A model generated the notes under the pieces. The model was not told the origin of the DNA, searched no databases, and worked only from the letters and a program-made list of their open reading frames with translations. Positions 1-30,931 of a DNA stretch of 30,931 bases are shown here, piece after piece (within the stretch, counting starts at the first letter, position 1; each line of letters opens with the position of its first letter). Made by a program: the position numbers and the translations under genes. This stretch comes from a virus: IMG/VR virus record IMGVR_UViG_3300025319_000074, positions 1 to 30,931 of that record; one strand, given 5' to 3'.

Positions 1-276
1 AGAAACCATCTTGTATACTAAACCCATATATTTATCTAAACTAAAAGTTGTTTCTTTCATTATTATCCATCTCAAAGTCGGGCCTTGAGTATTCCAACTG
101 CCGCCACCTATGATATTACCCACATCATCAACCGCCAGATAATTTCGGTTAGCTGTATCATTTATTATAGCTTTGGCTACTGTTTCTGTTGGGAAAGGGA
201 TTGGATTAACAATTGTATCTTCAATAAAAGTAGTAAAAGCAGATTTATCCGAGGTTTGGAATTTGCGAATTGTCAT
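1..276 (-). CDS. Partial protein, possibly GNAT-like (C-terminus outside window)
   Basis: The frame is open from an ATG at 276 to the window edge, giving 92 residues with the C-terminus missing. The start MTIRKFQTSD, followed by a helix and then a hydrophobic strand pair around YLAVDDVGNIIGGGSW, resembles the first beta-alpha-beta-beta unit of GNAT acetyltransferases. The acetyl-CoA loop (Q/RxxGxG/A) is not in the visible part, so the family is unproven. It follows two beta-rich virion-type genes and begins 6 nt after the stop of the upstream gene. A TATGAT hexamer lies 5 nt before the ATG, similar to the leaderless promoters found elsewhere in this window. It could also be part of a fibre or adhesin. 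Confidence 0.55.
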   Translation of the reverse strand, partial: MTIRKFQTSDKSAFTTFIEDTIVNPIPFPTETVAKAIINDTANRNYLAVDDVGNIIGGGSWNTQGPTLRWIIMKETTFSLDKYMGLVYKMVS

Positions 277-281
277 AATCA

Positions 282-287
282 ATCATA
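282..287 (-). promoter_or_regulatory. Candidate -10 box 5 nt before an ATG (variant)
   Basis: TATGAT on the minus strand matches the -10 consensus at 5 of 6 positions and lies 5 nt before the ATG at 276, overlapping the TGA stop of the upstream gene. It resembles the seven exact TGATATAAT sites but is one base closer and lacks the TGn extension. Weak call. Confidence 0.3.
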
Positions 288-792
288 TTTCTATTGTCAT
301 ATAGCAATAGGCATTAACCGCCGCCCCTGCCGTGACTCTTATCCTCATAGAAGTACCTACATCAATCACAGGTTCTCTCCCAAGCGGGAATTGTTTGACA
401 TATTGGTTGGTTGGGGCTACAAGCTGTGCATCAAATACACGGGTTGCGGTAATCGTTCCTTCTGCAGTAGCTGTATAACCTGTAGCTGCCGTACCTACAG
501 AAAAGATAGAAGTAGTTGCGTCTATACCAGAATCAGGATCACTTAAATTAACAAGACCAGCATTAACATGGGCTGTAACTGTAGCAAAGCCAGTACCTGT
601 TTCCAGAAGTTCACACTTAATAGGAGTAGCTGCCGTTGAACCATCAAAAGAGATTCCCCATTCAATTATTTTTCCATAAGGAACCGCCGCACCAAGTTTT
701 ACCTGCAATAGGGTTTTAATCGCAATACCAGTAGTAACCACAGCTTGGGCTGCGGTTGTCGGTGAAGGCCCATTAAAGATTTGAAAAATCAT
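283..792 (-). CDS. Beta-rich virion protein, unknown function
   Basis: 169 residues, rich in Thr, Ala, Val and Gly with alternating hydrophobic residues, as in beta-sandwich decoration, fibre or neck proteins. No catalytic motif is visible. It sits in a run of similar beta-rich genes downstream of the capsid genes (805-1257, 1895-2398, 3615-4340), so a virion surface or fibre-associated role is the likeliest inference. The start is set by TGATATAAT at 799-807: its last base is 7 nt from the A of ATG at 792, so transcript start and start codon coincide. No Shine-Dalgarno is present. Homology was not recognised. Confidence 0.8.
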   Translation of the reverse strand: MIFQIFNGPSPTTAAQAVVTTGIAIKTLLQVKLGAAVPYGKIIEWGISFDGSTAATPIKCELLETGTGFATVTAHVNAGLVNLSDPDSGIDATTSIFSVGTAATGYTATAEGTITATRVFDAQLVAPTNQYVKQFPLGREPVIDVGTSMRIRVTAGAAVNAYCYMTIEI

Positions 793-798
793 ATTTTT

Positions 799-807
799 AT
801 TATATCA
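799..807 (-). promoter_or_regulatory. Extended -10 promoter TGATATAAT, leaderless start
   Basis: The minus strand reads TGATATAAT, then 6 nt, then ATG. It matches the TGnTATAAT extended -10 consensus exactly and places +1 on the A of ATG at 792. The TGA is also the stop codon of the upstream 805-1257 gene. No good -35 is seen at the usual distance, as expected for an extended -10 promoter. Confidence 0.7.
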
Positions 808-1257
808 TACTTCATCAAAATAACTTACCGACCAATCTACTGCTACAGCCGCCGATAAATTCAAATTCAATGCTGTCGCAGAAGCTGTCGCAAATAACCA
901 TGCGGGGGGAGATACTGCTAGATTCGCACCGCCCGCAACTCCTGCCGGTGTCTGAAAGGTGTTTCTCCAAATCTCCGTTCCTGATGCTCCTGATTGCCAA
1001 ATACAAGTTACCTGAGTTGTAGATACAACAGTTAGAGAAAAGGCATAGACTTTTAATCTGCTTGTGCCGGCTGATACTAAAGTATTGTTGCCCAACCCGC
1101 TTGCTTGTCCGCCTGTGGAAAGGAGTGTTTTTCCGTGAGCTGTAATTAACGCACCGGTATTAGGATCAACTTCAAGAAGAATAGAAGTAGTACCATCGGC
1201 GGTAGAAACGCCGATTAAAGTAGGAACACGATTTTCGTCTCGCTTAGCGGTAGCCAC
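805..1257 (-). CDS. Beta-rich virion protein, unknown function
   Basis: 150 residues with a GTG start. After a short polar N-terminus (MATAKRDENRVP) the protein is a Gly/Ser/Thr-rich beta pattern that includes GTSRLKVYAFSLTVVSTTQV. This resembles small phage head or tail decoration proteins, but no family is recognised. The GTG start is supported by TGATATAAT exactly 6 nt upstream (1264-1272), the same geometry as at six other genes. The stop TGA forms part of the next gene's promoter. The order beta-rich protein, beta-rich protein, partial gene suggests a cassette of surface or fibre components. Confidence 0.8.
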   Translation of the reverse strand: MATAKRDENRVPTLIGVSTADGTTSILLEVDPNTGALITAHGKTLLSTGGQASGLGNNTLVSAGTSRLKVYAFSLTVVSTTQVTCIWQSGASGTEIWRNTFQTPAGVAGGANLAVSPPAWLFATASATALNLNLSAAVAVDWSVSYFDEV

Positions 1258-1263
1258 GTCTTA

Positions 1264-1272
1264 ATTATATCA
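1264..1272 (-). promoter_or_regulatory. Extended -10 promoter TGATATAAT, leaderless GTG start
   Basis: TGATATAAT, then 6 nt, then GTG at 1257. The box overlaps the end of the upstream gene (its last codons are ATG ATA TAA). An AAGACA hexamer lies 17 nt further upstream (4 of 6 matches to TTGACA), the only one of the seven with a plausible -35. Confidence 0.7.
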
Positions 1273-1639
1273 TGCGACGTTCCTTTTGTCTTATTTCCTC
1301 TTCTCTTGCATCAAGTACCTTCTTCCTGTTATCCAAGATTTTATGCAATTCCAAAAGGCTTTCGGATTCCTCCTTAGATTTCTTAATCAATTCGTTCGCT
1401 TCATCTACTTTGGATTGAATATTTATCCTCTGAGCTTCAAGTATTTCAATCTCCTTCTTAATGGCTTCCCATTTAATAGTATCTTCCTCAATAATTTTTT
1501 TATATCTGTTTGATTCTTCAATGATCTTATTGAGGTCTTTTGAGAGAAGGTCAAGAATTTTGTCTGTTTCTAAACGAAGAACACCTAACCCTTTTGAAGA
1601 AACTGTTTTAATGTTTTCCGTAATCTCTGTTATTGTCAT
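1265..1639 (-). CDS. Coiled-coil protein, unknown function
   Basis: 124 residues, almost entirely helical and charged, with heptad-like spacing of Leu and Ile from about residue 15 to 115 (for example EILEAQRINIQSKVDEANEL). No transmembrane segment or cysteines. A long coiled coil among virion genes suggests a scaffolding, fibre-trimerising or connector role, but nothing distinguishes these. The ATG is preceded by TATAAT at a spacing of 5 nt (1645-1650), so this gene probably also has a leaderless or near-leaderless transcript. No Shine-Dalgarno. Confidence 0.75.
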   Translation of the reverse strand: MTITEITENIKTVSSKGLGVLRLETDKILDLLSKDLNKIIEESNRYKKIIEEDTIKWEAIKKEIEILEAQRINIQSKVDEANELIKKSKEESESLLELHKILDNRKKVLDAREEEIRQKERRMI

Positions 1640-1644
1640 GGGGG

Positions 1645-1650
1645 ATTATA
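1645..1650 (-). promoter_or_regulatory. -10 box TATAAT 5 nt before ATG (variant)
   Basis: Perfect TATAAT followed by five C residues and then ATG at 1639. The extension reads GGA instead of TGA, and spacing is 5 rather than 6 nt. Consistent with transcription starting at or next to the start codon. Confidence 0.5.
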
Positions 1651-1653
1651 TCC

Positions 1654-1893
1654 TCAAACTTTTTCCGTAAACTCAATCGTTTTTATACCATCATACTTAA
1701 TCTCCAAGTCCGCAACCATCCTTATAAGCTTAAGTGCGTCCTCGTAGAACTCAAGAGGAAGGGGATCAGATGAGTCGGTGAGCTTTTTGTTGATCTTTCC
1801 ATCGGGAGAAATTGTAATAATCCCTTTAATAAACTTTCCGCCATCTGCAAGTGCGATATTAAAATCCTGATTGATTATTTTAGTAACTGGCAT
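1654..1893 (-). CDS. Small conserved-looking phage protein
   Basis: 79 residues, beginning MPVTKIINQDFNIALADGGKF and continuing as beta strands followed by an amphipathic C-terminal helix. No family was recognised. The ATG lies 1 nt after the TAA stop of the upstream gene, so translation probably depends on re-initiation; there is no Shine-Dalgarno and no -10 box at the leaderless distance. Located among virion proteins. Confidence 0.7.
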   Translation of the reverse strand: MPVTKIINQDFNIALADGGKFIKGIITISPDGKINKKLTDSSDPLPLEFYEDALKLIRMVADLEIKYDGIKTIEFTEKV

Positions 1894-1894
1894 A

Positions 1895-2398
1895 TTAAGT
1901 CGTGGTTGCCGCTACGTCTCCATCCTGACTCCAAGGAACCCAAATGCAGTAATAATCTATAACGCCCGATTCAATGTTTGCTGCGCCTGCGATAGTCATA
2001 ATAATATCCTGACCATTGAGAGCATACTCAGGGAAGTTATCTGCTGCCGCTGCCTGTTCACCTAAAATAAGATACGCTCCGACTGTTGCGTTATTGGCGA
2101 CAAAATCCCCTGCGTTTATATCAAGAGCTGCCTCTGTAGGTAAATAGATAGTCGTAGCACCGGCTATTCCTACTGCATGAGTACCCGAGCCTGCAAGATT
2201 GGTTGTACAAATTCCAAATACTCTTGCGCGAACCACACCAGTAACGGTAAAAATAGCACCCCCGTCTAATGTTCCGCCATCATCTCCCCAAGCATTGGTC
2301 GTGTCTCCGAGAAAAGTAATAGTCCGTTTGGTAATAAGACCATCAGTAGAAATAGGTACGAAGTTTGCGTCCCTATAGAACGAGGAATCTGATTTCAT
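1895..2398 (-). CDS. Beta-rich virion protein, unknown function
   Basis: 167 residues. After a polar start (MKSDSSFYRDANFVPISTDG) the protein is Gly/Ala/Thr-rich with beta-strand periodicity through to the C-terminus (DYYCIWVPW near the end). Composition resembles the proteins at 283-792 and 805-1257, so these may be related surface subunits, but I see no clear alignable motif. The start is fixed by TGATATAAT exactly 6 nt upstream (2405-2413). It probably forms a two-gene unit with 1654-1893. Confidence 0.8.
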   Translation of the reverse strand: MKSDSSFYRDANFVPISTDGLITKRTITFLGDTTNAWGDDGGTLDGGAIFTVTGVVRARVFGICTTNLAGSGTHAVGIAGATTIYLPTEAALDINAGDFVANNATVGAYLILGEQAAAADNFPEYALNGQDIIMTIAGAANIESGVIDYYCIWVPWSQDGDVAATTT

Positions 2399-2404
2399 AG
2401 ATAT

Positions 2405-2413
2405 ATTATATCA
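2405..2413 (-). promoter_or_regulatory. Extended -10 promoter TGATATAAT, leaderless start
   Basis: TGATATAAT, 6 nt, then ATG at 2398. Unlike several sister sites it lies in a true intergenic gap, about 24 nt after the stop of the upstream beta-helix gene, so the motif is not simply a by-product of a stop codon. Confidence 0.7.
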
Positions 2414-2436
2414 CAAGTATAGATCAGGAGGAAAGA

Positions 2437-3414
2437 TTAGGATACTGTAGGTTTAATAGCCAATCCAAGCGTGTTAGCGGTTACTGAATATGCCTGCATT
2501 TGTATTCTGCCTGACGCTGTAGCTTCCCAATCAGTTATACCAAGACCCAAGAATGGCTCTCCTGTTACAAGAATATGACCTGTCCCAGTTTGTGCCGACA
2601 AATTCATACAAGCGGTAACTGCCTGACCATCATTGGTTGAGAAAGCATAAAATCTACAGTCATGAAACTCATTCTCTCTGTCCACACCGCTTGTTCCTGT
2701 AATAAGAACGTGAGTTTGTGTTCCCGCAGTATCTGCATGCATTGTAAAAAAACAATCGTCAAATAAATTGCGTTTTGCTCCACCCTCAAGCTCCAAGGTT
2801 GTATTTGCAACGCCTCTGGTCATTGTATCGGCTCCTAAAGTACAACCCACAAAAACATTTTCCTCACCGGCATTTATATTAAGTGCTCTCCAAGGTGTAG
2901 AGTCAGCTGAGGTAGCATTTGATGTTCCTTTAAAATCAACCCCAATAAAAGAGTTACGGTGACCTGTTACAGATACTGTTTCATCAATATCTTCTGAACT
3001 GGTAAATGTAAGAGTTTTAAAAATACAACCGCTCCCGGAAATAACAAGTGATCCTCCTACTCCAAAACCCATGCCTGCTCTAACATTTTGTCTTACAGGT
3101 GCTGCATTTCCAATCAAATGAGTACGGCTGTTTGCCCAAGTAATGGCTGTAGTTTCTGCAGTTCTGCCTGTTCCTCCGGTTGGGACTATAACAACCACAT
3201 CGTGTTGATTAGTGGCTGTTTTATCATAAGCAGCGGAAATTGTTGCTAAAGCATTATTTTGGGAGGTCCCGGAATTGGCGGTATCTGATCCCGCAGTAGC
3301 ATCAACATAGAAAATATCGCCTACATAAGGCAAGCCAATCATACCCGCCAAATCTTCGGGCATAATCTTGTGTCCAAACGCTAGTGCCGGTATGTAATTT
3401 CGTGCTTTTCCCAT
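2437..3414 (-). CDS. Right-handed beta-helix protein (pectate-lyase-like fold), likely virion fibre
   Basis: 325 residues. After an N-terminal segment (GDIFYVDATAGSDTANSG, then AISAAYDKT) typical of pectate-lyase-like beta-helix proteins (FYVD.x.GsD..G....ATI..A), short repeated rungs follow (SFIGVDFKG, NVFVGCTLG, NLFDDCFFT, NEFHDCRFY), each with an N-x-F/V hydrophobic and polar turn pattern. Such folds in phages form tail spikes or head and tail fibres that bind or cut surface glycans. No catalytic Asp/Glu pair can be assigned. Start: ATG 1 nt after the stop of the 44-residue zinc protein; an AGGAG lies about 12 nt upstream. Confidence 0.75.
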   Translation of the reverse strand: MGKARNYIPALAFGHKIMPEDLAGMIGLPYVGDIFYVDATAGSDTANSGTSQNNALATISAAYDKTATNQHDVVVIVPTGGTGRTAETTAITWANSRTHLIGNAAPVRQNVRAGMGFGVGGSLVISGSGCIFKTLTFTSSEDIDETVSVTGHRNSFIGVDFKGTSNATSADSTPWRALNINAGEENVFVGCTLGADTMTRGVANTTLELEGGAKRNLFDDCFFTMHADTAGTQTHVLITGTSGVDRENEFHDCRFYAFSTNDGQAVTACMNLSAQTGTGHILVTGEPFLGLGITDWEATASGRIQMQAYSVTANTLGLAIKPTVS

Positions 3415-3415
3415 A

Positions 3416-3550
3416 TTATTCTAATACTCCTGTTCCGTTACAAACTTCGCATGGTGTTTTTCCATTGGCTGTTTTTTCCCCATCACATTCTCCACAAACC
3501 CTAATGGTTGATACCTCTTCCGTACTCTTTTTGTTTTTATCTTTAGCCAT
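3416..3550 (-). CDS. DnaJ-type CxxCxG zinc mini-protein
   Basis: 44 residues starting MAKDKNKKSTEEV. It contains CGECDG and CEVCNGTG, a pair of CxxCxG motifs like those of the DnaJ/Hsp40 cysteine-rich domain, separated by about 10 residues. One zinc ion could be bound by the four Cys. No J domain is present here. It is the third gene after the major capsid protein and precedes the beta-helix gene with a 1-nt gap. Given that this phage also encodes GroEL, GroES and a J domain, a folding role is tempting but is inference; many phages carry CxxCxG mini-proteins of unknown role. The ATG follows a terminator-like hairpin by 7 nt. Confidence 0.7.
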   Translation of the reverse strand: MAKDKNKKSTEEVSTIRVCGECDGEKTANGKTPCEVCNGTGVLE

Positions 3551-3557
3551 ATTTGTT

Positions 3558-3579
3558 AAAAAACCCCTCGTAAGGGGTT
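3558..3579 (-). terminator. Intrinsic terminator after the capsid gene pair
   Basis: A 7-bp stem (AACCCCT / AGGGGTT) with a 4-nt loop is followed on the minus strand by six T residues. It lies after the 241-residue gene, so it should separate the MCP transcript from the fibre genes. The U-tract ends only 7 nt before the next ATG (3550), leaving no room for a conventional promoter in between. Confidence 0.8.
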
Positions 3580-3614
3580 AATCCTTACGCATCCTGAAAT
3601 ACCTCGTCAATGCG

Positions 3615-4340
3615 TTAGTCAATTGTCAAATGAACAAAGCCCATCGTTGAATCAGTTGATGCCACTTCCCTACTCCAACCAATCCAAGCTGAGGAAGCGT
3701 CTGTCTCAGCCGCCGGTTTAACTGAACCCGCTACTGATGCCGATGGAACTATTCCCGTTACGCCGTTTGAAGTATTTGTGCCGTCGTCAAAGAGTGCCGC
3801 ACAATCTCCTCCTGACTGAATCCATCCATAGTAGGCGGCAGTCATGGCGTAAAGAGCAATCCCAACTGCTCCACCTGTTTGGGTGGTTGCCGGATACTGA
3901 ATTACTCCATCATAAGCATTTTTCCTGACTGAAACTTGTGAAGATGTAGTAAGGGCAATTTTGACTGCTCTGTCAACATAGAACTTGCAAGTACCGGTTG
4001 TTGAAGTCTGAACATCATGTCTTACGATCTTGAATACCTGCCCAATTCCGGTTGAAGATTCTACAACCAAATCTCCTGATTCAAACTGATTGGCAGTAAC
4101 TGCTGTCCCACCCAAAGTTACGGGAATCATGGTGTCCCCGATTGCAACTGCCGCCTGAACTACCATTGAGCGGAAGTTAGTGACTTCTGCTGCTTCCTGA
4201 AGAAGATTCCCTGTAACTAAAGCCGAAGCACCAGCCTGAACATAGCGGAATTTTCTGCCAAATGGGTCAATATATAACTCCCCCAGTTTGTGCTGTTGTC
4301 CTGAACTTTCGTCGTATATGTTTTGTAATATATCTGTCAT
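3615..4340 (-). CDS. Probable capsid decoration or head-associated protein
   Basis: 241 residues, beta-rich, beginning MTDILQNIYDESSGQQHKLGELYIDPFGRKFRYVQAG. The phrase 'G.....D..GR.FRYV.aG.salv.G.l' is a pattern I associate with proteins encoded directly after phage capsid genes. It begins 1 nt before the TAA of the MCP (coupled start) and has a GGAG 6 nt upstream. Co-transcription with the MCP and the terminator directly downstream imply that it is needed in similar amounts, as decoration proteins are. Exact family not recognised. Confidence 0.75.
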   Translation of the reverse strand: MTDILQNIYDESSGQQHKLGELYIDPFGRKFRYVQAGASALVTGNLLQEAAEVTNFRSMVVQAAVAIGDTMIPVTLGGTAVTANQFESGDLVVESSTGIGQVFKIVRHDVQTSTTGTCKFYVDRAVKIALTTSSQVSVRKNAYDGVIQYPATTQTGGAVGIALYAMTAAYYGWIQSGGDCAALFDDGTNTSNGVTGIVPSASVAGSVKPAAETDASSAWIGWSREVASTDSTMGFVHLTID

Positions 4341-4341
4341 A

Positions 4342-5409
4342 TTAAACTCCCGTTATTCCGGTTAGCCTCCCATGGCGTTTCGGGTTGAACGTAACTTGAT
4401 TGCCTAGTAAGTAAATGTGCGCAACCTCACCATATTGGTTGATCGGTCTCAAAAAGCCTGTCCACTGAAATCCGGTGTTCTTAGATGGAGCTTCAGAATA
4501 AACTCCCTCAATATCCGCAGTCCCAAGACTTATGGATTCAAGATCAGGATCGTTGAGTCCATACCAGTCAATATAGTTCTCGTTTGCCGCCCAAAGTGTC
4601 TGTGCGGTAGACTTCTCATCCGCAATCCAAGGAATACCCCTGAAAGTAAGAGCAACATACCCTGCCGCGCCTTTAAGTTCTGCCGAACGAATAGGAGCCT
4701 TTGAAGTCCTAGTCATCATCGGAAGTCCGGTTGATTCGTAAGTTGCCTGTTGTGTAGGAGTCAACAGAGATTCATATAAATCCCAGATCGTCTCATTTGA
4801 AACAAAGACTGTCGGACGTTGCCGTGCCGCCGATCCTGCGGATACAGCTGAAATGAGAGTTGCAATTTTTGTTAAAGTTAAAGTTCCACCCGAAGCAGTT
4901 CGTGTTCCTTTAAGAGTGGGATAAGTAGTCCTTGAAAGTCCTCCGAGTGTAACGACAGATGTGTTGTCATCTATCAAAGCATCCCAGCCTAAAAATTCTT
5001 TGTTTGAATTACCAGTTCCATCCGCATAGAGTATTGTACCGATATCATCAAGTGCGTCCTCTTGGGCAGATTCTGTCTCAACTCGGACTAAGTTAATAAC
5101 CTCAGCCTCTGTTCTATTGACCGCCTTCTCCATTCCTGGAATCGCGATTGGCATCTCATAACCTCTCGTATCATAAGACATCAAAACTCGGGTATCAACT
5201 GTTGCAGTAGAATGGGTGTCCATACCCGAGAAAGAACCACCTAGAGTAGATTTAGTAACTTTAAGAGGGCGATCAAGTGTATGTCCCGACCATTTCTTAG
5301 CGTTTGAGATGATTCTAAAGGTAATCCAGTTATCTCCGAGAATAGTATCAAATACCTTGGGAAGGATTGTGTTTTGAGTGATTGTAGTGACGCGATTTCC
5401 AAATACCAT
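4342..5409 (-). CDS. Major capsid protein, HK97-fold type
   Basis: 355 residues. The order of elements fits HK97-fold capsid proteins: N-terminal arm, E-loop-like beta region (about 45-95), a long helix (about 99-125), the LYADGTG turn at 127-133, then GWDALIDD and the GGLSRTTY...LK....ASGGTL segment at 156-177, and the A/P-domain remainder (FVSNETIWDLYESL, FRGIPWIAD, 'GFLRPINQYGEVAHIYLLGNQV'). It follows the portal and two small genes, has its own strong promoter (5468-5496) and is followed by a probable decoration gene and a terminator. The 156-185 segment recurs in the small protein encoded between the GroES and GroEL genes. No separate scaffold or protease gene was recognised between portal and MCP. 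Confidence 0.88.
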   Translation of the reverse strand: MVFGNRVTTITQNTILPKVFDTILGDNWITFRIISNAKKWSGHTLDRPLKVTKSTLGGSFSGMDTHSTATVDTRVLMSYDTRGYEMPIAIPGMEKAVNRTEAEVINLVRVETESAQEDALDDIGTILYADGTGNSNKEFLGWDALIDDNTSVVTLGGLSRTTYPTLKGTRTASGGTLTLTKIATLISAVSAGSAARQRPTVFVSNETIWDLYESLLTPTQQATYESTGLPMMTRTSKAPIRSAELKGAAGYVALTFRGIPWIADEKSTAQTLWAANENYIDWYGLNDPDLESISLGTADIEGVYSEAPSKNTGFQWTGFLRPINQYGEVAHIYLLGNQVTFNPKRHGRLTGITGV

Positions 5410-5417
5410 GTTTTAAT

Positions 5418-5448
5418 AAAAAAGTCCGAAAGCAAAATGCTTCGGACT
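5418..5448 (-). terminator. Terminator-like hairpin in the MCP leader
   Basis: An 11-bp stem with a single bulged A (arms at 5423-5434 and 5438-5448) and a 3-nt loop is followed on the minus strand by six T residues. It lies in the ~50-nt leader between the MCP promoter and the MCP ATG, and the U-tract ends 8 nt before the ATG. It could be an intrinsic terminator acting as an attenuator, a boundary for the upstream operon, or a stabilising 5' hairpin. Confidence 0.7.
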
Positions 5449-5467
5449 CTTTTGGTCTCTTGTTAAT

Positions 5468-5496
5468 AGTATATTGACTATAACATATCTTGTCAA
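5468..5496 (-). promoter_or_regulatory. Sigma70-type promoter of the major capsid gene
   Basis: TTGACA, a 17-nt spacer, then TATACT on the minus strand: a near-consensus housekeeping promoter. Predicted start is near 5461, about 50 nt before the MCP ATG. It is one of the strongest-looking promoters in the window, matching the high demand for capsid protein. Confidence 0.8.
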
Positions 5497-5500
5497 GCCC

Positions 5501-5707
5501 CTACTTTTTTTTAGCCCTCATCTTCATAACATGCTTTTTCATTGCCATCTGAGAAGGTTTACCTGTAGGCCGCCACGAAGAATGCTCAACAGCATTTAAT
5601 AAATTTCTTTGGGCTAATGCTTTTCTAAGGGAAGTTGACTTTGCCTTCGTTCCGCTAGGCGTGCTAACAGAATATGAATGATCCTTTTTTGAAATTGTTA
5701 CTGGCAT
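5501..5707 (-). CDS. Small basic protein between portal and capsid genes
   Basis: 68 residues, strongly basic (ends MKMRAKKK), with a Ser/Thr-rich centre (YSVSTPSGTKAKSTSLRKAL). No family recognised. The ATG lies 2 nt after the stop of the preceding gene, consistent with coupling. The position between portal and MCP is where scaffolds or small head proteins are often found, but this protein is short and not obviously coiled. A nucleic-acid-binding role is possible from charge only. Confidence 0.7.
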   Translation of the reverse strand: MPVTISKKDHSYSVSTPSGTKAKSTSLRKALAQRNLLNAVEHSSWRPTGKPSQMAMKKHVMKMRAKKK

Positions 5708-5709
5708 AA

Positions 5710-5904
5710 TTAAACAAACACTCTCATTCTTGGATTTTTTGTATTTTTAATTCCCCTTCTATACATATCCATTCTTATTTCTTCTACGGACTTTGGCATA
5801 GTTTCATATCTTTTATCAAACTTAAAAGCCCTGTAGCGTAACGCACGTATAAACTCATCTCTTGACATTCCCCTTATGAATTTCTTTTCATCTTCAAGTA
5901 ACAT
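5710..5904 (-). CDS. Small helical protein after the portal gene
   Basis: 64 residues, MLLEDEKKFIRGMSRDEFIRALRYRAFKFDKRYETMPKSVEEIRMDMYRRGIKN..., charged and helical. The frame is open from a TTG at 5919, but the ATG at 5904 is chosen because GGAGG lies 8 nt before it, embedded in the last codons of the portal gene. Function unknown; DEFIRALRYRA followed by SVEEIRMDMYRRG may form a small helix-turn-helix-like bundle, without clear DNA-binding residues. Confidence 0.75.
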   Translation of the reverse strand: MLLEDEKKFIRGMSRDEFIRALRYRAFKFDKRYETMPKSVEEIRMDMYRRGIKNTKNPRMRVFV

Positions 5905-5909
5905 TTTGA

Positions 5910-7886
5910 TTACCTCCAAGAATTCCTCTGACTCGGTCTATTATACCCCCACTCTGTTCTTGTTGCCCCCCCTTGCTCCCCTTGTCCTCCCAAACCCTGT
6001 TTTGCGGCGTCAACAGTTGCCCTGATATGTTCAAGCATTATCCGCTGAACTTCAGGATCAAGCTGTTTGAAAGCGGGAGACTTAATGAATTGACTGAAAT
6101 ACGCTAAATACTCTTTAGTAGGATTTTGAGGTGGCGGAACATTCTCTCCTGCTTGTATTCTTTGAATCGCTTGCATAGCATCCTGATCTCCGCCTGACTG
6201 GCCGATCTTAAGAACCTCGGCCGCGTATTTATCGGGCATAAAGAGAAAGTAAAAAAGTCTAGTCGCAAACTCACGGGGCTTGTCTATGTGCCACTTCTCG
6301 GCAAATGACAAAGGATCAATTCTGCCGCCGATCTTAGCCAACTCTACCGCTTCCTGCCTGTCGGAGAGCTTATCCTGCGGTGCCATAGAACCCGCCTGAA
6401 CGAAAATTTGAACCCCGTCTTCAATTCTATCGGATGAAAAGTTGATAAATGCCCTCTGTCCATCCTCTCCAACGTAACGGCGGATATGTTCCTCTTTCGC
6501 GAAAACCTTATAAAGCTGAGTTATGTGATGGAAAACCTTAGTCGCCCCCGTTTCCATAGACTCAACCAAAGTCGTAGTCCTGCCAAGATCGGAACGTTGT
6601 GACATAACCTCCTGGCCTAATGTCGGAGATTCGGTCTTTTCTCCTCGTAATGGAGCGTGAGTCCCAAAGATATTATCAATCTCAGCTCGGGCGTCAAGTT
6701 TGTCCTGATAAACATAACTCGGAAGAAGTGGGGCCGGAACACGGGCAAAAGCGGTTCGCACATCTCCCTTAACTAAAATGTTTTGTCTTGGATCACCGAC
6801 ATACTTCTCGGCGGCCCCAGCGTCAATCTGCATAGTGTTGAAAATCTTGGCGGCAACCGCCTGATCTGCGTTCTCAACAATCTGACGGCCTCTTTTCTCC
6901 AAAACATCCTGCAAAACGGCAGCCTGTTCGGTTAGGGAAGTGTCATCATATACCCATCGCCCAATTCTCAAGAAATTAAAAAGGACATAGGGTTTCTCAG
7001 GTTTCTCCAGGAAATTGCTCTTGGATGAATCTTCATAGTTATAATAAGGATTGATTCCATAGTCTAAGAGAAGTTCGTTATACTTCCAGCAAACTCCCTC
7101 CCTCTTGATTCCTTTATCGTCTAAGAAGGAAAACCAAATTTCCTTGTAGCCCAACTTGGACCCCATGTTGACTTTTGCGCCCATGCCTTTTCCGACTGTC
7201 TCTATTATTTTATCTTTCTTATCGGGGAACTGATACCCTAATTCTTCAACTGTTTTTGATAAGGACTCGGCAATCAAAGGAACATTGTCTGGGTCTTCGG
7301 CCGATTCGTCTATGATTATCTTATGCGGTCTGATAAAATTAAGAGCGATGTCCCCTGTGTAAGTATCATTCTCCGTAAGCCTCCCTCCGTTAAAATCCCA
7401 TGAAGTCTTAACAACTCCTAAGCGATAACCCATAATTAAGTGCCGCGCGACCATCTGAAGATGCCCTTTAAGTAAATTATCCTTAGCGGTTTGCTGTAAG
7501 ACCTTAGAGTAGTTTGAAGCAAGTTCCCGTGATGCATCTGTATCTTGCGCCTCTATGACTTCGGGAGACGGAAGGCGGGAAACAATATTTGAAGCCAAAG
7601 TCTCAACGGAAACGAATATTCGGTTGTCTTTATAAGGAACTTGATAATCATAGAGGGAGTTAGCTCCTACTTCAAAATTTTGGTTAAGGTATCTCTTCTC
7701 GTTATCTTCGCGAGTTTTTTTAAGATCAAGTTTTTCGTTCCAGAATTTCTCCCCATCTCCAACGCGTCTTCCGATAATCTCAATAATTCTTTCGGGAGTC
7801 AAGGAAAGTGAAAGAGCATCGGCGCGGGATAAAACTTCCTCCCTAAGTTCGGGGTTTGATAAAGTATCGGTTCGGTTTGGTTCCAT
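5910..7886 (-). CDS. Portal protein
   Basis: 658 residues, the size of P22-like portals, located directly after TerL and the Com-like gene and before the MCP. Features: helical N-terminus with WNEKLDLKKTREDNEKRYLNQNF, then VPYKDNRIFVSVETLASNIVSRLPSPEV (a typical portal start: entry region, 'n.i...v...va.l...p'), a central region with long stem helices (VLQDVLEKRGRQIVENADQAV, KLDARAEIDNIFGTHAPLRGE, then TLGQEVMSQRSDLGRTTTLVES) and a Gln/Gly-rich disordered C-terminus (GLGGQGEQGGATR). It forms the dodecameric ring at the capsid vertex through which DNA passes. A leaderless promoter lies exactly 6 nt before the ATG. Confidence 0.88.
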   Translation of the reverse strand: MEPNRTDTLSNPELREEVLSRADALSLSLTPERIIEIIGRRVGDGEKFWNEKLDLKKTREDNEKRYLNQNFEVGANSLYDYQVPYKDNRIFVSVETLASNIVSRLPSPEVIEAQDTDASRELASNYSKVLQQTAKDNLLKGHLQMVARHLIMGYRLGVVKTSWDFNGGRLTENDTYTGDIALNFIRPHKIIIDESAEDPDNVPLIAESLSKTVEELGYQFPDKKDKIIETVGKGMGAKVNMGSKLGYKEIWFSFLDDKGIKREGVCWKYNELLLDYGINPYYNYEDSSKSNFLEKPEKPYVLFNFLRIGRWVYDDTSLTEQAAVLQDVLEKRGRQIVENADQAVAAKIFNTMQIDAGAAEKYVGDPRQNILVKGDVRTAFARVPAPLLPSYVYQDKLDARAEIDNIFGTHAPLRGEKTESPTLGQEVMSQRSDLGRTTTLVESMETGATKVFHHITQLYKVFAKEEHIRRYVGEDGQRAFINFSSDRIEDGVQIFVQAGSMAPQDKLSDRQEAVELAKIGGRIDPLSFAEKWHIDKPREFATRLFYFLFMPDKYAAEVLKIGQSGGDQDAMQAIQRIQAGENVPPPQNPTKEYLAYFSQFIKSPAFKQLDPEVQRIMLEHIRATVDAAKQGLGGQGEQGGATRTEWGYNRPSQRNSWR

Positions 7887-7892
7887 GTATTG

Positions 7893-7901
7893 ATTATATC
7901 A
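7893..7901 (-). promoter_or_regulatory. Extended -10 promoter TGATATAAT of the portal gene
   Basis: TGATATAAT, 6 nt, ATG at 7886. It lies 9 nt after the stop of the upstream gene. At the -35 distance the sequence is TTCTTT, so recognition would depend on the extended -10. Confidence 0.7.
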
Positions 7902-7910
7902 CGAATAAAA

Positions 7911-8165
7911 TTACCAAAGAAAGCGATATTTTATACGGCAACGGGTACAAAGAACTTCAAGTGAAGATTTATTTTTAGGAGTTTCCCCCGTATCTATAAC
8001 AGCAACTACCTCTGATTCATACTGACATAATAATTTTGAACAATTAAAACATCTAAAGTTTCTTTTAGTACCCGTCGCAAAGTTAGCTAAAAAAACAGTA
8101 ATAAACCTTTCTTCCTCCGTATAGATAGGTTCCAAATCGTCATTTTGATTGTCGTAAAATTTCAT
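7911..8165 (-). CDS. Com-like zinc-ribbon protein
   Basis: 84 residues from the ATG at 8165, which overlaps the TerL stop (ATGA); an in-frame TTG at 8177 is a less likely start. The C-terminal half has FRCFNCSKLL followed about 35 residues later by LEVLCTRCRIKYRFL. This is the pattern of Mu Com-type zinc proteins (RC..C.klL ... leikCprC...n), which in Mu bind mRNA to activate translation of a DNA-modification gene. Here it sits between TerL and portal, a common place for Com-like proteins in other phages. The N-terminal 35 residues are acidic and unassigned. Confidence 0.7.
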   Translation of the reverse strand: MKFYDNQNDDLEPIYTEEERFITVFLANFATGTKRNFRCFNCSKLLCQYESEVVAVIDTGETPKNKSSLEVLCTRCRIKYRFLW

Positions 8166-9766
8166 AGCGATTTCCAACCACGCTTATTTCTCGCGCGTTC
8201 TAAAACCTCTTCTATATTAAGAGCGGGAACAGTCCCGTCCTGAGATACAAAAGCGCTTCCCTTATGCCCTCCAGGGGGAGCCGGAGTCGCAATCCGCCCT
8301 TGACCTATGGTCTGTTCCAAAGCTATACGCCAATAAACCATAGCGTGCGCAAAATGGTCTGGCCGTCCTTCTATAGTTTCCCATACAGGTTTCTTAATTC
8401 CTTCAGAAGTATCCTTGATAATGCGGTATACATTCTTCCAATGGGTAATATAATCCTCAAGGGCGTTCTCTGTAAGGTTAAATACAACATCTTTGGAGTT
8501 AATCTCTGAAACAACCGAATCAATAATTTTGGTACGATCCGACTTGACAACCATTCCGTCCCAACGGATGACATCAAGGGTCTTCTTGTCCGACTGGTAA
8601 TAATGGATAAAAACTCGTCCAGGATATTTACTTGCCAACTTCTGTGGGGTGTTTGGGTAAGGGTTCGCATCAATTACCATTATAGCACCGAAGTGGTTTC
8701 TCAAGCGTTCAATCTCCTCCCAATCTTCGGTTGATCCGATCTGGAAGATTCCGTAGCGGTTTCCTATAACGTAGTGTTTAACAACCCCATTATCAACTCC
8801 TATGGCAACGTTTGTACGAGGATTATACCCTGGGGAAAGACATTTAATTATCGCCTCCCGTGTCACAGAAGTATCCTTGGAAACAAAAGGAAGTCCTAAA
8901 ACAAAATTATGAAAAATATCCTGATCTCCCTGTGATTTTTCTATGATCTGCTCGGCCGAAATCCATGGGACAAACATCTGGGAAATCCAGTAACCTGAGG
9001 TATCAGACTTCGTTTTATAAACCCAACGGCCGTTTTTAAGATCGGTCTTAGTCAAGGGTTCGTGGCATTTGGCGCAAATTCTGATTTTACGGTCAAAGTC
9101 TATGTTATCGGGAAAAGAAAGATACCAATCGTAAGAACAGTACCTACATTTGACAAACCAATGCTTCTGGTCGGATTTTACCCACAGGGCATCAACTCCG
9201 TATCCAGGGATTGAGGGGTTTGAAAAAGCCCACTCCCAGCCAAGTTCGGGCCGTTCACGTTTTGCGTCGTCTAATCTTGACCTGTAAGTTTTTAAGACCT
9301 GCTGGTTAGACCGGTCATACTCGTCGTTTATAAGAATATGCGCGGAAATAGAAATCGCCTCAGTCTGCTCAAAAGAACCCCTATAATAGATATATCTATC
9401 CCCGACCTGCTTTAGAGCAACTGAATCCACCCCGATCATATCCCTAAGAACTTTATTTCTTGCAATCAGGGGATCAACTTTCGGAACTACGAAGTCTTTA
9501 GACATATTGCGTGACGGAAAAGTATGGATGATATTCGCTCCGGCAAACCTTGCGAGATGAAAGGAACGAAGAATCGCCATTGTAGAATACCCAATCTGCG
9601 CGCACTTTAAGATAACTTGTTTTGGAGTATTATCAAGATAAGGATCAATCATAAATGAATGATCCTTGAACTCAAAAGGAGAGCCGTTTTCGTTGACGAG
9701 GTTGTTTGACAAAATAAAACTTATGCAATTAAAGGAAGCGGCTTGAACGAGATCTAGTTGATTCAC
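8162..9766 (-). CDS. terL: Terminase large subunit, lambda gpA-type
   Basis: 534 residues. The N-terminal ATPase shows the gpA-family P-loop variant KCAQIGYST (54-62) and a Walker B ILINDEYD with D148/E149, followed by the coupling segment FSNPSIPGYGVDALW and a zinc-ribbon insertion (C207/C210 and C231/C234). The C-terminal RNase-H-like nuclease begins around VAIGVDNG (D is a likely metal ligand) with MVIDANP later. It packages DNA into the prohead through the portal. The start is GTG at 9766, overlapping the stop of the HNH gene (GTGA). HNH-TerL-portal order is typical of cos-type packaging modules. Confidence 0.92.
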   Translation of the reverse strand: MNQLDLVQAASFNCISFILSNNLVNENGSPFEFKDHSFMIDPYLDNTPKQVILKCAQIGYSTMAILRSFHLARFAGANIIHTFPSRNMSKDFVVPKVDPLIARNKVLRDMIGVDSVALKQVGDRYIYYRGSFEQTEAISISAHILINDEYDRSNQQVLKTYRSRLDDAKRERPELGWEWAFSNPSIPGYGVDALWVKSDQKHWFVKCRYCSYDWYLSFPDNIDFDRKIRICAKCHEPLTKTDLKNGRWVYKTKSDTSGYWISQMFVPWISAEQIIEKSQGDQDIFHNFVLGLPFVSKDTSVTREAIIKCLSPGYNPRTNVAIGVDNGVVKHYVIGNRYGIFQIGSTEDWEEIERLRNHFGAIMVIDANPYPNTPQKLASKYPGRVFIHYYQSDKKTLDVIRWDGMVVKSDRTKIIDSVVSEINSKDVVFNLTENALEDYITHWKNVYRIIKDTSEGIKKPVWETIEGRPDHFAHAMVYWRIALEQTIGQGRIATPAPPGGHKGSAFVSQDGTVPALNIEEVLERARNKRGWKSL

Positions 9767-10035
9767 TCATAAAGTATACCACGAAGTTTATTAAAAGAGG
9801 CTCGGGTTAATTCCCTATCGTATTCTATTTTATCGTGACAGGGATTACAGGCAAGGATTGTCCCCTTAAAGGTATGCTCGCATCGGGGATCTGATCTCTT
9901 ATAACGATGGGCAAAACCCAGGGCGTTATCAAACCAGCAACCGGGAAAGCGAAGTTCGCATGTCGTGATTCCACGTTTCTCGTACTCAATCTTTAGCTTT
10001 CGCCTTTGCTTTGTCCAAATCTCTACCTTTCCCAT
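9763..10035 (-). CDS. HNH endonuclease beside terminase
   Basis: 90 residues. C26 and C32 (TTCELRFPGC), then GFAHRYKRSD with the catalytic-type His, then TILACNPCHDKIEYD with CxxCH: the HNH order with structural zinc Cys pairs and the final H. In many phages a small HNH protein encoded next to TerL works with it in cos cleavage. The gene overlaps TerL by 4 nt and the upstream 68-residue gene by 50 nt in another frame; a GGAG lies about 10 nt before the ATG. Confidence 0.82.
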   Translation of the reverse strand: MGKVEIWTKQRRKLKIEYEKRGITTCELRFPGCWFDNALGFAHRYKRSDPRCEHTFKGTILACNPCHDKIEYDRELTRASFNKLRGILYE

Positions 10036-10192
10036 GTAAAATTAACTCCATATCCCCCATTGTAAACATAACTTCGTTAGAAAATCCATGATTAACAATC
10101 GCCTGCTGATGTTTCAATAAGTAATTAAACACCCCCGCTTTTGCTTCTTCTTTGGTTTTAAAACCATTATATAAATAGTTAGGCTTCCACAT
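9986..10192 (-). CDS. Small protein, unknown function
   Basis: 68 residues, MWKPNYLYNGFKTKEEAKAGVFNYLLKHQ..., ending in an Ala/Lys repeat (DKAKAKAKD). It overlaps the HNH gene by 50 nt and the upstream zinc gene by 14 nt, an unusually deep overlap here, but the aromatic-rich N-terminus and operon position support a real gene. A Lys/Ala C-terminal helix suggests nucleic-acid contact. No family recognised. Confidence 0.6.
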   Translation of the reverse strand: MWKPNYLYNGFKTKEEAKAGVFNYLLKHQQAIVNHGFSNEVMFTMGDMELILHGKGRDLDKAKAKAKD

Positions 10193-10337
10193 CTTTAACG
10201 GAATAAAATTCCTTCACCTTCCTCCCGCATTTTTCGCATACTTTAATCTCCCACGTCTCATAATAATCATCAAGCGAAACACCTCCGCCTTCTTTGTTAA
10301 ACTGGTGCATTTGAGTACCATCATTAGGACAAATCAT
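10179..10337 (-). CDS. Small zinc-binding protein
   Basis: 52 residues, MICPNDGTQMHQFNKEGGG... with VCEKCGRKVKEF near the end. C3 and the later CxxC, perhaps with His11, could form a treble-clef or ribbon-type zinc site. It starts in an ATGA overlap with the upstream zinc-ribbon frame and has AAGGA close to the ATG. Function unknown. Confidence 0.65.
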   Translation of the reverse strand: MICPNDGTQMHQFNKEGGGVSLDDYYETWEIKVCEKCGRKVKEFYSVKDVEA

Positions 10338-10510
10338 AATTCCTTAACCTCCACCCCTTCTCGCTTCGCCCCGTCTATACAAGTTTGACAGATGTTTAGT
10401 TCTTTAATTTGTTCCCCCAAATCCGTATCGTAAATTGTCAGTTGATATTTACCGATAGCCGCCCTACGGTTACAATACTCACAACGGATATTTCTTTTAG
10501 AAGAACTAAG
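10334..10510 (-). CDS. Zinc-ribbon reading frame without a visible start
   Basis: An open frame of 58 codons, ending in TGA that overlaps the next ATG. It reads ...RNIRCEYCNRRAAIGKYQ...ELNICQTCIDGAKREGV: two CxxC pairs 28 residues apart, clearly protein-like. The frame is closed by a TGA at 10511-10513, and no ATG, GTG or TTG occurs before the second half of the protein. Either it starts at a rare codon (ATC or CTG), or its 5' end was lost where the anomalous non-coding stretch begins, or there is a sequence error. The Cys pairs suggest an Mu Com or phage zinc-ribbon relative. Confidence 0.5.
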   Translation of the reverse strand, partial: LSSSKRNIRCEYCNRRAAIGKYQLTIYDTDLGEQIKELNICQTCIDGAKREGVEVKEL

Positions 10511-11160
10511 TCAAGGGGTGATTGCCAATTTCCCAAAAAAAAATTAAAAAAGGAAAAGGGACTGTACGGAAAAGGTACGGGAGGGCGGGGGAGAGTACCT
10601 GCCGGCCAGATGAGACTCTTTCAGGGGTATACCCCCCCTTCTCCAACAACGAGCACACAAATAACAAACAACACTATATATAGATACCTACGCACAGAGA
10701 AGCATATATCACCTAAAACTAGCCCCTTACAATGCGATTTAAGCCCTCTTGATTAGGGGTAAGCACATAGTATACCTTATAGTACGAACCGCACTAAGCG
10801 TGAGAAACGTAGAAAGAGTGATACAGTAACGAACAGCTACAGCAAGGTCCCATGCGTGAAGTAAGGAATAACACCATAAAGAGCAAAAAGAGAGGGAAAA
10901 GAGGCCTATAACAACAGAAGCAAGGGGAGTGAGGCTGTACCATGTCGCACAAGATAGGTAGTACGACATGAGCCGTTTGGAGCGTTAAATCAGGCTGAAC
11001 TGACGGAATTAAAAGTGCGAAAAAGGGGAATTTTAAGAAATCGTCCCCCGCACACTATAATTCCTACCCTAACATACTAATCCTGCAAGATGATAATGCA
11101 TTGCAATGGGATACAACGATTAAGAAGAAGAACAAAGAAGCCCGCTTTTTTAACCCCTCG
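10511..11160 (-). other. Gene-free stretch with reversed strand composition
   Basis: About 650 nt without a convincing gene in either orientation, between the TerS-side and TerL-side genes. Flanking genes make the plus strand pyrimidine-rich; here, especially 10760-11040, the plus strand is purine-rich. Contents: a 9-A and 6-A run near 10535-10551; a perfect palindrome GGGGTATACCCC (10624-10635); a hairpin with arms CATGTCG (10941-10947) and CGACATG (10964-10970) extended by GGCT/AGCC across a 4-nt bulge; and a palindrome CATTGCAATG (11099-11108). Candidates are a long structured RNA (possibly on the plus strand), a cos/pac site or a replication origin. Strand is given as minus only because of neighbouring genes. 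Confidence 0.5.
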
Positions 11161-11161
11161 T

Positions 11162-11190
11162 CTTTGTCCCCTGAGCAGAAAGGGACAAAG
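11162..11190 (-). other. 9-bp hairpin after the 59-residue gene
   Basis: Perfect stem CTTTGTCCC / GGGACAAAG with an 11-nt loop, beginning 7 nt after the stop codon at 11198. No U-tract follows on either strand, so it is not a canonical terminator. It may protect the 3' end or mark the border of the gene-free stretch. Confidence 0.55.
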
Positions 11191-11197
11191 TCAGAGA

Positions 11198-11377
11198 TCA
11201 AACACGAACAACAGGACCAGCGACCCGATCAGTCTTAAATCCCCGGCGGGCAAGCTCATTAATAACAGCCCAATAATGAACTTGGGCAGATTCAATATTC
11301 TTAACATAAACGAGATCATATAAATCACGAAGATAAGAGATTAAACCTTCATACGACCATAAATGAAAGTCTGGCAT
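11198..11377 (-). CDS. Small protein with strong ribosome site
   Basis: 59 residues, MPDFHLWSYEGLISYLRDLYDLVYVKNIESAQVHYWAVINELARRGFKTD..., helical and aromatic-rich. No family recognised. The start is well supported by GGAGGTGAT 5 nt before the ATG, one of the best Shine-Dalgarno sites in the window. It follows the 78-residue gene at 11448 and probably shares its promoter. Confidence 0.75.
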   Translation of the reverse strand: MPDFHLWSYEGLISYLRDLYDLVYVKNIESAQVHYWAVINELARRGFKTDRVAGPVVRV

Positions 11378-11447
11378 AGAATATCACCTCCCTTAGCGTC
11401 TCATTCTTGCCTTGCGCTTTTGCGACAAAGCAGGATCAAAAACTAAA

Positions 11448-11684
11448 TTAAAAACTAGCAACTAAATTACAAAGAAGCAAGGCAACGTCATCTTCAGTTT
11501 TTAAATCTTCCCACGATTCAAAATGGGAAATTCGCTCAACAGTCCAATCCCCACCGATAGTACCATAACCAAGATAACCATCCTCAGCTAACGCGCAATA
11601 TTTACCAGAATAAACACCGATAGGACCATGGGGCCATTCGGACGCGCCGGAAGCAAAACCCTCTTCTATTTTAAGTAAGCTCAT
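11448..11684 (-). CDS. Small protein, unknown function
   Basis: 78 residues, MSLLKIEEGFASGASEWPHGPIGVYSGKYCALAEDGYLGYGTIGGDWTVERI..., Gly/Tyr/Trp-rich and probably a compact beta fold. No family recognised. GGGGGTG lies 4 nt before the ATG, the same ribosome site as at 19617. It is the first gene after the promoter at 11718-11747, which closely resembles the promoter of the nuclease/chaperonin operon, so it is probably expressed at the same stage. Confidence 0.7.
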   Translation of the reverse strand: MSLLKIEEGFASGASEWPHGPIGVYSGKYCALAEDGYLGYGTIGGDWTVERISHFESWEDLKTEDDVALLLCNLVASF

Positions 11685-11717
11685 AATTCACCCCCTTTCA
11701 AAATAACGAACATACCA

Positions 11718-11747
11718 TATATAACCACAAGCATTAGGGAATGTCAA
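11718..11747 (-). promoter_or_regulatory. Sigma70-type promoter with shared upstream element
   Basis: TTGACA (11742-11747) with a -10 of TATATA at an 18-nt spacer or TTATAT at 17. Just upstream is AAAATACTATA, and just downstream of the -35 is TTCCCTAA. Both blocks recur at the promoter at 20820-20848, so this looks like a regulated promoter class. Drives 11448-11684 and 11198-11377. Confidence 0.65.
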
Positions 11748-11871
11748 GTCATATAGTATTTTGCTCATTTGAGGCTAACACAAGGCTACCTAATAAAATG
11801 AGGCTGATTTAGACACACAACGTTGCAATTTGAGAGGCATTGGATTAAGAAGTGAGGATAGTAAGCCTAGA

Positions 11872-11958
11872 TTAAAATAATATCCAGACAAGGAAGAAAA
11901 ATAGAGCCACAACTCCTAAGATGACAAAAACAACGAAAAGCAAATCCTCAAAGCGCAT
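11872..11958 (-). CDS. 28-residue single-span membrane peptide
   Basis: MRFEDLLFVVFVILGVVALF continues with FFLVWILF: a short charged start followed by one hydrophobic span to the C-terminus. It overlaps the upstream zinc protein by 11 nt, and AAGGAAGAG precedes the ATG. Two other peptides of this size and type occur in the window (15293-15382 and 24142-24237). Function unknown; small phage membrane peptides can be holin regulators or exclusion proteins. Confidence 0.6.
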   Translation of the reverse strand: MRFEDLLFVVFVILGVVALFFFLVWILF

Positions 11959-12100
11959 ACTCTTCCTTCCCAATCAACTTAGACATAACCGTACCACATA
12001 TCTCACAAGTAGCACGCAAGGACCGACGCCGACCGTCACGGATTAATTTAATAGTATGATTCCGCCCTTCGCGTTTAGTTTTACAATGCATACAATACAT
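11948..12100 (-). CDS. DUF5679-like zinc-ribbon protein
   Basis: 50 residues. MYCMHCKTKREGRNHTIKLIRDGRRRSLRA then TCEICGTVMSKLIG: two CxxC pairs flanking a basic beta hairpin. This closely fits the DUF5679 pattern as I remember it (YC..C......t..ngr.a..g.C..Cgt...r). It probably binds nucleic acid. The ATG directly abuts the U-tract of the upstream structured RNA, leaving no 5' ribosome site, so expression must depend on readthrough or on an unusual initiation mode. Confidence 0.72.
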   Translation of the reverse strand: MYCMHCKTKREGRNHTIKLIRDGRRRSLRATCEICGTVMSKLIGKEEYAL

Positions 12101-12197
12101 AAAAAACTCAGGCTACGACAGGGTAATCCCAACATGAAGGCATGTCCAAAAGGAGGCGAATCATATGGGAAGAAGGACTCCAATGCCATAGCCTGAG
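12101..12197 (-). ncRNA. Structured RNA closed by a 9-bp helix and ending in U6
   Basis: On the minus strand CTCAGGCTA (12197-12189) pairs perfectly with TAGCCTGAG (12115-12107), followed by six T residues. Between the arms are ACATG-CCTT-CATGT and GGG-ATTA-CCC hairpins and a possible GGCAT/ATGCC helix that would compete with the first. The layout is that of a small RNA with a built-in terminator or a terminator-type leader of the next gene. No known family was recognised. Confidence 0.6.
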
Positions 12198-12202
12198 ATC
12201 AA

Positions 12203-12676
12203 TCATAATTGTTTTAAAAACTCTCTAAAATGACTATTGAAGTCATTCCTGGTTTTTTCGTCTACGCTGAAGAAATTAAACTGCTGAAGTTTAGCTCCGG
12301 GCGCAAGATCGCCATGAGTCCACCCGAAAAACTCGGCGAAGCGATCAGCGTAAACCTTCCGAGCCATGTAATCAGGCGCTTCAATCGCATTTTTACCATA
12401 TAATTTAGTAGCCTCAAGTCCATCAAGATAAGTGAGAGCCACCTTATCAGGCAAGGACACATTCCATCGTTTCTTTGCCACCTTAGAGAGGGTTTTAAGA
12501 TACAATCCGACACCTTGGGCTTTGAAGAAATTCTCTTGAGGATTAATAACCGTCTTAGGTTTATATCCAGCATCGCGCAAAGCTGGCGCGGCGGCATTAT
12601 ACTTACCAGACAAAATATTATCCACGCCACGTTTCTGCATAGGCGTCGGGCCATAAACTACTCTACCTTTTGGCAC
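12203..12676 (-). CDS. Probable terminase small subunit
   Basis: 157 residues with a GTG start; GGAGG lies 6 nt upstream. The N-terminus (TPMQKRGVDNILSGKYNAAAPALRDAGY) is a helix-turn-helix of the type found in small terminases; the middle (YLDGLEATKLYGKNAIEAPDYMARKVYADRFAEFFGW) matches the oligomerisation region seen in TerS families (GLeA.k.......pDy..R..a.d...k..G). TerS recognises the packaging site and recruits TerL. It is unusual that TerL lies about 2.4 kb further on, past a gene-free stretch and several small genes. Confidence 0.65.
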   Translation of the reverse strand: MPKGRVVYGPTPMQKRGVDNILSGKYNAAAPALRDAGYKPKTVINPQENFFKAQGVGLYLKTLSKVAKKRWNVSLPDKVALTYLDGLEATKLYGKNAIEAPDYMARKVYADRFAEFFGWTHGDLAPGAKLQQFNFFSVDEKTRNDFNSHFREFLKQL

Positions 12677-12688
12677 AATTTACCTCCA

Positions 12689-12970
12689 TTATATTTTAAG
12701 ATCGTCTGGTATTTCCGTAGTCATAGGTTCAATTCGGACAGGACTAGATATATTACGATCAATTATTCGCTGTTTCTTCTCAACTTGAGGTCTATTTCTT
12801 TGTATTCCTTCCCAGCCCCCCAGGGCCTTAATTACAGTCGGCCGATTGACGCCCAAGCGTTTTGCGATAGTACGGATTGAGGGTTTCCTGTCTTGCGATG
12901 CGCCTTCCATCCATTCCCTGATGCCTTGAATTTCAAAATCGGTTAGTTTTCGTTTAAAATTATTATTCAT
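12689..12970 (-). CDS. Helix-turn-helix DNA-binding protein
   Basis: 93 residues. LTDFEIQGIREWMEGASQ, then SIRTIAKRLGVNRPTVIKAL at about 31-50: a clear helix-turn-helix of the resolvase/homeodomain-like or MerR-like type (turn at LGV, recognition helix NRPTVIKAL). The C-terminus is Pro/Arg-rich and probably flexible. It ends 12 nt before TerS and may be a transcription regulator of the packaging genes or part of the DNA-recognition complex. It starts in an ATGA overlap with the upstream gene. Confidence 0.72.
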   Translation of the reverse strand: MNNNFKRKLTDFEIQGIREWMEGASQDRKPSIRTIAKRLGVNRPTVIKALGGWEGIQRNRPQVEKKQRIIDRNISSPVRIEPMTTEIPDDLKI

Positions 12971-13158
12971 ATTATAGGTCGTCTAATCTTAGACTTTAGC
13001 CAGTGCCAAAAGCGTACCGGATAATTAAAAGGAAACAACCACCACTCTTCAGTATAAGAATCATCCACTCGCCTAACAAGACGATATCCTAATGGCTCAA
13101 GAAAAGCACGTGTGCCATCTTTTAAGTAGAGAGCGTTAATTAAGACTTTGAGCTTCAT
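12967..13158 (-). CDS. Small protein, unknown function
   Basis: 63 residues, MKLKVLINALYLKDGTRAFLEPLGYRLVRRVDD..., then EEWWLFPFNYPVRFWHWLKSKIRRPII: aromatic and basic C-terminus that could lie on a membrane surface. No family recognised. Starts 2 nt after the stop of the upstream gene; no Shine-Dalgarno. Confidence 0.6.
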   Translation of the reverse strand: MKLKVLINALYLKDGTRAFLEPLGYRLVRRVDDSYTEEWWLFPFNYPVRFWHWLKSKIRRPII

Positions 13159-13160
13159 AT

Positions 13161-13391
13161 TTAATATTCATCTTCACATCTATGTCTACCAGATAGCGCT
13201 TCAAAAGCAAGAGAAAATCTCCTCATCCAATCATTAACAAACCACAAAATTCTATCTTGCCATGTTATTTTTACACCCTCACTATCTTTCAATAGTTTTT
13301 CTACTATAGGATTAGACTTGGTTATGCTATCTACAACAGCCTCCATAAAAAACTTCTGAGTAATATCATTTATCCTGCTATCAAACTTCAT
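13161..13391 (-). CDS. Small helical protein, unknown function
   Basis: 76 residues, MKFDSRINDITQKFFMEAVVDSITKSNPIVEKLLKDSEGVKITWQDRILWFVNDWMRRFS..., mostly amphipathic helix. Overlaps the upstream zinc protein in ATGA form, so the two are translationally coupled and share its leaderless promoter. No motif allows a function. Confidence 0.6.
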   Translation of the reverse strand: MKFDSRINDITQKFFMEAVVDSITKSNPIVEKLLKDSEGVKITWQDRILWFVNDWMRRFSLAFEALSGRHRCEDEY

Positions 13392-13675
13392 ATTTTCTCC
13401 AATTCCCCTCTGACTTGATAATCGTCAACCTTGTCAGGATAATTTTTAAAAAAATCAACATTCGGGCGATTCCCTTCAAATGGCTGAAGAAGGTCAGCGA
13501 GATGGGCATCGCGCTGTGCTTGGACACGATGGAGCTTGCCAATATTAGCAAACTGGAACTTCCGGCGGGAGGGAATACTTCCATCCTTTTCTTGACGACA
13601 CGCCTCGCAAGGTATGGTACCGTAGAGGGGGTGAATTTCTGCATAATTTTTACAATTCTTTCGGATACATCGCAT
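13388..13675 (-). CDS. Zinc-finger-like protein with leaderless promoter
   Basis: 95 residues. MRCIRKNCKNYAEIHPLYGTIPCEACRQEKDG: four Cys near the N-terminus that fit a CxnC...CxxC zinc site, followed by a basic helix (KLHRVQAQRDAHLADLL) and a C-terminus rich in Asp and Phe. An overlapping frame (13381-13644) is excluded because this start is set by TGATATAAT exactly 6 nt upstream. It is the only gene of the accessory region with that promoter type, which otherwise serves virion and lysis genes. Confidence 0.75.
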   Translation of the reverse strand: MRCIRKNCKNYAEIHPLYGTIPCEACRQEKDGSIPSRRKFQFANIGKLHRVQAQRDAHLADLLQPFEGNRPNVDFFKNYPDKVDDYQVRGELEKI

Positions 13676-13681
13676 TGAGTA

Positions 13682-13690
13682 ATTATATCA
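13682..13690 (-). promoter_or_regulatory. Extended -10 promoter TGATATAAT, leaderless start
   Basis: TGATATAAT, 6 nt, ATG at 13675. The TGA would be the stop codon of the upstream NinG-like gene if that gene is read in the +1 frame (see that entry). Confidence 0.7.
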
Positions 13691-13727
13691 CTTTAGATCT
13701 TCTAGCTTATTTAACTCTTGCTCCAAT

Positions 13728-14126
13728 TTATGTTTTAATTCTTCTAACTAGTTTTTCTTCTAGATCACGCAAAGCAGCTCGCCAAACTATTCTCATCAAC
13801 TTAAAATCTTTCTTTCCTGTTGCATTTGCAACTACTTCAAGGCGATCATAGGCTTTCTGTCCTATTTGTTTGAGTTTCCATTCTTTGTATTCAGCCCTAT
13901 GTTCTGTAAAATATTTATGACAGCCTATACATAATACATCTACATTTTCTTCGTCATAGCGTGTTGACCACTTTCTTCGGGAATGAAAATGACTAGCTTG
14001 TAATCCAGTTATGCCTTTTTCTCCTATTCCTCTCCTTCCGCATCTTGCACATTTTTTGGCTTTCAAGCGAATGTAGGTACTGAAATCTACATCTGATTTA
14101 TCCCGTTTAATTTGACTCCAACTCAT
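13728..14126 (-). CDS. NinG/HNH-like nuclease, possible C-terminal frameshift
   Basis: 132 residues. CARCGRRG near the N-terminus, then QASHFHSRRKWSTRYDEENVDVLCIGCHKYFTEHRAEYKEW: zinc Cys pairs, the GHF/SHF...R motif and CxxCH order of the lambda NinG (Rap) family, which resolves recombination branches, and of related HNH proteins. The C-terminus LRDLEEKLVRRIKT ends abruptly. Dropping one T near 13748 would give LVEELKHKLEQELNKLEDLK, a regular coiled coil, and move the stop to 13688. So an indel in the phage, a sequence error or frameshifting is possible. Confidence 0.78.
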   Translation of the reverse strand: MSWSQIKRDKSDVDFSTYIRLKAKKCARCGRRGIGEKGITGLQASHFHSRRKWSTRYDEENVDVLCIGCHKYFTEHRAEYKEWKLKQIGQKAYDRLEVVANATGKKDFKLMRIVWRAALRDLEEKLVRRIKT

Positions 14127-14203
14127 GGGTTTTGACTAGAATCTAGCAAAGAATCTAATAATTCCCAGAAAGGCCTTAATATAGTTTTGATAAGTCGGAT
14201 CAT
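14123..14203 (-). CDS. 26-residue basic peptide
   Basis: MIRLIKTILRPFWELLDSLL followed by DSSQNP: amphipathic helix. AATAAGGC precedes the ATG in the same arrangement as the next upstream gene (AATAAGGT), and it ends in an ATGA overlap with the NinG-like gene. It fills an otherwise empty gap between coupled genes. Low-to-moderate confidence because of its size. Confidence 0.45.
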   Translation of the reverse strand: MIRLIKTILRPFWELLDSLLDSSQNP

Positions 14204-14206
14204 GCC

Positions 14207-14698
14207 TTATTTATTTTCATCATTCCTAAAAATAACTATCATTAAAGGTTTTATGTAGCCAACTTTTCCATTTTTAATTTCCTCAAAAGTTCCATTTTCA
14301 TGTCCAAAATTAAAACCTCTTTTCGGTTTTTCTAAAAATCTCACTTCACATCTAGGATTATTATAAATATATTTGTGAAAATATCTTGTATGAGTAGAAG
14401 CGGGAAGAAGCATAACTGTTATGCACTTGCTTTCAAATGCCTTCTTTACAAAATCTCCAATATGCATATCAAACATAGGGTGGCAATAAGCTACTTCTCC
14501 TGTCCATTCTTTATCAAGACAAGAATTTTCTTTCGTATAGTATTTTGGGAGTAAAGCATTATTATCAGAGGCACAGGCATCAAGCGTAAAAGGAAATTCA
14601 TTTTTAAGATTCTTCCAAATATCCAATGGCGTTCTAATAAATCTATAACTTTTAGATGTCATAAAACTTAAAGTATTTTTAGCAATCACTCTTTTCAT
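14207..14698 (-). CDS. Phage Dam-like adenine methylase homologue with altered catalytic motif
   Basis: 163 residues, close to the usual size of phage DNA N6-adenine methyltransferases of the Dam phage family. RTPLDIWKNLKNEF, FTLDACASDNNALLPKYY (SAM-binding region, D40), EWTGEVAYCHPMFD, VMLLPASTHTRYFHK and VRFLEKPKRGF follow family order. The catalytic NPPY/DPPY tetrad is replaced by HPMF (73-76), so methylation may be lost or altered; the protein could act as a DNA-binding decoy or regulator. An intact DPPY methylase domain is present in the giant protein at 24239-29686. Confidence 0.72.
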   Translation of the reverse strand: MKRVIAKNTLSFMTSKSYRFIRTPLDIWKNLKNEFPFTLDACASDNNALLPKYYTKENSCLDKEWTGEVAYCHPMFDMHIGDFVKKAFESKCITVMLLPASTHTRYFHKYIYNNPRCEVRFLEKPKRGFNFGHENGTFEEIKNGKVGYIKPLMIVIFRNDENK

Positions 14699-14701
14699 AC
14701 C

Positions 14702-14935
14702 TTATTTATTTTTTAATGAGTTTAGATGATTACTTAAACTCTCAGCCAATTCTTCAAGAACTTTAAGATCGTGTTTGTCCGCAAATGAAATGTTTTTAGG
14801 ATTTGCTCTTGCCCATGTATAACCAAATACTTGAAGGAAGTAATTTTTAATTGTTTGCTTCTCTATCCCCTTAGTATCAGATTTCATAGTTGTCTTATTT
14901 CCAGTTGCAGTTGCAGTTGTAAACTTAGTTGTCAT
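14702..14935 (-). CDS. Small protein, unknown function
   Basis: 77 residues with a Thr-rich N-terminus (MTTKFTTATATGNKTT) and a helical C-terminus (FADKHDLKVLEELAESLSNHL). No family recognised. It lies 3 nt before the methylase homologue and 9 nt after the preceding small gene, so it belongs to the same transcript. Its Thr-rich start is probably disordered. Confidence 0.6.
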   Translation of the reverse strand: MTTKFTTATATGNKTTMKSDTKGIEKQTIKNYFLQVFGYTWARANPKNISFADKHDLKVLEELAESLSNHLNSLKNK

Positions 14936-14944
14936 ATTTAGTAT

Positions 14945-15088
14945 TTATTTAGAGATTAGCCTTTTCCAATTATCGCCAATCTTTTTCTTATAACTTCTAC
15001 AAAAAGGGCAGTTTACATTACTTTTGCCATCATGTGCTTGAAGTTGATGTTTCAAATATTGTGCTTCTGTTTTATTTAATTGATACAT
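14945..15088 (-). CDS. 47-residue protein with a single CxxC
   Basis: MYQLNKTEAQYLKHQLQAHD followed by GKSNVNCPFCRSYKKKIGDNWKRL. A helix followed by one CPFC knuckle and a basic tail. The second of two nearby ATGs is chosen because AGGAG lies 8 nt before it; the first ATG (15094) is only 2 nt from that site. Likely binds nucleic acid or dimerises through zinc; no family recognised. Confidence 0.65.
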   Translation of the reverse strand: MYQLNKTEAQYLKHQLQAHDGKSNVNCPFCRSYKKKIGDNWKRLISK

Positions 15089-15134
15089 GCTCATCTCTCC
15101 TTTCTGTTTTAACTTAGGGATTAATAAACTCTAG

Positions 15135-15199
15135 TTGGGCGGATAAGTAGCACTTTAGATACTAAACTTTTTATCGTTCATATCGCCATATCCGACCAA
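15135..15199 (-). ncRNA. Structured leader RNA element
   Basis: TTGGTCGGATA pairs with TATCCGCCCAA on the minus strand: 11 positions with one mismatch, enclosing 43 nt that contain a TTTAG-TAT-CTAAA hairpin. It lies in the 200-nt gap before the 47-residue gene, so it could be a 5' regulatory element. No family recognised. Confidence 0.45.
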
Positions 15200-15237
15200 T
15201 ACAATCTACTAATTTTTAATGTCCTTGATTACCTCTT

Positions 15238-15283
15238 TGTAGGATTGAGAACCTGATTCAGGGCTATACGCCTCAACCCTACA
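15238..15283 (-). ncRNA. Structured RNA element with 12-bp closing stem
   Basis: TGTAGGGTTGAG pairs with CTCAATCCTACA (12 bp, one G-U) around a loop with a CCTG-AAT-CAGG hairpin. It begins 10 nt after the stop of the 29-residue peptide. No U-tract follows, so it is not a simple terminator. It might act as a processing or regulatory site together with the element at 15135-15199. Confidence 0.5.
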
Positions 15284-15292
15284 AACAAATAA

Positions 15293-15382
15293 CTAATGTC
15301 CTAAATTTCCGATAGAAACAAACCCCAAAAACCATACAGCCATAATTATCATGCCTAAGATGAGCCAAATTAAATCTTTCAT
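15293..15382 (-). CDS. 29-residue single-span membrane peptide
   Basis: MKDLIWLILGMIIMAVWFLG followed by FVSIGNLGH: one clear transmembrane helix with two charged residues before it. It starts in an ATGA overlap with the gene upstream and ends the long early operon. Similar in size and layout to 11872-11958 and 24142-24237. Confidence 0.6.
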   Translation of the reverse strand: MKDLIWLILGMIIMAVWFLGFVSIGNLGH

Positions 15383-15690
15383 TTAATAAAAGCAGTATTG
15401 CCCCGATATTCAATAGCTTTATCGGCAAGCTGTGTAGTCCCAACCTTCCCCTCCGGCTTCCAAGCAAAATACCCCAGTAAATAATCTTGCGCCCTGCCAT
15501 GAAGATCGTGGAAGCGCCGGAACGCCTCAGCCGCGTGCCAGTTTGGGATAATCATATACTCCCCGTTGTATTCAACCTGAATCCGATGGCCTTTATGATT
15601 TCGGTCCGGAACAGCAACATAAAGCCCTTCTTTGCCAATAACACGGCCGTCTATTAAGCGTTTGATTTTATAAACAACGGGTTTTTTCAT
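15379..15690 (-). CDS. Protein of unknown function in the chaperonin operon
   Basis: 103 residues, MKKPVVYKIKRLIDGRVIGKEGLYVAVPDRNHKGHRIQVEYNGEYMIIPN..., beta-rich N-terminus followed by WHAAEAFRRFHDLHGRAQDY and a polar end. The regular strand pattern and the helix with AEAFRRFHD suggest a small alpha/beta fold. No family recognised. ATGA overlaps on both sides show it is translated as part of the operon. Confidence 0.65.
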   Translation of the reverse strand: MKKPVVYKIKRLIDGRVIGKEGLYVAVPDRNHKGHRIQVEYNGEYMIIPNWHAAEAFRRFHDLHGRAQDYLLGYFAWKPEGKVGTTQLADKAIEYRGNTAFIK

Positions 15691-15803
15691 TTTTTAGACT
15701 TAGTAAATCTAACATTGTAAGTTATCCATGTGGCTAATCTTTTCCATTTAAGAAATCTAGATATTCTAAGCAAAACATGAGCAAGTAAAATTCTTTTGTT
15801 CAT
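15687..15803 (-). CDS. 38-residue basic peptide
   Basis: MNKRILLAHVLLRISRFLKW followed by KRLATWITYNVRFTKSKK: strongly basic amphipathic helices. ATGA overlaps with both neighbours support it as a real gene. It might lie on membranes or bind nucleic acid. No family recognised. Confidence 0.55.
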   Translation of the reverse strand: MNKRILLAHVLLRISRFLKWKRLATWITYNVRFTKSKK

Positions 15804-15999
15804 TCGTCCTTCTTAACTTTATTTAATCTCCCTGCTAAACTAAAATCTTCCTCTTTCTCCTTACTTATCCTATCCTGATCCGGGGTAGGAACATCAACTA
15901 TCGTACCAACTCCCTCTCCTGACGATAAATCCGGCGGCTTACCCCTAAAGGGTAGGAAAATTATATCTCCGTCCTCTAATGCCAATATTCCGATAAGCT

Positions 16000-16003
<4 letters not shown>
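15800..16003 (-). CDS. Small protein, unknown function
   Basis: 67 residues. MKLIGILALEDGDIIFLPFRGKPPD is a likely beta hairpin; the rest is acidic and disordered, with Pro, Glu and Lys. It overlaps the gene upstream by 4 nt. No motif. Confidence 0.6.
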
Positions 16004-18113
<2,110 letters not shown>

Positions 18114-18117
<4 letters not shown>

Positions 18118-18374
18118 TTTAACACAGCTAAAATATCCTGAAAACCTACGAACATAATCTCCTTTGCGTCAATCCAAAACTTGAACTCCCCGAACTTCCG
18201 GTACGCAACGATACTCCCAAATTTAAAAGGAACAGGAAGCTTTCCCGACCCTATGGCAATAACCTCTCCTGTCTCTGGCATATTCTTCTCAACCACTTCA
18301 ATAGTCCCCTTTGTAATAGAGGGTAGAGTTGTAGGTTTAAGCGCGACAATTTTGTTTGATGGTTGAATTTTCAC
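18114..18374 (-). CDS. groS: Phage-encoded co-chaperonin GroES
   Basis: 86 residues with a GTG start in a GTGA overlap; AGGAG lies about 7 nt upstream. KIQPSNKIVALKPTTLPS (first strand, as in NIRPLHDRVIVKR), a short mobile-loop region with GTIEVVEK (the IVL-type tripeptide reads TIEV), TGEVIAIGSGKLPVPFKFGSIVAYRKFG and EIMFVGFQDILAVLK follow the GroES fold. It is about 10 residues shorter than E. coli GroES, mainly in the mobile loop/roof region. T4 gp31 is a precedent for a phage GroES-like protein specialised for its capsid protein; here GroEL is encoded too. Confidence 0.9.
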
Positions 18375-18535
18375 TTTCTTCTCCTTCTACTTAATTGCTG
18401 ACTAACTCTTATAATAAACCTAGACAGACTATACATCTGAACTTTTGTAAGTAAAATAGCTACTCCCGAAGATTGAACCTTCAACACTTGATCGTCCCAA
18501 CCAAAAGAAGCGTTTTTAAGTTCCTTTACTATCAT
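18371..18535 (-). CDS. Small basic protein upstream of GroES
   Basis: 54 residues, MIVKELKNASFGWDDQVLKVQSSGVAILLTKVQMYSLSRFIIRVSQQLSRRRRK. A beta hairpin, a helix and an Arg/Lys tail. It overlaps the ribbon-helix-helix gene and GroES by 4 nt each. It may bind nucleic acid and perhaps pairs with the ribbon-helix-helix protein; no family recognised. Confidence 0.65.
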   Translation of the reverse strand: MIVKELKNASFGWDDQVLKVQSSGVAILLTKVQMYSLSRFIIRVSQQLSRRRRK

Positions 18536-18696
18536 ACCGCCTCCCCTTTATCAAGTGCCTGCATATAACGGCGTGCCGCTTCTCGGAAGAAATCCGAACG
18601 GGAACGGTTCGTTGCCTCCGCCCACTTGTCTATTTCCTCCAAGAGTTCCGGCCGGATACTAACATTAATTATAAAAGTATTGCCTCTTTTTTTCAT
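18532..18696 (-). CDS. Ribbon-helix-helix (CopG/MetJ-type) regulator
   Basis: 54 residues. KRGNTFIINVSIRPELLEEIDKWAEATNRSRSDFFREAARRYMQAL: a beta strand with alternating residues, helix A, the N/S-R-S turn (NRSRSDF) and helix B, exactly the ribbon-helix-helix pattern. It should dimerise and bind DNA through the strand pair. It may regulate this operon or the paired promoters at 11718 and 20820; no operator can be assigned. ATGA overlaps on both sides. Confidence 0.85.
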   Translation of the reverse strand: MKKRGNTFIINVSIRPELLEEIDKWAEATNRSRSDFFREAARRYMQALDKGEAV

Positions 18697-19232
18697 ATAG
18701 TCCTTTCTATCTTATCAATCGCCTCAGAAATTATCTTCGTCTGTTTAAAATTCCAGCCACAGTGGCATAAATCATCAAAATTGATCCCCTTAGCCTTATG
18801 ACAATCTTTGCATTGATAAATCTTGGGCAGGGAAGGATTGCTTACTTGTGATCCCCAAGTGGAAAGCTCCATGTACAAATCGGAACTTGAAAGAGATCTT
18901 GCCTGAGAAATCAATTCCGACTGGTTTTCCTCCGTCAAGTAGGGTGCGACCATGATAAGCTTTGAAACCGGCACGTCTACTAACTCCTGCCACTTGGGGA
19001 AAACTGTGACCATCTTGATAGCATGATAAACGGATGACTTCTTAAATGAAAACTCCGGATCGGAATAGAAAGCCTCAAAAGAAGCGTATTCCCCTTTCCA
19101 TAATTCGTTATCGTGGATCTCTTTCATAATCTCGCCAAGTTTGCAGAAATGCTCGGTAGCAGATTGAGAAAGTCCTTTTAACTGCTGACGCAAGGTAAAC
19201 AATCTCTCCCCGGATGTAACAGCACTATCCAT
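18693..19232 (-). CDS. DNA-metabolism protein with C-terminal zinc ribbon
   Basis: 179 residues. The N-terminal part (LFTLRQQLKGLSQSATEHFCKLGEIMKEIHDNELWKGEYASFEAFYSDPEFSFKKSSVYHAIKM) follows a pattern common in phage and plasmid proteins with a KfrA/DUF3102-like helical body (lgeil.ei.d..ly...gy.sFeey......srs.ay...). The C-terminus has YQCKDCHKAKGINFDDLCHCGW, a short zinc knuckle. Possible role in DNA binding or partition. Overlaps the OB-fold-like gene by 8 nt. AGGAGG lies 3 nt before the ATG. Confidence 0.6.
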   Translation of the reverse strand: MDSAVTSGERLFTLRQQLKGLSQSATEHFCKLGEIMKEIHDNELWKGEYASFEAFYSDPEFSFKKSSVYHAIKMVTVFPKWQELVDVPVSKLIMVAPYLTEENQSELISQARSLSSSDLYMELSTWGSQVSNPSLPKIYQCKDCHKAKGINFDDLCHCGWNFKQTKIISEAIDKIERTI

Positions 19233-19617
19233 TTTCCTCCTCTATCGGTGGTATGTCATCCGCCGTTGGTGGCAATGGTATCCCATCAGATGTCTTTCTA
19301 AACTCCGGCATACGATGCCACACTTCAAAGTCGTGAAAGCTTTTGCCCTTTCTCTTTTCAGAGGGTTTAAGTCCCAGATAGACGATTTTAACTTCTTCCC
19401 CTACCTCTAAATTCTTAAGCCTAACATCTAAGACCGTAGACCCCCAAACTCCAATAACGCTTCCATCGGCAGTTTTAAAGTTATAGACGATTGAATCATT
19501 TTCACCGATATGTTCATCCTTTGAAAGGTAAATCCCAATAAACTCAGTGTCTTTTCCCTCTTCTTTATAATTCCAAATGTTGCCAACTTCAATTTTACGC
19601 CATGTATTTTCAGCCAT
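19225..19617 (-). CDS. OB-fold-like protein, possible ssDNA-binding protein
   Basis: 130 residues. Five-strand pattern with IGIYLSKDEHIGENDSIVYNFKTADGSVIGVWGSTVLDVRLKNLEVGEEVKIVYLGLKPSEKRKGKSFHDFEVW, as seen in phage single-stranded-DNA-binding-like OB proteins, and an acidic Pro-rich tail (PPTADDIPPIEEENG) like the C-terminal tail of SSBs. It precedes other DNA-metabolism genes and follows the nuclease gene. GGGGGTG lies 4 nt before the ATG. Confidence 0.6.
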   Translation of the reverse strand: MAENTWRKIEVGNIWNYKEEGKDTEFIGIYLSKDEHIGENDSIVYNFKTADGSVIGVWGSTVLDVRLKNLEVGEEVKIVYLGLKPSEKRKGKSFHDFEVWHRMPEFRKTSDGIPLPPTADDIPPIEEENG

Positions 19618-19627
19618 AATTCACCCC

Positions 19628-19822
19628 CTAACTAAACTTAGTATTATTTTTTCGTTTAGTTTTGTTCCTTCTATAAATATTATTTCCCACCCATATTTGC
19701 TGAATGATTTTTCCCTTTTCTTTTGCTTTTTTACTCATCTCTTTTTTCCATTCCTCCGAATGTTTTACCCCTGCCTTAAACCATCCTTTGTTTATCCCTT
19801 TTCTAGGTGTCCCTTTAGGCAT
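19628..19822 (-). CDS. Orphan NUMOD3-like DNA-binding peptide
   Basis: 64 residues, very basic. KGWFKAGVKHSEEWKKEMSKKAKEKGK resembles NUMOD3 repeats (GKKHSEE.K.KiS...kgk) that serve as DNA-binding modules of GIY-YIG and HNH homing endonucleases. No nuclease domain is present in the peptide or fused to it. It may be a remnant of a homing endonuclease or an independent DNA-binding protein. GGGGG lies 6 nt before the ATG, and it overlaps the nuclease gene by 8 nt. Confidence 0.6.
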   Translation of the reverse strand: MPKGTPRKGINKGWFKAGVKHSEEWKKEMSKKAKEKGKIIQQIWVGNNIYRRNKTKRKNNTKFS

Positions 19823-20501
19823 AGTTTTCCCCCTCGTACCCTACTTGTTTAATTAAATCCTCGTTCATCCATTCCCAAAGTGCTTTACAATTAAGAAAAA
19901 CATCAAACCGGGGATTGACAGTCGCAAATTTATACTCCCCATCCTCCTTCAAAAGAAGAACCCCAATCTTGGGCGCTATCCCACCTAGCGCTTTCTGATA
20001 AGCGGAAAGCTGAAGCGTAGACTCTAAATAAATATCCTTACCGGTTTTAGCATCTATAAGGTAATCTCCCCCATTAACTCGCACCAAAAGATCAAGCGTC
20101 CCCGCATATTTGTAATCTTCATTGATAACTGTTTTCTCATTTTCTACAATTTCAATCTTATTGCCTCCAACCCAAGAATAGAAAGCGTTTGCGTATCCTT
20201 TAAGATGTTCAGGGACAGTATCAATAACCGCCCCCGTTTTTTTATAAGCTTCTATTAATGAATGAATAGTCTTACCTCGTTCCTGAGCTTTACCAGTAGT
20301 CTTGTATGGAGCAGAAAGAGCCTCTTGGCGAGATAAGTTTGGATTGATAATCATAGCGTTGTAAACTTGATCCCCGTACCAATATCTCAATGCGGGTTTG
20401 TCCAAAATCTTCAAGACATTTGTAACGCTTACGTAAGGTTTTTCGTTTATCCAGTAAAATTCGCCCCGGCGTTCATTTTTTTTATCTTGTTTATCTTTCA
20501 T
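19815..20501 (-). CDS. PD-(D/E)XK exonuclease, RecB/Cas4-like
   Basis: 228 residues. PYVSVTNVLKILDKPALRYWYGD (N-terminal helices typical of this family), TTGKAQERGKTIHSLIEAY (H motif), YAGTLDLLVRVNGGDYLIDAKTGK with the catalytic D of GTLD, then DxK (DAKTGK), and LQLSAYQKAL (Q motif). These are all the active-site motifs of the RecB-like nuclease superfamily; phages use such nucleases in recombination and replication. GGAG lies 8 nt before the ATG. First large gene of the early operon. Confidence 0.88.
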   Translation of the reverse strand: MKDKQDKKNERRGEFYWINEKPYVSVTNVLKILDKPALRYWYGDQVYNAMIINPNLSRQEALSAPYKTTGKAQERGKTIHSLIEAYKKTGAVIDTVPEHLKGYANAFYSWVGGNKIEIVENEKTVINEDYKYAGTLDLLVRVNGGDYLIDAKTGKDIYLESTLQLSAYQKALGGIAPKIGVLLLKEDGEYKFATVNPRFDVFLNCKALWEWMNEDLIKQVGYEGENYA

Positions 20502-20707
20502 GATTTTATCTCCAATCGTTCAACCGCGCGTTCAATTTCAATGATTTTAGAGAAAATAGCTTGTAAAACAGTCATCTGCGCTCGGAAGTAGGCGCCACGA
20601 GTAACGTCTCTGTCTTTATTGGAAATTTTGATCATATTGTTTATGGAGTCAAGGATGATGGTATCCCCGTGGGATATTGCAGAAGATTTTCGGCTCTTAA
20701 GGCTCAT
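20498..20707 (-). CDS. Small helical protein at the head of the early operon
   Basis: 69 residues, MSLKSRKSSAISHGDTIILDSINNMIKISNKDRDVTRGAYFRAQMTVLQAIFSKIIEIERAVERLEIKS; a basic start and two long helices with heptad-like Ile/Leu. Overlaps the nuclease gene by 4 nt. Predicted start of its transcript is about 100 nt upstream. No family recognised. Confidence 0.65.
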   Translation of the reverse strand: MSLKSRKSSAISHGDTIILDSINNMIKISNKDRDVTRGAYFRAQMTVLQAIFSKIIEIERAVERLEIKS

Positions 20708-20819
20708 ATATATTTTTGTGCTGAGCGTTCTATTTCAGCCTAGCTTCTAGATATCATGTATAGGCATTTGAACTACTCTTACGAGAAAGTGCTTTAAACT
20801 TTATCTCTCATTATCCATA

Positions 20820-20848
20820 AGTAAAGCATAAAACTTAGGGAATGTCAA
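20820..20848 (-). promoter_or_regulatory. Promoter of the nuclease-chaperonin operon
   Basis: TTGACA, 17 nt, TTTACT with a TGC just before the -10 (extended form). The flanking AAAATACTATA and TTCCCTAA blocks match those at the 11718-11747 promoter. Predicted start near 20813; a 100-nt leader precedes the first gene (20707), and no obvious gene lies in it. Confidence 0.75.
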
Positions 20849-20872
20849 GGGTTTATAGTATTTTGGTCGGAT

Positions 20873-21058
20873 TTATAAACTCTCCGCATTCTCCCATTTC
20901 TTAACTAGCTTATGTGCTTGTAATAGCTTCGGATTAAGATAATTCTTCATAGCCGGCGAACCGTTTTTATATTGATCCTCAAGAGTTGCCAGCTTGATGC
21001 CTGCTGTAAGTAATTGAGCCTTAATGTAGTTGGGATGATATTTTTTAGGTTGTATCAT
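20873..21058 (-). CDS. Small basic protein, unknown function
   Basis: 61 residues, MIQPKKYHPNYIKAQLLTAGIKLATLEDQYKNGSPAMKNYLNPKLLQAHKLVKKWENAESL: short helices with Lys-rich surfaces. It is the only clear gene between the structured RNA stretch and the nuclease operon. Starts 9 nt after a short open frame. No Shine-Dalgarno evident. Confidence 0.6.
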   Translation of the reverse strand: MIQPKKYHPNYIKAQLLTAGIKLATLEDQYKNGSPAMKNYLNPKLLQAHKLVKKWENAESL

Positions 21059-21067
21059 GTTGCCACG

Positions 21068-21142
21068 TTAAAACTTACTTAATAAAGCCTTTTGGGAACC
21101 CCATTCATCCATCTCCAATCTATTTACCGCATCAAGGATCAC
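21068..21142 (-). CDS. 24-residue candidate peptide
   Basis: An open frame VILDAVNRLEMDEWGSQKAL then LSKF reads like protein and ends 9 nt before the 61-residue gene. The best Shine-Dalgarno (AGGAGG at 21148-21143) directly abuts its GTG, which is too close, and instead suits an ATG in another frame at 21132 (ATG CGG TAA). The true start is uncertain, as is whether the frame is translated. Confidence 0.3.
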   Translation of the reverse strand: MILDAVNRLEMDEWGSQKALLSKF

Positions 21143-21283
21143 CCTCCTGTCCTAGTTTTAACCAATAGGACTTGGTAGGTTTTTGATGTTATGCGTCTAA
21201 ATGAGTTGTCAATGGACTCGGCTAGTGATTTTTTATTCGCAAACTACAAGTAGAAAAATCCGGCCGCCGAGCGGTCTGCTATC

Positions 21284-21336
21284 AAAAAACACCTAGCGAA
21301 TACCCCACGCACGGTGGTGCCTAGAGTATCGGCTAG
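21284..21336 (-). terminator. Strong hairpin with U6, second structured element
   Basis: Minus strand: CTAGC ... GCTAG, with a second helix CGATACTC / GGGTATTCG (one bulge) and an inner GCAC-CACC-GTGC hairpin, followed by GTG and six T residues at 21289-21284. An efficient-looking intrinsic terminator, or a separate small RNA. It lies 20 nt downstream of the U-tract of the RNA at 21356-21492. Confidence 0.6.
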
Positions 21337-21355
21337 CTGTTCTTAAGTAATCCAT

Positions 21356-21492
21356 AAAAAAAGTTCTAATCTTTCACCTGCGAAGCTAAAACAGCTCTTG
21401 CGAAGTGTTGACTCCGCATGTAAAAAACTAGAACTTAAACTGTTTCATTACTCCCCTTCGCTAGGAGTGCCGGAATTTCACCGGAGCATGGT
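21356..21492 (-). ncRNA. Candidate 137-nt non-coding RNA
   Basis: It starts at the predicted +1 of the promoter at 21499-21527. The 3' part is closed by AAGTTCTA (21436-21429) pairing with TAGAACTT (21368-21361) and ends in seven T residues. The 5' part has CCGG-TGAAATT-CCGG and CTCC-TAGCGAAGG-GGAG hairpins; the closed domain contains an AGCT-GTTTT-AGCT hairpin and two copies of CTTCGCA. No long frame (only MKQFKF and MLR mini-frames). Promoter, structure and terminator together make a convincing small-RNA unit. Confidence 0.65.
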
Positions 21493-21498
21493 AATTAA

Positions 21499-21527
21499 AA
21501 TATAGTTTATTAAAACCAAGATGTCAA
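21499..21527 (-). promoter_or_regulatory. Strong promoter of the 137-nt RNA
   Basis: TTGACA, 17-nt spacer, TATATT: near-consensus. It lies directly after the stop of the 63-residue zinc protein gene, and no gene starts close downstream, so it most likely drives the non-coding RNA. Confidence 0.78.
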
Positions 21528-21715
21528 GTGGCAAACGTCAAGGCCGATAATCCCGCGCACATCTCGCAGAACTTAAGACTAATTACCCCATTGTCTAATG
21601 CCTTAGACATAGAAACACCCTGACCTTTCATTAACTGTCCGCATCTTTGGCAGTAAAAAGTACCGATTTTGGCTAAGTTCCGGTTAAACCAATAAGCGTA
21701 CGAGTTTTGTTTCAC
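21524..21715 (-). CDS. Zinc-ribbon protein, unknown function
   Basis: 63 residues with a GTG start. IGTFYCQRCGQLMKGQGV... then ISLKFCEMCAGL: two CxxC pairs about 28 residues apart, as in small zinc-ribbon proteins. The N-terminus (KQNSYAYWFNRNL) is aromatic. A promoter candidate lies just upstream (21736-21764). No family assigned. Confidence 0.65.
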   Translation of the reverse strand: MKQNSYAYWFNRNLAKIGTFYCQRCGQLMKGQGVSMSKALDNGVISLKFCEMCAGLSALTFAT

Positions 21716-21735
21716 ACAAATGCCTGCCCGCTTTT

Positions 21736-21764
21736 AATGTTTCACAAAGCAAATCAAATGTCAA
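21736..21764 (-). promoter_or_regulatory. Candidate promoter of the zinc-ribbon gene
   Basis: TTGACA with AACATT at 17 nt (3 of 6 matches). The -35 is perfect and starts right after the stop of the holin-like gene, as at the MCP, RNA and operon promoters. The -10 is weak, so an activator may be needed. Confidence 0.5.
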
Positions 21765-21770
21765 GTTCCA

Positions 21771-21974
21771 CTATTTGCCTGCCATAAACTTTCTCCCAAG
21801 ATCAATAACTGACGTATATCCAGTTCCAATGGCTACGCCCCAAGCAATCTCAATATTAACTCCACCCTGTAGGGCAGTTAGAAAAGCAATAATTGTTGGA
21901 ATAAGTACGAAACGGAAAATGTTAATTCCCCATTTTTTAAGATCATTTTGATTTAATGAATATTTTTTACTCAT
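21771..21974 (-). CDS. Holin-like membrane protein
   Basis: 67 residues. A polar N-terminus (MSKKYSLNQNDLKKWGIN) and hydrophobic segments IFRFVLIPTIIAFLTALQGG and EIAWGVAIGTGYTSVIDLG, ending RKFMAGK. The layout, two short membrane segments plus a charged tail encoded next to an amidase, fits a phage holin that opens the membrane for endolysin release. AGGAGG precedes the ATG by 6 nt. Confidence 0.65.
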   Translation of the reverse strand: MSKKYSLNQNDLKKWGINIFRFVLIPTIIAFLTALQGGVNIEIAWGVAIGTGYTSVIDLGRKFMAGK

Positions 21975-22329
21975 TTTTTACCTCCTCTCTTTTGAAAAAT
22001 TTGAATAATTTATTGAATAAGTTCTTATCTTTGCTTTTAACGATGACTGTTTTATCTTCTATGTTTTCCTTCATGTCCCGTACTTCATCGGTCATAACTT
22101 TTACATCTGCTTGGACTAAGGTGCGTGCCGTATCTTGATGCTGCTGATTCTGAATAATAATCTCTTTAAGGGCCTGGACACTAGCCTGTAAATCTTCAAG
22201 TATCTCCCTGTCCGCAAATAATAGATCAACTGCCTTCTGGATTTCATCAGTACGTCTTACTACTTTCTTAACCTCATCTTCTAACTTGGAAACTTTAACA
22301 ATTAGAGTTACTGTTTCATCTTTACTCAT
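21967..22329 (-). CDS. Coiled-coil protein in the lysis cassette
   Basis: 120 residues: VKVSKLEDEVKKVVRRTDEIQKAVDLLF... and LQASVQALKEIIIQNQQ..., helical with heptads, then a basic tail (KNLFNKLFKFFKREEV). It overlaps the holin-like gene by 8 nt and lies 3 nt after the amidase. It could anchor at the membrane through its FNKLFKFFKR amphipathic end and act as a holin partner. No family recognised. Confidence 0.65.
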   Translation of the reverse strand: MSKDETVTLIVKVSKLEDEVKKVVRRTDEIQKAVDLLFADREILEDLQASVQALKEIIIQNQQHQDTARTLVQADVKVMTDEVRDMKENIEDKTVIVKSKDKNLFNKLFKFFKREEVKNE

Positions 22330-22332
22330 AAA

Positions 22333-23100
22333 TTAGGACAATGCTATCGTGGCTTTCTCTATTTTTCCTTGAAGTTCTATAATTTTCTTTGCCTTATCAG
22401 ATATTTCCTTATCGGAAGTCTTCTTATATGTCTCAAATTCGCTTAATAATGCCGTGTATTTGGCCTTATAATCCTCAGATGGGGTAGGTGGCGGTGGTGG
22501 CGGTGTCGGGGTAGAAATAGCAAGTTTTGGGTCAGGATAACCGTCCCACCTGTCATTTACTATCCTGTCTCGTAGAGTGTCTCCACCCGTATCCCAATTA
22601 CTTCCAGGACATGCCGTTGCCATAAAGTTTTTATGTCCCTTAATATCATCCCAAGAGTCAAGTTTTGGATATTGGGGCATGTTGGTAATAAAGTGTTTTG
22701 CGAGAAGATGAGAGGAGTGAACTTGTATCGCAGTTGGGAGTTCTTTTGTAAAGTCTCCTACAAAACAAGCAGAAAACATAATATCGTTTTTGTTTAATAC
22801 AGCACTACCTCCGTGTGATAAATCCCCTACATAAGCAACAGTTCCATCAGAGCAGATTATAAAACGGTAACCTACTCCTCCCCAACCTTGATTTATATGA
22901 AGATTGGCAATCGTATCACATTCCTTCTTCCAATTACCGTCAACTTTAGCTGTTTGCTTAGTAACGGAATGATGAAAGGTAAAATAAATTATATTATTGG
23001 CATTAATAGTTGGACCCCAATTATAGGAATCTCCAGGTATGGGATCACGATAATCCTGGAATTTTGATCCAAGTGATGGTATTGCTACACTTACTGGCAT
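22333..23100 (-). CDS. N-acetylmuramoyl-L-alanine amidase endolysin
   Basis: 255 residues. Amidase_2/PGRP fold: YFTFHHSVT with zinc ligand H43 or H44, GVGYRFII, the catalytic-type region DLSHGGSAVLN and GHKNF...ACPGSNWD with ligand H156 and C164. A Pro-rich linker (about 197-208) leads to a C-terminal coiled coil (208-255) rather than a usual wall-binding domain. It cleaves the amide bond between muramic acid and the peptide stem. A leaderless promoter lies 6 nt upstream of the ATG. Confidence 0.9.
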   Translation of the reverse strand: MPVSVAIPSLGSKFQDYRDPIPGDSYNWGPTINANNIIYFTFHHSVTKQTAKVDGNWKKECDTIANLHINQGWGGVGYRFIICSDGTVAYVGDLSHGGSAVLNKNDIMFSACFVGDFTKELPTAIQVHSSHLLAKHFITNMPQYPKLDSWDDIKGHKNFMATACPGSNWDTGGDTLRDRIVNDRWDGYPDPKLAISTPTPPPPPPTPSEDYKAKYTALLSEFETYKKTSDKEISDKAKKIIELQGKIEKATIALS

Positions 23101-23106
23101 ACGTTA

Positions 23107-23115
23107 ATTATATCA
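23107..23115 (-). promoter_or_regulatory. Extended -10 promoter TGATATAAT of the amidase gene
   Basis: TGATATAAT, 6 nt, ATG at 23100. The TGA is the stop codon of the upstream 61-residue gene. Confidence 0.7.
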
Positions 23116-23298
23116 CTTCATTTTATAAGGCACTAATATATACCCCGCAGGCAAAATTCCCCCATCTGGAAAATTAGGATGAGCCTTTTTATCAATGAAT
23201 ATCCGTCCTTCTGTGTCATTTATCGGTTCTACCCATCCCTTAAAAAAGGTTTGTCTATTGGTTAAATACATCATGTCAAGGCGTTCCTTATTATTCAT
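23113..23298 (-). CDS. Small protein before the amidase
   Basis: 61 residues, MNNKERLDMMYLTNRQTFFKGWVEPINDTEGRIFIDKKAHPNFPDGGILPAGYILVPYKMK: a short helix and beta strands. It overlaps the gene upstream by 8 nt. Function unknown. Its stop codon is part of the amidase promoter. Confidence 0.6.
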   Translation of the reverse strand: MNNKERLDMMYLTNRQTFFKGWVEPINDTEGRIFIDKKAHPNFPDGGILPAGYILVPYKMK

Positions 23299-23611
23299 TA
23301 TTTTCTTCGGGAAGCCTGACTAAAACATTCTTCCCCCACACCATGACATGAGTACCTTGATTGGTGCTTCTGACAACAAATTGTTCTTCTCCTGGCATTA
23401 TTTTTTGTATATACCATATTCTGCCTTCTTGTGTTTCAAATTCAAATAGCCTTCTTAAATCTGGCTGATTAGGGAAAGCCATCTTTTTAAATCTCTCAAA
23501 CGATTGAAATTTATTCTCCTCTCCCGCAATTCTTAAATTATGCTCTCTTGAAGATAAAACTTCCTGTCTTTCCGCTTCAGGTAAGTCGTAAAAATTGGGC
23601 TGTTCAACCAT
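23291..23611 (-). CDS. Protein of unknown function in the lysis region
   Basis: 106 residues. A charged helical N-terminus (FYDLPEAERQEVLSSREHNL) and a beta-rich C-terminus (GRIWYIQKIMPGEEQFVVRS... then HVMVWGKNVLVRLP). No family recognised. Adjacent to the coiled-coil/TM gene, so probably part of virion or lysis functions. Confidence 0.6.
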   Translation of the reverse strand: MVEQPNFYDLPEAERQEVLSSREHNLRIAGEENKFQSFERFKKMAFPNQPDLRRLFEFETQEGRIWYIQKIMPGEEQFVVRSTNQGTHVMVWGKNVLVRLPEENNE

Positions 23612-23612
23612 C

Positions 23613-23840
23613 TTATTTTAGAGCTTGCGTAATCGCTATTACCGCTAAAATTCCTATCACATTTATAGCACCCACTATTTTAACTTGCGTTGATAGCCCG
23701 CTTACCTGAGTAGATAAACCAATTATTTGTTCTTTTAAATGCGGGAGTTCATTTTCCTTAATTGCCTTCATATCCTCTTTAAGAGATGCTACATCAGCCT
23801 GAAGTTCCTTTATTTGATATTTAGAAAGATCATTCTTCAT
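23613..23840 (-). CDS. Coiled-coil protein with C-terminal membrane anchor
   Basis: 75 residues. Coiled coil (SLKEDMKAIKENELPHLKEQ) with a repeated GLSTQV-SGLSTQV, then one transmembrane helix (VGAINVIGILAVIAITQALK). The layout is that of XhlA-like hemolysin/holin-associated proteins that act with phage endolysins. Located two genes upstream of the amidase. Family assignment by layout only. Confidence 0.65.
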   Translation of the reverse strand: MKNDLSKYQIKELQADVASLKEDMKAIKENELPHLKEQIIGLSTQVSGLSTQVKIVGAINVIGILAVIAITQALK

Positions 23841-23841
23841 A

Positions 23842-24129
23842 TTATTGTCCTCGTTCGCCTAAGTTTCGTAGTCGCTGGATCAGGGCTTTTAAAATAATCT
23901 CTGCCTCCCCTGGGGCGGACTTCTGAAGTTGTTGTACCCCTCCCTCTGACATGTTCTGAAGCGGCTGAAGGCCTTGATTTCCTCCTTGCGTCATTATTTG
24001 TTGAGGAGTTTGAGCTTGAGGATTAAGGTTGGCCTGACCCGTAGGCAAGCCAGCCGTAGAGGGCTGTGCGCCCATTCTCCGCCTGAAAGCCTCAGTGATT
24101 GCCGATGTGTCTAAACCATTAGGTGGCAT
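23842..24129 (-). CDS. Gln/Pro-rich protein, unknown function
   Basis: 95 residues. Disordered, low-complexity centre (PQAQTPQQIMTQGGNQGLQPLQ) flanked by short helices (TSAITEAFRRRM and AEIILKALIQRLRNLGE). It follows the giant virion protein and has its own leaderless promoter. The shape suits a linker or chaperone-like accessory virion protein. Confidence 0.65.
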   Translation of the reverse strand: MPPNGLDTSAITEAFRRRMGAQPSTAGLPTGQANLNPQAQTPQQIMTQGGNQGLQPLQNMSEGGVQQLQKSAPGEAEIILKALIQRLRNLGERGQ

Positions 24130-24135
24130 GATTAA

Positions 24136-24144
24136 ATTATATCA
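24136..24144 (-). promoter_or_regulatory. Extended -10 promoter TGATATAAT, leaderless start
   Basis: TGATATAAT, 6 nt, ATG at 24129. Its TGA is the stop codon of the 31-residue peptide upstream. Confidence 0.7.
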
Positions 24145-24237
24145 TATACTCGGTAGCTGTTCGTAAGCCCTGATAAGTAATATTATATAAGCAATCCAAG
24201 CGATAACAACAAACCAGTCTCTTATGTTTTTTTTCAT
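24142..24237 (-). CDS. 31-residue single-span membrane peptide
   Basis: MKKNIRDWFVVIAWIAYIIL continues with LIRAYEQLPSI: positive N-terminus, one transmembrane helix, short polar tail. It begins 1 nt after the stop of the giant gene and ends exactly in the promoter of the next gene. The tight packing supports it as real. Possibly a virion-entry or lysis accessory peptide. Confidence 0.6.
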   Translation of the reverse strand: MKKNIRDWFVVIAWIAYIILLIRAYEQLPSI

Positions 24238-24238
24238 A

Positions 24239-27200
24239 CTACTGGCTTAACTCCTTTAAAAATTTAGATTTATTAAACGTTTCTCCTCCTCCCAAGTCCT
24301 TTAAAAACTCAGATTTATTGAATTTTAAACTACCTCCGTTACCCTTTGTTTTACCTTCTTCTGGTGGAAAAAACAAGCCCTTAAGTGCGGGACCGACTAT
24401 AGGGACATCTCTGATTACCTGCTTGCCAATAGGGGCGGTTCTTGATTTAACCTCTTCCATACCCTCTTTAGTTTTCCTATCCTTAGTTAACTCCGCAAGG
24501 GCATATATATAGTCTACCCCCATAGACAGGCTTGGTCCTGCCAAAAGACTATACACTCCAAGCTTTCCATACTGAGTAGCTTTTATAGTATCGGTAAAAA
24601 CATGACCATACCATAAGTAGTTTTCAAATGCCCTAGCGAATCCTTCCTTGTCTCTCTTGCGCCCACTAATGACTGCGTAAAGATCATTCATTATCTCCCC
24701 AATTATTTGATATCCTATCCCAGCTGCTAATAATACTCCTATAACAAAAGCAAAATTTTTATGCTTAGTCTCTTCGTAAACAATTTTTCCCAATTCAGTG
24801 CTATTCTTGGAGTTAAGAAACATAAAGCTTTTCCATTGAAAAAGAAGCTTGAGAGCAGGATGAGATTTAAAACCATACGGCAGTTCTTCTATTTGATACG
24901 AAAATTGCGTATGGTCATTTAGATATTGTGACGCATCTATTAAGTCTTGTTTGGATAGCTCACCATTCGTAAGGGATTTTGTGATATCTATTCCAATTCT
25001 ATCAAATACTCTCCTTGCTGGTTTATCGGCAGGGTTTCTCTGTAGATCGCTAAAATAATTTTGCGCCCAATCCCTTGCGGTATTGGCGGTAAAAATTCTG
25101 TTTAAGTCTTCTACCGGGGAGAATCTAATTAAACGCAGAAATCTTCTAACTATATCTGCTGGTCCTCCTGTTTCCTGTATAAATTGTTTCTTTGAACTAT
25201 CTAATAGCACACCCGTTCTTGTCGCCCACTCTTTTTCTCTTTGGGTAGCTCTAGAACCAAGAGCTGATTTTAATATATACGGGTTCCAACCTTTAGGACC
25301 TGTCCAAATTAAAGTTTGAAGTCTTTGAGTAAGGTTGGCAAGGGTAGTCATAGGAGTAAATTTTGTAATAACCTGAATAGCCCCAACTAGGTTTGCAAGA
25401 TCTGCCCACGCATCCGCACTTACTGTTTTCCCAAGAGCTAAATCTAAACTTGCAAGAACCTGTTTAGCGTCTCCTCCTTCAACAGCTATTTGGTTAACTA
25501 ATCCGTATGCCTTTTCATCTGCCATTCCCAAAAACTCCGCATCCGCAATTCTGTGCCAAGCGCTGTCAAGATACGTGGGGATTACTTTACGTGGATCTCG
25601 TTCATAGATAGGAAAATCAACCTTTCTTGGTTTTTCTAAGTTGCCGTACCTGCGGGCAACTTTTCTTAAGACAACCTGATTATACATTGACTCCGCTTCC
25701 GTTATTGTCTGAGCTTTGCCCATCTGAACTACTTTAACAAGAGCGTCTTTTCTGGCTCGCGCGCTTTTAATAATCTCCTCCGGGACAAAATGAGGGAAGT
25801 AGTTGCTTCTAAATTTAATATCAAGCCCTAGCCTCTTGGCAATAGCAAAGACTTTAGTTTTTTCTCTCCCCCATACTTCAACAGCATTCTTTAAAGCAGG
25901 AGTATCAGGAGTTAATCCATCTTCTATAACAGAAACGAACTTTTTAATATCTTCGTCCGAAAGCTTATTGAGGACAGGCTCTATGTCAGCGATAGCATTA
26001 CCTGCGTAAGAATCTCCTTTGTGTCTAGCATCCAAAAGCATCTTAGATAATTTCTTCCCTGGCTCTCCCTGTTTTTCCATATAGTCTCTAATTGAATTAG
26101 TGATCAATGATCTCATTGTATTCGCTATTGATCTCTCATATTCCTTTCCCATCGCTACATCAATCCCCTCTGCAGTTGCCTTGCTTATTAACCTTGATAT
26201 TTCATTAGCAAGTTGGACAGGTGTTGCTCCTGGCCCTAGTCTTTTGCCGAGACTCTTGGCTAGCTTACGAATACTTCTGATTTCCTGTTCCTTAACAATT
26301 CTCTTTTCTTTTTCGGCTTGCCGGATTAGTCTTTCGGCAACTCTCTCTTTTGTTCTAGCTGTAGCCTCTGCAAGAAAAACCCGTGGTTCTTCTGCACCTT
26401 CAAGAAAAGACGCAATCTCTTTCTTGACGGACTCAACACTTCGTAAGGTTTTAAACTTCTCCCCCATTGCTAAGTTTGAGACTACAATTTCTTTTCTATT
26501 CTGGGCTGAAAGCGGGCTAATATTACGGACTACCTCCATGCCCTCCTTAGATAAGCGAGCTATCCTTCCTTCAAGTTCGTCTAAATAAACGTTCTCCAAT
26601 CCAGCCTTAGAACTACGCGAGGATGGTTCATTGTTAAAAAATACAAACTTAACCCCTCTATTATTCAAAGCTTCAATCTTGGTCAGTAAATCCTTGAAGC
26701 CCTCTGCTTTTTCCATACTTGAACCTACTCCATAACCTGATGACCAAATATAGGGCGGGTCAATCCAGAGAAAATCCGAAGGTGTTCCATTTTTAATATA
26801 ATAGTCTAATTTCTTTAAACCATCTTCTGTTGTAATTTTGACGTCTTTGAAAGTCTTTGAAAAGTTAGGGACAGCCTCTTCTAACGCACGAAACTTATCA
26901 ACTGAAATATCCGTTTTAACTCTCCCCGCGACTTTATCAACTAAGTTAGCCCCCGCCATAAAATCTTTATTATTCTTAAGCTCGGGATGAGTATAAACAA
27001 AGTCGGACAACCAGTCCGATTCGGGATTTCTAAGATAATAATTCTTGATGGCCTTAACATACTTTAAAACCTCATCGGGACTCTTAATTGATTGTTGAAT
27101 AGAATTGACTACCGCTGAATCAAGTTCGTTATAGGTAATTTTTGCATTAGGAAATATCTTCTTGGATAGGCTTGAAAGTAAGCCCGATCCTCCAAAGACA

Positions 27201-29686
27201 TCCTCAACGTTAGTAATGTCTTTAAGATGGGCTACGTCCTTATCGGTTAAACTCCCGATATTGTTTTTCTGAATACCCAATGTGTTAAAGACATATCCCA
27301 CCATCCCTCTTTTGTTGCCTAATCTTAAAAGTGGTATATTTGTCCTTACCCATTCCTTATTTTGAGTACCTCTAAGGGTATATCTGGACTTGGGCAAGAA
27401 AAATTCCCCCTCTATTGAAGATAGACTCTCGTCTACTTTTGATACTAGGAATTTTTCCTTTGGAGTAATAGGTTTACCAATTTTCTCATCAATATTAAAT
27501 GTCAAATCTTCCAACGCTCCCAGACTATCGCCCACCTCAGTATCATTCTTGAGAGATTGAAATAAGGCATAGTCCTGTTTATAATTACCAGATGACCCGA
27601 CTATATTTCTGATTTGTCTATTAGCCCAAGCTCTAAGTTTAGGCAATTGTTCGGGTGACGAAGTTTCTATTTGGTCACTTAGGCTTTTTAACTTATCCAC
27701 ATATTCTTCTTGTGTTTGAGATTCTCCAACAAAACGATCAAGCTTTTCTTCATAATTTTCTTTAGTTAAGGATTTAATCGTTACTTTAGCTTCGGGGGGT
27801 GCTTTGGAAACTTCTGCTTCCTTCCTTGTCGGTGGTTTGCCGAAAAACAAGAACTCAACTGCCTCCTTGATATTCTCGTCCGTTGTATCAGGGATCTTCA
27901 GCTCCTGTTCGGGATTCATAAAGGAAGCAGGAATCAGATATCCCTTCTTTTCGCCTAGCATTTTAGCCTCATCAGCCCGGGGTAGATAAAAACCTTCTAC
28001 GTCTCCTGCTGGCCAAGCTGTCTCAACGATAACATATCGCTTCCCCTGTGGTCCTAAATCCTGTTCGTAAACTTCCCCTTCTAGAAATTCCCCTGTTCCT
28101 TTCCTCGCACTGCGGAGAAGATCGGCATTATCAGAAATAACTCTTGTAGTACTAGGTTGAATTTTAAGCTCTTTCTTTAGTGGTGCTTTTGCGATTGGTT
28201 GTTTCATAAGAGAAGATTTATCAATAACAAAAACATGATCCCCTTGTTCTCCTCCTCTTAACACTAAGGCATCATACCCAGCATCCCTGAGGGCCTTACT
28301 CATAATTAAATCCATAGAGGCATCAAACTTATTAGCTTGGCTTTCGTTTAATACTGTTTTGGCAGTGTTATACTCTATCCCCGCATCGTAAAGAGCATTC
28401 ATTAACTCTATATCTACTTGATTCTCAGATAACGCTTCTCCTACGTTAATTTTCCCATACAGAGAATTGCCGATATCTACATATTTTTTTGGTATAAAGC
28501 TTTCGTACCCACTATTAATAATTGAAAACGAGCCATCCTCTAAAATAGCATCTTCAATAACCAAAGGTTTCTTAACAGATACATTAAATTTATATTCCGT
28601 TTGACCTGCAATTCCCTCAGCTCCCTTAATAGCATTGAGCCCTTTTTCATCAGATACCCATGTACCACCTCTAGTGGCAAAAGTGGTCTTATTGGGTTCG
28701 TTTGCCAATCTAATCAAAGTTGTCGGTATTTTCCCAATCGGCTGTTGTGCGATGGGCTTAGGTTCTAGTTGAGCCGAAGGAGTCTTAACGGGAACAATTT
28801 CCTTCCCAGTCTTGGCTTCCTTCCTCCAAAGTGATGATACCCAATTTCTTAATCCTGTAATATCTAATCCCGATGGTGGTTCGGCTGAAGTAACAACCTT
28901 AAAATCTTTTATAAACTGATCAAACTTGACGGGATCTCCTCCTTTGTCCGGATGGAGACTTTTAACTGTGTTGTTAAATTTAGAACGTAAAGCGGTGGGA
29001 TTATCTTTTAAGCCAAATCCGTACTCAGAGAGTCTTGTACGGGCAGCTCCAAGTTCGGTAGAAGGAACCCCCTTTAATGGACTAGGGCGGATAGTTCCAA
29101 AGGCAAACCCGATAACGCCAGCTGTGGCAAGAGTCCGAGGGTCTTGTTCTTCTCCTTTTAGACCAGAAATCCCCGCTTGAATACCTGTAAGTAAACCCGC
29201 CATCTTTGTTCCCGATTTAACAAGTTGTCCAACCGTTTTCGCTACTACAGGTGCTCCTGCGCCAAGCGGAGCATAAGCTCCAAACGTAGTACCTAATCCT
29301 TCTTCAATAGCAACACCTAATCTCTTTCGGGCTTCCTTGCCAGCCTTATCTTCGCCAAAAAACTCTTTAATAGGGATAGCTTCTCTGGGTTTCTTCTCCG
29401 GCCCGAGAAATCGTTCAAATCCCGGGCGTTCATAGGCGGGCTTAACGATCTTCCCTTCCCCTCTTTTAAAAGGGCTAGGTAACTCGCCAACTTTTTTGAT
29501 TACCTCTCTAGTAGGTTGAACAAAAAGCTTTTCGGTAATCTCCTTAGCTTGTCTTTCAAATTCTTTCTGCTTCCTTCGGGCTTCTTCTTTCTTGCGACGT
29601 TTCTCTTGGTTAGTTTCAAATAAATCCTTACTTATCTGAAATAAGTTGATTCCTTGAGGTTGAAAAAGGTTTCTGAATAACTCCAT
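24239..29686 (-). CDS. Giant polyvalent virion-type protein: J domain, ART-like region, D12 adenine methylase
   Basis: 1,815 residues. In order: basic helical start (27-50); Gly/Ala-rich hydrophobic segments (about 130-200); J domain (about 205-265) with HPDKGGD at 245-251; ADP-ribosyltransferase-like region (about 320-495, ending RDAGYDALVLRGGEQGDHVFVID), as in polyvalent proteins; D12-type N6-adenine methylase (about 785-1075) with PLLRLGNKRG, DVFGGSG (829-835) and catalytic DPPY (976-979); a long helical region with SNYFPHFVPEEI (about 1294-1305); a membrane span (about 1645-1672); and two C-terminal copies of FNKS-x-FLK-x-L. Polyvalent proteins are thought to be injected with phage DNA and protect it. 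The lysozyme-like neighbour fits this. Confidence 0.85.
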   Translation of the reverse strand: MELFRNLFQPQGINLFQISKDLFETNQEKRRKKEEARRKQKEFERQAKEITEKLFVQPTREVIKKVGELPSPFKRGEGKIVKPAYERPGFERFLGPEKKPREAIPIKEFFGEDKAGKEARKRLGVAIEEGLGTTFGAYAPLGAGAPVVAKTVGQLVKSGTKMAGLLTGIQAGISGLKGEEQDPRTLATAGVIGFAFGTIRPSPLKGVPSTELGAARTRLSEYGFGLKDNPTALRSKFNNTVKSLHPDKGGDPVKFDQFIKDFKVVTSAEPPSGLDITGLRNWVSSLWRKEAKTGKEIVPVKTPSAQLEPKPIAQQPIGKIPTTLIRLANEPNKTTFATRGGTWVSDEKGLNAIKGAEGIAGQTEYKFNVSVKKPLVIEDAILEDGSFSIINSGYESFIPKKYVDIGNSLYGKINVGEALSENQVDIELMNALYDAGIEYNTAKTVLNESQANKFDASMDLIMSKALRDAGYDALVLRGGEQGDHVFVIDKSSLMKQPIAKAPLKKELKIQPSTTRVISDNADLLRSARKGTGEFLEGEVYEQDLGPQGKRYVIVETAWPAGDVEGFYLPRADEAKMLGEKKGYLIPASFMNPEQELKIPDTTDENIKEAVEFLFFGKPPTRKEAEVSKAPPEAKVTIKSLTKENYEEKLDRFVGESQTQEEYVDKLKSLSDQIETSSPEQLPKLRAWANRQIRNIVGSSGNYKQDYALFQSLKNDTEVGDSLGALEDLTFNIDEKIGKPITPKEKFLVSKVDESLSSIEGEFFLPKSRYTLRGTQNKEWVRTNIPLLRLGNKRGMVGYVFNTLGIQKNNIGSLTDKDVAHLKDITNVEDVFGGSGLLSSLSKKIFPNAKITYNELDSAVVNSIQQSIKSPDEVLKYVKAIKNYYLRNPESDWLSDFVYTHPELKNNKDFMAGANLVDKVAGRVKTDISVDKFRALEEAVPNFSKTFKDVKITTEDGLKKLDYYIKNGTPSDFLWIDPPYIWSSGYGVGSSMEKAEGFKDLLTKIEALNNRGVKFVFFNNEPSSRSSKAGLENVYLDELEGRIARLSKEGMEVVRNISPLSAQNRKEIVVSNLAMGEKFKTLRSVESVKKEIASFLEGAEEPRVFLAEATARTKERVAERLIRQAEKEKRIVKEQEIRSIRKLAKSLGKRLGPGATPVQLANEISRLISKATAEGIDVAMGKEYERSIANTMRSLITNSIRDYMEKQGEPGKKLSKMLLDARHKGDSYAGNAIADIEPVLNKLSDEDIKKFVSVIEDGLTPDTPALKNAVEVWGREKTKVFAIAKRLGLDIKFRSNYFPHFVPEEIIKSARARKDALVKVVQMGKAQTITEAESMYNQVVLRKVARRYGNLEKPRKVDFPIYERDPRKVIPTYLDSAWHRIADAEFLGMADEKAYGLVNQIAVEGGDAKQVLASLDLALGKTVSADAWADLANLVGAIQVITKFTPMTTLANLTQRLQTLIWTGPKGWNPYILKSALGSRATQREKEWATRTGVLLDSSKKQFIQETGGPADIVRRFLRLIRFSPVEDLNRIFTANTARDWAQNYFSDLQRNPADKPARRVFDRIGIDITKSLTNGELSKQDLIDASQYLNDHTQFSYQIEELPYGFKSHPALKLLFQWKSFMFLNSKNSTELGKIVYEETKHKNFAFVIGVLLAAGIGYQIIGEIMNDLYAVISGRKRDKEGFARAFENYLWYGHVFTDTIKATQYGKLGVYSLLAGPSLSMGVDYIYALAELTKDRKTKEGMEEVKSRTAPIGKQVIRDVPIVGPALKGLFFPPEEGKTKGNGGSLKFNKSEFLKDLGGGETFNKSKFLKELSQ

Positions 29687-29692
29687 ACCATA

Positions 29693-30238
29693 TTAGTCAA
29701 ATGGATTCCACCAATCCCCTTGTTTTTTTGGTGTGTACTCTGATAATACAGGAAAATCTTCCGGAACAAATCCTTCGGACAGGATATAAGCTTCTATATC
29801 TTCCCTGGTTTTATTTGCCTTTATTGCTCTTATAATATTTTCTTCTACAACCCGACGCTTGCGTTCCGCTGCTTCCGTTGGAGCTTTTGGAGCTATTGGT
29901 GGTTCTTTCCATCTTTGCTGTACTGACTGTGGTTCTTTCGGTTTTCCATACTGACCTGCTGTCGGCCCCTTCATGTACTCTTCTTCTATTTCATAAGGTT
30001 CAATGATCTGTCCATACTTAGGTCCCAACTCATAATACGGCACGCCCTCCATAGCATCTTTTCTTAACGCTATTCGTGCCCTATTTTTCTCCCTTTCGTC
30101 TTCCGTTCCAACCGACTCAGTTTTACCGTATTGCTTTGTTTTTGTCGTTAAATACTGGTCTATCTTATTTAACGGATAGCCTTTCGCCACCATAGCGTTT
30201 CTGAATTTATTTAGTTTTACTGGATCTAGTTCTGCCAT
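29693..30238 (-). CDS. Virion-type protein sharing its N-terminus with the transglycosylase protein
   Basis: 181 residues. The N-terminus LDPVKLNKFRNAMVAKGYPLNKIDQYLTTK resembles that of the protein at 30247-30699 (KDKLRQFGIGMLQKGYSMDQVKKFIMRR): KL..F...M..KGY.....I/V..F/Y. A second similar turn occurs near the end (TREDIEAYILSEGFVPEDF). The centre is charged and Pro-rich and probably disordered. The shared module may target both to the same virion compartment. No enzymatic motif. Confidence 0.68.
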   Translation of the reverse strand: MAELDPVKLNKFRNAMVAKGYPLNKIDQYLTTKTKQYGKTESVGTEDEREKNRARIALRKDAMEGVPYYELGPKYGQIIEPYEIEEEYMKGPTAGQYGKPKEPQSVQQRWKEPPIAPKAPTEAAERKRRVVEENIIRAIKANKTREDIEAYILSEGFVPEDFPVLSEYTPKKQGDWWNPFD

Positions 30239-30246
30239 AATTTATT

Positions 30247-30699
30247 TTATAAATAGCCTAGTTTTCTGGCTGTATTATGCCAAGGTTTCCATCCTTGTCC
30301 TCTCCACATATCGGCAGCATATTTAGTATTAAATTCAGGGTCAAACAATTGTTCTTTTTTCGGCCTTCCTGGTAGTCCCCGAATTTGGAATAAACCATAA
30401 GATGGCGCGTAAACCCCGTTTATAGGATAATCATCTCCCACCGCATCCGATCTCCCTCCCGATTCGCCCATCATAACATTATAAGCTCTCTGCCATTCCT
30501 CTTGGGGGAAGTATTTCTTTATTAAATCCATCTGGTTTCCGCCTTGAGGCGTTGACTGAGATGTTGATTGAGATGTTGGTTGAATAGTCGCTCTATTACC
30601 CAAAGCCACTCTTCGCATTATAAATTTCTTTACTTGATCCATAGAATAACCTTTCTGCAACATTCCTATTCCGAATTGTCTCAGTTTGTCTTTATCCAT
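30247..30699 (-). CDS. Lytic transglycosylase-like virion protein
   Basis: 150 residues. A short helical module (1-35), a Ser/Thr/Gln-rich linker (QPTSQSTSQSTPQ), then a goose-lysozyme/SLT-like domain: WQRAYNVMMGESGGRSDAV with catalytic-type E79, YAPSYGLFQIRGLPG (the S.GLFQI motif) and FNTKYAADMWRGQGWKPW. It would cut glycan strands of peptidoglycan. Position beside the giant protein suggests a wall-opening enzyme carried in the virion for DNA entry rather than an endolysin. Confidence 0.85.
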   Translation of the reverse strand: MDKDKLRQFGIGMLQKGYSMDQVKKFIMRRVALGNRATIQPTSQSTSQSTPQGGNQMDLIKKYFPQEEWQRAYNVMMGESGGRSDAVGDDYPINGVYAPSYGLFQIRGLPGRPKKEQLFDPEFNTKYAADMWRGQGWKPWHNTARKLGYL

Positions 30700-30702
30700 A
30701 TT

Positions 30703-30931
30703 TTAAGGAAACCATTTATTAAATTCTTCTTCAAAGTCCGCCCATTCATCATTTGAAATCGTATTTTTCTCTTTTTCTCTGGTATAAGCTCTTTCTTCGG
30801 CCGCTAATTCATTCGCAAGTTGCCATTCCCGATCCGAAAGTTGTCTTTGACGCTGTAGTTTATCAAACAGCATATCAAGCTGAGTCTGGCGATCTTGGGT
30901 AAATCCCGTTAAAAGGCGGGCGTTTCTGTCT
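30703..30931 (-). CDS. Partial coiled-coil protein (N-terminus outside window)
   Basis: 75 C-terminal residues are visible; the frame continues past the edge. The charged helix FTQDRQTQLDMLFDKLQRQR and QLSDREWQLANELAAEERAY has coiled-coil character and ends in an acidic aromatic tail (WADFEEEFNKWFP). It belongs with the transglycosylase-like protein, 3 nt upstream of it, in the virion module. Family not recognised. Confidence 0.65.
   Translation of the reverse strand, partial: DRNARLLTGFTQDRQTQLDMLFDKLQRQRQLSDREWQLANELAAEERAYTREKEKNTISNDEWADFEEEFNKWFP

Follow-up and report, generated by a model that had tools for sequence, protein, structure and literature searches.

A J domain recurs as an N-terminal module of giant polyvalent, putatively ejected proteins in metagenomic phages

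Results

A giant protein with an N-terminal J domain

Analysis of the window, the whole 30,931-nucleotide stretch of viral DNA considered here, established by profile, fold and conservation that its giant protein carries a J domain near the N-terminus. Seven giant proteins of metagenomic phages, 1743-2115 aa long, have at the N-terminus a hydrophobic segment followed by a J domain with intact HPD, a module that precedes at least five unrelated bodies or cargoes among them. The first-pass annotation had called the combination unusual, and the claim is both upheld and extended: sequence comparison shows that the J domain recurs as a module at the N-terminus of giant proteins of the injected type and is no isolated oddity. 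J, ART-like, adenine methylase and virion-body regions are joined in the window protein, which thus has the two or more disparate domains in one polypeptide by which polyvalent proteins are recognized. The features are as follows.

24239..29686, minus strand: giant ORF, 1815-aa polyvalent, putatively ejection-type protein
29075..29239, minus strand: moderately hydrophobic segment rich in Gly and Ala, residues 150-204, which opens the portable module
28877..29062, minus strand: J domain, residues 209-270
28946..28954, minus strand: HPD tripeptide, residues 245-247
28811..28876, minus strand: conserved J-tail with a W..NLW.K-like motif, residues 271-292
28211..28729, minus strand: ART-like domain, residues 320-492
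27467..27781, minus strand: helical domain before the methylase, residues 636-740
26465..27352, minus strand: D12/Dam-class DNA adenine methylase, residues 779-1074
24242..26302, minus strand: C-terminal virion-protein body, residues 1129-1815
24698..24754, minus strand: membrane span, residues 1645-1663
29693..30238, minus strand: 181-aa gene directly upstream of the giant ORF
30247..30699, minus strand: SLT_3 lytic transglycosylase, presumed member of the ejection cassette

The giant gene annotated at first pass is a single unbroken frame with an ATG start and has relatives of similar size. Searched whole, the 1815-aa protein gave no significant Pfam match, and its sole PHROGs match was to phrog_56 DNA methyltransferase (residues 829-1071, E 5.2e-6). 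Terminase, portal and major head protein are encoded elsewhere in the window, which, to judge by the 43-45 kb of related contigs, appears to be only part of a genome. Other genes on its minus strand encode GroEL (PF00118, 16280-17872), GroES (Cpn10, E 1.7e-6, 18114-18374), an exonuclease (phrog_298, E 7.5e-28, 19815-20501) and an amidase/endolysin (phrog_822, E 1.6e-15, 22333-23100).

The window's J fragment alone matched Pfam DnaJ below the cut-off (E 0.1). The A10 profile of seven sequences matched 14 J-domain chains in the PDB, with polyomavirus T antigens best (E 0.0012) and a complex I subunit, DNAJA1, Sis1 and auxilin also among the matches, and hhalign comparison with cellular J domains gave P 96 and E 1.8e-9. 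An AF2 model (mean pLDDT 73) has helices at residues 209-220, 230-244 and 252-266 and places HPD in the loop between the last two, the position between helices II and III that it occupies in J-domain proteins. Fold searches returned polyomavirus T antigen J domains (1.8 A over 51 columns) and the J domain of 8iuf_E6 (Z 4.5). Residues 219-270 were the most conserved part of the N-terminal region in the three-sequence A1 alignment, with 60% pairwise identity versus 27-37% in the preceding segments. These lines of evidence agree on the J domain first proposed from the letters HPDKGGD (residues 245-251); the profile matches, the structural matches and the recurrence in seven members rule out a chance occurrence of HPDKGGD. 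Stimulation of DnaK is a prediction from the HPD-containing fold; counting against it, the basic residues at the helix II positions of DnaJ K26/R27 are not retained in the window sequence.

Relatives are mosaics reached by two routes

Direct whole-protein searches of annotated phages and IMG/VR found no relative. Relatives were reached via the terminase, which gave 80 related contigs that were then searched with the giant protein. Five were found, L091 (2115 aa), L092 (1986 aa), L093 (1987 aa), L094 (1332 aa) and L095 (1376 aa), and they proved to be mosaics, each with different parts in common with the window protein. L091 shares the N-terminus, ART-like region and methylase; L092 shares the N-terminus and methylase without the ART-like region; L093 shares the ART-like region and methylase without a J domain. 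L094 matches only in the C-terminal body (52-56% identity) and L095 only in residues 1-50, while the methylase also occurs in two further contigs, L103 and L104. The L092 giant protein (3745-9705, minus strand) ends in a GH19 chitinase/lysozyme-like domain (Pfam E 3.5e-7).

The second route was a search of 2.9 million viral contigs with a DNA pattern for LHPDKGG[DN], which yielded 78 stretches. Nearly all in-frame matches lay in proteins of 355 aa or less; the giant proteins that matched were L092, already known, and four new members, L158 (2074 aa), L127 (at least 2036 aa), L145 (2109 aa) and L180 (1743 aa). The four matched the window protein with BLAST E values of 1e-18 to 1e-52 over 140-350 residues and share with it HPD, the Gly/Ala-rich segment common to all seven giant proteins and, where the aligned piece reaches, the W..NLW.K tail defined in the seven-member alignment. 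Because these four of the seven were retrieved through the HPD motif, an unbiased view of its conservation comes only from the window, L091 and L092, in which the tripeptide is invariant.

A true double membrane hairpin at the N-terminus was considered and is unsupported for the window, where hydropathy is only about 1.1. In L127 a GNAT domain was suspected by eye, and Pfam gave it no support. In the J-module protein at L193:130-6354, two HExxH zincin-like motifs lie at residues 575 and 1331, and the methylase DPPY motif is absent. Among 84,980 genomes, searches with the J module returned nothing but ordinary cellular J proteins. A plasmid-borne DnaJ-domain protein was one weak match, and isolated phages, mostly Klebsiella phages, gave only weak matches (E 0.2 or worse).

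J-like N-terminal domains in which HPD is replaced by YPR or FPK were seen in L094 (640-4638) and L103 (7218-12209), which share the window's body or methylase. Both lie at a similar place in the chain, fall below the Pfam DnaJ cut-off (1e-4 and 3.6e-5, respectively) and resemble J domains of cellular proteins in hhalign comparison (P 90). Direct hhalign comparison of canonical and HPD-less modules gave no alignment, so their common origin is unproven. No J domain was seen in L093 or L104. With two relatives HPD-less and two J-less, Hsp70 is therefore not needed by all such proteins, and the canonical J element, as far as sequence can tell, is common but dispensable among them.

ART-like and methylase cargo

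Residues 320-492 had no Pfam match. Their structural matches were a chain of the cyanophage A4 pre-ejectosome (PDB 9k3a, stretch 1421-1594), which was best at a weak Z of 5.1, followed by MbcT (5.0), AcrIF11 (4.7), NatT (4.5) and ParT (4.2). The region also matches ART-PolyVal-like phage models, and all ART fold matches are below strong significance. Invariant residues are R326, R339-GGTW, D384-GS, Y394, GYD at 470-472 and H484. Polyvalent ARTs usually carry an H-Y-D signature (PMC5512222). This Tox-ART-HYD2 pattern, whose H, Y and D sit in strands 1, 2 and 5, respectively, is absent here: the first predicted strand has the invariant R326 and the second has GGTW, and neither has an H or Y that is conserved. 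The annotated ART-like region thus stands as a fold with matches at Z 4-5 and lacks the polyvalent signature; with moderate confidence we describe it as ART-like, closest to RES-type ART toxins, with putative activity. The domain is common to L091, L093, L107 (a 344-aa protein), L110 and L111. In L110 (5775-9269) and L111 (1-2112) it is fused to Phage_Mu_F (MuF) head proteins, and L111 also has a sub-threshold match to the ATLF metallopeptidase family.

The methylase called from its DPPY motif was confirmed as Dam/D12 class by motifs and fold, with predicted activity. FGGSG (motif I, about residues 831-835) and DPPY (976-979) are invariant in six sequences, and besides the phrog_56 match the model gave a Foldseek E of 1.6e-6 and Z scores of 15-17 to Dam, T4Dam and DpnM and 18.0 to Mcbe1, with the next fold at 11.8. 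Mean pLDDT is 62, and much of the catalytic core reaches 75-95. A preceding helical domain, seen in alignment A6 and in the model, is conserved with the methylase. The methylase region had no relative among 84,980 genomes.

A virion-protein body in a putative ejection cassette

The C-terminal body matched phrog_6958, 'virion structural protein', in the window (E 0.0019) and in L094 (4e-5), and hhalign showed a distant relationship to the LUZ24 gp50/KIT05_21 family (P 92.7, E 4.1e-7, 221 columns). It contains one strong membrane span (residues 1645-1663, hydropathy 2.03) with a counterpart in five relatives whose bodies are complete. Of the membrane segments annotated at first pass this one stands, and those near the N-terminus are only moderately hydrophobic. 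The L145 body matches the 'internal virion protein' phrog_6651 (E 2.2e-13). Pfam found no polyvalent-specific LPD domain in the window protein; LPD38, which is listed as a phage-type polyvalent domain, was seen in the sister J-module protein L180/L210 (Pfam E 1.3e-45).

The 181-aa gene next to the giant one is related to a 436-aa protein of the L095 cassette, over the C-terminal part of the latter. An upstream gene of about 390 aa is related across several of these phages, and distantly in the phage of L180 too. Small peptidoglycan hydrolases adjoin the giant genes of the window, of L091 (a weak match) and, judged by eye, of L094; the one in the window is the transglycosylase already recognized at first pass, now assigned to SLT_3 (Pfam E 1.1e-9). 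Judged from gene order, the layout is that of a podovirus ejection cassette. The proposed domain order and virion context therefore hold up, with a body homologous to virion structural proteins and a transglycosylase adjacent. From the late position and this homology we infer that the giant protein is packed in the virion and ejected, and it may serve defense evasion, as was first suggested.

Discussion

What the J domain may do

Large phage proteins that are ejected must somehow pass a narrow channel and regain their fold in the host, and a J domain that is kept while cargo and body vary is a concrete candidate for a host-chaperone link at this step. In the reading we favor, with about an even chance of being right, the window protein is a polyvalent protein that is ejected and, through its J domain, brings host DnaK in cis to the chain itself, to help it enter or refold. 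A podovirus-like phage would use an internal virion protein, whose body carries the membrane span, to deliver ART-like and methylase cargo along with the genome. The hydrophobic segment and J domain would be a separate portable module that, once in the host cytoplasm, engages DnaK via HPD and loads Hsp70 on the same incoming chain. Hsp70 would then pull the chain inward, refold cargo that had been unfolded for portal and tail passage, or both, after which the methylase could act on incoming DNA and the ART on host proteins. T7 gp16, for comparison, refolds once past the channel (PMC8954989).

The same module precedes at least five unrelated bodies or cargoes, so its role is not cargo-specific, and a constant module before variable cargo points to delivery, refolding or packaging as the step that the proteins share. 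No Hsp70 gene was found in 12 records, several of them fragments, so a phage-supplied Hsp70 was set aside and the J domain would have to use that of the host. By analogy with Pam18/Tim14, which brings Hsp70 to the import channel of mitochondria, a class of ejection proteins might share a constant membrane-plus-J module that makes host Hsp70 the motor or refolding engine for entry of protein, and perhaps DNA, with swappable cargo behind; we offer this generalization tentatively, as something that may well prove wrong.

Host and phage chaperones are classic players in phage morphogenesis, and the J domain could instead act in the producing cell, with host DnaK keeping the new giant chain soluble for procapsid packaging and no role in entry. 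The window's lineage does encode its own GroEL (in seven of the 12 records, which come from related phages or carriers of the J module, and all seven belong to this lineage), and the window GroES as well. However, the GroEL-encoding L093 and L103 have no HPD J domain, and the J-module phages G081-G084 have no GroEL in the available sequence; the GroEL and J-domain links therefore do not track each other, and we consider a role confined to the producing cell unlikely. Action of the injected J domain in trans, diverting host DnaK/DnaJ for infection or blunting chaperone-dependent phage sensing, appears improbable. The phage J protein RB43 Rki binds host DnaK and stabilizes sigma32 (PMC3486835), and bNACHT25 requires host DnaJ for phage sensing (PMC12169576), but few copies of the giant protein would be injected, and a J domain tethered at the N-terminus of a large membrane-associated chain, together with the conserved hydrophobic segment, fits action in cis better. 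Least probable to us is a J fold that is simply a structural helical element of the ejection module, with no Hsp70 engagement: L094 and L103 have lost HPD yet keep a J-like fold, as this would allow, but conservation in the N-terminal region is highest over LHPD(K/R)GG(N/D)P, including in L091 and L092, which have about 35-38% overall identity and were found without an HPD search.

If host DnaK is indeed recruited in cis, DNA adenine methylase, ART-like enzyme and host Hsp70 would be linked in one putatively injected polypeptide. The findings suggest that some phages may enlist the host Hsp70 chaperone to import or refold injected proteins.

Comparison with known systems

Among podovirus ejection proteins, T7 gp16 included, the analogous features are a large internal protein, a membrane span and lytic transglycosylase activity within one unit; here a neighboring gene encodes the transglycosylase. 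T7 gp16 is not known to have a J domain or a methylase, nor is the cyanophage A4 pre-ejectosome known to have a J domain. Described homologues of the body, Vibrio phage KIT05_21 (a member of phrog_6958) and its homologue LUZ24 gp50 (annotated as virion structural or phage particle protein), also share the late position. They are shorter, at 927 aa and about 1055 aa versus 1815 aa, and no J, ART or methylase was seen in the KIT05_21 searches.

RB43 Rki (gene 057w), the first functional phage J protein, also has a phage-encoded HPD J domain and recruits host DnaK (PMC3486835), but it is a separate type III J protein, outside any giant virion-type protein and not described as a virion protein. 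Jumbo-phage DnaJ is likewise a separate gene (PMC7824862), as are DnaJ and ART in Poorviridae phage Y3 (PMC11654794); a DnaJ central zinc domain inside a DNA polymerase is an exception to this rule (PMC9038755). The open-access literature searched holds no description of a J domain joined to an ejection or internal virion protein, though one may exist elsewhere. What appears new here, at the level of sequence, is the hydrophobic segment and HPD J domain as a recurrent module of polyvalent/ejection proteins.

Polyvalent proteins, including P1 DarB, likewise join several unrelated activities in a very long chain near late genes (Iyer et al. 2017, PMC5512222). Adenine methylases and ARTs are common there, and the sister J-module protein has LPD38; the main text of that paper contains no DnaJ, J domain, DnaK or Hsp70, and a predicted chaperone-recruiting domain would enlarge the polyvalent repertoire. 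The DarB-type methylase is EcoKI/TaqI-like and forms a dyad with an SF2 helicase, whereas that of the window is Dam/D12, and neither Pfam nor PHROGs matched a helicase family in the giant protein. A second, stand-alone adenine methylase (PF05869 Dam, E 6e-17) is encoded at 14207-14698 on the minus strand, beside an HNH nuclease gene; the phage thus appears to have one expressed-type and one putatively virion-type adenine methylase.
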